A stretch of 53,343 nt of DNA from positions 1 through 53,343 of the forward strand of contig CAJOPB010000101.1 of assembly GCA_905236305.1 (NCBI GenBank), in the 5' to 3' direction. How positions within the stretch are numbered: the first letter of the stretch is position 1; each line of letters begins with the position of its first letter. This DNA is from an uncultured Oscillospiraceae bacterium (GTDB lineage: Bacteria > Bacillota > Clostridia > Oscillospirales > Oscillospiraceae). Position numbers and translations under genes: made by a program. Below the pieces are notes generated by a model that did not search any database, had not been told where the DNA came from, and saw nothing but the letters and a program-made list of their open reading frames with translations. Shown here one piece after another: positions 1-53,343 of this stretch.

Positions 1-812
1 AACACCTCGGTGACCTTCTGAGAGTTATAGTCTGTTTCCACACCCAGCACGATTACGTCGCCGGTGATGGGGTCCCGGCGCATTGCAGCCGAATATTTGA
101 TGAAGCACTGCCGGCCTGACTGCCTCCTGGAGAAAATCACCAGAGAGGCCGGACCTTCACCCAGATAATATTTCTCCTGGAGTTTCTCCAGATCAAACAC
201 CTTCAGGTAGGTTTCCCGGTCCGAGGCGACCGGCATATTTGCAAGACGAACGGTCATCAGGTCTGATATGGGTGCGCCGGCGCGGTCCACGTCGTAGAGG
301 TCTGTGCCATGCACTTCCTCCACCACGCCTTTGGTCAGATTAGAGCGCAGCGCGGCAAGACTCTGACTGGAAAGAGCGTCCAGCTCTTTGTTCAATTCTC
401 TGTACATGGCAAAGGTCTGCTGCTGGCTTTGCTTCAGTTCCGTCACATCGGTGTACATGCAGTAGGCATACTGCACCCCATTCTCCTCTACAAAGGCATA
501 GTGAACGTTTACCCAAAGCTCGTTGCCCTTCAGAGTCGTTTTGCGAATGGCAAGACTATTGGAGCCATCCCGTGCCCTGTGGTGCCGGAACAGATAGGCA
601 ACCTCCTCGTGGTCGTCCGGATGGATGGTAGTCATTGTGCCGCCGTTTTCCAGACGGATGAAATCCTCCTCCGTCCCTTCCATCATTTCGATAAATTCCT
701 GAGAGCACCAGATCGGATAATAGGAACCGTCATCCTCAACACGCATTACTACGGCATTATTCTCCAGAGACTGAAACAGCTTCTCATAAAAGTCCGTTTT
801 GAAATTCAACAT
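1..812 (-). CDS. PAS-domain sensor protein, C-terminus beyond the window (partial)
   Basis: Reverse-strand reading from ATG at 812 gives MLNFKTDFYEKLFQSLENNAVVMRVEDDGSYYPIWCSQEFIEMMEGTEEDF..., PAS-like, open to the left edge. It is not in the ORF track because it is truncated. Confidence 0.7.
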   Translation of the reverse strand, partial: MLNFKTDFYEKLFQSLENNAVVMRVEDDGSYYPIWCSQEFIEMMEGTEEDFIRLENGGTMTTIHPDDHEEVAYLFRHHRARDGSNSLAIRKTTLKGNELWVNVHYAFVEENGVQYAYCMYTDVTELKQSQQQTFAMYRELNKELDALSSQSLAALRSNLTKGVVEEVHGTDLYDVDRAGAPISDLMTVRLANMPVASDRETYLKVFDLEKLQEKYYLGEGPASLVIFSRRQSGRQCFIKYSAAMRRDPITGDVIVLGVETDYNSQKVTEV

Positions 813-1088
813 GAATATCACTCCATTTCGTTTGCTGAGGGTAGACGGCAGCTATGTATCCACATGCGCCCTGATCCTGTCTTCGATAAAGAATATAAAA
901 AATCAATGCTATTTTATCACAAAAGGTTTCCAAGTCAACAGAGAAAGCAAATAATCTTCCATTTTCCGAAAAGCGGACGGGAGGACGGGATTGGGAGATA
1001 CGCGCTGCGATTTATGTTGCGTCCGGCAAAGCTGAGCAACGAAGCTCAGTCGGAAAAGCCGCCGAAAAGATGTGGGTGGGGGATCTGA

Positions 1089-1832
1089 TTAAAACAGGAG
1101 GGCCGGAGTCCATTTCAGATAATCCCCTGATACAAGCCGATATAGCACGCCGTTTTTTTCGCCGAGGATGCTGTCGTGAAACCGGCTCTCCCCATGGCTG
1201 TGGGCGTAGATCACCTGCTCTGCTCCATATTCCTCCGCCATAGCTGTGAATCCGCTTTCGTCCTCCAGAAGGTTCGTTGGAGGGTAATGCAGAAACATGA
1301 TATATTTCCTGCAGCCGTCCCTTTTTGCCGCCTCAAAGGAAGTGCGCAGCCTGGCCAGCTCCCGTTCCACGAGTTTTCGCGCGTGCGCCTCCTTTTCCTC
1401 GTCCCAACCGGTGATTTTTCCCCGTGCGTTGAGATAAAATGGACCTTCGAAGGTAAAGCCCTTCGTGCCCACCAGCGCATAGTCCTGACAGGTGACGTAA
1501 TTATCCTGCAGGAAAAACAGCTTTCCGGCAAAGGCCTTGTTGAGTTTTGCTGTTTTGTTCGCGTCCCAGAACATATCATGGTTGCCGCGGAGCAGTACCT
1601 TCCGCCCCGGCAGTTCCATAATATATTGAAAATCCTCCGCACATTCCTCCAGCGTCCGGCCCCAGCTGTGATCGCCGGCCAGTACCAGCGTATCGTCTGC
1701 GCCTATCAGCCGCAGGCAATTCTTTCGGAGCTTTTCTTCGTGCCCCTTCCAGATCCGGTCCTTCAACTGCCCGCGCGGGACGCGGTTTGTCTGAAAATGC
1801 AGATGCAGGTCGCCGATTGCATACAAGCTCAT
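1089..1832 (-). CDS. Metallophosphoesterase (calcineurin-like)
   Basis: MSLYAIGDLHLHF..., GDHSWG, LLRGNHD, HYPP and YAHSHG motifs of calcineurin-like phosphoesterases. Confidence 0.9.
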   Translation of the reverse strand: MSLYAIGDLHLHFQTNRVPRGQLKDRIWKGHEEKLRKNCLRLIGADDTLVLAGDHSWGRTLEECAEDFQYIMELPGRKVLLRGNHDMFWDANKTAKLNKAFAGKLFFLQDNYVTCQDYALVGTKGFTFEGPFYLNARGKITGWDEEKEAHARKLVERELARLRTSFEAAKRDGCRKYIMFLHYPPTNLLEDESGFTAMAEEYGAEQVIYAHSHGESRFHDSILGEKNGVLYRLVSGDYLKWTPALLF

Positions 1833-1896
1833 ATTTGCACTCCTGTCTCTGTGATCGTTTGCTTGTCCGGTTCTTCGCCGCTTTCAACCGGCGGGT

Positions 1897-1925
1897 ATTA
1901 TACCATACGGTAACAGGAAGTTCAA
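1897..1925 (-). promoter_or_regulatory. SigA-type promoter for the metallophosphoesterase
   Basis: On the minus strand: TTGAAC (1920-1925), 17-bp spacer, TATAAT (1897-1902). Confidence 0.65.
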
Positions 1926-2043
1926 ACCCGCATAATCCCAAGAATTCCGTGCCGCACGACCAAACTCGGGAAGAAAGCTGTCCGGATAGGGGAGAATTTG
2001 TTCGCGGGGAGAGGACAAATCACAGCGCTCAGTCCCGGGACGG

Positions 2044-2072
2044 TTGATTTTCATGAGCGGGTATGCTATAAT
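2044..2072 (+). promoter_or_regulatory. SigA-type promoter upstream of the GGDEF gene
   Basis: TTGATT (2044-2049), 17-bp spacer, TATAAT (2067-2072). Confidence 0.65.
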
Positions 2073-2196
2073 CAGTCGTCATTTGACGGGGCTTTGCTAT
2101 GTGCTGCAGATTTCATTTCCTGCGGAAAAAAGTACAGCTCCGATTACGGACTTCGCAGCCACCGGACCGTCGATCTGAGGGAGGGAAACCTTATTC

Positions 2197-3192
2197 ATGA
2201 AGCTTTCGGAAGATGAGACGCAGCATATTCAGCCTCGTACTATTTTTTTCGTTGAAATCTGCAGGCTGCTGCTGGCATTTGGAGTGATGGCCGCATTGGC
2301 CCTTGTGACGGATCTTTTTCATATTCCAAATCCCAATATGCTTCTTATCACCGGCCTGGTGGTGTTTACATCACTGTATGGGTTTCCCGCAGGGATACTC
2401 TGTTCTCTCGTAATGCTGGTGTATTCGCTGTATTTCTTCTCGACAGACCATAGCTTTATTCATTTCACGGATGTAAATATCCGAAAAATGCTGACGATTC
2501 TGCTGGGGGTTGTCCTGAATACCATTTTTGTCGGGAAGCTGAAGCAGGCAAAGGACGCCGCTGTACAGCGGCTGCTTTTATCCAATCAGCTTCTTGTCGA
2601 GGATAATTCCTTGCTGGAGCGGGCCTCCATGGTGGATACGCTGACCGGAGTGAGAAACCGTTTTGCGCTCCAGCGTGATGCGGCCGGCTATGAGAATCAG
2701 ACTATCTGCCTCATGATGCTGGATGTAGACAACTTCAAGGGGCTCAATGATACCTATGGGCACAAGACGGGGGATATGGTCCTCAGCACGCTGGGAGAGA
2801 CGCTCAATGCGCGATTTGGGGCGGAGCATTGTTATCGCTTCGGCGGCGATGAGTTTTTGGTGGTGCATAATCAGCTGTCGGCTGCGGAATTCAGTCAGCA
2901 GGTGCGGCGGATGACAGCAGAGCTGTCAGATCGGTTTTTGGCGGAGCATCAGCTTCGGGTAACCTTTTCCGCAGGATATGTTTTCGGACGCTGCGAGCTT
3001 CCGGGGGAGCTCCACCTGATGCTCCGGCACGCGGATAATAAGCTCTATGAGTCGAAGAAGGCCGGAAAAAATCGTTGCCTCGGAGAGCGGTACCGCCCCT
3101 CAATTTCCGAACGCTATGCTTTGACTGAATCGCCTGTCAGGTCCGCAGCTGCGGGAAAAGCCCCGGATACCTCTGCGTCCGCGCTGCGGTAA
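2197..3192 (+). CDS. Membrane-anchored diguanylate cyclase (GGDEF)
   Basis: Several hydrophobic N-terminal segments; DxLTGxRNR, LDVDNFKGLND and RFGGDEFLV motifs. Confidence 0.9.
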   Translation: MKLSEDETQHIQPRTIFFVEICRLLLAFGVMAALALVTDLFHIPNPNMLLITGLVVFTSLYGFPAGILCSLVMLVYSLYFFSTDHSFIHFTDVNIRKMLTILLGVVLNTIFVGKLKQAKDAAVQRLLLSNQLLVEDNSLLERASMVDTLTGVRNRFALQRDAAGYENQTICLMMLDVDNFKGLNDTYGHKTGDMVLSTLGETLNARFGAEHCYRFGGDEFLVVHNQLSAAEFSQQVRRMTAELSDRFLAEHQLRVTFSAGYVFGRCELPGELHLMLRHADNKLYESKKAGKNRCLGERYRPSISERYALTESPVRSAAAGKAPDTSASALR

Positions 3193-3220
3193 AAAAAGGA
3201 AAAAGGCGTTTTCGGAAATC

Positions 3221-3249
3221 TTGACACGGTTTTGCGGAAATGTTAATAT
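3221..3249 (+). promoter_or_regulatory. SigA-type promoter for cysE-cysS
   Basis: TTGACA (3221-3226), 17-bp spacer, TAATAT (3244-3249). Confidence 0.7.
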
Positions 3250-3338
3250 ACTGAATCAGGCGAATCAGGGATATATAGCGCGCCCGTTTCTCCGGCCGCA
3301 GTCATATCTCATGTCAATAAATCTTGGAGAAGGTGCCG

Positions 3339-3974
3339 ATGCTTTTTCAAAATCTCCGGGAAACGATACAAGCGTATAAGGCCAGAGACCCTGCTGCGCG
3401 GAGCAGTCTGGAGATTGCCCTGCTCTATCCCGGGGTAAGGGCAGTTCGCAGTCATCGCTGGGCTCACTGGTGCTATGAGCACAATTTCAAATTTCTTGCC
3501 CGCTGGATTTCCCAGTCTTCCAGAAAAGCCACCGGAATTGAGATTCATCCCGGTGCCCGGATTGGAAAACGCCTGGTTATTGATCACGGAATGGGTATCG
3601 TGATCGGTGAGACGGCGGAGATCGGCGACGATTGTCTGATTTATCACGGCGTAACCCTGGGTGGAACCGGCAAGGATGTAGGAAAACGGCATCCGACCAT
3701 TGGCAACAATGTGATGATCAGCTGTGGAGCAAAGGTCCTGGGGCCCTTTACGGTGGGGGACAACAGCCGCATCGCCGCCAATGCGGTGGTGCTCAGCGAG
3801 GTGCCGCCCAACTGTACGGCGGTAGGCATTCCGGCAAGGATCGTCTGGCGGGAGGGGCACAGGGAGAACTTTGTCGGCGAAGTGGACCAGATCCATATCA
3901 CCGACCCTGTGGCTGCGGAGCTGAATGCAATCAAGGAACAGCTTCTTATTCTGAATACCCGGATCCAGCGCTGA
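3339..3974 (+). CDS. cysE: Serine O-acetyltransferase
   Basis: Left-handed beta-helix hexapeptides; DHGMGIVIGETAEIGDDCLIYHGVTLGGTGK signature. ATG at 3339 has upstream GGAGAAGG; the track extends to a TTG at 3324. Confidence 0.93.
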   Translation: MLFQNLRETIQAYKARDPAARSSLEIALLYPGVRAVRSHRWAHWCYEHNFKFLARWISQSSRKATGIEIHPGARIGKRLVIDHGMGIVIGETAEIGDDCLIYHGVTLGGTGKDVGKRHPTIGNNVMISCGAKVLGPFTVGDNSRIAANAVVLSEVPPNCTAVGIPARIVWREGHRENFVGEVDQIHITDPVAAELNAIKEQLLILNTRIQR

Positions 3975-4056
3975 TAATAATGATAATGAAGGAGCGCACA
4001 CTCCGTTCACGGCTCCGGAGGGACGTGTGCGCCCTTGTGATAAAGGAGAGAAACAC

Positions 4057-5517
4057 ATGATCCTGTATAACTCAGCCAGCAGAAAGCGGGAGGAATTTAT
4101 CCCCAACGACCCCAGCCTGGTTAAGATGTACACCTGCGGTCCGACGGTGTATCACTATGCGCATATTGGAAACCTGCGCAGCTATCTGATGGAGGATGTG
4201 CTGGAAAAATATCTGCGCTACCTGGGCTATAACGTGAAGCGAGTGATGAATATTACGGACGTGGGACATTTGACCAGCGACGCGGATGAGGGCGAGGACA
4301 AAATGCTCAAGGGTGCCCGGCGGGAGCACAAGAGCGTGCTGGAAATCGCGCGGTTCTATACGGATGCTTTCTTTGAGGACTGCCGCAAGCTGAACATCAA
4401 GCGCCCGGACGTGGTCTCTCCGGCCACAGAGAATATTGATGAATATATTAAAATAATCCAGAAGCTGATGGATACGGGCTATGCCTATTTTGCCGGCGGG
4501 AATGTCTATTTTGACACCAGCAAGCTGGAGAAATATTATATCTTCAATGACTTTAACGAGGAGGACCTGGCGGTAGGCGTCCGCGAGGGGGTGGAGGAGG
4601 ATACAAATAAGCGCAATAAAAACGATTTTGTACTCTGGTTTACCAAAAGCAAGTTTGAGGACCAGGCGCTGAAATGGGATTCCCCCTGGGGAGTGGGCTA
4701 CCCCGGCTGGCATATTGAGTGTTCCGGTATCAGTATGCGTTATCTTGGAGAGGATCTTGACATTCATTGCGGCGGCATTGACAATGCTTTTCCCCACCAT
4801 ACCAATGAGATTGCCCAGTCAGAGAGCTATCTGGGGCATAAATGGTGCAATTACTGGATGCATGTCCTCCACCTGAACACCACCTCCGGAAAAATGAGCA
4901 AATCCTCAGGAGAGTTTCTGACTGTTTCGCTTCTGGAGGAAAAGGGGTATGATCCTCTGGCCTACCGTCTGTTCTGTCTGCAAAGTCATTACCGCAAAGC
5001 GCTGGTATTCAGTTGGGAAAATCTGGACAATGCCCAGGGAGCCTATCGCAAGCTGATTGCAAAAATTGCGGCGCTGCAGCCGGCGGAGGGGCAGACCCCG
5101 GACGGGAATGCGCTGGAGGCCATGCGAGAAAAGTTCCGCACTGCACTGGACAATGACCTGAACACCTCCCTTGCGGTCACGGCGCTCTATGATGTGCTGA
5201 AGGCAAAGACCGATGCGGTGACAAAGCTGGCCGCGATCGGCGAGTTTGATTCGGTGCTGGGGCTGGACCTTTTGAAAAAAGCGGAGGAGAAGCGCCGGAG
5301 CGATCAGAAGGCCGCGCAGGCCGCGGCGCAGACGGAGTTTGCGATCATTGCGGAGGACGGAGCGGAGGACGCCGAAATCTCTGCGCTGCTCCTGGCGCGC
5401 AGAGATGCAAAAAAGGCGAAGAACTTTGTGGAGGCTGACCGGATTCGGGACGAGCTGGGCGCGCGGGGCGTGGAGTTGACGGATATTCCTGGCGGCGTCA
5501 AATGGAAAAAGGTCTGA
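4057..5517 (+). CDS. cysS: Cysteinyl-tRNA synthetase
   Basis: YTCGPTVYHYAHIGNLRSY, GGIDNAFPHHTNEIAQSE, KMSKSSGEF. ATG at 4057 follows AAAGGAGAG. Confidence 0.97.
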   Translation: MILYNSASRKREEFIPNDPSLVKMYTCGPTVYHYAHIGNLRSYLMEDVLEKYLRYLGYNVKRVMNITDVGHLTSDADEGEDKMLKGARREHKSVLEIARFYTDAFFEDCRKLNIKRPDVVSPATENIDEYIKIIQKLMDTGYAYFAGGNVYFDTSKLEKYYIFNDFNEEDLAVGVREGVEEDTNKRNKNDFVLWFTKSKFEDQALKWDSPWGVGYPGWHIECSGISMRYLGEDLDIHCGGIDNAFPHHTNEIAQSESYLGHKWCNYWMHVLHLNTTSGKMSKSSGEFLTVSLLEEKGYDPLAYRLFCLQSHYRKALVFSWENLDNAQGAYRKLIAKIAALQPAEGQTPDGNALEAMREKFRTALDNDLNTSLAVTALYDVLKAKTDAVTKLAAIGEFDSVLGLDLLKKAEEKRRSDQKAAQAAAQTEFAIIAEDGAEDAEISALLLARRDAKKAKNFVEADRIRDELGARGVELTDIPGGVKWKKV

Positions 5518-5590
5518 AACAGAGACAAAAAAGAGGGCTGCGCCGTTGGCAGCCCTCAAATCATATCTTTCACAAAAAGGAGAACAAGAG

Positions 5591-7156
5591 ATGAAGCATG
5601 TGTTTCGCAGCGATGCAAATGCCGCGCTCGTTCAAACCCGCTGCGGCAAGATCAGGGGCTATGTCTATGACGGCTTGCGGGTCTTTAAGGGAATTCCCTA
5701 TGCGAGGGCAAAACGCTTTCATGCTCCTGCGCCGCCAGAGCCCTGGGAGGGCGTTTTTGATGCGGGGAATTATGGCTTCGTATGCCCGTTGCTCAGCACG
5801 GAACGGCCAAACGGAGAACTGCACGTGCCCCATCGCTACTGGCCCATGGATGAGAACTGCCAGAATCTGAATGTCTGGACACCGGGTCTGGATGATGCCC
5901 GGCGGCCGGTGTTGGTCTGGCTCCACGGAGGGGGGTATGAAGCTGGTTCCGCCATTGAGCAGATAGCTTATGACGGCGCCAATATGAGCCGGGAGGGAGA
6001 CGTGGTGGTGGTTTCCGTCAACCACCGGCTGAACCTTCTGGGATATTTCGATCTCTCGGACTATGGTCCGGAGTATGTCAATTCCGGCAACGCCGGCGGG
6101 GATGACATCATTGCGGCGCTGCGCTGGGTGCGGGACAATATTGCAGTCTTTGGGGGCGATCCGGGCAACGTAACCGTGTTTGGACAGTCCGGCGGTGGGG
6201 CAAAGGTGACGACACTGCTGCAGTCCCCGGCTGCGGATGGCCTCTACGCCAAAGGGATCGTAATGAGCGGCGTGATCGGTCCGCTCCTGGCGGATGCCGT
6301 GGGCAGCGGCAGGGATTTGGCGGAGGCACTGATGGCGGAGCTGGGTCTGGGGTGCGCTGCAGAGCTGGAGACCGTGGACTACCATCTGCTGGCAAAGGCC
6401 TACAACCGGGTGAAACCGGCGCTGGAGCAGGCAGGAAAATATGTGGGATGCCGCCCGCATCCCAATGCTTTTTATCTGGGTGAACCGACGAAGAACGGCT
6501 TTCGTCCTGAGACCGCGGAGGTTCCGCTCATGGTGGGCAGTGTGTATGGCGAATTTAACTCGTTCACCGCCTCTCCATATGACCGGGAGACAATGACGGC
6601 AGCAGAGCAGGAGGCGGAGCTGCAAAGCGTTCTGGGAGAGGATGCGAAAACGCTTTTGGCACTGTTTCGGGAGGCCTATCCGGAGCGTCAGCCCATTGAC
6701 CTGCTGCGGCTGGATTTTATTTTCCGCGGTCCGGAGATCCCTTACATTGCGCGGCGCAGCGGCTGCGGCGGGAAGCTCTGGTCCTACATCTTCAATATGG
6801 ACCAGCCCATTGACGGCGGTACCATGCCCTGGCACTGTGCAGATATTCCCTATGTTTTCCACAACATTGACCTGGTGGAGTACCCCCACGGCCCCCAGGA
6901 GGAGGGACTGTCTCAGCGGGTTGAGGAGCAATGCTTTGCCAGCGTAATATCCTTTGCTAAAAACGGGGACCCATCCAACGCATGCATCCCTGCCTGGCCT
7001 CCCTGCAGTGCGGGGGAGGAGCATACGCTGGTAATCGACGGGCACAGCCGCGTCCGGACAAATTTTGACCATGTGCTGATCGAGGCTCTGTCCCGGACAA
7101 TGGGACCGCGGATGGAGGAAATGATGCGCTCTCTGCGTGAGGATGCCCAGCACTGA
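5591..7156 (+). CDS. Type-B carboxylesterase (alpha/beta hydrolase)
   Basis: RGYVYDGLRVFKGIPYA, VWLHGGGYEAGS, FGQSGGGAKV nucleophile elbow. ATG at 5591 follows AAAAAGGAGAACAAGAG. Confidence 0.9.
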   Translation: MKHVFRSDANAALVQTRCGKIRGYVYDGLRVFKGIPYARAKRFHAPAPPEPWEGVFDAGNYGFVCPLLSTERPNGELHVPHRYWPMDENCQNLNVWTPGLDDARRPVLVWLHGGGYEAGSAIEQIAYDGANMSREGDVVVVSVNHRLNLLGYFDLSDYGPEYVNSGNAGGDDIIAALRWVRDNIAVFGGDPGNVTVFGQSGGGAKVTTLLQSPAADGLYAKGIVMSGVIGPLLADAVGSGRDLAEALMAELGLGCAAELETVDYHLLAKAYNRVKPALEQAGKYVGCRPHPNAFYLGEPTKNGFRPETAEVPLMVGSVYGEFNSFTASPYDRETMTAAEQEAELQSVLGEDAKTLLALFREAYPERQPIDLLRLDFIFRGPEIPYIARRSGCGGKLWSYIFNMDQPIDGGTMPWHCADIPYVFHNIDLVEYPHGPQEEGLSQRVEEQCFASVISFAKNGDPSNACIPAWPPCSAGEEHTLVIDGHSRVRTNFDHVLIEALSRTMGPRMEEMMRSLREDAQH

Positions 7157-7186
7157 CAGCCCCTCTGTGTCCCTGACCGTATCGAG

Positions 7187-7245
7187 AAACACTCCATGCG
7201 CCCTGTGTGTCATCCAGGGAGACACACAGGGCGCATGGAGTGTTT
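7187..7245. terminator. Perfect 25-bp inverted repeat between convergent genes, possibly a bidirectional terminator
   Basis: AAACACTCCATGCGCCCTGTGTGTC (7187-7211), 9-nt loop, GACACACAGGGCGCATGGAGTGTTT (7221-7245). Confidence 0.6.
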
Positions 7246-7298
7246 ATGCTCGCTGACAACAGAGAGAGGATTATCCTGCGCAAACTGCCTTTTTCGCT

Positions 7299-7502
7299 TT
7301 ACGGAGCTTCTTTGTCGCGCGGGACAGCCGCATTCGTCTGCCCGGTGCGCTTTTGTACGGGGGAACAGCCGGAGCAGGTGCAGCAGTCTCCGCCGCAGCA
7401 ACCGCCTCGTTTGTGCTGCTTCCACAGGGAGCGTATGGCAAGGGCCACGACACATGCCAGGAGCAGCGCGACCACTACAGTGGACAATACAGATTGCGGC
7501 AT
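7299..7502 (-). CDS. FeoB-associated Cys-rich membrane protein
   Basis: 67 aa, one N-terminal TM segment followed by CCGGDCCTCSGC, immediately downstream of feoB. Confidence 0.8.
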   Translation of the reverse strand: MPQSVLSTVVVALLLACVVALAIRSLWKQHKRGGCCGGDCCTCSGCSPVQKRTGQTNAAVPRDKEAP

Positions 7503-7530
7503 GGTTTCATTTCACCCTTTCCTTTTCAAA

Positions 7531-9756
7531 TCAAATGGCGGCTGCCGACGTGGCCGCAGCCAGACGGTCGTTTTCTGTGGGAGGCTGATAGCCCTTGCGC
7601 AGCAGCAGCCAGAGCATGAGGGCCAGCAGGGCGATGGCTGCCGCGGTAAATACACTGAAGGAAACCTCACCGGCAATCAGTCCGCCGAGCTGATATACGA
7701 TGAGAGCGACCACATAAGCAAACAGGCACATATATCCGATAGCAGCCAGCGTCCATCTGGGATTGTTCATCTCCCGCCGGATAGCACCCATAGCGGCAAA
7801 GCAGGGGGCACAGAGCAGATTGAAGATCATGAAGCTGTATGCGGTGAGCCCCGTAAAATCCCCGGCGATGGCGGCGTAGAGCGGGCTGGCATCCTCCAGC
7901 AGATCCGCGTCCCCGGCGATGGTGACCGCGTCGCTGTAGAGCACACCAAAGGTGTTGAGCACCTCCTCCTTGGCGATGAGCCCTGTGATAGTGGCTACGG
8001 TGGATTTCCACGCCATGTCTCCGGCAAAGCCGATGGGATAGAAGATCCAGGCGAGGGAACGTCCCGCAGAGGCCAGAAGGGAGGTGTTGTTATCCTCCAC
8101 AGCGCCAAAAATGCCGTCGGTGAAGCCGTAGCCCTGGAGGAACCAGAGGATGATTGAGGAAATCAGGATCACGGTGCCTGCCCGCTTGATGAAGGACCAG
8201 CCGCGCTCCCAGGTGGCGCGCAGTACATTGCCCATGGAGGGAACGTGGTACGCAGGCAATTCCATGACAAAGGGAGCCGGCTCTCCGGCCAAGGCCCGGA
8301 ACTTTTTCAGCATGATACCGGAGAGCACCACAGCGGCAATCCCAATGAAAAAGGCGGAGACGGCCACCAGTGCGGAGTTTCCGAAGATGGCGCCGGCAAA
8401 CAGACCGATGATCGGCATTTTTGCGCCGCAGGGAATAAAGCAGGTGGTCATGACAGTCATTTTGCGGTCCCGGTCCTGTTCGATGGTACGGGAGGCCATG
8501 ACGCCGGGGACGCCGCAGCCGGAGGCTACCAGCATGGGAATAAAGCTCTTGCCGCTGAGACCGAAGCGGCGGAAGATACGGTCCATGACAAAGGCCACTC
8601 TTGCCATGTAACCCACATCCTCCAAAACAGCCAGCAGGAAGGAGAGCACCAGAAGCTGCGGGACAAAGCCCAGCACCGCGCCCACGCCGGCGATGATTCC
8701 GTCCTGAATCAGACCGTAAAGCCACTGGGCGATCACAGGCTCGCCCTCTGCGTTACAGAGCAGCCGGTCCGCCAGAGCGGGGATCCACTCGCCAAAAAGC
8801 GTATCGTTTGCCCAGTCCGTACCCAAAGTGCCGACAGAGAAGGGAAAGCTGCCCATGGCGATGGAATAGATCAGGAACATGATAACCGCAAATATGGGCA
8901 GGGCCAGCACCCGGTTGGTGACGACCCGGTCGATACGGTCGGATACAGTCAGGGCATGACGGGCAAGCTTCTTTTTTACAGATCGGCCAACTATGCTGCT
9001 GATGTAGGCGTAACGCTGATTGGTGATGATGCTCTCGGCATCGTCATCCAGCTCATTTTCACAGTCCAGAATATGCTGGTCGAGGTGCTCAGCCAGGGCT
9101 GTGTCCAGCTGCAGCGCGTCCAGTACCTTTTCGTCCCGCTCAAAGACCTTGATGGCGTACCAGCGCAGATAACCCGGCTCCACCTTGGCCTCGATGGACT
9201 CCTCAATGTGGGCCAGAGCATGCTCCACGCTGCCGGTAAATACATGGGGCGGTTCGGCGGCTTTTTTCTGCTTTGCCGCAGCGACGGCCTTTTCCGCCGC
9301 CTCCATTCCGCCCTCGCCCTTCAGAGCGCTCATCTCCACCACCTCACAGCCCAGCGCTTTTCCCAGCTTGTTGAGGTCGATGGAATCACCGTTGCGCCGG
9401 ACCAGGTCGATCATATTCACAGCCACCACCACCGGGATACCCAGCTCGATCAGCTGCGTGGTGAGATAGAGATTGCGCTCGATGTTTGTGCCGTCCACGA
9501 TATTCAGGATGGCGTCCGGCTGCTGCTGGACCAGATAGTTTCTGGCGACGACCTCCTCCAGAGTGTAGGGGGAGAGAGAATAGATCCCCGGGAGATCCTG
9601 AATAATCACATCCTCCCGTCCCCTCAGCCGGCCCTCCTTTTTTTCCACAGTGACGCCGGGCCAGTTGCCGACGTACTGCCGCGAGCCGGTCAGGGCGTTA
9701 AAAAGTGTTGTCTTGCCGCAGTTCGGATTGCCTGCCAGCGCGATTTTGACGTCCAT
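7531..9756 (-). CDS. feoB: Ferrous iron transport protein B
   Basis: ALAGNPNCGKTTLFNALTGSRQYVGNWPGVTVEKKEG, DLPGIYSLSPYT, multi-TM C-terminus with SGCGVPGVMASR. Confidence 0.97.
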   Translation of the reverse strand: MDVKIALAGNPNCGKTTLFNALTGSRQYVGNWPGVTVEKKEGRLRGREDVIIQDLPGIYSLSPYTLEEVVARNYLVQQQPDAILNIVDGTNIERNLYLTTQLIELGIPVVVAVNMIDLVRRNGDSIDLNKLGKALGCEVVEMSALKGEGGMEAAEKAVAAAKQKKAAEPPHVFTGSVEHALAHIEESIEAKVEPGYLRWYAIKVFERDEKVLDALQLDTALAEHLDQHILDCENELDDDAESIITNQRYAYISSIVGRSVKKKLARHALTVSDRIDRVVTNRVLALPIFAVIMFLIYSIAMGSFPFSVGTLGTDWANDTLFGEWIPALADRLLCNAEGEPVIAQWLYGLIQDGIIAGVGAVLGFVPQLLVLSFLLAVLEDVGYMARVAFVMDRIFRRFGLSGKSFIPMLVASGCGVPGVMASRTIEQDRDRKMTVMTTCFIPCGAKMPIIGLFAGAIFGNSALVAVSAFFIGIAAVVLSGIMLKKFRALAGEPAPFVMELPAYHVPSMGNVLRATWERGWSFIKRAGTVILISSIILWFLQGYGFTDGIFGAVEDNNTSLLASAGRSLAWIFYPIGFAGDMAWKSTVATITGLIAKEEVLNTFGVLYSDAVTIAGDADLLEDASPLYAAIAGDFTGLTAYSFMIFNLLCAPCFAAMGAIRREMNNPRWTLAAIGYMCLFAYVVALIVYQLGGLIAGEVSFSVFTAAAIALLALMLWLLLRKGYQPPTENDRLAAATSAAAI

Positions 9757-9816
9757 TTTCGTCTCCTTTTCGTTCTCATTTACGGTTGTCTTCCACTAAC
9801 TGCATTACCGGAAAAA

Positions 9817-9851
9817 ACGCCGTCCGGCAGCAGGGGATGACGGCGTCTGAT
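9817..9851 (-). terminator. Rho-independent terminator-like hairpin between feoA and feoB
   Basis: Minus strand: ACGCCGTC - 14-nt loop - GACGGCGT followed by TTTTTC (arms 9839-9846 and 9817-9824). Confidence 0.6.
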
Positions 9852-10075
9852 CAGGGAGCGATCTCAATCATTTCAGCGTCCGCCTTGCGCACGCTCAGCT
9901 CATAACCGCGCAGATTCAGCTCCATAGGGTCTCCCAGCGGCGCCACCTTGCGCACATGGATTTCCACGCCCTTGGTGATTCCCATGTCCATAATCCGACG
10001 CTTCACCGGTCCTGACCCGTGCAGCCGGGCCACGGTAACTGTTTCGCCGACACCGGCATCCTTTAATGTTTTCAT
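9851..10075 (-). CDS. feoA: FeoA-domain ferrous iron transport protein
   Basis: 74 aa SH3-like FeoA: KRRIMDMGITKGVEIHVRKVAPLGDPMELNLRGYELSVRKADAEMIEI. Confidence 0.9.
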   Translation of the reverse strand: MKTLKDAGVGETVTVARLHGSGPVKRRIMDMGITKGVEIHVRKVAPLGDPMELNLRGYELSVRKADAEMIEIAP

Positions 10076-10092
10076 AAACTCTCCTCCATTCC

Positions 10093-10305
10093 TTAAACCA
10101 TAATGCGGTTTGCCATGGTGCTGTCCAAAGCCACCCGGCTGTCCTTGACCATCAGGATCAGATTTCCGCCTACGACATTTACCACCGTAATTTCTGCATC
10201 CACTACAAAGCCCAGCTCAGCCAGCCGTTGCCGCACGTCATCCCGCCCGCTTATTTTGCGTATCGTAACAGTCTCTCCTGCGTTGACCATGGTCAGCGGC
10301 ATCAT
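10093..10305 (-). CDS. feoA: Second FeoA-domain protein
   Basis: MMPLTMVNAGETVTIRKISGRDDVRQRLAELGFVVDAEITVVNVVGGNLILMVKDSRVALDSTMANRIMV. ATG at 10305 with an upstream AGAGGTG. Confidence 0.88.
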   Translation of the reverse strand: MMPLTMVNAGETVTIRKISGRDDVRQRLAELGFVVDAEITVVNVVGGNLILMVKDSRVALDSTMANRIMV

Positions 10306-10362
10306 ACGTGACACACCTCTTTCACATGCCATGCTATCGGTTTGTCTTGACTAACTAACTTG

Positions 10363-10391
10363 AGTTTACCACGGCTAACTCTATTTGTCAA
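10363..10391 (-). promoter_or_regulatory. feo promoter
   Basis: Minus strand: TTGACA (10386-10391), 17-bp spacer AATAGAGTTAGCCGTGG, TAAACT (10363-10368). Confidence 0.7.
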
Positions 10392-10506
10392 GCTGCGCGG
10401 CGCATTTTTTTCAAATTTGCCTGTCATCTGCGCAATATGGACGCCTGTGTGCTCTGAAAAACAGACCAAAGAAGCAAAAATCCCACGGCTAACTGGAATG
10501 TTTTCC

Positions 10507-10535
10507 TTGATTTCACAGAATGGCCGGTGTATAAT
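10507..10535 (+). promoter_or_regulatory. SigA-type promoter for trmL
   Basis: TTGATT (10507-10512), 17-bp spacer, TATAAT (10530-10535). Confidence 0.7.
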
Positions 10536-10603
10536 TCCTTGAGCGCAGAAAGTTTGGATAAAACGTTTCACGCGGACAGGATTGATACGAGGTCGTCCCA
10601 AAT

Positions 10604-11104
10604 ATGATAGATATTATCCTCCATGAGCCTGAAATTCCCATGAATACCGGAAACGTAGCCCGTACCTGCGCCTGCACGGGAGCCCGGCTGCATTTGATCC
10701 GGCCCCTGGGCTTTGACATCAGCGATAAGGCCGTGAAACGTGCGGGGCTGGATTACTGGCAATATCTGGATCTCTCCGTATATGACAGCATTGAGGAATA
10801 TCTGGAATCTAACGGCGACGACGGACTGTGGCTGGCCACAACCAAGGCGCCCCGGAGCTATGCTGAGGCGCCGCTGACCGGTGAGACGGTGCGTCTTCTG
10901 TTCGGCAAGGAGACCGCGGGCCTCCCGCAGTGGCTGCGCGAGCGCTATCGTGACCGCTGTATCCGTATTCCCATGCGGGGTCCGGTCCGTTCGCTGAATC
11001 TGTCCAACTCTGTGGCGATCCTGTGCTATGAAGCTCTGCGTCAGCAGGGCTTCCCGGACCTGCGATCTACCGGCAGTATGCTGGAATCGGACTCCGTTTC
11101 CTGA
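10604..11104 (+). CDS. trmL: tRNA (cytidine(34)-2'-O)-methyltransferase, SPOUT family
   Basis: [59 protein letters not shown]. Confidence 0.92.
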
Positions 11105-11138
11105 GCGAAAACGGAGCCATAATTTGAGGAGGAGCGAT

Positions 11139-12341
11139 ATGAATTACAACAAGAAGACAGTCTACGATGTGGATGTAAAGGGGAAAAAAGTCCTGCTGCG
11201 CTGTGACTTCAACGTCCCCCTGGACAAGAAGAAGGGCGTGATTACAGATGACAAGCGCATCCGTGCTGCCATTCCCACAATTCAGTATCTGCTGGATCAG
11301 GGCGCGGCGGTTATCGCCTGCTCCCACCTGGGCAAGCCCAAGGGAGAGGTAAAGCCGGAGCTGAGCCTGAAGGTTGTGGCGGCCCGCCTGGGCGAGCTTT
11401 TGGGCAAGGACGTAATTTTTGCCGCTGACACTATCGGTCCCGACGCCTGCGCCAAAGCCGCTGCGCTGAAGCCCGGCGAACTGCTTCTTCTGGAAAATCT
11501 CCGCTATGATAAAAGAGAGGAAAAGAACGATCCCGAATTTGCCAAGGCGCTGGCGGATCTGGCCGGTGCCGGGGGAGTTTATGTTTCCGATGCCTTTGGA
11601 ACGGTTCATCGCGCTCACGCCTCTACTGCCGGCGTTGCCGCTTATCTGCCTGCGGTCAGCGGCCTCCTGATTCAGAAGGAGCTGGAGATTATGGGCAAGG
11701 CGCTCGATGATCCCCGGCGGCCCTTTGTTGCTGTGCTGGGCGGCGCCAAGGTATCCGATAAAATTGCCGTGATCAATAATCTGCTGGAGAAGGCAAATAC
11801 CATTATTATTGGCGGAGGCATGGCTTATACCTTTGTCAAGGCGATGGGCCACAGCATTGGCAAGAGCCTGCTGGAGGAGGACCGGCTGGATTATGCCAAC
11901 GATATGCTGGTCAAGGCTGCGGAAAAGGGTGTCACCTTGCTTCTGCCGGTGGATCATCTCTGCGCCAGCGAGTTTTCTGCCGAGGCGGAGTGCATTCCGA
12001 CTGAGGGACAGGACATTCCCGACGGCCTGATGGGCATGGACATCGGCCCGAAGACAGAGTCCGTTTTTACCGCTGCGGTCAAGGATGCCGGTACCGTGGT
12101 ATGGAACGGTCCCATGGGCGTATTCGAGTTTGATAAGTTTGCCGGCGGCACCCGTGCCATGGCAAAGGCGCTGGCAGAGTCCGGCGCGGTGACCATTGTC
12201 GGCGGCGGCGACAGCGCGGCTGCGGTGGAGCAGTTGGGCTTTGCGGACAAGATGACCCATATCAGCACCGGCGGCGGCGCTTCTCTGGAATTTCTGGAGG
12301 GCAAGGAGCTGCCCGGCGTGGCCTGCCTGCTGGACAAGTAA
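11139..12341 (+). CDS. pgk: Phosphoglycerate kinase
   Basis: [50 protein letters not shown] at 11139 with GAGGAGGAG upstream. Confidence 0.97.
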
Positions 12342-12377
12342 ACCGGCCTCCCCTGAGAAGAAGCTAGTGAATGAAGC

Positions 12378-12410
12378 TCCGGCCGGCCGCCATTGAGATG
12401 TCCGGCCGGA
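12378..12410 (+). other. Intercistronic inverted repeat between pgk and tpiA
   Basis: TCCGGCCGG (12378-12386) and CCGGCCGGA (12402-12410); no T-tract follows. Confidence 0.5.
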
Positions 12411-12430
12411 TAGAAAGAGGTAATGCGACT

Positions 12431-13210
12431 ATGAACAGAAAATATCGTAAAACGATTATTGCGGGCAACTGGAAAATGAACAAGACAGCCTCTGAAACGG
12501 CTGCTTTTGCCAATGAGATCAAACCGATGCTGCCCAAAAATCCGGGCTGTGAGATGCTGCTCTGCATGCCCGCAGTGAATATCCCCGCAGCGCAGAAGGC
12601 TTTTAAGGGCAGCAAGATCCGTATCGGTGCGGAGACAATGCACTATGAGGCCAGCGGCGCATTCACCGGCGAGGTTGCCGCAGGTATGCTGACGGACATC
12701 GGCGTGAAATATGTCATCATTGGCCACTCTGAGCGCCGCCAATATTACGGCGAGACGGACCTGACCGTCAACAAAAAGGTCCGGGCCGCTCTCGACGCCG
12801 GCCTGACCCCCATTGTCTGCGTCGGCGAAAGCCTGGAGCAGCGCGAGCTGGGTGTCACGGATGAGCTTCTGGCTTATCAGGTGATGACCGCTCTCAGCGG
12901 TGTCAGCTCCCAGGAGCTGCGCCATGTGGTAATTGCTTATGAGCCCATTTGGGCGATCGGCACCGGAAAGACCGCAACCTCCGAACAGGCCCAGGAGGTT
13001 TGCGGAAACATTCGCACGCTGCTGCGCAAGAGCAATGATGCCCGCACAGCCCGTGCGGTTTCCATCCTGTATGGCGGCAGCATGAATGCGAAAAACGCTG
13101 CGGAGCTGCTGCGTATGCCGGACATCGACGGCGGCCTGATCGGCGGCGCTTCTCTGAAAACCGCAGACTTCGTGACCATCATAGAGGCCGCTGCCGCTGT
13201 GGAGGCCTGA
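12431..13210 (+). CDS. tpiA: Triosephosphate isomerase
   Basis: IIAGNWKMNKT, IIGHSERRQYYGE, YEPIWAIGTGKTAT, LYGGSMN. Confidence 0.97.
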   Translation: MNRKYRKTIIAGNWKMNKTASETAAFANEIKPMLPKNPGCEMLLCMPAVNIPAAQKAFKGSKIRIGAETMHYEASGAFTGEVAAGMLTDIGVKYVIIGHSERRQYYGETDLTVNKKVRAALDAGLTPIVCVGESLEQRELGVTDELLAYQVMTALSGVSSQELRHVVIAYEPIWAIGTGKTATSEQAQEVCGNIRTLLRKSNDARTARAVSILYGGSMNAKNAAELLRMPDIDGGLIGGASLKTADFVTIIEAAAAVEA

Positions 13211-13292
13211 GAGAAAGTGCGCCTCAGGAGCTGTTTTGAAAAACCATTGGACAGAAGCATTCGCATATCAGAAGGAATGAGGTTTTGAAAAT

Positions 13293-14039
13293 ATGATGAA
13301 ACTGGTATTACTGCGCCACGGCGAGAGTGAATGGAACAAGCTGAACCTGTTCACCGGCTGGACAGATGTGGACCTCAGCGAGCAGGGACGCATGGAGGCA
13401 AAACAGGCCGGCGAGGTGCTGAAGGCCGAGGGGTATGACTTTGATATCTGCTATACCTCCTACCTCAAGCGTGCGATTCACACCCTGAACATTGCCCTCG
13501 ACGAGATGGATCGGGCCTGGCTTCCGGTTGTCAAGAGCTGGAAGCTCAACGAGCGGCACTACGGTGCGCTGCAGGGGTTGAACAAGGCCGAAACGGCCGC
13601 GAAATACGGAGAGGATCAGGTGAAGATCTGGCGGCGCAGCTTTGACATTAAGCCCCCGGCGCTGGAGCCGGATGACGAGCGCAGCGCAGCCCGGCAGGCC
13701 ATGTATCGGGACGTGGATCCTGCATTGCTTCCGGCCCACGAGAGCCTTGAGACTACAATTGAGCGTGCAGTCCCATACTTCGAGGAAGTGATCAAGAAGG
13801 ATATGGAGGCCGGAAAGCGCGTGATTATCGCCGCCCATGGCAACTCTCTCCGGGCTTTGGTCAAATATTTTGACAATATCAGCAGCGACGAGATCATCGG
13901 TGTAAACATCCCCACCGGCGTACCGCTGGTCTATGAGTTTGACGAAAGCTTCAAGGCTGTAAAGCATTACTACCTTGGTGATCAGGAGAAGATTGCCGCA
14001 AAGATGCAGGCTGTTGCCAATCAGGGGAAAAAGCAGTAA
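13293..14039 (+). CDS. gpmA: 2,3-bisphosphoglycerate-dependent phosphoglycerate mutase
   Basis: [56 protein letters not shown]. Confidence 0.95.
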
Positions 14040-14192
14040 GGCCGGGAAAACGGACGCTGTCCTTCCAACGGATACGAAATGATCGTCAATGACAGTCGTT
14101 TTTCGTTTTTTCTCCCGCATCGCGGGAGGGAAAACAAAGGGAATCAATTTGACGCACACCAGAAATTTTGCCCTTTACACTATTTATTTTAA

Positions 14193-15515
<1,323 letters not shown>

Positions 15516-15535
15516 TTTAGGAAAACGCTGATTCA

Positions 15536-15780
15536 TCTGTCTTCGGCAGCTGTCGGCAAATTATTTGCCGGCTCTGCGTTGCGAAATCCTGCCGGACTGA
15601 AAAGGAAATGCGTCTGGCACGCGGCCACTTCGATGGGCCGTGTGCAATACACAAGGACCCGCCGCGCAGCGGTGGGCGCGCGTTCCGCTCAGCGGCGGAA
15701 AAGCCGACGGAAAGACGTGCGCGGGGAGATATGAAACAGGCTCTTAGAGACGCGGACGTTATAAGCAACGACATTTAGAA
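15536..15780. repeat. Candidate dispersed non-coding repeat or degenerate element downstream of eno
   Basis: 245 bp with no credible CDS; nested inverted repeats (e.g. CGGCAAAT-T-ATTTGCCG at 15554-15570). A segment near 15691 resembles one near 1050. Confidence 0.4.
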
Positions 15781-15782
15781 CC

Positions 15783-15796
15783 TGTAAGCGCTTACG
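15783..15796. promoter_or_regulatory. cre-like / LacI-family operator
   Basis: TGTAAGCGCTTACG contains a perfect 12-bp palindrome GTAAGCGCTTAC (15784-15795) and is close to the CcpA cre consensus TGWAANCGNTNWCA. Confidence 0.5.
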
Positions 15797-15818
15797 AAAA
15801 AACATTTCAATGACGATT

Positions 15819-15845
15819 GCGGAGGGAGCAGACTGCCCCCTCCGC
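15819..15845 (+). terminator. Hairpin, weak terminator
   Basis: GCGGAGGG (15819-15826) / CCCTCCGC (15838-15845), followed by ATTTGC; weak U-tract. Confidence 0.4.
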
Positions 15846-15915
15846 ATTTGCATCTGCCCCTCGGAGCGGAAAACCGGTTTTGCCCATCATTTCCGGAGCA
15901 TGGGATGCAAAATGC

Positions 15916-15943
15916 TTGATTTCCCTAAAATACATGGTATACT
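15916..15943 (+). promoter_or_regulatory. SigA-type promoter for the SLH-domain protein
   Basis: TTGATT (15916-15921), 16-bp spacer, TATACT (15938-15943). Confidence 0.55.
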
Positions 15944-16000
15944 AAATATGAAGAAGTGTGCGCAAAAACGCGAGATGCATGGATGAAAGGGGAGGTACTT

Positions 16001-18130
16001 ATGAATTGGAAGAAGATTGTTGTTTCGGCTGCCGCAGTGTGCCTCCTGATGAGCATGGCTGCTCTGGCCTTTGCAAAGCAGGCTGAGCCGCATTGGGCGC
16101 AGGAGTCCATGAATCACTGGCTTACGCTGGATGCAGCTGTGGGTGACCCGGATACAAGGCTCCCATTGGGTGAGGTTTGTCAGATGTTCTGCCAGCTGCT
16201 GGGGCTGGGAAATGCGAACTACTCAGAAGCCGGCGCGATTCAGGCAATGTCCAATGCCGGAATATTGGAGACAGCTTTCACAGACAGCACTGAGCCTGAT
16301 GCGCCGGTCAGCGGAGAGGCCTTTCTTGTGATGCTTTGCCGGACCCTCTGTCTGGATACCGGAGACAGCTCGGATGCGGCTGAGAGGGCAGAGACAGCCT
16401 CCACCCCCATTCCGGGAACAGAAATAGCAGGGTCCGCCTCCGGCTTTGAAACGGTCTCCTCCTGGGCCAGGGGAGCGGTGGATACTGCAAAGGACCGCGG
16501 CTGGCTGAACGGACTTGGGGAGGAGCGGCTGAGCGCATCAGAACCGATTACCCGCGGGGCTGCAATCGCCCTTCTGGACAGAGCCATTTCCAACTGGATC
16601 ACCGCGGACAGCGCGCTGGTGGAGTCCAGAGGCGGGATTGAACTGATTTCCGCCAGAGATGTGATTTTGACCGGCGAGGCAGAACAGGTAATTCTTGCCA
16701 CGGGAACAAAGGACAGCGCCGTAACTCTGGAAAATCTGTCTGCCGATAAGGTCACGGTTACCACCGGGGCTGCGCTGTTGCTCACAGGAGATACGGATAT
16801 TGCAAAGCTGACCGTGGAGGAACCGGCCGGGGGCACCCGCGTGTACATCGGCGAGAGCGCTTCAATCGGTACGCGGGAGCTGCACACGGAGGATGTCCAT
16901 TTTTCCGGAGACAAGCAGGAGAATCAAAACAGTGGCCAGACCGATTCGACAGCGGAGGCAAGTCTTCCGGAGGCTACCGCTGAAAACGGAGGAACTCAGG
17001 ATCGGACAGAGGCTTCTTCTGATCTGAATCCGGAAAATGCTGCGGAAAATGCTGCGGAAAATGCTGCGGCGACGGCACACGCTGTGCCGGAAACACGAGA
17101 CCCCGATGCTTATCTGCCGAATACAGCACCCAATACTGCGGTGGAATCCATTCCCGAGACTATGGAAGAATACTTCGTTCCCGCGGATCCTGTAGAGGCA
17201 GTCGGGCCGGGTGCAGTTGTGGACTACAGTGACGGCACCATTCCTTATACCGGATATGATATGATGGTAGCTCCGGCGGAGGACCCTGAGGCAGGGTACG
17301 ATGTGGCGGTACATGTGAGTATGACAGGACTGCGGCCGCATCAGAGCCGCGGTGCGGGAATCGGCTGGTGGACCGGCTTTTCCGTGTCCGCTCCGGCAGG
17401 TGGGGCGGAGGTTATGGCGGAGTATTCTCAAAACGGGATTGATTATGGCACTCCCATCCCCTCAACGCTGAAGGAGGGACGGTATGCCCACTATTTCGAC
17501 GCGGCGCGCTGGCGTGATTACTATGTGCGTCTGACATGGACCGGCCCGGGACTCTCGGAGGAGGATTGCGCGCCGGTGACGTATTGGCTGGATTTCAGCG
17601 GTGTGGAGCTGGATCTCAGTTCTCTGACAGATGCCGGCAGCCCGTTGGGAAAGATCGGCCCTGCAAAGCTGGAGGACCAGACAGAGGGCAATGCCCACAA
17701 GAGCGAGCTCTATGAGGATTACAGCGTGACCGTGGAACCGCGTTCAGACGGACATAACGGCTACCTGGAGCTCACGGTTCACGCACAGGGACTTCGGTCC
17801 CATCTTACCGCGGCAGGGATGGGCTACTGGGCAGGCTTTTCGATTACGGAGCCCCGTGGTGCAGCAAGCTGCAGATATGCAGCCTGCCTCAGTCCGGCTG
17901 CAGCCAGAAATAACTTTGCCAGAAGAACACCGCTGCTTTGGGAGAACTATTCATCTGATGTGGACGGATTCGGCGCCTATGGGATTGTACAGCGCAGCAA
18001 TGCCGCACGGCAGGATCAGTGTGACTACTGGGTTATGCTCCAGTGGTATTCCAATGCGGAGGCTACCATGCCGCTGACCGCGCCGGAGCTCTTTCATGTT
18101 GTAGTGGATGCGGAGCTTTCAAACAGATGA
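16001..18130 (+). CDS. Exported S-layer homology (SLH)-like domain protein with two related C-terminal domains of unknown function
   Basis: Signal peptide MNWKKIVVSAAAVCLLMSMAALAFAK; SLH-like segments (VSSWARGAVDTAKDRGWLNGLGEERLSASEPITRGAAIALLDRAI). ATG at 16001 with a GGGGAGG RBS. Confidence 0.7.
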   Translation: MNWKKIVVSAAAVCLLMSMAALAFAKQAEPHWAQESMNHWLTLDAAVGDPDTRLPLGEVCQMFCQLLGLGNANYSEAGAIQAMSNAGILETAFTDSTEPDAPVSGEAFLVMLCRTLCLDTGDSSDAAERAETASTPIPGTEIAGSASGFETVSSWARGAVDTAKDRGWLNGLGEERLSASEPITRGAAIALLDRAISNWITADSALVESRGGIELISARDVILTGEAEQVILATGTKDSAVTLENLSADKVTVTTGAALLLTGDTDIAKLTVEEPAGGTRVYIGESASIGTRELHTEDVHFSGDKQENQNSGQTDSTAEASLPEATAENGGTQDRTEASSDLNPENAAENAAENAAATAHAVPETRDPDAYLPNTAPNTAVESIPETMEEYFVPADPVEAVGPGAVVDYSDGTIPYTGYDMMVAPAEDPEAGYDVAVHVSMTGLRPHQSRGAGIGWWTGFSVSAPAGGAEVMAEYSQNGIDYGTPIPSTLKEGRYAHYFDAARWRDYYVRLTWTGPGLSEEDCAPVTYWLDFSGVELDLSSLTDAGSPLGKIGPAKLEDQTEGNAHKSELYEDYSVTVEPRSDGHNGYLELTVHAQGLRSHLTAAGMGYWAGFSITEPRGAASCRYAACLSPAAARNNFARRTPLLWENYSSDVDGFGAYGIVQRSNAARQDQCDYWVMLQWYSNAEATMPLTAPELFHVVVDAELSNR
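17032..17067 (+). repeat. 3x 12-bp in-frame tandem repeat GGAAAATGCTGC
   Basis: Exact copies at 17032, 17044 and 17056, encoding ENAAENAAENAA in a linker. Confidence 0.9.
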
Positions 18131-18235
18131 ATGGGCGAGTAACAAGGCATAATAGATGAGACAGAAAAACTGCGCATATGCAGTATAGTGCCCCTCTGAC
18201 AGGGAGCATGGTTCATAACAGAAGGAGAGAATGCA

Positions 18236-19729
18236 ATGGCGGACAGCAAATGGATTGCGGAAATGGAACAGAAAATTCCTGTAGGAAGGGTGCGAACCCG
18301 TTTCGCACCCTCCCCGACGGGATATATGCATGTGGGAAATCTCCGCACGGCGCTTTACACCTGGCTGATCGCCCGCCACTATGACGGGACCTTTATTCTC
18401 CGTATCGAGGATACGGATCAGGGCCGTCTGGTGGAGGGTGCTGTGGATGTGATCTATAAAACGCTGAAGGAGTGCGGACTGGATCATGATGAAGGCCCGG
18501 ATGTGGGTGGTCCGGTTGCGCCCTACATCCAGACGGAGCGCAGGGGCTTTTATAAGAAATATGCCGAATGGCTGGTGGAACGGGGCCATGCCTACTATTG
18601 CTTCTGTGAAAAAACCGAGAGCGAGGAGGAGAGCGGGAGCTTTTCGCGCAGGGAGGACCCCTGCCGCTGCCTGGATTGCAGGGTAGCTATGGCCCGGGTG
18701 GAGGCTGGAGAGCCTTATGTTATCCGTCAAAAGATTCCCCTGGAAGGCACCACAACCTTCCATGACGAAAGCTTCGGGGACGTTACAGTGGAAAATGCTT
18801 CCCTGGACGATCAGATTCTGCTGAAGCGGGACGGCTTGCCTACCTATAATTTCGCGAATGTCATCGACGACCATACAATGGGCATTACACACGTCGTAAG
18901 GGGCAGCGAATATCTGTCCAGCGCGCCGAAATACAATCTGCTCTATGAGGGCTTTGGCTGGCCAATCCCCAAATATGTGCACTGCGCTCCCGTCATGCGG
19001 GACCAGCACAACAAAATGAGCAAGCGTCACGGCGACCCGAGCTATGAGGACCTGATTGCCGGGGGATACCTTACTGAGGCGGTGGTCAACTATGTGGCGC
19101 TGCTGGGATGGAGTCCCCGGGGCGATATTGCCGAGCAGGAGATCTTTTCCCGGGAGGACCTGGTGAAGGTATTTGACATCTCCGGTATTTCCAAGTCTCC
19201 GGCAATTTTTGATATCGAAAAGCTCAAACATTTCAACAGCGAATATATCCGTGCCATGACGCCGGAGCGCTTTGCAGCCGCAGCGGAGCCCTATATCCGG
19301 CAGGCAGTAAAGAATCCTGCTTATGATCCGGTGCGGATCGCCGCGATTTTGCAGCAGAGAACAGAGGTCCTGACGGAGATTCCGGAGAAGCTGGATTTCT
19401 TTGACACGCTCCCGGACTACGAGGCAGAGCTCTATGTCCACAAGAAAAGTAAAACGGACATACCAGGCAGCCTGGCAACCCTGAAAAAGCTCCTTCCTGC
19501 CTTGGAAAAATTGAACACTTGGGATGAGAATGATATTCTGAAGGTTATGACCGATCTTGCGGAGGCAGAGGGCGTGAAAAATGCCAAAATCATGTGGCCT
19601 GCCCGCATTGCCATTGCAGGCAAGGCGGTAACGCCCGGTGGTGCGGTTGAAATTGCCCGAATCCTTGGCAGGGACGAGTGCCTGCGCCGAATTCAGATTG
19701 GAATTGAAAAATTGGAGCGTGCGGTATGA
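18236..19729 (+). CDS. gltX: Glutamyl-tRNA synthetase
   Basis: VRTRFAPSPTGYMHVGNLRTALYTWLIAR, RIEDTDQGR, KMSKRHGDPS. Confidence 0.96.
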   Translation: MADSKWIAEMEQKIPVGRVRTRFAPSPTGYMHVGNLRTALYTWLIARHYDGTFILRIEDTDQGRLVEGAVDVIYKTLKECGLDHDEGPDVGGPVAPYIQTERRGFYKKYAEWLVERGHAYYCFCEKTESEEESGSFSRREDPCRCLDCRVAMARVEAGEPYVIRQKIPLEGTTTFHDESFGDVTVENASLDDQILLKRDGLPTYNFANVIDDHTMGITHVVRGSEYLSSAPKYNLLYEGFGWPIPKYVHCAPVMRDQHNKMSKRHGDPSYEDLIAGGYLTEAVVNYVALLGWSPRGDIAEQEIFSREDLVKVFDISGISKSPAIFDIEKLKHFNSEYIRAMTPERFAAAAEPYIRQAVKNPAYDPVRIAAILQQRTEVLTEIPEKLDFFDTLPDYEAELYVHKKSKTDIPGSLATLKKLLPALEKLNTWDENDILKVMTDLAEAEGVKNAKIMWPARIAIAGKAVTPGGAVEIARILGRDECLRRIQIGIEKLERAV

Positions 19730-21189
19730 AACAAAATGACAAGCTGAACCTGACCATGTTATGCGACTTTTATGAGCTGACCATGGGCAACGGTTATTTT
19801 CAATGCGGTTATCAGGAGCGCATTACGTACTTCGACGTGTTCTTTCGCCGCGTGCCGGATGGCGGCGGCTTTGCCGTTGCGGCCGGACTGGATCAGGTGA
19901 TCGACTATGTGCTGGACCTGCATTATGACGAGGCCGACATTGCGTATCTGCGGGGCAGAGGGCTTTTCAGCGAGGAGTTTTTAGCCTATTTGCGGAATTT
20001 CCGGTTTACCGGCGATATTTGGGCCGTACCGGAGGGCACTCCGGTGTTTCCGAATGAGCCGCTGATGACTGTGCGTGCCCCGGCGATTGAAGCGCAGATG
20101 CTGGAAACCTATATCCTGCTGGAGATGAATCACCAGAGCCTGATTGCAACCAAAGCCAGCCGGATCTGCCGCGCTGCCCAGGGACGGACAGTGCTGGAAT
20201 TTGGGTCCAGAAGGGCGCAGGGCACGGATGCTGCCATCACCGGTGCACGGGCTGCCTTCATCGGCGGCTGTGCCGGAACGGCCTGCACGATCTCCGACCA
20301 GATGTACGGTGTTCCCGCCGGCGGCACCATGGCGCATTCCTGGGTACAGATGTTTGACAGCGAGTATGAGGCCTTTAAGACTTACTGCGAAACCTATCCC
20401 ACCAATGCCACACTCCTGGTGGATACCTATGACTCCCTCCGCTCCGGTGTACCCAATGCCATTCGGGTGTTTGACGAGGTGTTGAAGCCCAGGGGCATTC
20501 GCAAGTGCGGCATCCGCTTCGACTCCGGAGATATGGCGTATCTGACCAAGCAGGCCAGGACCATGCTGGACGAGGCCGGGTGGACCGAGTGCGCTATTAC
20601 CTGTTCCAATTCTTTGGATGAGCATCTGATCGAGGACCTGATCCGTCAGGGCGCTGCGATCAATGTATTTGGAGTTGGCGAGCGCCTGATTACCGCCCGC
20701 AGCGAGAGTGTGTTCGGTGGGGTATACAAGCTGGTGGCTGTGGAGGATCGGGGGGGAGAGATTGTCCCCAAAATCAAAATCAGTGAAAATGTGGCGAAGA
20801 TCACCAATCCGGGCTTCAAAAAGGTATATCGTATTTACGGTCCGGAGGGAAAATGCTTTGCCGACTATATCTGCCTGCATGACGAGCAGGTGAACGGACA
20901 GCCTCTGGAACTCTTTGATCCTGCTGCCACATGGAAGCGGCAGATTGCTGAAAATTATCAGTCCAAACCGCTGCTTCTGCCGATCTTTGAGAAGGGGCAG
21001 CTGGTCTATGACCGGCCGACATTACAGCAGATCCGCGCGTATGCGGACGCGCAGAGCGAAACCCTTTGGCCGGAGGTGAAACGCTTTGACAATCCGCATA
21101 ACTATTATGTGGATCTCTCCCCAAAGCTCTGGGATTTGAAGCATGAGCTGCTGCGGCGCAAGGGCAGGACGGAGGAAGAAATCGAATGA
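19726..21189 (+). CDS. pncB: Nicotinate phosphoribosyltransferase
   Basis: LTMLCDFYELTMGNGYFQ, EFGSRRAQGTDAAI, RFDSGDMAYLTKQAR; overlaps gltX by 4 nt. Confidence 0.94.
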   Translation: MKQNDKLNLTMLCDFYELTMGNGYFQCGYQERITYFDVFFRRVPDGGGFAVAAGLDQVIDYVLDLHYDEADIAYLRGRGLFSEEFLAYLRNFRFTGDIWAVPEGTPVFPNEPLMTVRAPAIEAQMLETYILLEMNHQSLIATKASRICRAAQGRTVLEFGSRRAQGTDAAITGARAAFIGGCAGTACTISDQMYGVPAGGTMAHSWVQMFDSEYEAFKTYCETYPTNATLLVDTYDSLRSGVPNAIRVFDEVLKPRGIRKCGIRFDSGDMAYLTKQARTMLDEAGWTECAITCSNSLDEHLIEDLIRQGAAINVFGVGERLITARSESVFGGVYKLVAVEDRGGEIVPKIKISENVAKITNPGFKKVYRIYGPEGKCFADYICLHDEQVNGQPLELFDPAATWKRQIAENYQSKPLLLPIFEKGQLVYDRPTLQQIRAYADAQSETLWPEVKRFDNPHNYYVDLSPKLWDLKHELLRRKGRTEEEIE

Positions 21190-21698
21190 CCGCAGCGGAG
21201 CGCAGGGAAGAAATTCTTATGCGTCTTGGTTCCTGCAACGCACCGGTCAGTGCCTCCGTACTGGCGGAGGAGCTGGGGGTGAGCCGTCAGATCATTGTGG
21301 GTGATGTGGCGCTTCTGCGTGCCGGGGGAGCGGAGATAACCGCAACGCCTCATGGCTACACGCTTGCCGGAAAGCGGGAGGATGGCCTGCTTCGGCGGAC
21401 CGTTGCCTGTGTTCATGATGCCTCCGGGACAGAGCAGGAGCTGAATATCATGGTAGACAATGGCTGTACTGTGGTGGATGTGATCGTGGAGCATCCGGTA
21501 TATGGGCAGCTGACGGGTGCGCTGGCACTGCAAAACCGCTATGACGTCCGCTGTTTTCTGGACCGCAGCGCGGAAGCGGCACCCTTGTCCTCTCTGACCG
21601 ACGGGATACATCTTCATACGTTATTGTGCCCGGATGCGGAGAGCTTTGCGAGAGTACGACGGGAACTGGATGCAGCTGGCTTTTTGCTGCCGGAGTAG
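21186..21698 (+). CDS. niaR: NiaR-like NAD-pathway repressor (HTH + 3H domain)
   Basis: N-terminal HTH (SASVLAEELGVSRQIIVGDVALLRAGG) and 3H-domain histidines; ATGA overlap with pncB. Confidence 0.85.
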   Translation: MTAAERREEILMRLGSCNAPVSASVLAEELGVSRQIIVGDVALLRAGGAEITATPHGYTLAGKREDGLLRRTVACVHDASGTEQELNIMVDNGCTVVDVIVEHPVYGQLTGALALQNRYDVRCFLDRSAEAAPLSSLTDGIHLHTLLCPDAESFARVRRELDAAGFLLPE

Positions 21699-21745
21699 AA
21701 CGGCCAAAATCTGTCAGAGTGAGTACGGTCGAAAACGGCAATACT

Positions 21746-21910
21746 ATGACTATGAACAGTCAAGTATGGAACGTGTTCCGGGAGACCGGAGACCCGTTGG
21801 GTTATTTGCTGTATCGTGCGGAACAGCAAAAGCATTTGCAGGAGATACGAAAAAAAAGCCCGGAGAAACGAAAGAAACAAAGTGTGGGAGAGCCCCGCGG
21901 CTCTCTGTGA
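21746..21910 (+). CDS. YqzL-like small protein
   Basis: MTMNSQVWNVFRETGDPLGYLLYRAEQQKHLQ..., a YqzL-like WxxFxxTGxxxxYLLY pattern directly upstream of recO, its usual neighbour in Firmicutes. Confidence 0.65.
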   Translation: MTMNSQVWNVFRETGDPLGYLLYRAEQQKHLQEIRKKSPEKRKKQSVGEPRGSL

Positions 21911-21967
21911 GCGGATAGGCCGGTATGCCCTCGCCCCGACCGGCGGCGAGGGCACCGGAGATACATA

Positions 21968-22693
21968 ATGTTCAAAAATGTGAAAGCTCTGGTACTGCGC
22001 GAGGTAAAATACCGGGATGCGGACAAAATATTGACCCTGCTGACAGCGGAGGATGGAAAACTGACCGTGAAGGCACGGGGAGCATTGCGCAAAAACTGCA
22101 AATACGGTGCAGCGGCCCAGCTGCTGTGCTTCTCGGATATGACGCTGCTGGATTTCAATGGCCGCTGGAGTCTGAGTGAGGCTGAAACTCTGGAGCAGTT
22201 TTTGCCCCTGCGCTCCGACCTGGAAAAGCTGGCGCTGGGCGCTTATTTTGCGGAAGTGCTGGAGACAGTCAGTGACGAGGATTGTCCCAATCCTGCACTG
22301 CTGCAGCTCGGACTCAACAGTCTCTACGCCCTGGGTTCACAGCTTTACCCGGATACACATATCAAAGCGGTGTTTGAGCTGCGGCTGCTCTGTCTTTCCG
22401 GCTTTACGCCGCTGCTGGATCGGGAGGGAACACTGTTTTCCCTGAGCGGCGGCAGCGTCCATCGGGTGGAGGAGCCACCGGGAAACACAGGCAAGTCGCT
22501 TCCTGTGGATTCTGATACGCTGCGTGCCATGCGGTATATCGTTCGTGCTGAGCCGAAGAAGATTTTTTCTTTTTCCCTGCCTCCTGCGTCGGAGAAGCGG
22601 CTGGCCGCCGTCTGTGAGGGTTATATGACTGCGCAGCTTGAGCGAAGCTTTTCCTCTCTGGATTATTGGAAACGGCTGAAATTAAATTATTAA
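21968..22693 (+). CDS. recO: DNA repair protein RecO
   Basis: ALVLREVKYRDADKILTLLTAEDGKLTVKARGALR; OB-fold N-terminus. Confidence 0.9.
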   Translation: MFKNVKALVLREVKYRDADKILTLLTAEDGKLTVKARGALRKNCKYGAAAQLLCFSDMTLLDFNGRWSLSEAETLEQFLPLRSDLEKLALGAYFAEVLETVSDEDCPNPALLQLGLNSLYALGSQLYPDTHIKAVFELRLLCLSGFTPLLDREGTLFSLSGGSVHRVEEPPGNTGKSLPVDSDTLRAMRYIVRAEPKKIFSFSLPPASEKRLAAVCEGYMTAQLERSFSSLDYWKRLKLNY

Positions 22694-22791
22694 ATTATTG
22701 TCACGACATTTATGCCGCTGACTAAATAATACCGGCCAGAGTGTACCCGGCTGTGATCCAGCAGCGCGGGGCCTGCTGCCGTTGAATACGG

Positions 22792-25194
22792 ATGAATATG
22801 AACAGATACGAAAAATCTCTGATTACTCTGGAGCTGCCCGCTGTTTTGGAGCTTTTGGCCGCGCAGGCCAGCGGCGAGGCGGCAAAAACCGCCTGCCGCG
22901 GACTGAGCCCCGCGGAGACAGCCTTTGAGGTGCAGCGCCGGCTGGATGAGACCAGTGCTGCGAAGGCAATGCTGGCGGTAAAGGGAGGACCGTCCTTTGC
23001 CGGGGCGAAGGACGTGCGCAATGCTCTGGCGCGGGCCGACATGAGCGGTATCCTGAACACACGGGAGCTTTTGGATATTGCCGGGGTGCTGCAATGCGCC
23101 CGGACCGTCAAGGCATATGGCGAAGGGGACGACAGCGGCAGGACCGAGTTGGCACCGCTGTTTCGCTCCCTGACTGCAAATAAGTTTCTGGAGGAGAAAA
23201 TTACAACCTCGATTCTCGGGGATGATGAGATTGCCGACGGAGCCAGCAGCGACTTGGCGGATATCCGCCGCAAGCTGCGGGTAGCCAACAGCAAGGTGCG
23301 GGAGGCTCTGCAGAAAATCATCTCCTCGCCCACCTACTCCAAAGCGCTGCAGGAGGCGATTATTACCACCCGGTCAGATCGCTTTGTGGTCCCGGTCAAG
23401 GCAGAGCAGCGCAATGCAATTCCGGGGCTGGTGCATGATATTTCCTCCTCCGGAGCAACGGTCTTTGTTGAGCCCATGGCGGCTGTCAAGGCGAATAATG
23501 AGATACGGGAGCTCAAGGCCAGGGAAAAGCAGGAAATTGAGCGAATTCTGGCAGAGCTGAGCGCAGACTGCGCAGCATACCGGGAGGGCATAGACCGGGA
23601 TTTCCTGCTCTTGACAGAGCTGGATATGATTTTTGCCAAAGCGAAGCTCAGCGACCGGATGAATGCCGACGCACCGGAGATCAGTGAGAGTGAATTGGTG
23701 CTCCGCCGGGCGAGGCATCCGTTGCTTCCCCAGGATACGGCTGTGCCCATTGATGTGAGCCTTGGGGGAGAGTTTGATACACTGGTCATTACAGGGCCGA
23801 ATACCGGCGGAAAGACCGTGTCCATCAAGACCATGGGACTGTTGAGCGTGATGACGCTCTGCGGGCTCCATATTCCTGCGTCCTATGGCAGCAAGGTGCC
23901 GGTATTTTCACGTGTGCTTGCGGACATCGGCGATGAGCAGAGCATCGAGCAGAGTCTCTCCACCTTCTCTGCCCATATGACGAATATCGTGGAGATTCTG
24001 CGGGACTGCGAGGAGGAGACGGAAGGACAGGTGCTGCTCCTGTTTGACGAGCTCGGAGCAGGTACGGATCCCACCGAGGGTGCAGCGCTGGCTATTTCGA
24101 TTATCGAACGGGCCCGAAGCAGAGGATGCTTCATCGCCGCTACCACCCACTATGCGGAGCTGAAGGTCTATGCCACAACCACTGACGGGGTGCAAAACGC
24201 CTCCTGCGAGTTTAACGTAGAGACTCTGCGCCCCACTTACCGGCTGTTGATCGGTATTCCCGGAAAGTCCAATGCCTTTGCCATTTCCCGCCGCCTTGGT
24301 TTGCCGGAGAATGTGATTGCCGATGCCCGCAGCCGGGTGGACTCCAGCAGTGCAGGCATGGAGGAGGTCATCGAGCGTTTGGATGCCCAGCGCCAAAGGC
24401 TCGACCAGCGGGAGACAGAGGTGGCAGTGAAGCTGCGCGAGGCGGAGGAAAATGCCAAAAGATCCGCCCAGCTCAAGGCTGAGCTGTCTGTGCGTTATGA
24501 AAAAGCGGATGAAAAGGCCCGGAGAGAGGCTCAGAGAATACTGGATGACGCACGAAGACAGGCGGAAGCCGTATTTGATGAGCTGGACCGCATCCGAAAG
24601 CTGGAGGCGAAAAACCAGGCCCATCAGGAGGTCAATGAGGCCCGGGCGGCATTGCGCCGCAGTATGAATGAGGCCGATGAGGCCCTGGCTGCCCGCTTTG
24701 GTTCCGATCTGCCTGAGGAACAGGAGCAGGGACCGCAGCGCTCCATCCGGGCGGGAGATACGGTCAGAATCAAATCCATGGGTGGGGTCAAGGCATCTGT
24801 AATCTCCATCGGTGCGGACGGTTCGCTGGAGCTGCAGGCAGGTATCATGAAGCTGAACTTAAAGCCCGGAGAAGTCGCACTTGCAGAGGAGCGTCCGGCA
24901 GAGGCAAAACGCGTTTCGGAAAAGGCATCTGCCTCTCTGAGAAATCTTTCCACACCCTCGGAGATTGATCTGCGGGGCATGATGCGTGATGAGGCTGTGC
25001 TGGCCGCAGAACGCTATATTGACAGCGCAGTGATGGCTAAGCTGCGGCAGGTGACAATTATTCACGGAAAGGGCACCGGCGCGCTGCGGGCGGCGGTGCA
25101 GGATATGCTGAAAAAGAACAAATTGGTGAAATCCTTCCGCCATGGCACATACGGTGAGGGAGAGATGGGCGTTACCGTTGTTGAACTGCGCTAA
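22792..25194 (+). CDS. mutS2: Endonuclease MutS2
   Basis: ITGPNTGGKTVSIKTMGLL, LLLFDELGAGTDPTEGAAL, C-terminal Smr domain (IDLRGMMRDEAVLAAERYID...VTIIHGKGTGALR). Confidence 0.96.
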   Translation: MNMNRYEKSLITLELPAVLELLAAQASGEAAKTACRGLSPAETAFEVQRRLDETSAAKAMLAVKGGPSFAGAKDVRNALARADMSGILNTRELLDIAGVLQCARTVKAYGEGDDSGRTELAPLFRSLTANKFLEEKITTSILGDDEIADGASSDLADIRRKLRVANSKVREALQKIISSPTYSKALQEAIITTRSDRFVVPVKAEQRNAIPGLVHDISSSGATVFVEPMAAVKANNEIRELKAREKQEIERILAELSADCAAYREGIDRDFLLLTELDMIFAKAKLSDRMNADAPEISESELVLRRARHPLLPQDTAVPIDVSLGGEFDTLVITGPNTGGKTVSIKTMGLLSVMTLCGLHIPASYGSKVPVFSRVLADIGDEQSIEQSLSTFSAHMTNIVEILRDCEEETEGQVLLLFDELGAGTDPTEGAALAISIIERARSRGCFIAATTHYAELKVYATTTDGVQNASCEFNVETLRPTYRLLIGIPGKSNAFAISRRLGLPENVIADARSRVDSSSAGMEEVIERLDAQRQRLDQRETEVAVKLREAEENAKRSAQLKAELSVRYEKADEKARREAQRILDDARRQAEAVFDELDRIRKLEAKNQAHQEVNEARAALRRSMNEADEALAARFGSDLPEEQEQGPQRSIRAGDTVRIKSMGGVKASVISIGADGSLELQAGIMKLNLKPGEVALAEERPAEAKRVSEKASASLRNLSTPSEIDLRGMMRDEAVLAAERYIDSAVMAKLRQVTIIHGKGTGALRAAVQDMLKKNKLVKSFRHGTYGEGEMGVTVVELR

Positions 25195-25251
25195 ACGTGC
25201 GGTTACCTCCCGGATTTTTCTGTCTAAAACGACAAAACAGGGAAAAAACGA

Positions 25252-25280
25252 TTGACGGGCTGTGAAAGATTTGTTAAAAT
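25252..25280 (+). promoter_or_regulatory. SigA-type promoter for the HPr-like gene
   Basis: TTGACG (25252-25257), 17-bp spacer, TAAAAT (25275-25280). Confidence 0.65.
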
Positions 25281-25382
25281 AATATTGCATAAACAAAGAG
25301 ACGGGGATATGGCAGTCGGCCGCTTGCCGTATGCTGTATGCAGTTTGGGTCATTTTGTATGCTGCATGAATGGAGGATGGAT

Positions 25383-25646
25383 ATGGTCACAAAAAGTGTT
25401 ACGATCAACAACCAGGTGGGCTTGCACGCACGGCCCGCGACATTCTTTATCCAGAAGGCCAACGAGTTCCGTTGCAGCATCTGGGTGGAGAAGGATGACC
25501 GCAAGGTAAATGCAAAGAGCCTTCTCGGTGTGCTGTCTCTCGGCATTGTTTGCGGTACAGAGATCAACCTGATCGCGGACGGCGCAGATGAAGAACAGGC
25601 AGTGGAGACGCTGGCAGATTTGGTCAATTCTCAGTTCGAGGAGTAA
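25383..25646 (+). CDS. HPr family phosphocarrier protein
   Basis: VGLHARPATFFIQKA (His-15 motif) and KVNAKSLLGVLSLGI (Ser-46 region). Confidence 0.92.
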   Translation: MVTKSVTINNQVGLHARPATFFIQKANEFRCSIWVEKDDRKVNAKSLLGVLSLGIVCGTEINLIADGADEEQAVETLADLVNSQFEE

Positions 25647-25666
25647 GTGATTTTTCGAAAGCATCA

Positions 25667-25691
25667 GGGCGTGTAAGCTTGTTACACGCCC
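25667..25691 (+). terminator. Terminator-like hairpin after the HPr gene
   Basis: GGGCGTGTAA (25667-25676), GCTTG loop, TTACACGCCC (25682-25691), followed by CATTTCTGTATTTT. Confidence 0.65.
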
Positions 25692-25725
25692 CATTTCTGT
25701 ATTTTGGGGAATGTGAGTCTGAATC

Positions 25726-26574
25726 ATGACAAAAAATAAGGCTGTGATGGAGCTGCTGCTGTGCTCCGCACTCTGGAGTATAGCGGGAATATTCATGAAA
25801 CTGATCCCCTGGTCCGGCTTTGCCATTGCCGGAGTGCGCAGTGTCCTTGCGGGGACGGTTATGGGCTTGTTCATGCTGCTTCGACACACGCCTTTTGTAC
25901 TGTGCCGCCGCAGTGTGCTGGGGGGAATTGCCCTGTGCGCAACCCTGACCCTGTTCTCCGTTGCAAATAAGCTGACAACCGCGGCCAATGCGATTGTTCT
26001 GCAATTTACGGCTCCGATCTGGATTATGCTGCTCAGCGCGCTGCTGTTTCATGCCAGCTTTCGCCGGGCGGACGTGATTGCCGTTGCCCTGACGTTTGGG
26101 GGAATCGCTTTGTTTTTTGCCGACGGACTGGGGACGGGGAACACTGCGGGGAATTTGATAGCCTTGGGAGCCGGATTGACCTTTGGCTGCTATTATGTCA
26201 GTCTCGGCGACAGCGGGGAGGATATCCGGATGAGCTCGGTGCTGATCGGACATGCGCTCACCTTTGTGGCAGGGCTGCCCTTCCTGCTTTTGACCCCGAC
26301 ACCGTTGACGCTGCAAACCGCATGCAGTCTGGGAATTCTGGGTGTATTCCAGCTTGGGGTGCCGTATGTGCTGCTGGCCCATGCCTCCGGCTGGTGTTCT
26401 CCGCTGGTATGTTCTCTCCTCGGCGCTGTTGAGCCGCTGCTGAATCCTGTGTGGGTGGCAATTTTTGACGGAGAGGTTCCGGGACTGTTGGCGCTGGCAG
26501 GAGCGCTGGTTGTGATCGTCACGATCACACTCTGGTGTATTTATAACGGGAAGAACGAGGAAAAGCCCACATGA
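25726..26574 (+). CDS. DMT/EamA family transporter
   Basis: About 10 TM segments; paired EamA-like halves. Confidence 0.85.
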   Translation: MTKNKAVMELLLCSALWSIAGIFMKLIPWSGFAIAGVRSVLAGTVMGLFMLLRHTPFVLCRRSVLGGIALCATLTLFSVANKLTTAANAIVLQFTAPIWIMLLSALLFHASFRRADVIAVALTFGGIALFFADGLGTGNTAGNLIALGAGLTFGCYYVSLGDSGEDIRMSSVLIGHALTFVAGLPFLLLTPTPLTLQTACSLGILGVFQLGVPYVLLAHASGWCSPLVCSLLGAVEPLLNPVWVAIFDGEVPGLLALAGALVVIVTITLWCIYNGKNEEKPT

Positions 26575-28448
26575 GCAATCGAGATGTTCTATTGGAGAAG
26601 GCAAACCGTCTTCCGCTGCTGCCTGGCGTGTATCTGATGCACGACAGCGACGGAGCCATTATTTATGTGGGAAAGGCAAAAAAACTGAAAAACCGTGTCA
26701 GCAGCTATTTTCACGGAGATCATCTGCCGAAAGTGGAGGCAATGGTCCAAAAAGTAGCTGATTTTGAGGTTGTGGTGGTGAATTCAGAGTTTGAGGCGCT
26801 GATGCTGGAAAACGCGCTGATCAAACGGCACCAGCCGCATTATAACATTCTGCTGAAGGATGATAAGGGCTATCCCTTTGTAAGGCTGGATCTGCGGGAG
26901 GAATATCCTCGATTTACGGTTGTCAACCGGCCTGCCCAGGATGGCGCACGCTATTTTGGCCCCTTCGGCGGACGGGGCACGACCTTTGGCATTCTCAATA
27001 CTTTGCAGAAAGCGCTTCTGCTGCCTACCTGCAGCCGGATATTTCCGCGGGATGTGGGGAAGGACCGGCCTTGCCTGAGCTATCAGATGGGGCTGTGCAG
27101 CGGCTACTGCCGCAGTGAGGCGAAAGCGGAGGACTATCGTGACAGCATTTCCCAGGCTGTGCTGGTGCTCTCCGGCAGGACGGATGAGCTGAAGGAAGCG
27201 CTGACGAAGAAGATGGAGCAGGCCGCAGAGGAATTGCGTTTTGAGAACGCAGCCCAGTATCGGGACCGGCTCCGCGCCATCGACAATCTGGGCAACCGGC
27301 AAACGGTCATCGCAACCGCGTTTGCGGATACGGATGCTGTCGGCTTTTTCCGGGGGGCGAAAACCTGCTTCGCGGTGCTGCACTACGTGGACGGTGCGCT
27401 GACGGGAAAGGACTTTGAACTGATGGAGGAACCCCTGGAGGAGGATGCGGAGGCAGTCTGCGGCCTGTTACTGCAATATTATGACCGACGGGGTACAATG
27501 CCAAGAACCGTATTGCTGCCGGTGGATATCGAGGATGAGGAGGCGGCGGCCCAGCTTCTGAGCGAAAAAGCCGGCCACAGGGTGCAGCTTTTTACGCCCA
27601 AGCGGGGAGAGAAGACGGTGCTCATCGAAACTGCAAACCTGAATGCCAGGGAGGAGGTCCGCCGGATTACGACCCTGAACCAGCGCCGCAGCAAGACACT
27701 GGAATGGCTCCAACGGACATTGGAGCTCCCCACATTGCCCCGGCGCATAGAGTCCTTCGACATTTCCAATACCGGCAGCTTTGGAATTGTGGCAGGGATG
27801 GTGGTTTTTGTGGATGGGAAGCCCTTGAAACGGGATTACCGGATGTTCAAAATGAAAACCGTCACGGAGCAGGACGACTATGCGTCCATGTATGAGGCGG
27901 TGTCCCGGCGCTTTTCCCGCGCGATCGAAGGGGACGAGAAATTTGCGGATGTGCCGGATCTCCTGCTCATCGACGGGGGAGACACCCATGCTGCGACTGC
28001 GGAGCGTGCTCTGTCAGACCTCGGACTGATGCTGCCGGTATTCGGTATGGTAAAGGATGACCGTCATCGCACCCGCGCCCTGATCACCTCCCAGGGAAGG
28101 GAGATCGGTATTGTGGGGAATCAGGCGGTGTTTGCATTTATCGGCACCATTCAGGAGGAAGTGCACCGGTATTCCATAGAATATCACAGAAAGCTGCGCA
28201 GCGCCTCGATCCGCTCCACGTTGGACGAGATTCCGGGAGTTGGAGAAAAACGGAGAAGCCAGCTGCTGCGAAAATTTAAAACCATCAGGGCAATCCGGGA
28301 GGCCAGCGTGGCGCAGCTGCGTGAGGTGGTACCGGGAAATACGGCACAGGCAGTATTCGATTATTTTCATGCAGCGGAAGGAGAGACCCATGCGGGTGAT
28401 TACAGGGACAGCCCGGGGACGGCGGCTGAAAGAACCGACGGGCTTTGA
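26571..28448 (+). CDS. uvrC: Excinuclease ABC subunit C
   Basis: GVYLMHDSDGAIIYVGKAKKLKNRVSSYF (GIY-YIG), UVR motif, IDGGDTHAATAER, C-terminal HhH; ATGA overlap with the transporter. Confidence 0.96.
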   Translation: MSNRDVLLEKANRLPLLPGVYLMHDSDGAIIYVGKAKKLKNRVSSYFHGDHLPKVEAMVQKVADFEVVVVNSEFEALMLENALIKRHQPHYNILLKDDKGYPFVRLDLREEYPRFTVVNRPAQDGARYFGPFGGRGTTFGILNTLQKALLLPTCSRIFPRDVGKDRPCLSYQMGLCSGYCRSEAKAEDYRDSISQAVLVLSGRTDELKEALTKKMEQAAEELRFENAAQYRDRLRAIDNLGNRQTVIATAFADTDAVGFFRGAKTCFAVLHYVDGALTGKDFELMEEPLEEDAEAVCGLLLQYYDRRGTMPRTVLLPVDIEDEEAAAQLLSEKAGHRVQLFTPKRGEKTVLIETANLNAREEVRRITTLNQRRSKTLEWLQRTLELPTLPRRIESFDISNTGSFGIVAGMVVFVDGKPLKRDYRMFKMKTVTEQDDYASMYEAVSRRFSRAIEGDEKFADVPDLLLIDGGDTHAATAERALSDLGLMLPVFGMVKDDRHRTRALITSQGREIGIVGNQAVFAFIGTIQEEVHRYSIEYHRKLRSASIRSTLDEIPGVGEKRRSQLLRKFKTIRAIREASVAQLREVVPGNTAQAVFDYFHAAEGETHAGDYRDSPGTAAERTDGL

Positions 28449-28932
28449 TATTCGTCCCACCACCGACCAGGTGAAGGAGGCGATATTCAACATTTGTCAG
28501 TTTGACGTGGAGGGCAGACGGGTGCTTGACCTGTTTGGCGGCACTGGGCAGCTGGGAATTGAGGCAAAAAGCCGCGGCGCCGCTGCGGTTGATATTGTGG
28601 ATCAGAGCCGGGAGGCAGTGAAGCTGATCCGGGAAAACATAAAGTCAACTGGTATGGAGATCCGCGTGCATCAGAGAGATGCAATGGAGTTTTTACGGGA
28701 GGCAGGTCAGTATGACCTGATCCTGCTGGATCCGCCCTACCGCAGTGATCTGGCTGAAAATGCGCTGGTGCACATCAAATTGTTTGACAAGCTGTCGATT
28801 GGTGGTATAATAATTTGCGAAACAGAGGTAAAAACCATCCTGCCGGAGATGGAAAAGCCCTATGGGAAGCTGCGCGAATACCGCTATGGCAAGGTAAAGC
28901 TGACAACCTATACCAGATTTCCGGAAAATTGA
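28390..28932 (+). CDS. rsmD: 16S rRNA (guanine(966)-N(2))-methyltransferase
   Basis: [61 protein letters not shown]. Confidence 0.93.
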   Translation: [180 protein letters not shown]

Positions 28933-28952
28933 GAGAAAAGAGGACAGAAATT

Positions 28953-29459
28953 ATGACGACTGCAATCTGTCCGGGCAGCTTTGACCCGATCACCCTGGGA
29001 CATCTGAATATCATCCGACGTGCGGCAAATATCTTTGACAGCGTTGTGGTGGTATGTATGGTCAACAGCGAAAAAAAGGCACCGTTGTTCTCTCTCGAAG
29101 AACGTATGGAGCTGATTCGGAGGGTGGTGAAGCGGTTTCCGAATGTGCGTGTAGATTGCTCGGACAAGCTTTTGGCGGAATACGCCAAGCAGTTTGAGGG
29201 CTCAGTGCTCGTAAAAGGACTTCGGGCAGTCTCGGACTACGAGTCTGAGGCGCAGATGGCATTGATCAACAAAAAGATGAATCCCAGTCTGGAGACCGTT
29301 TTTTTGACCAGCAGTGAGAAGTACACCTATATCAGTTCCTCTGTAGTGAAGGAAATGGCACGCTACGGCACAGATTTGAGAAAATTTGTACCTATGGAGA
29401 TCCTGGATGATGTGATTGCAAAAACAAAGCAACAGGAGGCCGCGAGACATGGAGCATGA
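28953..29459 (+). CDS. coaD: Phosphopantetheine adenylyltransferase
   Basis: AICPGSFDPITLGHLNIIRRA, SSEKYTYISSSVVKEMA. Confidence 0.95.
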   Translation: MTTAICPGSFDPITLGHLNIIRRAANIFDSVVVVCMVNSEKKAPLFSLEERMELIRRVVKRFPNVRVDCSDKLLAEYAKQFEGSVLVKGLRAVSDYESEAQMALINKKMNPSLETVFLTSSEKYTYISSSVVKEMARYGTDLRKFVPMEILDDVIAKTKQQEAARHGA

Positions 29460-29970
29460 GAATGAGGTTCTCGAACTGATCGAGATGCTGTATACGATGG
29501 TGACCGAGGCGTGGGGAGTCCCGCTGGGGAATGAAAAATGCATTGTAGAGCGGGACAAGGTGCTGAATCTGCTGGATGAGATCAAGGCGCAGCTGCCCAC
29601 AGAGCTGGCGGAGGCAAAGCGGGTCGTGGCCAATCGGGACGAGTATCTGAGCAGCGCAAAACGGGAGGCGGAGACCATTCGCCGCAATGCTGACGAGCGG
29701 GCAAAGGCGATTGTAGAGGAGCAGGAGATCGTACGGGCAGCCAAGCAGCGAAGCAACGAACTGCTGACCACTGCTGAGACCCGCACCAGAGAGCTTTATC
29801 GGGTTGCCAACGCCTATGTAGATGATGCTTTGCGCCGGACGGAGGAGGCTATCAACAGTGCGCTGAACGAGGTACACCAGTCCCGGGCCAGCTTTCGCAG
29901 TGCAGCCGGAGCTGCCCACGGTATGCAGTCTCCCACCCAGGTGGGGGTGCTGCCGGATGACAGCATGTAA
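29449..29970 (+). CDS. DivIVA-like / ATPase-like coiled-coil protein
   Basis: Charged heptad-rich sequence (DEIKAQLPTELAEAKRVVANRDEYLSSAKREAETIRRNADERAKAIVEEQ). Function inferred only from composition. Confidence 0.6.
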   Translation: MEHENEVLELIEMLYTMVTEAWGVPLGNEKCIVERDKVLNLLDEIKAQLPTELAEAKRVVANRDEYLSSAKREAETIRRNADERAKAIVEEQEIVRAAKQRSNELLTTAETRTRELYRVANAYVDDALRRTEEAINSALNEVHQSRASFRSAAGAAHGMQSPTQVGVLPDDSM

Positions 29971-30072
29971 GCGCCTGTTTCTTGTTTACGGCCCTTGCGG
30001 GAGCGGCAGTTATGCTTCCGCCAGACGGGTGCAGGCGGTAAAAAATGAGCAATTTTTCTCACTGAAAATTCT

Positions 30073-30103
30073 ATCCCTCACAAAATCTTGTGGGGGATTT
30101 TTT
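30073..30103 (+). terminator. Rho-independent terminator
   Basis: ATCCCTCACAA-AATC-TTGTGGGGGAT followed by TTTTTG; 11-bp stem with one G:U. Confidence 0.85.
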
Positions 30104-30195
30104 GTTGTCAACTGTATATGCTTACAAGAGGAAATATATAACAGATGGTCTCAAATAAAAGCGAAAGTACGACAATTTGTTATAAAAAATCGCTC

Positions 30196-30224
30196 TTGCA
30201 TTTTTTGGGACCGGCAATTATAAT
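30196..30224 (+). promoter_or_regulatory. Promoter of the dcw cluster
   Basis: TTGCAT (30196-30201), 17-bp spacer, TATAAT (30219-30224). Confidence 0.65.
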
Positions 30225-30235
30225 GAAACCCACGG

Positions 30236-30265
30236 TGGGGAGAAATGGTGGAAAATGTGCCGTGA
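30236..30265 (+). promoter_or_regulatory. Putative MraZ operator: three 10-bp direct repeats
   Basis: TGGGGAGAAA TGGTGGAAAA TGTGCCGTGA, resembling the TGGGN-N5 spaced MraZ box. Confidence 0.55.
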
Positions 30266-30317
30266 TCCCATAAATGTGGAGCAGGGAAACATCTGTGGAT
30301 GACTGAGGTGAGCAAGC

Positions 30318-30734
30318 TTGACCGGCGAATATCAGCACAACCTAGACGCCAAGGGCAGGCTGTTTATTCCCGCGCGGCTCCGGGAGGAGCTTGGGGATGT
30401 GTTCTACGTTACGTTATCCATGGAGCGTTGCCTTTCCGCTTACAGCGGAGAGAGCTGGCGCATTTTTTCGGACAAGGTGAATGCGATGAGCTATGTAAAG
30501 CAGCGCAAGATGCGCCCGCTGTTTGCCTATGCCGCCCGCTGCGAGCTGGATGCCCAGGGAAGAATTCTGCTGCCGCAAAATTTGCGTGATTATGCCGGCC
30601 TGACCAAGAATGTGACCGTTATCGGCTGCAATAATCATGCGGAATTTTGGGACAGCGCAGCCTGGGCGGAGCAAAATGCAATCGAAATGACGCCGGAGAG
30701 AATCGCGGCTGCGATGGAGGAACTGGATTTCTAA
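30318..30734 (+). CDS. mraZ: Transcriptional regulator MraZ (TTG start)
   Basis: MTGEYQHNLDAKGRLFIPARLREELGD..., DAQGRILLPQNLRDYAGL. Confidence 0.93.
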   Translation: MTGEYQHNLDAKGRLFIPARLREELGDVFYVTLSMERCLSAYSGESWRIFSDKVNAMSYVKQRKMRPLFAYAARCELDAQGRILLPQNLRDYAGLTKNVTVIGCNNHAEFWDSAAWAEQNAIEMTPERIAAAMEELDF

Positions 30735-30764
30735 CCTTTTTCGGTACAGAGGGGAGCGAGGAAT

Positions 30765-31700
30765 ATGGAATACAGTCATTATTCTGTGCTCCTGAGAGAA
30801 TGTATGGAGGCATTGAACCTGCGGCCTGAGGGAATCTATGTGGATGGAACGCTGGGGCTTGGAGGACATTCTCTTTCGATTGCAAAGCAGCTTACCACCG
30901 GACGCCTGATCGGCATTGACAGGGACGCAAACGCCATTGCTGCGGCAAAAGAACGACTGGCGGATTACGCGGACCACATAACTTTTGTGCAGGGCAATTT
31001 CCGGGATCTGCCCATGATCCTGTCAGATTTGGGGATAGAGACGATTGACGGTCTGCTGCTCGATCTCGGCGTTTCTTCTCCCCAGTTGGATGTTGCGGAG
31101 CGCGGCTTTTCCTACATGGCTGATGCTCCGTTGGATATGCGAATGGATACCGGAGAGAGTCTCACGGCCTGGTTTGTGGTAAACAAGTGGCCGGAGGAAA
31201 AGATCAGGCGCATTCTCTGGGAATACGGGGAGGAACGCTACGCTCCCCGTATTTCCGCAGCCATCGCTGCCAGGCGGAAGCAGGCGCCCATTGATACCAC
31301 ACTGGAGCTGGTGGAGGTAATCCGCAGCGCGATGCCCGCCGCCGCCCTGCGGGAAAAACAGCATCCGGCCAAGCGAAGCTTTCAGGCTATTCGAATTGCT
31401 GTTAATGATGAGCTGGGCGCAGTGGATGCTCTGATGGAACACGCTGCGGAGCTCCTTCGGCGTCCTGGGGGGCGTTTGGCGGTGATTTGTTTCCATTCTC
31501 TGGAGAGCCGTATTGTCAAAAATGCGATCGCTGCAAGGGAAAACGGGTGTACATGTCCGCGGGAGTTTCCTGTTTGCGTCTGCGGCTTTCAACAGACCCT
31601 GAGAAGTGTCGGGAAGAAAGCAATTTTCCCGACGAAAGAAGAAATTATGGAAAATCCCCGCTCTCGGAGCGCTGTTCTCCGCGTTGCGGAGCGGGTATAA
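30765..31700 (+). CDS. rsmH: 16S rRNA (cytosine(1402)-N(4))-methyltransferase
   Basis: HYSVLLRECMEAL, DGTLGLGGHS, DLGVSSPQLD, FHSLESRIVKNAI. Confidence 0.96.
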   Translation: MEYSHYSVLLRECMEALNLRPEGIYVDGTLGLGGHSLSIAKQLTTGRLIGIDRDANAIAAAKERLADYADHITFVQGNFRDLPMILSDLGIETIDGLLLDLGVSSPQLDVAERGFSYMADAPLDMRMDTGESLTAWFVVNKWPEEKIRRILWEYGEERYAPRISAAIAARRKQAPIDTTLELVEVIRSAMPAAALREKQHPAKRSFQAIRIAVNDELGAVDALMEHAAELLRRPGGRLAVICFHSLESRIVKNAIAARENGCTCPREFPVCVCGFQQTLRSVGKKAIFPTKEEIMENPRSRSAVLRVAERV

Positions 31701-31948
31701 AAATATATATAATAAATAGCTTATTTCAGGTGCGCTGCTCCTGCTGCTTTGTTCTGGTTCAACACAAAGGTGAAAGATGATAGACAAAGGGGCCAGACAT
31801 CAGAGCAAAATGGCCATCAAATAGATTCGCGCTTCTTTCTGCGCAAATCCCGCCGGTGCGGGGTTGGCTAAAAGTTTACATTTTCGTTATATTATGGAAA
31901 CCGAGCGGAAGATGAAACAGAAAGAGCTACGAAAGAAAGGAGCCGAAT

Positions 31949-32500
31949 ATGGCAACGACGGAAAAGGTGGAATATGGACGGGGTGCAGTCTACGGCAGCC
32001 TCGCGTACGATTTCAATAATCCTGAGCTTTATTCCGAGGAGGAATACGGTCGCCTGCATCAGCCGGAACCGAAGCCGGAGGAAAAGACAAAAACCAGGGC
32101 AAAGACAAAAGCCCGGGCGGCTGCGGCTCAGACAAAACAGGGGGTGGCTCCCTTTGCCTTGATTGGCGGTCTGATGGTGGCGTTTCTGTGCGTGACTGCA
32201 ATCACGGCGCAGGTGGGCTTGGTCAGCCTGTCCGGAGAGAGCGTTGCGCTGCAGGCACGGCTGGAGGAGCTGGAGAAGGACCAGGCACGTCTGAAAATTG
32301 CTTATGAGAGCGCCTTCAATCTGGCAGAGATTGAGGAATATGCCACGGAAACCCTTGGTATGCAGAAGCCGATTGCCGATCAGGTGATGTACATAGACAC
32401 ATCCGCTCCGGATCGCGCGGTGGTGGTAGGCGACGAGGGAGAGAGCTTCGTGGATCGTACAGCGGACTTCCTGTCTGAGATTGGGACATATTTTCATTAA
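31949..32500 (+). CDS. ftsL: FtsL-like cell division protein
   Basis: Single TM plus coiled coil (LSGESVALQARLEELEKDQARLKIAYESAFNLAEIEEYATETLGM); position between rsmH and PBP. Confidence 0.7.
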   Translation: MATTEKVEYGRGAVYGSLAYDFNNPELYSEEEYGRLHQPEPKPEEKTKTRAKTKARAAAAQTKQGVAPFALIGGLMVAFLCVTAITAQVGLVSLSGESVALQARLEELEKDQARLKIAYESAFNLAEIEEYATETLGMQKPIADQVMYIDTSAPDRAVVVGDEGESFVDRTADFLSEIGTYFH

Positions 32501-32541
32501 GCGCGGGAATATAGTTACAACAGAAGAAGTTTGACCATTCT

Positions 32542-32572
32542 CATTCCCTCCCCGAAAAAAGGGGAGGGAATG
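32542..32572 (+). other. Perfect 12-bp inverted repeat between ftsL and PBP
   Basis: CATTCCCTCCCC - GAAAAAA - GGGGAGGGAATG, followed by AAAAACAGG (no U-tract). Confidence 0.6.
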
Positions 32573-32591
32573 AAAAACAGGAGACGAGTTT

Positions 32592-34898
32592 ATGGCAGAT
32601 CATAACACACCGACACCGGGAGGAAACCGGCCTCCCAACAAGATGATGCTCAGCCGCACATTCGTTCTTTTGATCGTGTGCGGCGTCGCTGCATTTATAG
32701 TCCTGCTGGGACAGTTATATCAGATACAGATCAGAAAGCATGACCTCTATGAGGCTGCCGCCATCGAGCAGCAGGTGCGGGAGACTGCCCTGGATTCCGG
32801 GCGTGGGACCATTTATGACCGGAACCATAAGATTTTGGCCATGAGTGCCACGGTGGATACAATATATATCTCTCCGGCAGAGATAATCATGTATCAGGAG
32901 GACCCGGTTCTGATCTCCAAAACACTCTCCCAGATCCTGGGAGTCGAATATGCCCGGATTATGGAGATGACTTCTGATACCAAGTCCTGGTACAAGACCG
33001 TCGCACGGAAGGTGGAGCAGGATGTATCCGACCGGGTGCGGGAATTCAAAAACGAGTATAACCTGAAGGGTGTAAAGATCGAAACCGATTCCAAGCGCTA
33101 TTATCCCTACAGCTCCCTGGCAAGCCATGTGGTTGGCTTTGTGGGCTTTGAAAATAATGGTCTGGCGGGTGTGGAACTGAGCATGAACAGCCAGCTGACC
33201 GGCACGGCGGGTAGAGTAGTGCGCGCAAAAAATGCCTATGGCACGGATATGCTCTATACGAAATATGAGGATTTTTATGACGCAGAGGACGGATATAACG
33301 TAACGCTGACCATTGATACCACGGTACAATATTATTTGGAAAAAAATCTGCGTCAGGCAGTGGAGGACTATGGGGTCCGCAATGGTGCTGCCGCCATCGC
33401 CATGGATGTGAACACCGGGGAGCTGCTGGGACTGGTCTCGCTGGACAATTTTGACAGTAACCACTATCAGTCCGTCAGTGAAAAGGTGCAGGCTCAGATC
33501 GAGGAGACCGAGGACGAAACGGTCCGCAGCACATTGCTCAGCAACGCTCAGCATAATCAGTGGCACAATAAGGCTGTGGAGGATATGTATGAGCCCGGTT
33601 CCACCTTCAAACCGATTACCATTGCCATGGCCCTGGAGGAGGGCGTGGTGACAAAGGACAGTCAATTCTACTGCGGCGGTGTTTTTGCAGTTCCCGGCGA
33701 TACTGATGAGGGACGCCACTGCTGGAAGCGGGCAGGTCACGGGATGCAGACCCTCCAGCAGTCGCTGCAGCACTCCTGCAATGTGGCATTGATTCAGATC
33801 GCGCAGCTGGTGGGCGCGGAGAAATTTTATGAATATGTCGACGCGTTCGGCTTCAACAGCAAGACAGGCATCGAGCTCAGCGGCGAGGCAGGGAGTCTTT
33901 GGTGGAGCGACTCGGTGTTTCTGGATCCCTATAATCAGACGCAGCTTGCGGCGGCCTCCTTTGGCCAGACTTTTAATATCACGCCGCTGCAGCTGGTGCG
34001 CGCCATGTCCTGTGTGGTCAACGGCGGTTATCTGATGCAGCCCTACCTGGTGAAGGAGGTCACCGACGCGGCAGGCAATACCATCACAAAAAATGAACCG
34101 ACTGTGGTTCGACAGGTACTCAGTGAGGAAACCAGCGCGACAATGCGTGAGATGCTGGAATCTGTTGTGGGCGATATGGTGGAGGGTACCGGCAAAAATG
34201 CGTATGTAGCAGGCTACCGCGTGGGCGGAAAAACAGGTACCTCTACCAATACCGTTAAGGAAGCCAGTACGGGACAGAAGGAGTATATCGTTTCCTTCAT
34301 CGGAGTTGCCCCGGCAAATGATCCCAAGATTTGCATTCTTGTGCTTCTGGATAATCCGGATGCCAATTGCGGTACCGCTGTGTCCGGCGGCGCGATGGGT
34401 GCCCCGACAGTTGGCAATATGATGTCCGATATTCTGCCCTATCTGGGAGTAGAGGCGGACTACAGCGACCACGATCTGAAAACCATGGATCGCAGTGTTC
34501 CCAATCTGGTCAATCTGTCTGTGGCACAGGCACAGCAGATCCTCAAGGCGCAAAACCTCAGTTCCCGCGTAATCGGTCAGGGAGACACCGTGACCATGCA
34601 GCTGCCTTCGCCCAATCTGACAGTAGCTGCCCAGAGCCAGGTGGTGCTGTTTGCAGGCGGAGAGCCTTCGGAGGAACTGGAGGAGGTGCCGGATCTGAGC
34701 TATCTGACCTATGACGTCGCCAGACAGCGCCTCGGTTATCTGGCACTGTTCATCAGCAGTGAAAATAACTATATCTCCAACCCTGCCCGCGCAGTTATTA
34801 CCAAGCAGAGCATAGAACCGGGCACCATGGTAGAACATGGCACGGTTATCAAGGTAAGCATGACCACAAATGACGAAAGCACCAACGCGAGAACCTGA
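32592..34898 (+). CDS. Penicillin-binding transpeptidase with C-terminal PASTA domains (FtsI/SpoVD class)
   Basis: GRGTIYDRNHKILA, YEPGSTFKPITIAMALEEG, VGGKTGTSTNT; two PASTA-like repeats at the C-terminus. Confidence 0.92.
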   Translation: MADHNTPTPGGNRPPNKMMLSRTFVLLIVCGVAAFIVLLGQLYQIQIRKHDLYEAAAIEQQVRETALDSGRGTIYDRNHKILAMSATVDTIYISPAEIIMYQEDPVLISKTLSQILGVEYARIMEMTSDTKSWYKTVARKVEQDVSDRVREFKNEYNLKGVKIETDSKRYYPYSSLASHVVGFVGFENNGLAGVELSMNSQLTGTAGRVVRAKNAYGTDMLYTKYEDFYDAEDGYNVTLTIDTTVQYYLEKNLRQAVEDYGVRNGAAAIAMDVNTGELLGLVSLDNFDSNHYQSVSEKVQAQIEETEDETVRSTLLSNAQHNQWHNKAVEDMYEPGSTFKPITIAMALEEGVVTKDSQFYCGGVFAVPGDTDEGRHCWKRAGHGMQTLQQSLQHSCNVALIQIAQLVGAEKFYEYVDAFGFNSKTGIELSGEAGSLWWSDSVFLDPYNQTQLAAASFGQTFNITPLQLVRAMSCVVNGGYLMQPYLVKEVTDAAGNTITKNEPTVVRQVLSEETSATMREMLESVVGDMVEGTGKNAYVAGYRVGGKTGTSTNTVKEASTGQKEYIVSFIGVAPANDPKICILVLLDNPDANCGTAVSGGAMGAPTVGNMMSDILPYLGVEADYSDHDLKTMDRSVPNLVNLSVAQAQQILKAQNLSSRVIGQGDTVTMQLPSPNLTVAAQSQVVLFAGGEPSEELEEVPDLSYLTYDVARQRLGYLALFISSENNYISNPARAVITKQSIEPGTMVEHGTVIKVSMTTNDESTNART

Positions 34899-34927
34899 TA
34901 CCGCGCTTCTCTGAAGGGAGGCAATTC

Positions 34928-36385
34928 ATGAAATTGAGAGAGTTGCTCAGGGGGATTGAGATCCTGAGCTCCACTGCTGAACCGGATATGGAGCTGAGCG
35001 GCATCAGCTGCGATTCCAGAAGTACGGCTCCGGGGGAGTTGTTTGTCGCGATCAGCGGATATGCCTCGGACGGGCATCGGTTTATTCCCATGGCGGTAAA
35101 TCGGGGAGCTGCGGCAGTGCTCTGCCAGACACCGCCTGCCGAGGATATACCCTATATTCAGGTGCAGGACAGCCGTCGTGCGCTTGCCACTGTATCCCGG
35201 AATTATTATCATAATCCCGGGGCAGAGATGACGCTGATCGGCGTGACCGGGACCAACGGTAAAACCACGTCCACGCTGCTGCTGAAGCATATTCTGGAGG
35301 ACAGCCTTGGCGCAAAGGTGGGCCTGGTGGGCACCAACGGAAACTGGATTGGAGATATGGAGCTTGCCACCGAGCGCACAACGCCGGACAGCTATACCCT
35401 GCAAAAGCTGTTCCGGCAGATGGCGGACGAGGGCTGCACGCATGTCGTCATGGAGGTCTCGTCCCACGCACTGGATCAGGACCGTGTGGCAGAGCTGCGC
35501 TTTACTGTCGGTGTGTTTACAAACCTGACCCAGGATCACCTGGATTATCACAAAACCATGGAAAATTATGCTGCGGCCAAGGCAAAGCTGTTTTCCATCA
35601 GCGATCAGGGTATCATCAATCTGGACGATCCCTGGGCGGAATATTTTCTTCATCAGGCAAAATGCCCGGTAAGCACCTATGCGATTGACAACAGCAGTGC
35701 CGCCCTGGTGGCGGAAGCGATCCGGCTTTTGCCGGATCGGGTAGAGTTTACAGCTGTGATGGGGGAGGAGCGTCAGGAGATCAGACTGGGGATTCCAGGC
35801 CGGTTTTCCGTATACAATGCCCTGGATGTGCTTGCATGCTGCCATGCTCTGGGCATTTCCCTTGAGGTGTCTGCCCGGTCTCTTTCCACCGCAAAAGGGG
35901 TGAAGGGAAGGGTGGAGCCGGTGCCGACGGATGGGGATTATACCGTTCTCATCGACTATGCCCATACACCGGACGCGCTGGAGAATGTACTTCGCACCGT
36001 GCGGGAGACCGCGCCGGGACGGGTGGTGGCAGTGTTCGGATGCGGCGGAGACCGGGATCGGGGCAAGCGCCCAATCATGGGCAAGATTGGCACATCTCTG
36101 GCGGATTTTGCGATTATCACCTCGGATAATCCCCGCACAGAGGACCCGGACTCCATTATACAGGAAATCCTTTCCGGTGTTGAGACAGACAAAAGCCGTT
36201 ACACTGCTATCACGGACCGGTCTCAGGCAATCGCTTATGCCATAAACCGCCACCAGAGCGGTGACGTAATCCTGCTTGCAGGAAAGGGGCATGAGACCTA
36301 TCAGGAGATCAACCATGTCAAGTATCCCATGGACGAGCGGGAGATTGTGGCGGAAATACTGGAGAGAAGAAAGGAATCAACATGA
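34928..36385 (+). CDS. murE: UDP-N-acetylmuramoyl-L-alanyl-D-glutamate ligase (MurE)
   Basis: VTGTNGKTTSTLLL, EVSSHALDQDRV, FTNLTQDHLDYH, DYAHTPDALENVL, SDNPRTEDP (DNPR, typical of meso-DAP-type MurE). Confidence 0.94.
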   Translation: MKLRELLRGIEILSSTAEPDMELSGISCDSRSTAPGELFVAISGYASDGHRFIPMAVNRGAAAVLCQTPPAEDIPYIQVQDSRRALATVSRNYYHNPGAEMTLIGVTGTNGKTTSTLLLKHILEDSLGAKVGLVGTNGNWIGDMELATERTTPDSYTLQKLFRQMADEGCTHVVMEVSSHALDQDRVAELRFTVGVFTNLTQDHLDYHKTMENYAAAKAKLFSISDQGIINLDDPWAEYFLHQAKCPVSTYAIDNSSAALVAEAIRLLPDRVEFTAVMGEERQEIRLGIPGRFSVYNALDVLACCHALGISLEVSARSLSTAKGVKGRVEPVPTDGDYTVLIDYAHTPDALENVLRTVRETAPGRVVAVFGCGGDRDRGKRPIMGKIGTSLADFAIITSDNPRTEDPDSIIQEILSGVETDKSRYTAITDRSQAIAYAINRHQSGDVILLAGKGHETYQEINHVKYPMDEREIVAEILERRKEST

Positions 36386-37443
36386 CACAGACAATGATTC
36401 TTGCCTTTGCCATCGGCCTGGTACTGTCCGCCGGAATTGGGGCGTTTCTGGTGCCGTTCCTGCGCAGAATTAAGGCGGGCCAGTCCATTAAGGAGATCGG
36501 GCCCACCTGGCACAAGAGCAAAGAGGGGACGCCCACCATGGGAGGCCTCACCTTCATCCTGGCAACCACGGTTGCTGTGCTGGCCCTGGGCTGGCCGCTG
36601 ACCCGCACGGGGGACTGGAGCCACTGCTTTGTGCTGATCTTTTCGCTGATCTATGGAGGCATCGGCTTTCTGGACGACTTTGAAAAGCTCAGACATAAGC
36701 AGAATCTTGGCCTGACAGCAAAGCAGAAATTCCTTCTGCAGCTGGCTGTTGCGGTGGCGTTTATTTACTTGCTGCGGCTGTTCGGCCTGCTGCATGTCAA
36801 CACAGCGGATCACCACTACATAGATGTCTATGTTCCCTTCTGGAATCGCAGCTTTCCCCTGCACGAGATTATCTATGTCATCTGTGCTGCGTTTGTGATT
36901 GTCGGTACGGTCAACGCGGTGAATTTGACCGACGGGGTGGACGGACTCGCAACGGGCACAAGTATTCCGGTGTTTTTGTTCTATACTGCCCTTTGCTTTT
37001 ATTGGGGGAATCGCTATCTGGGTCTGGGTATCTTTGCCTCCGCACTCACCGGCGCCCTGCTGGGATTTCTGGCATGGAACTTCAATCCCGCAAAGGTATT
37101 CATGGGGGACACCGGCAGTCTGTTTTTGGGCGGCGCGGTAGTTGCCATGGCCTTTGCCTATGATATGCCGCTGATTCTGGTGACACTGGGCATCATGTAT
37201 ATTATCGAAACCCTTTCCGACATCATTCAGGTGACAGTTTTTAAGCTGACCAAAGGAAGGGTCGATAAAAATGACCCCACAAAGGGTTTTCGCGTGTTCC
37301 GCATGGCACCCTTTCATCACCATCTGGAGATGGGGGGATGGACCGGAAGAAAGTGGAAGGAGAAGGAACTGTTTGCACTTTTTACCTTCGTTTCCGCATT
37401 GTTTGCGGTGCTGTCCTTCCTGGGGGTCAGTGCCAGATTTTGA
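36382..37443 (+). CDS. mraY: Phospho-N-acetylmuramoyl-pentapeptide transferase
   Basis: GPTWHKSKEGTPTMGG, FLDDFEK, NLTDGVDGLATG, HHHLEMGGW; ATGA overlap with murE. Confidence 0.95.
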   Translation: MTQTMILAFAIGLVLSAGIGAFLVPFLRRIKAGQSIKEIGPTWHKSKEGTPTMGGLTFILATTVAVLALGWPLTRTGDWSHCFVLIFSLIYGGIGFLDDFEKLRHKQNLGLTAKQKFLLQLAVAVAFIYLLRLFGLLHVNTADHHYIDVYVPFWNRSFPLHEIIYVICAAFVIVGTVNAVNLTDGVDGLATGTSIPVFLFYTALCFYWGNRYLGLGIFASALTGALLGFLAWNFNPAKVFMGDTGSLFLGGAVVAMAFAYDMPLILVTLGIMYIIETLSDIIQVTVFKLTKGRVDKNDPTKGFRVFRMAPFHHHLEMGGWTGRKWKEKELFALFTFVSALFAVLSFLGVSARF

Positions 37444-37563
37444 TGCTATTTTTCCATAAAACACTTTGCTTTATGGAAGACTAGTATGAGTGTTCCCGGA
37501 GTGAGGGAATGGACGAAAGCGTGAACTATCTGCGCTCTGGGTGCGCTACGTGATTGAGGAGAG

Positions 37564-38778
37564 ATGATCATGGACTATTCCGAAAACCGTATAGCGGACT
37601 ATACCGCTGACCCGACGATCAGCCGGGGCTCGATTGATGTGCCGTTTCTGCTTTTGACGCTGCTGCTGCTGACCGTCGGAGTTGTCATGGTGCTGTCTGC
37701 CAGCTTTGCCCGTGCATATTACAGTGAGAGCACCCATCATTCGGCCACTTATTTTTTCAGCAGGCAGTTGTTCTTCGCTATTTCCGGTGTTGCGATCATG
37801 ATTGTGGCCTCCCGGTTTCCCATCGGTTTTTACCGGCGTTTTTCCGGCGTGATTTTGCTCTTTGCGCTGGTGATGCTGCTGCTGGTGCTGGTGGGCGGCG
37901 TAAAGGCCAATGGTGCGCGCCGCTGGTTTTCCATTGGCAGTATCACCTTTCAGCCCTCTGAGATTGCAAAGATCGGTGTCATATTATTTGACGCGCAATT
38001 AATATGCCGGTTTAAGGGGAAAATGGGGACCTTTAAATATGGTGTCCTTCCCTTTGGCATCGTGGCGGCGCTGGTCATCGGACTTTTGATATTAGAGCCG
38101 CATCTTTCCGCATCCATTATTATCATTTTGATCACCGCAACAATGATGTTTATCGGCGGTACCCGTCTGCTGTGGTTCCTCTTTGGCGGAGGTGTTGTCG
38201 CCATGGGAGGACTGCTGGCAGTCAGTCTGCTCCACTACTCGTCGGAACGCATCACAGCCTGGAGAGACCCCTTTGCCGATACTTCTGACACCGGATACCA
38301 GATCATCCAGTCCCTCTATGCCATCGGCAGCGGCGGACTCAGCGGTCTGGGACTCGGGAACAGCCGGCAAAAGTATCTGTATCTGCCGGAGGAACACAAC
38401 GATTTTATTTTTTCTGTCGTTTGTGAGGAGTTGGGCTTTATCGGGGCCGGGTTGATTTTGATTTTGTTCGCGTTGCTAATCTGCCGCGGTTTCTGGCTGG
38501 CAATGCATTGCAGAGACCGTTACAGCTTTCTGGTGTGCAGCGGCGTCACCGCACTTCTGGCCTTTCAGGTGATCCTGAACGTGGCGGTGGTGACCAACCT
38601 GATTCCCTGCACGGGCATTTCGTTGCCCTTCTTCTCCTATGGCGGGACTGCACTATGGCTGCAGCTGGCGGAAATGGGTGTCATACTGTCCATTTCCCGG
38701 GAAATCCCGGAGAAAAAGTTTTTCCGGGAACGCAGCGCTGTCAAGCCAAAGCAGGCCCCGAAGGAGGCAGGAATATGA
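37564..38778 (+). CDS. ftsW: FtsW/SpoVE-type lipid II flippase/polymerase (SEDS)
   Basis: About 10 TM; NGARRWFSIGSITFQPSEIAKIGVILF, LPEEHNDFIFSVVCEELGFIG, GISLPFFSYGGTALW. Confidence 0.9.
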   Translation: MIMDYSENRIADYTADPTISRGSIDVPFLLLTLLLLTVGVVMVLSASFARAYYSESTHHSATYFFSRQLFFAISGVAIMIVASRFPIGFYRRFSGVILLFALVMLLLVLVGGVKANGARRWFSIGSITFQPSEIAKIGVILFDAQLICRFKGKMGTFKYGVLPFGIVAALVIGLLILEPHLSASIIIILITATMMFIGGTRLLWFLFGGGVVAMGGLLAVSLLHYSSERITAWRDPFADTSDTGYQIIQSLYAIGSGGLSGLGLGNSRQKYLYLPEEHNDFIFSVVCEELGFIGAGLILILFALLICRGFWLAMHCRDRYSFLVCSGVTALLAFQVILNVAVVTNLIPCTGISLPFFSYGGTALWLQLAEMGVILSISREIPEKKFFRERSAVKPKQAPKEAGI

Positions 38779-39902
38779 GATTTCTGTTTACCTGCGGCGG
38801 GACCGCGGGACATATTAATCCCGCCATCGGCGTTGCCGGAAAATTAAAGCAGCTGCTTCCGGACGCGGAGTTTCTGTTTATCGGGGCGGAAGGAAAGATG
38901 GAGACGGAGCTGGTGCCCCGGGAGGGTTATCCGATTCGCACCATCGAGGTTGGAAATCTGAGCCGCAGCCTCAGCATATCCGGTGTGAAGCACAATCTGG
39001 ATACCGCCCGAAAGCTCTTGCACGGCAGCGCAGAGGCGAAGCAAATTCTTCAGGAGTTTCGGCCGGATGTGGCAATCGGAACAGGAGGTTATGTCTGTTA
39101 TCCTGTTTTGCATACCGCCCACAAGATGCATATTCCGACGTTGGTGCATGAGTCCAACGCTGTGCCGGGTCTGACGACAAAGCTGCTCGCGCACAGTGTG
39201 GATTGTGTGATGGTGGGTTTTGAGAATGTGCGGGAAAACTATCCCTCCAGCGCCAACGTGGTGTTTACCGGAACTCCTGTACGGACAGACTTTGTACATA
39301 TCACGAAAGAGGAAGCACGAGACAAGCTTGGAATTCCGCTTGACCGCAAGCTGCTGGTGTCCGTGTGGGGGAGCCTGGGCAGCGGACATATCAATGGATT
39401 GATGCCCGACTTTATCCGGCTTGCTGCAGAGCATCGGGAATTTGACCTGATTCATTCCGCAGGAAAACGGGACTATGCGGCATTGACCCAGGCGTTGCGG
39501 GAGCGCTGCGGAGATCTTCAAGCCCTGCGGGAGCAGGGAATGGATGTGCGTGAGTATATCTTTGACATGCCGCTGATCATGGCGGCCGCGGACCTCGTGA
39601 TGTGCCGCAGCGGTGCATCGACATTGGGGGAGCTGGCTGCGCTGGGAAAGCCCGCGCTGCTGGTTCCGAGCCCCAATGTTACTAACAACCACCAGGAAAA
39701 AAATGCTCGTCTGCTGGAGAGTGCCGGCGCTGCAAGAGTGCTGCTGGAGGGGGAATTCGATGCCGCGGTCCTCTGCAAAACGGCACAGGAAATGCTGCAG
39801 CAGCCGGAGACATTGGGACGTATGGCGGATGCGATGCGCTCAACCGGTGTATCTGATGCCGCAGAACGGATTGCGGATTTGATTTTGCACTATGTCTCAT
39901 GA
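38775..39902 (+). CDS. murG: UDP-N-acetylglucosamine transferase MurG
   Basis: MRFLFTCGGTAGHINPAIGVAGKLK, HESNAVPGLTTKLLA, CRSGASTLGELAALGKPALLVPSPNVTNNHQEKNA. Confidence 0.95.
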   Translation: MRFLFTCGGTAGHINPAIGVAGKLKQLLPDAEFLFIGAEGKMETELVPREGYPIRTIEVGNLSRSLSISGVKHNLDTARKLLHGSAEAKQILQEFRPDVAIGTGGYVCYPVLHTAHKMHIPTLVHESNAVPGLTTKLLAHSVDCVMVGFENVRENYPSSANVVFTGTPVRTDFVHITKEEARDKLGIPLDRKLLVSVWGSLGSGHINGLMPDFIRLAAEHREFDLIHSAGKRDYAALTQALRERCGDLQALREQGMDVREYIFDMPLIMAAADLVMCRSGASTLGELAALGKPALLVPSPNVTNNHQEKNARLLESAGAARVLLEGEFDAAVLCKTAQEMLQQPETLGRMADAMRSTGVSDAAERIADLILHYVS

Positions 39903-40112
39903 CACACATCAGGGCGGCAGAACAATCGGAACAAGAGTCAAAAACCCGTTTCCCGGCCTGCTGTGCCGGGAGAGCAGGCGGGCACTGCAGGAGCCCTGCT
40001 GCAGAAGTATGCAGGCTCCCGGATTATCAGACAAAATGAAGAACGAATAACAGATTCTCTGCATCCCGCATAGTATGGCTTGAAAATAACTCATATTTCG
40101 GAGGGATGGCCA

Positions 40113-41393
40113 ATGCCGGTGTGGAGAATAAACGGTGGGCGGCATTTGTGCGGGAGGATAGACGTGCAGGGTGCCAAAAATGCGGTGCTGCCGATTATGG
40201 CGGCCAGTTTGGTGGGGGGCGGGACAACGCATCTGGACAATTGCCCCCATCTGCTGGACGTGGACGCTTCTGTGGAGATCCTGCGCTATCTGGGCTGTCG
40301 GGCTGTGCAGGAGGGAGATACGATTGTCATTGATTCCACTGGGATGAACCGCAACCATATCCCCCACGGACTGATGATGAAAATGCGCTCCTCCGTCATG
40401 TATATGGGCGCAATTCTGGCTCGGTGCGGGGAGGTGCGCCTGTCCACTCCCGGCGGCTGTGAATTGGGCAGCCGGCCCATTGATCTTCACCTGAAGGCGC
40501 TGCGGGCGCTGGGCGCAGAGATCACAGAAGAAGGTGGAGAAGTCATCTGCCGGGCAGAAAAGCTTAGAGGTACCCATATCAATCTGGATTTTCCCAGTGT
40601 CGGCGCGACAGAAAATCTGATGCTGGCCGCCTGTGCCGCGGAGGGAGAGACGGTGATTACAAATGCTGCGCGAGAGCCGGAAATATCGGATCTGCAGTGT
40701 TTTTTGAATCGTAAGGGCGCGGACATACACGGTGCCGGGACACCGGAGATCAGTATAAACGGTTTTTCACCTATATCCTGTGTGGAGCACAGCGTCATGC
40801 CTGACCGGATTGCAGCGGCAACCTATCTCTGCGCTGCCGTATCTGCCGGCGGAGACGTGATGCTGGGTCAGATGAATCCGGCACATCTGGAGACGATTTG
40901 CACCTGTCTGAAGGAGATGGGCTGCTCCATCGTGACCGGCAGAGAGAGCATTCGTATCCGCTCTCCGGAGCGTCTCCGGGCGCCGAGACCCATGATTACC
41001 AAACCCTATCCCGGTTTTCCCACGGATGCACAGGCACTGCTGATGGCGGCATGTCTGAAGGCAGAGGGAACCAGCGTGTTTGTGGAAAATATTTTTGACA
41101 GCCGTTATCGGCATGTGGATGAGATGCGCCGCCTGGGAGCAGATATTCGCGTGGAAGGCAGAGTTGCCATGGTAACGGGGACGGCAGCCCTGCATGGCGC
41201 GCCGGTAACAGCCTGTGACCTGCGGGGGGGAGCAGCCCTTGTTGTGGCCGGTCTTGGTGCCGCAGGAGAGACCGATGTCATCGACTGCGGACACATCGGC
41301 CGCGGCTATGATGATCTGGCGGGCACTCTGACCAGACTCGGCGCTGAGGTTACTCTGATTCCGGGAGAGCAGTGTATGTGTATCGCATCATAA
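40113..41393 (+). CDS. murA: UDP-N-acetylglucosamine 1-carboxyvinyltransferase
   Basis: QGAKNAVLPIMAAS, RLSTPGGCELGSRPIDLH (active-site Cys retained), GFPTDAQALLMAA. Confidence 0.93.
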   Translation: MPVWRINGGRHLCGRIDVQGAKNAVLPIMAASLVGGGTTHLDNCPHLLDVDASVEILRYLGCRAVQEGDTIVIDSTGMNRNHIPHGLMMKMRSSVMYMGAILARCGEVRLSTPGGCELGSRPIDLHLKALRALGAEITEEGGEVICRAEKLRGTHINLDFPSVGATENLMLAACAAEGETVITNAAREPEISDLQCFLNRKGADIHGAGTPEISINGFSPISCVEHSVMPDRIAAATYLCAAVSAGGDVMLGQMNPAHLETICTCLKEMGCSIVTGRESIRIRSPERLRAPRPMITKPYPGFPTDAQALLMAACLKAEGTSVFVENIFDSRYRHVDEMRRLGADIRVEGRVAMVTGTAALHGAPVTACDLRGGAALVVAGLGAAGETDVIDCGHIGRGYDDLAGTLTRLGAEVTLIPGEQCMCIAS

Positions 41394-41414
41394 TAATTAA
41401 AGGAAAGTGGTAAG

Positions 41415-42161
41415 ATGGCACAACCGAGAGCGAGAAGAATCAAAACGCACAGTCCGCTTTTTGCGCCTGTTTCATTTCTCCTGATTGTCGCGGCACTTGT
41501 ATTTGGACTTTCAGTTTTTTTCCGGGTTAACAGGATCACCGTCAGCGGGAATGAGCAGTATACCGAGGAGGAGATCATTGAGGCCAGCGGCATACAACAG
41601 GGAGATAACCTGTTTTTCATCAACCGCGGTGCTGCCGTGGCGCGTATAAACAACCGCCTTCCTTATGTAGAGTATGCATATATCACCCGCAGCCTTCCAA
41701 ACCGTCTGAGTATTCAGATTGTGGAGAGCGACGCCATTGCTGTTGTACCCTCTGAGAGCGGCCTGTGGATCATCGACCGGGGCTGCAAGCTGCTGTCTCA
41801 GGCCGAGAATGACACCGTGAATACACTGATTCAGGTGGAGGGACTGACAGCAATTGCGCCGGAGGTGGGCCAGGTAGTCGCCCCGGGCGAAGCGGAAACG
41901 CCGAAGGTCACTTATCTGAGCGCAATCCTGCGTGAGCTCTCCGAGCTGGGGTTGAAAAATGATGTGACACATATTGATATGTCCAATGTGGCGAATCCGA
42001 GCTTTGACTATCTCGGACGCTTTACCGTAAAGCTGGGAAGCAACGAGAATATTGACTATAAGTTTCAGATTCTTCTTTCTGCGGTGGCCGAATTGGCGGA
42101 AGGAGACCGGGGAACACTGGATCTCAGCATTGATAGACGGGCACATTTGACTTATGATTGA
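41415..42161 (+). CDS. ftsQ: FtsQ/DivIB cell division protein
   Basis: Single TM, POTRA (FFRVNRITVSGNEQYTEEEIIEASGIQQGDNLFFI), position before ftsZ. Confidence 0.85.
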   Translation: MAQPRARRIKTHSPLFAPVSFLLIVAALVFGLSVFFRVNRITVSGNEQYTEEEIIEASGIQQGDNLFFINRGAAVARINNRLPYVEYAYITRSLPNRLSIQIVESDAIAVVPSESGLWIIDRGCKLLSQAENDTVNTLIQVEGLTAIAPEVGQVVAPGEAETPKVTYLSAILRELSELGLKNDVTHIDMSNVANPSFDYLGRFTVKLGSNENIDYKFQILLSAVAELAEGDRGTLDLSIDRRAHLTYD

Positions 42162-42221
42162 CAAAAACAAGATAGTTAGTTCACATAACGAAAATTGTTA
42201 CAAAATTTTACAAATTAGGTA

Positions 42222-42250
42222 TTGACCTTCGTGGAAAAACGTATTACAAT
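42222..42250 (+). promoter_or_regulatory. Promoter of ftsZ
   Basis: TTGACC (42222-42227), 17-bp spacer, TACAAT (42245-42250). Confidence 0.65.
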
Positions 42251-42335
42251 ATATGCGATAAAAATAGTGAGAAATTCTTATGCTTGTACCACGGCATCGG
42301 GCCGTTACGGATAAAAGCGGGGAGGAAATACAGAT

Positions 42336-43547
42336 ATGGCATTTGTACCTGAGACAGGTCCTGAGAATGTTGTGACCATTAAGGTTGTCGGCATTGGCGG
42401 CGCCGGAAATAATGTTGTAAACAGGATGGTCAGCTCCGGCACGAAGGGTGTCGAGTTTATTTCCATTAATACAGATAAGCAGGCGCTGGCGGTATCCAAT
42501 GCCGACCAGAAAATCCAGATCGGTGAGAAGCTGACCCATGGACAGGGCGCCGGGAGTGATCCGGATGTGGGAAAGCGCAGTGCCGAGGAGAGCCGCAACA
42601 ATATTGCCAAAGCGCTTGAGGATGCCGATATGGTCTTTATTACCGCCGGCATGGGCGGCGGCACGGGCACCGGCGCGGCCCCAACGGTGGCTGAGGTGGC
42701 CAAGGAGGCCGAGCTGCTGACCGTGGGCGTAGTAACCAAGCCCTTCGGCTTTGAGGGAAAGCGTCGGATGCAGCAGGCCGAACGTGGAATCGAAGAACTG
42801 CTGGGCAAGGTAGATTCTTTGCTGATCATTCCCAACGACCGCTTGAAGTATGCGACGGACCAGAAGGTTACCTTTGCCAATGCTTTCGAAATCGCGGACG
42901 ATGTGCTGCGCCAGGCAGTGGTGAGCATTTCTGACCTCATTAAGAATACCGGATTTATCAATCTGGACTTTGCAGATGTCACCTGCATCATGAAAAACGC
43001 GGGTTATGCACACATGGGCGTTGGCCTTGCTGTGGGTAAGGGTAAGGCTGAGGAGGCTGCGCGCGCCGCCATCGAGAGTCCGCTGCTGGAGACCAGTATC
43101 AACGGCGCCCACGGTGTTTTGATCAACATTACGGGATCTGAAGACATGGGACTGGAGGATGTGGAAGCGGCAGCCAGCCTGGTTCAGGAGGCTGCGCACC
43201 CGGACGCCAATATTATTTTTGGTGCAACCTTCGATGAGACCATGGAGGATCAGATCAGGGTGACCGTGATCGCAACAGGCTTTATTGAGGAGGGAGCTGC
43301 CGGTACTCCGAATGGGGGAACAGAGGCCAGACGCGAGGATCTCTATTCCCGCGCTTCCGAGATGGCTGCCTCAACGCCCCAGATGCAGCAGTCCCACACG
43401 GCATCTCAACTCAACCAGAGCGTGCCGCAGCAGGCGCCTGTTCCGCAGCAGCAACCAGTGATCCAGCAGCCTGTCGCCCAACAGCAGCCCTCTGCCCCGG
43501 AGGAAGATCCTTTTGACAGCATTTTCAAGATTTTTAACAGCAAATAA
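42336..43547 (+). CDS. ftsZ: Cell division protein FtsZ
   Basis: IKVVGIGGAGNNVVNRM, GMGGGTGTGAAP; Q/P-rich linker and DSIFKIFNSK tail. Confidence 0.98.
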   Translation: MAFVPETGPENVVTIKVVGIGGAGNNVVNRMVSSGTKGVEFISINTDKQALAVSNADQKIQIGEKLTHGQGAGSDPDVGKRSAEESRNNIAKALEDADMVFITAGMGGGTGTGAAPTVAEVAKEAELLTVGVVTKPFGFEGKRRMQQAERGIEELLGKVDSLLIIPNDRLKYATDQKVTFANAFEIADDVLRQAVVSISDLIKNTGFINLDFADVTCIMKNAGYAHMGVGLAVGKGKAEEAARAAIESPLLETSINGAHGVLINITGSEDMGLEDVEAAASLVQEAAHPDANIIFGATFDETMEDQIRVTVIATGFIEEGAAGTPNGGTEARREDLYSRASEMAASTPQMQQSHTASQLNQSVPQQAPVPQQQPVIQQPVAQQQPSAPEEDPFDSIFKIFNSK

Positions 43548-43633
43548 TCTGAAGTCTTTGCTGTCTTCTGCATTCCGTCCTGCTGCAGCTTTTGCGGTGG
43601 TGAATGGCAAAAGAGATATAGTACAGATTGGTG

Positions 43634-43675
43634 GTTCTCCCGTCCCTAGTGAACGGGAGAACAGCTGTTTTTCTC
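43634..43675 (+). terminator. Terminator downstream of ftsZ
   Basis: GTTCTCCCGT (43634-43643), 9-nt loop, ACGGGAGAAC (43653-43662), then AGCTGTTTTTCTCT. Confidence 0.65.
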
Positions 43676-43844
43676 TGCACCTGTACGCGCATTCATGGTG
43701 CACCGGCTTGAGAGAAGCTTTGGAAAACATTGAGCTGCCCGATCAACAGCTTTGGAAATCGGCGCTTAACAGCATAATGCGCTGTGCCTGTACAGGGCTT
43801 TGCAGCTTTGAGAAAGGGAGGGGTGCTTCCTGATCTGGAGGAAA

Positions 43845-44672
43845 GTGAAAGCATTGGCAAAAACCATGGCAAGCATATATTTTGATTGTCATATCCCCCG
43901 TGCTGCGGCGGGACTGTCGTATTTTCTTACGCTCTCCTTTTTTCCGATGCTGATCTGTCTTTATAATATGCTGGGAAGCATGTTTCCTGCCACAGAGCGT
44001 CTGCGTGCTTTTCTGACAGGACTGCTTCCCGAGAGCGCTACCAACGTAATTTTGGATTTTCTGCGCTATGTTTCCGCAAATATGAACACTTCCATGCTGG
44101 TAATGGCGCTGAGCGTCCTTGTGACCTCCTCCTCTGCCGCGTTTCGCTGTATCGACAATGTTACGGCAGAGATGCGTGGACAGGGGCGTTACTCCGGTTT
44201 TTTTGAAATACTGTTCAGCGTCATTTTCGCGCTGGTGTTCATGGTTGCCCTGTATCTGGCGGTCATCCTGATTGTCACCGGAAAATGGTTTTTGGAGCTG
44301 GTGGACCGGCATATTATGTTTATGAATATTTCCGACAGCTGGAGCTGGTTTCGGTTTGTGCTGCTGTTTTTGCTGTTGTTCGTGATCCTTGTCTGGCTCT
44401 ATCGGATGACTGCTCCACGGGGAAGCCGGGAACAGATTCACCTGCTGCCGGGGGCACTGGTGGCGGCACTGGCACTGGTTGCTGTGAGTATTGTCTTCTC
44501 CGCCATGATCAGTGTGAATGTCACCTATCCGGTGGTATACGGTTCCCTGGGCAGCCTGATTATTATGATGTTCTGGCTGTATATCTGCGGAATTATTATC
44601 TTTTCTGGAAATATTCTGAATATTTCTCTGGAACGGCTGGATACGGCGGATTTCTCTGCCGGGGACTCTTGA
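43845..44672 (+). CDS. YihY/virulence factor BrkB family membrane protein (GTG start)
   Basis: About 6 TM; RAAAGLSYFLTLSFFPMLICLYNMLG, GSLGSLIIMMFWLYICGIIIFSGNILN. Confidence 0.85.
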   Translation: MKALAKTMASIYFDCHIPRAAAGLSYFLTLSFFPMLICLYNMLGSMFPATERLRAFLTGLLPESATNVILDFLRYVSANMNTSMLVMALSVLVTSSSAAFRCIDNVTAEMRGQGRYSGFFEILFSVIFALVFMVALYLAVILIVTGKWFLELVDRHIMFMNISDSWSWFRFVLLFLLLFVILVWLYRMTAPRGSREQIHLLPGALVAALALVAVSIVFSAMISVNVTYPVVYGSLGSLIIMMFWLYICGIIIFSGNILNISLERLDTADFSAGDS

Positions 44673-44697
44673 CAAATACCCCCACCCGGTATAAAAT
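44669..44697 (+). promoter_or_regulatory. csoR-copA promoter overlapping the yihY stop codon
   Basis: TTGACA (44669-44674), 17-bp spacer AATACCCCCACCCGGTA, TAAAAT (44692-44697). Confidence 0.7.
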
Positions 44698-44718
44698 CGT
44701 ATACCGGGTGGGGGTATT
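44675..44718. promoter_or_regulatory. CsoR-type operator(s): 18-bp perfect inverted repeat
   Basis: AATACCCCCACCCGGTAT (44675-44692), 8-nt spacer, ATACCGGGTGGGGGTATT (44701-44718). Each arm contains ATACC-N7-GGTAT. Confidence 0.7.
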
Positions 44719-44769
44719 ATAAAAGTCTGCCAAAGGCCGCAGTGAAATCTGCCCGAAGGGGGGAACACT

Positions 44770-45078
44770 ATGGATTGCGATAAATGCTGCGCAGCGTGCG
44801 AACGCACCACGGAGCGAAGCAATGAGGAGCGGAAAAAACTGATCCATCGCCTCAACCGAATAGAAGGACAAATTCGCGGCATCCGGGGCATGATAGAAAA
44901 GGATGCCTACTGTGCGGAAATACTGACCCAGTCCGCAGCAGTCAACGCGGCAATCAATTCCTTTAATCGCGATCTGCTGGCACGGCATCTGCGCTCCTGC
45001 GTTGTCCGTGACATTCGCGCGGGGGACGAGGATGCGGTGGAGGAACTGGTCGGGCTTGTGCAGAAGCTGATGAAATGA
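44770..45078 (+). CDS. csoR: CsoR/FrmR-family metal-sensing repressor
   Basis: KLIHRLNRIEGQIRGIRGMIEKDAYCAEILTQSAAVNAAINSFNRDLLARHLRSCV, with the C...H..C ligand pattern. Confidence 0.93.
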   Translation: MDCDKCCAACERTTERSNEERKKLIHRLNRIEGQIRGIRGMIEKDAYCAEILTQSAAVNAAINSFNRDLLARHLRSCVVRDIRAGDEDAVEELVGLVQKLMK

Positions 45079-45142
45079 AAAAAATGATCCTTTTGCTTGA
45101 AGGATGCAGCACAGCTCTGACAGAGGAGGTAAGAGATTCATA

Positions 45143-47683
45143 ATGGAGCAATACAAGGTTACGGGAATGTCCTGTGCAGCCTGCTCCGCCCGGGTAGAAA
45201 AGGCGGTCAGTGCGGTGGAGGGAGTAGAATCCTGTTCGGTCAGCCTGTTGACCAACTCCATGGGAGTGGAGGGAACTGCCTCCCCGGAGATGATCATTGC
45301 CGCCGTGACTGCAGCAGGCTACGGTGCCGCGCTGAAGGATCGTCCTGAGGCAGGCAGCGGTACCAAGCTGGTCCAGGATGAGAGCCTGCTGGAGGATACG
45401 GAAACTCCGCGCATGCTGCGAAGGCTTTTTGCCTCACTGGGATTTTTGCTGGTGCTGATGTATGTATCCATGGGACATGGAATGCTGGGATGGCCTCTGC
45501 CGCCTTTCCTGGAAGGGAACCCTGTGGGAATCGGATTGACCCAATTACTGCTGACGGTAGCGGTGATGGTCATTAACCAACGGTTTTATATCAGCGGCTT
45601 TCGGGCACTGTGGCATCGCGCTCCCAATATGGATACGCTGGTCTCTCTGGGGTCCTCTGCTGCTTTCCTGTGGAGCGTCTGGGTCCTCTATGCCATGACG
45701 GTTTCTCAGGTGCGGGGTGATGCCGCCGGGGTGGAACAGTATGGGATGCAGTTCTATTTTGAGTCAACTGCCATGATTCTCACCCTGATTACGGTGGGAA
45801 AAACACTGGAGGCCCGCAGCAAGGGCATGACCACAGACGCCTTGAAAAGCCTGATGAAGCTGGCACCTAAGACCGCAAACGTAATACGCGACGGGGCAGA
45901 GATCACGGTTCCGGTGGAAAAGCTGCGGATCGGTGACGTGTTTGTGGTCCGCCCCGGAGAAAGCATTCCCGTGGACGGCACAGTTTTGGAGGGCGGCGGC
46001 GCGGTGAATGAATCTGCGCTGACCGGAGAGAGCATTCCCGTGGACAAGTCTCCCGGAGACGAGGTGTCTGCCGGTACGATCAACCAATCCGGTTTCCTCC
46101 GCTGCAAGGCTGCCAGAGTCGGGGCGGACACTACGCTGAGTCAGATCATCCGCATGGTAAGCGATGCCGCGGCAACCAAGGCACCCATCTCCAAGGTGGC
46201 GGACAGGGTGTCCGGGATCTTTGTCCCTACGGTGATTGTCATTGCCCTGATTACTCTGGGAATTTGGCTCTATCTCGGGCAGACCGTGGGCTTTGCGCTG
46301 GCGAGAGCAATTTCCGTGCTGGTTATCAGTTGTCCCTGCGCGCTGGGACTTGCAACTCCGGTGGCCATTATGGTTGGCAGCGGCGTTGGTGCGAGAAACG
46401 GCGTGCTGTTTAAGACTGCTGCCTCGCTGGAGGAAGCGGGCAGGATGAAAATTGTGGCAGTGGATAAAACCGGCACCATTACCGAGGGAAATCCCGTCGT
46501 CACGGATATTCTTCCCGGACCGGGTATTTCTGAGGAGGAACTGCTTGTCGCTGCACTTGCGCTGGAAAAGCCGAGCGAGCATCCATTGGCCCGTGCCATT
46601 GTTTCTCTGTGCGCCAGGCGGGACATCTCTGCCCCGCGTGCCGAGGATTTTAGGGCACTCTCCGGCAGTGGTGTATCGGCTACATTGGACGGGGTAAAGC
46701 TGATTGGCGGAAATGAAAAGCTGATCCGCGAGCACACAGTGCTCCTGGCCGATACAGAGACCCGGGTTGACCGGCTATCCGCCCAGGGAAAAACGCCATT
46801 GTTTTTTCTGCGGGACGGCAAGCTGCTGGGTGTGATTGCCGTTGCAGATGTGATGAAGCCGGACAGCCGGGATGCAATTCGGGAATTGCAGAGCATGGGC
46901 CTCAAGGTGGTCATGCTGACAGGGGATAACGAGCGCACTGCCAAAGCCGTCGGACGGGAGGCAGGCGTGGATGAGGTCGTGGCAGGCGTACTCCCGGCAG
47001 GAAAGGAAAATGTGATACAGGTTCTCTCCGGGGAAGGAAAGGTCTGTATGGTCGGTGACGGGATCAATGATGCGCCGGCTCTCACCCGTGCCAACTTGGG
47101 CATTGCCATCGGCGCAGGTACAGATGTTGCCATTGATGCTGCGGATGTGGTGTTGATGAAGAGCCGGCTGTCCGATGTACCTCTGGCGATCCGACTGAGT
47201 CGGGCCACGCTGCGAAATATCCATCAAAATCTTTTTTGGGCCTTTATTTATAATATCATCGGTATTCCTCTGGCTGCGGGAGCGCTGATTCCACTGGGCA
47301 TTACGCTGAACCCCATGTTTGGCGCCGCTGCTATGAGTCTCAGCAGCTTTTGTGTGGTCAGCAATGCCCTGCGGCTGAACTTCTTCAAGGTCAACCGCAA
47401 TAAAAGCCAGCCGGAGCCGGAAATCAATACGGAAAGCACACAGGGAGGAGAAGGAATTATGGCAATCAAATCACCCAAAACGGTTTTGCACATTGAAGGC
47501 ATGATGTGCCCGCACTGCGAGGCGCATGTTAAGGAGGCACTGACCGGTGTCCCCGGCGTAGAGGTGCTTCGTATCAGTCATGAGTCCAACAGCGCTGAAA
47601 TCACCAAAACTCCGGAGGTCACGGATGAGCAGCTCTTTGAAGCAGTAAAGGCGGCAGGCTATGAGCTGAAAAGCCTGGGGTAA
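45143..47683 (+). CDS. copA: Copper-translocating P-type ATPase with N-terminal and C-terminal HMA domains
   Basis: GMSCAACSARVEKAV, SCPCALGLATPVAI, DKTGTITEGNP, MVGDGINDAPAL; C-terminal GMMCPHCEAHVKEAL. ATG at 45143 with GAGGAGGT. Confidence 0.95.
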   Translation: MEQYKVTGMSCAACSARVEKAVSAVEGVESCSVSLLTNSMGVEGTASPEMIIAAVTAAGYGAALKDRPEAGSGTKLVQDESLLEDTETPRMLRRLFASLGFLLVLMYVSMGHGMLGWPLPPFLEGNPVGIGLTQLLLTVAVMVINQRFYISGFRALWHRAPNMDTLVSLGSSAAFLWSVWVLYAMTVSQVRGDAAGVEQYGMQFYFESTAMILTLITVGKTLEARSKGMTTDALKSLMKLAPKTANVIRDGAEITVPVEKLRIGDVFVVRPGESIPVDGTVLEGGGAVNESALTGESIPVDKSPGDEVSAGTINQSGFLRCKAARVGADTTLSQIIRMVSDAAATKAPISKVADRVSGIFVPTVIVIALITLGIWLYLGQTVGFALARAISVLVISCPCALGLATPVAIMVGSGVGARNGVLFKTAASLEEAGRMKIVAVDKTGTITEGNPVVTDILPGPGISEEELLVAALALEKPSEHPLARAIVSLCARRDISAPRAEDFRALSGSGVSATLDGVKLIGGNEKLIREHTVLLADTETRVDRLSAQGKTPLFFLRDGKLLGVIAVADVMKPDSRDAIRELQSMGLKVVMLTGDNERTAKAVGREAGVDEVVAGVLPAGKENVIQVLSGEGKVCMVGDGINDAPALTRANLGIAIGAGTDVAIDAADVVLMKSRLSDVPLAIRLSRATLRNIHQNLFWAFIYNIIGIPLAAGALIPLGITLNPMFGAAAMSLSSFCVVSNALRLNFFKVNRNKSQPEPEINTESTQGGEGIMAIKSPKTVLHIEGMMCPHCEAHVKEALTGVPGVEVLRISHESNSAEITKTPEVTDEQLFEAVKAAGYELKSLG

Positions 47684-47724
47684 CAGAGACCGGCGAGGTT
47701 GATGCTGCGCCCAAAGCCTGTACC

Positions 47725-47760
47725 ATCCCCCCGCTGACTGGGAACAGACAGCGGGGGGAT
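47725..47760 (+). terminator. Terminator-like hairpin after copA
   Basis: ATCCCCCCGCTG (47725-47736), 12-nt loop, CAGCGGGGGGAT (47749-47760); weak T content downstream. Confidence 0.55.
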
Positions 47761-47963
47761 AATTCGTTGATAAGCCAGGCAGACCATTCAATTCTTCAGA
47801 CGGTGTCGCTGCGAGAGATGTGGTAAAGCGCAGCATGGGAGGAAAGAGAAAATGGATTTCCTTCCTGCTTCCGTTCTGCTGGGGGTTGCGAAAAAAAGAC
47901 GAATCGGGTATAATACGCAAACAGAAGCAAGCGCTTCATCGAATGCGAAAGGAAGCAGCACTT

Positions 47964-49343
47964 ATGTCATTGAGAACCATTGCGGCAGTCATTCTGTGCA
48001 AGATATTGTGCCTTGCGGCGCGTATTCTTCATCGGGGCGGAACCGCTATGCCCGGACGGTGGGCTCTGAAGCTCTGCCCGGACCTGGCAGGAACCCTTGC
48101 CAGGAATGTCAGTATTCTGGTAATCACCGGCACAAATGGGAAAACCACTTCTGCCCGGATCGCTGAACAGGCATTTGCCGACGCGGGGCTGGACTATCTG
48201 GCAAATCGCTCCGGAGCAAACCTGCTCAGCGGCATAACCACAGAGTTTTGCCGCAATTCCACCCTGACCGGACGTTGTAAAAAGCATTATGCGGTAATAG
48301 AATGTGACGAGGCCGCCGCGCGAAAAGCCTTGGGATATCTGAAGCCGAAGGCTGTTTTGGTGACAAATCTGTTTCGGGATCAGCTGGACCGCTACGGCGA
48401 GGTGACCCACACTCTGGAGAATATTCGGGAGGGGCTGAAAAACACACCGGATGCGGTGCTCTGCTTAAATGCAGACTGTTCTCTGACCAGTTCGCTGGCG
48501 CTGGAGCTGCCCAACCGAGCCGTGTATTACGGTCTGGAGCGTTCTGCCGCCGACCCGGATACCAGACCGGCGGTATTGTCCGATGCCACCCACTGCATTC
48601 GGTGCAAGACGGAATACATTTATGATTATGTCACCTACGGCCATTTAGGGGGCTTTCGCTGTCCCCGCTGCGGCTATGCCCGTCACGATGCTCAGGTGGC
48701 TGTAACACGCATACAGGAGCTGGGTGCTGACAGCAGCACAGTGGAGCTCCGGGCCGGCGAAGAAGAACGTACCGTGCGGGTAAACCTTCCCGCTGTGTAC
48801 AACATTTATAATGCCGCCGGAGTCATTACAGCCCTGGGGGAGATGGGGCTGGATCTGGATAGAGCAGTAAATGCCGTGGGCAGCTTCCACTGCGGATTTG
48901 GCCGAATGGAAAAGTTTGCACTCGGCCAGCAGGGCGCCCGGGTCATGCTGGTGAAAAATCCTGCGGGCTGCGACCAGGTGCTGCGGTTTCTGGCAGCGCT
49001 TTCCGGGGATCTGGAGCTTGCAGTGCTGCTGAATGACAATGACGCTGACGGAACAGATATTTCCTGGATCTGGGATGCGGAATTTGAGGCGCTGTGTGCT
49101 CTGGGGACACGGCTCCGCCGGGTTTATGTGTCAGGAAAACGTGCCTCAGATCTTTTCATCCGTCTCAAATATGCGGGCGTAGCTCCGGAGCGTATCATAC
49201 TGGAGCAGGACTACGCTGCGCTGACTGACCGTTTGGGTGAGGCGGAGGTTCCGGTGTTCATCATGCCGACCTATACCGCGCTGCTGGAGTTCCGCCCCCA
49301 ACTGCTGCGGCGCTGCGGCGGCGCAGATTTCTGGGAGGGTTGA
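47964..49343 (+). CDS. murT: Lipid II isoglutaminyl synthase subunit MurT
   Basis: ITGTNGKTTSARI, CDEAAARKALGYLKPKAVLVTNLFRDQLDRYGE, Zn-ribbon CIRC...CPRC, DUF1727-like C-terminus. ATG chosen at 47964; the track extends upstream. Confidence 0.92.
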   Translation: MSLRTIAAVILCKILCLAARILHRGGTAMPGRWALKLCPDLAGTLARNVSILVITGTNGKTTSARIAEQAFADAGLDYLANRSGANLLSGITTEFCRNSTLTGRCKKHYAVIECDEAAARKALGYLKPKAVLVTNLFRDQLDRYGEVTHTLENIREGLKNTPDAVLCLNADCSLTSSLALELPNRAVYYGLERSAADPDTRPAVLSDATHCIRCKTEYIYDYVTYGHLGGFRCPRCGYARHDAQVAVTRIQELGADSSTVELRAGEEERTVRVNLPAVYNIYNAAGVITALGEMGLDLDRAVNAVGSFHCGFGRMEKFALGQQGARVMLVKNPAGCDQVLRFLAALSGDLELAVLLNDNDADGTDISWIWDAEFEALCALGTRLRRVYVSGKRASDLFIRLKYAGVAPERIILEQDYAALTDRLGEAEVPVFIMPTYTALLEFRPQLLRRCGGADFWEG

Positions 49344-49346
49344 GTC

Positions 49347-50084
49347 ATGGAGCTTACGATCTGTCATCTTTATCCAGATGTTTTGAACCTTTACGGTGAT
49401 CGGGGCAATATTCTCTGTCTGCGCCGGCGGCTGGAATGGCGGGGCATCGAGGTTACGGTAACGGAAAAGCCCATCGGCTCAGAGCGGAGCCTGGGGAACT
49501 GCGATTTGATTTTTATTGGCGGCGGACAGGACTTTGAGCAGGAGACACTTCTGGCGGACCTGCACCAGGGCAAGGATGCGGAGCTGTGCGCCGCCATAAA
49601 TGACGGTGTGGCTGTGCTTGCCATTTGCGGCGGGTATCAGATGCTGGGGAACTATTACGAGACCTACGACGGCCACCGCTGCGATTTCATCGGGGCCATT
49701 GACCTGTGCACAATCGGAAGTGCTGTTCGTATGATTGGGAATTATATGTTTCGCTGCGATGCGGAGAGCGGCGGAGCGGTTGTGGTAGGCTTTGAGAATC
49801 ACAGCGGCAAAACCCGGCTGGGGGAGGGGGTAAAGCCGTTGGGCAGGGTTATCGCCGGTTATGGCAACAACGGCGAAGATGGTACCGAGGGGGTTCGCTG
49901 GAAAAATGTCTTCGGCACCTACAGTCACGGTCCGCTCCTTCCGAAAAATCCCGGCCTTTGTGACAACATTCTGCTGACTGCACTTATACGAAAATACGGA
50001 CATGCCACCCTGGATCCGCTGGATGATACGGCGGAAAACCGTGCCCATGACGAGATGGCGGCGCGGCTGACAAAAACAGGATAA
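49347..50084 (+). CDS. gatD: Lipid II isoglutaminyl synthase glutaminase subunit GatD
   Basis: CobB/CobQ-like GATase: HLYPDVLNLYGDRGNILCLRRRLEWRGI, AICGGYQMLG, YSHGPLLPKNP; adjacent to murT. Confidence 0.92.
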   Translation: MELTICHLYPDVLNLYGDRGNILCLRRRLEWRGIEVTVTEKPIGSERSLGNCDLIFIGGGQDFEQETLLADLHQGKDAELCAAINDGVAVLAICGGYQMLGNYYETYDGHRCDFIGAIDLCTIGSAVRMIGNYMFRCDAESGGAVVVGFENHSGKTRLGEGVKPLGRVIAGYGNNGEDGTEGVRWKNVFGTYSHGPLLPKNPGLCDNILLTALIRKYGHATLDPLDDTAENRAHDEMAARLTKTG

Positions 50085-50088
50085 ATAG

Positions 50089-50133
50089 AGAAGCCGGAGC
50101 TGCTGCGCAATATCCGCAGCAGTTCCGGCTTCT
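50089..50133. terminator. Bidirectional terminator-like hairpin between convergent gatD and the AraC gene
   Basis: AGAAGCCGGAGCTGCTGCG (50089-50107), 7-nt loop, CGCAGCAGTTCCGGCTTCT (50115-50133); 19-bp stem with one G:U. Confidence 0.7.
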
Positions 50134-50263
50134 GGTGAACAAACAGCTGAATACAGCAATGCCCTTACTCTGACTGGAACAGTTCAACAACCTTCCGCAA
50201 AGAGTCTGGAGAGGCTTCTGCGTCCGGTGCGTCTGCCCCGGATACAGGGGAAAGGGCGTGGGG

Positions 50264-51541
50264 TCAGCTGGTGGATCCGTGCTCTTTTTCATAATCCAGT
50301 CTTCGAGAGCGCTTGCGGTATTTGTCCGGGCTGACTCCGGTTGCCCGGCGGAAGATCTTGCAGAAATAACTCTGGTCAGAGCAGCCCAGCATGGAACTGA
50401 TTTCCGTTACACTGAGCTCTGTTGTGAGCAGCAGGGACTTGGCTCGCTCTATTCGCAGCTCATTGAGATATTCCTTGAAGGTCATACCCGTGTCCTCCCG
50501 GAAGATGCGGGAGAAATAGGCGGGAGAATAGCCGACAAACTGTGCTACATCTTCCAGTGTGAGATGAAGCGCAAATTTTTGCCTGATATAACGCATCGCC
50601 TTTTCCATTGTGTCGGAATGACGGGTGTCCGAAACGGGGAACATTGCGTCAGTCAATTGCCGCAGGGCGGAGGCCAGCCAGCTGGTCAAAGCCTCCTGGG
50701 TGTGGATATTTCGGATTTCCCAGAGACAGCGGCGGCTGAGGTTGAGAATACGGTCGATATTTGCGCCGCCTACAGCAGCGGCCCGCATCAGTACGACAAA
50801 CAGCTCTGTAATGCGGACATGAATTTCCTCGTTATCCAGGGCATAGAAGTAGATGTGACCCAAAATCTGGTTCAAAAGCGTTCCTGCGCTATCCCGATCC
50901 CCGCGGACTACTGCGCGGAACAATGCCTGTTCCTTGTCCATGGGATAGGATACCCGAATGCCCTCAGAGCTTTTGAGATAAGCAATATAGTTCTCGATTG
51001 CGCTGCCCTGTGCATGGTCGTCCCTGGCCAGCAGCAGCTCCTGCCCGCTGTCACTGAGATAGACTGCGTTGGCAAATAACTGACGGGAGAGCGCCTGCAA
51101 TTGTGCGGAATTCCTGGGTGGCGCATCCTCGGAGGCACACTTCACTGCCGCCACGGCTTCACTCCCAAGCGCGTCCAAATCGAAGGATAAGCCGCTTAAC
51201 TGGTCCTCTGTTTCCATAATGCGCACCGGTCCTGCCACCAAAGCCCCGGCCAGGGAACCGCCGTTCATCACAGGAGAGGCAAAGAATGCCAGTCCCAAGG
51301 GACAGAAATAAATATAGCGCCCTCCGAAACGCAATGCAGCGTCCGGTGTCGCGGCATGAAGCGCCTCACAGCGAAAATCCATATCCAGAGCCGCGCACAG
51401 AGCGGCACAGACCTGCTCTGTCGGGCTGCAGAACAGCTTCTCACCCTCCGTATTATAAAACCGACAGCTGATTCCCGTGGAGGCGGCAAAGTCACCTACA
51501 ATCTCGCGGACTGTTTCCATGTCAAAGCTGCTGTCGTACAC
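50264..51541 (-). CDS. AraC-family regulator with N-terminal PocR-like sensory domain (GTG start preferred)
   Basis: PocR-like GISCRFYNTEGEKLFCSP...CEALH...YFCPLGLAFFASPV; C-terminal AraC HTH (LEDVAQFVGYSPAYFSRIFREDTGMTFKEYLNELRIERAK). AGGAGG lies 9 nt before GTG at 51541. Confidence 0.85.
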   Translation of the reverse strand: MYDSSFDMETVREIVGDFAASTGISCRFYNTEGEKLFCSPTEQVCAALCAALDMDFRCEALHAATPDAALRFGGRYIYFCPLGLAFFASPVMNGGSLAGALVAGPVRIMETEDQLSGLSFDLDALGSEAVAAVKCASEDAPPRNSAQLQALSRQLFANAVYLSDSGQELLLARDDHAQGSAIENYIAYLKSSEGIRVSYPMDKEQALFRAVVRGDRDSAGTLLNQILGHIYFYALDNEEIHVRITELFVVLMRAAAVGGANIDRILNLSRRCLWEIRNIHTQEALTSWLASALRQLTDAMFPVSDTRHSDTMEKAMRYIRQKFALHLTLEDVAQFVGYSPAYFSRIFREDTGMTFKEYLNELRIERAKSLLLTTELSVTEISSMLGCSDQSYFCKIFRRATGVSPDKYRKRSRRLDYEKEHGSTS

Positions 51542-51710
51542 CGCAAGGCGCCTCCTTTTCCCATGAGAGCAATGCCGGTCGCTTAGATCAACTGCTGCAG
51601 ATTTAATCCGGTCATTTGTCAGACGGGCTTTATTCCCCTTTTCCTTGCTCTGCCATCTCATACAGGCGTGCGTGCGAAGCGGAGTGCGCGGAGCGCTGTG
51701 CTTACCCTTG

Positions 51711-51745
51711 TTACAGTTTAGACACCCCCGGCGTCTGAACTGTAA
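51711..51745. promoter_or_regulatory. Inverted repeat in the divergent intergenic region
   Basis: TTACAGTTTAGAC (51711-51723), 9-nt loop, GTCTGAACTGTAA (51733-51745); 13 bp with one G:U. Confidence 0.5.
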
Positions 51746-51928
51746 CCGGAGCGCGGGAGGAGACGAAGAAAGCCTTGACAAGCCGGACTGCAAGCTGTTA
51801 GAATTCAGCTATATACAGACCGCAGTTCGCGGCCCATGGCCGAAGATCTTTTTGAGAAAGCAGGAAGGAATTATATTCTACATCTGTCGCGCCGATACTG
51901 TCAAGCTTTTCGGTTGGAGGTGATCGTA

Positions 51929-52504
51929 ATGCATCCCATTGCCCATTTCAAAACCATCACACGACACCGTGCGTTGGTGCGCAAATACTGTTTTCGGCTA
52001 GGACTGCATTTTCAGGGTCTGACCCACGACCTGAGCAAGTATGCCCCCGTTGAGTTCTGGCGCGGTGCAAAGTATTTCCAGGGGTTTCGAAGTCCTAACG
52101 ATGCCGAACGGAAGGAGACAGGCGTATCCATGGCCTGGCTGCACCACAAGGGACGCAACCGGCACCACTTTGAATATTGGATTGATTACTGCGTTGCCCC
52201 CGATGGACGGGTGTATATAGGCGGAAACCGTATGCCCATACGCTATGTGGCAGAGATGTTCTGTGACCGAATTGCTGCCTGCAAGGTTTATCTCAAGGAC
52301 AAATATACCGATGCCTCAGCGTATGATTATTTCATGCGTTCCCGTGACCATATCATGATCCACCCGGACACGGCGCGGGAATTAGAGATCATGCTGCAGG
52401 TGCTCCGGGACCGCGGTGAGGATGCCGCCTTTGCCTATGTCCGCCGGCGTCTGAGACGGGGCGACACGCCGCTGCACAATCCGGGACCGGGAGATGCATC
52501 ATGA
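51929..52504 (+). CDS. DUF5662-like protein, His-rich
   Basis: MHPIAHFKTITRHRALVRKYCFRLGLHFQGLTHDLSKYAPVEFW...WLHHKGRNRHHFEYWIDY. ATG at 51929 follows GGAGGTGATCGTA. Confidence 0.8.
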   Translation: MHPIAHFKTITRHRALVRKYCFRLGLHFQGLTHDLSKYAPVEFWRGAKYFQGFRSPNDAERKETGVSMAWLHHKGRNRHHFEYWIDYCVAPDGRVYIGGNRMPIRYVAEMFCDRIAACKVYLKDKYTDASAYDYFMRSRDHIMIHPDTARELEIMLQVLRDRGEDAAFAYVRRRLRRGDTPLHNPGPGDAS

Positions 52505-53250
52505 GGATCTTTGCCACCGGAGATACCCATGGGGGCTTTCAGCGCTTGTCTCCGGAGCGTTTCCCCATTCAAAAGGAGCTGGAACGGGAGGACTGCGTGC
52601 TGATCTGCGGCGACTTTGGCGGTGTCTGGAACGGCGAAGCCCAGGATGCGGAAAAGCTGGATTGGCTGGAGGAGCGGCCCTTTACCACAATTTTTGTCTG
52701 CGGAAATCATGAAAATTATGACGAGCTTTACCGCTATCCCGTGGTATCATGGCATGGGGGAAGGGTCCATCAGGTCCGCCCGCATGTGCTGCATCTGATG
52801 CGCGGGCAGGTGTTTGAGCTGGCGGGCCGGCGTTTTTTTACCATGGGGGGCGCCCGCAGTCTGGATGTTTGGGATGGCATTCTGGACCCTTCGGAGCCGG
52901 ATTTTGCTGAACGGTATTGGGCGCTGCGCAATCGCCAGGCCGTGTTTCGGGTCAAGCATCTCGACTGGTGGGAGCAGGAACTGCCCTCTGAGCAGGAGTA
53001 TCAGGAGGCCAGAAGAAATCTGCGCAGAGTGGACATGCAGGTGGATTTTATCGTAACCCACTGCGCACCGGACAGCATACAGGATGTCATGAGCGGTGGC
53101 CAGTTTCGTCATGACCGGCTGACCGGCTTTCTCCAGGAGGTGCGGGAGACCACCCAATTCCGCTGCTGGCTTTTTGGCCACTATCATCACAACAGCACAA
53201 TACAGGAGCGTTTTTTCCTGCTGTATGAACAGATCATTCAAATCATATAG
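52501..53250 (+). CDS. Metallophosphoesterase (calcineurin-like)
   Basis: MRIFATGDTHGGF, LICGDFGGVWNG, VCGNHENYDEL, FIVTHCAPDS, LFGHYHHN; ATGA overlap with the upstream gene. Confidence 0.9.
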   Translation: MRIFATGDTHGGFQRLSPERFPIQKELEREDCVLICGDFGGVWNGEAQDAEKLDWLEERPFTTIFVCGNHENYDELYRYPVVSWHGGRVHQVRPHVLHLMRGQVFELAGRRFFTMGGARSLDVWDGILDPSEPDFAERYWALRNRQAVFRVKHLDWWEQELPSEQEYQEARRNLRRVDMQVDFIVTHCAPDSIQDVMSGGQFRHDRLTGFLQEVRETTQFRCWLFGHYHHNSTIQERFFLLYEQIIQII

Positions 53251-53266
53251 TTCATGAAAAGTCATG

Positions 53267-53334
53267 ACCACCGGCTCTGCCGGTGGTTTGTAGAAGCCCC
53301 TCCGGGGCATTTTGTGGTTCCGCCTAAAGGCGGG
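53267..53334. repeat. Three consecutive short hairpins at the window edge
   Basis: ACCACCGGC-TCT-GCCGGTGGT; GCCCC-TCC-GGGGC; CCGCCT-AA-AGGCGG. Confidence 0.6.
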
Positions 53335-53343
53335 GTCTGGCTA

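Follow-up and report, generated by a model that had tools for sequence, protein, structure and literature searches.

Tandem palindromic boxes at the feo promoter of an uncultured Oscillospiraceae bacterium, candidate operators for an iron-sensing DtxR-family repressor

The divergent promoters of the iron-uptake genes feo and of trmL share an exact 12-bp element in a stretch of 53,343 nucleotides (the window) from an uncultured Oscillospiraceae bacterium. Does this repeat mark operators of an iron regulator, and if so, at one promoter or at both? A preliminary description of this DNA had suggested a regulator of the DtxR/IdeR type, and considered that the second copy could make trmL, and with it a run of glycolytic genes, responsive to iron.

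The repeat is real. CCACGGCTAACT occurs exactly at 10369-10380 and 10483-10494, where the preliminary description had placed it, and when the genome was scanned with the 12-mer core, a check proposed there, these were the only two exact copies, in the window as in the 2.44-Mb assembly. CTAACTAACT, reported as a further repeat, was located at 10351-10360, downstream of the feo -10, and both promoters have the form described, each with -35 and -10 hexamers separated by 17 bp. Direct repeats of at least 12 bp within 150 bp arose in 5/3000 dinucleotide shuffles of the feo-trmL intergenic region. The window as a whole contains six repeats of this kind where shuffles average 0.6, and close 12-mers are thus not very rare here. 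The part of the description that did not stand is the 12-mer as the unit: conserved among relatives is an 18-bp palindrome and not its N6 core, which rules out the 12-mer as the functional unit, and the complete site includes the feo copy only.

We defined the conserved unit, RGTTAG-N6-CTAACY, from aligned feoA upstream regions of relatives in the family. It is found with at least 11/12 matches in 35 of the 36 readable regions, compared with 4/1800 shuffled regions. In the window, the feo promoter (minus strand) is composed of TTGACA (10391-10386), a spacer of 17 bp and TAAACT (10368-10363), an extended -10 preceded by TG; in most relatives, TTGACA stands at an equal distance from the box. The predicted operator O1 (AGTTAGCCGTGGTAAACT, 10363..10380, minus strand, 10/12) is an imperfect palindrome in the -35/-10 spacer, with CCACGGCTAACT as its left two-thirds and a degenerate right half that coincides with the -10 hexamer. 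A first box placed in this way, nnTTAG-N6-TAAACT, with the -10 as its right half, occurs in 23/36 relatives. The predicted operator O2 (AGTTAGTCAAGACAAACC, 10339..10356, minus strand, 11/12) includes part of CTAACTAACT and spans the expected transcription start. O1 and O2 lie 24 bp apart, and the corresponding distance in relatives is mostly 24-36 bp. Both have inverted TTAG...CTAA half-sites six bases apart, which are mostly exact in relatives. When a weight matrix derived from the relatives only was applied to the 53,326 window positions, O2 came first (17.7 bits), O1 second and a further site, O3, third.

Downstream, and likewise on the minus strand, follow feoA1 (10093..10305, PF04023), feoA2 (9851..10075, PF04023) and feoB, encoding the Fe2+ transporter (7531..9756; PF02421, PF07664, PF07670, PF17910). 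The -10 lies within O1, the predicted start under O2 and feoAB behind both, which is the overlap with the promoter that characterizes a DtxR/IdeR operator. For feoA1, the open reading frame 10093-10332 has its start at 10332 probably too far upstream; the likely start is the ATG at 10305, which stands behind GAAAGAGGTG with a ribosome-binding site and gives the N-terminus MMPLTM... as in relatives.

Genome-wide scans were done by pattern searches. Exact boxes occur 147 times in 32 related genomes, compared with 10 occurrences of a reversed-pattern control. Among the genes adjacent to them are those for FeoA/FeoB, flavodoxin, DUF2325, DUF3793, FecCD, a periplasmic binding protein (Peripla_BP_2), ApbE, RnfC, a ZIP transporter and DtxR-family proteins. 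For some of the boxed genes a link to iron is not apparent, and no typical manganese transporter was found among those examined. Several of the divergent gaps beside feo in relatives contain one more box. When at most one mismatch is allowed, the window's own genome has five sites, as many as the reversed-pattern control (five), and the case there rests on position and context rather than on number. All five lie upstream of genes and their positions do not look random: one is O2 at feo, two lie in the gap that separates a DtxR-family gene from an Ada gene, and the others precede a DUF2325-DUF3793-flavodoxin cassette and a PanE/ApbA-like gene.

Three of these surroundings deserve description. 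The cassette (locus L062, contig C63, 1399-1518) has a promoter TTGACA-17-TATACT with two boxes downstream, and is likely an iron-sparing operon. At locus L061 (contig C230, 1344-1518), the DtxR-family gene and the gene of an Ada-type AraC regulator with a metal-binding Ada domain share a gap with two boxes, and the box of the Ada gene was also found in one relative from the genus (locus L117). Among the related genomes, G187 and G028 carry 30 and 13 exact boxes, many of them every few kilobases along a few contigs; two of the cluster sites examined (loci L140 and L143) lie beside FecCD iron-transport genes.

The third-ranking window position, O3 (AGTTAGTGGAAGACAACC, 9784..9801, minus strand, 10/12), is a weaker predicted operator in the gap between feoA2 and feoB. 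In 24/34 relatives, this gap likewise contains a box with at least 10/12 matches (at least 11/12 in 22), compared with 45/3400 shuffles. There, the box is usually preceded by a GC-rich hairpin or a T-run, and the ribosome-binding site of feoB comes directly after it. Upstream of O3, the window likewise has a terminator-like hairpin followed by a T-run (9815..9848, minus strand). Its folding energy of -14.8 kcal/mol is modest relative to shuffles (z -1.4), while the hairpins of four relatives reach z -2.0 to -3.3, and hairpin and/or T-run are kept at the corresponding place in many relatives. No -35/-10 pair was seen in the gap. We tentatively consider that the feo operon of this family might contain a second, internal iron checkpoint, composed of the hairpin or T-run after feoA2 and then the operator, at which an iron-loaded repressor would act as a roadblock to read-through, so that the pump gene stays off even with a leaky promoter.

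The second copy of CCACGGCTAACT (10483..10494, plus strand) is separated by 12 bp from the trmL -35 downstream of it. It retains one half-site, AGTTAGCCGTGGGATTTT on the minus strand, together with the variable core, while the second half-site is missing. The adjacent trmL promoter, TTGATT (10507-10512)-17-TATAAT (10530-10535) on the plus strand, is conserved in the genus. trmL itself (10604..11104, plus strand; PF00588, with TIGR00185 just below cut-off) is the first gene of trmL-pgk-tpi-gpm-eno, and the order trmL-pgk-tpi-eno is conserved in the genus.

How this copy came to lie there may be connected with the history of feo. The feo segment (7531-10332) is nearer to family members outside the genus than to those within it, while its flanks follow the genus: over its first 330 aa, FeoB shares about 80% identity with non-genus family members and 62-67% with members of the genus, whereas the flanking cysS and trmL are both closest to the genus. 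On this ground, horizontal acquisition or replacement of feo is probable. A chimeric contig as the source of the feo-trmL neighbourhood is not favoured, since the genes on the left (cysS) and on the right (trmL) both point to the genus. In no relative examined does feo lie beside trmL, and the neighbourhood was seen only in this genome. The copy could be left over from the rearrangement by which feo came to lie beside trmL rather than a product of pure chance, an origin to which the foreign affinity of FeoB and the singular neighbourhood lend some weight, but which we regard as rather unlikely, given that the identity does not extend past the 12 bp in either direction and that the far edge of the feo segment has no third copy.

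Which protein would read the boxes at feo? Two DtxR-family proteins above the Pfam cut-off, C55 and C230, are encoded in the genome. C55 exceeds the cut-off with both PF01325 (41.7 bits) and PF02742 (52.7 bits), and its best match among solved structures is DtxR (2.5e-13). It carries Met10, Cys102, Glu105 and His106, the iron-type primary metal site of DtxR; of the ancillary site, His79 is kept, while Glu83 is replaced by Thr and His98 by Ala. The protein ends at 123 aa, without an SH3-like domain. In about a dozen feo loci of relatives, DtxR-family genes lie near feo, and each of the feo-adjacent proteins scores better to C55 than to C230. In one relative (locus L115), a C55-like gene and DUF2325 face each other across a box. 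No good box was found upstream of the C55 gene in the window's genome; the C230 gene has a box at its own promoter. From these comparisons, C55 appears to be the better candidate for the acting protein. Since none of the DtxR-family genes of this genome adjoins feo, and the assembly is 78% complete, it could lack the true regulator.

The metal is less certain than the family. In C55, Gln43 is replaced by Arg, and the regulators of relatives have Ile, Val, Tyr or Arg there; since Gln43 and some residues of the ancillary metal site are absent from C55 and from the feo-adjacent regulators alike, the choice between Fe and Mn is not certain. In IdeR, Gln43 makes the one direct base contact, to the inner C/G. 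Regulators without Gln43 and a box without a fixed inner C/G are suggestive of a matching change in protein and DNA. The sites might be used by an MntR-like member of the DtxR family, in which case feo would respond either to Mn2+ or to both Fe2+ and Mn2+. Among solved structures, MntR is the best match of C230, whose gene has a box at its own promoter; C55 and C230 both score best to MntR models in NCBIfam, albeit below cut-off; and at position 10 the feo-adjacent regulators carry Asp or Asn, where MntR has Asp. All of these proteins, however, have Cys102 and not the Glu of MntR, C55 has Met10 and matches DtxR best, and the regulon is one of iron uptake and flavodoxin. We therefore regard an answer of feo to manganese as quite improbable.

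Slightly less probable still is that both 12-mer copies are operators of one iron regulator, to which feo and trmL with the glycolytic genes respond together. Exact identity over 12 bp within 115 bp of an operator is infrequent in shuffles of the region, as reported above, and the copy lies directly upstream of the trmL -35. Yet as an operator, the trmL copy reads AGTTAG-CCGTGG-GATTTT and scores 7/12 and -11.3 bits with the relatives-only matrix, which places it at rank 492 in the window, behind 491 better positions. Its identity with the feo copy covers the variable N6 core while a conserved half is lost, the opposite of the pattern expected under selection for an operator. No such copy or site was found upstream of trmL in any relative of genus or family examined, although the trmL promoter is conserved. 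On its site score and its lack of conservation we reject trmL as an iron target, and with it this proposal of the preliminary description; nothing suggests selection for an operator there, and the copy is probably an orphan half-site and not a working switch.

The Fur box is GATAATGATAATCATTATC. That Fur controls feo while the CTAAC repeats serve something else is the least credible reading: one Fur-superfamily protein is encoded in the genome, and in Clostridioides difficile iron genes are under Fur control (PMC6311696), but the box is unlike the Fur box, and the regulator genes recurring beside the boxes belong to the DtxR family and not to Fur.

Taken together, box conservation, regulon, half-box spacing as in IdeR and the DtxR-family genes beside feo in relatives bear out the proposed DtxR/IdeR-type control for feo, which is well supported at the level of sequence comparison. 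We propose that O1 and O2 are tandem operators for an iron-sensing DtxR-family repressor of feoA1-feoA2-feoB, that O3 is possibly a block to read-through, and that the trmL copy is an orphan half-site; to this reading we assign a probability of roughly 0.87. With sufficient Fe2+, the repressor would sit on O1, with the -10 as its right half, and on O2 over the start site, and occupation of both would switch feoA1-feoA2-feoB off. Under low iron it would leave the feo promoter. O3, directly before feoB, may stop read-through into that gene. Each operator is an 18-bp palindrome, the size of an IdeR half box for one dimer.

For a large family of gut Clostridia, in which no published iron regulon was found in the literature searched, these findings provide a precise candidate iron box. 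No paper on the box in these bacteria was found either, which is weak evidence of novelty, as most subscription journals were outside the coverage of the search. The regulon ties the poorly known DUF2325 and DUF3793 to iron limitation, and the conserved predicted operator inside the feo operon is unusual. A misleading lead is removed as well, with no evidence linking trmL or the glycolytic genes to iron.

Among known systems, the feo box most resembles the IdeR half box. In IdeR, the half box TTAGGNNNNCCTAA with its TTAG-N6-CTAA spacing binds one dimer, and at repressed genes the boxes lie over the -10, the start site or both (PMC8464063, PMC10317159); spacing, position at -10 and start, and the association with iron genes are all shared by the boxes described here. 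The difference lies in their organization. Compared with the 19-bp IdeR/DtxR box TTAGGTTAGSCTAACCTAA, a four-repeat form for two dimers that was not encountered at feo, the unit is the two-repeat palindrome of 18 bp, and as a rule the sites have this size for a single dimer, often standing in tandem at a distance of 24-36 bp. Moreover, the extra conserved base lies outside (G-TTAG...CTAA-C), while the inner G/C is free. C55 shares with the DtxR/IdeR proteins of Actinobacteria the winged-helix and metal-binding/dimerisation domains, the four metal ligands and Ser37 and Pro39 of the recognition helix, but differs in its length of about 123 aa without a C-terminal SH3-like domain, in the replaced Gln43 and in the loss of Glu83 and His98. 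Its short two-domain form resembles MntR of Bacillus subtilis and Escherichia coli, the best match of C230. Unlike MntR, the proteins considered here have Cys and not Glu at the position of DtxR residue 102, and the company of their boxes is that of iron, not manganese, genes.
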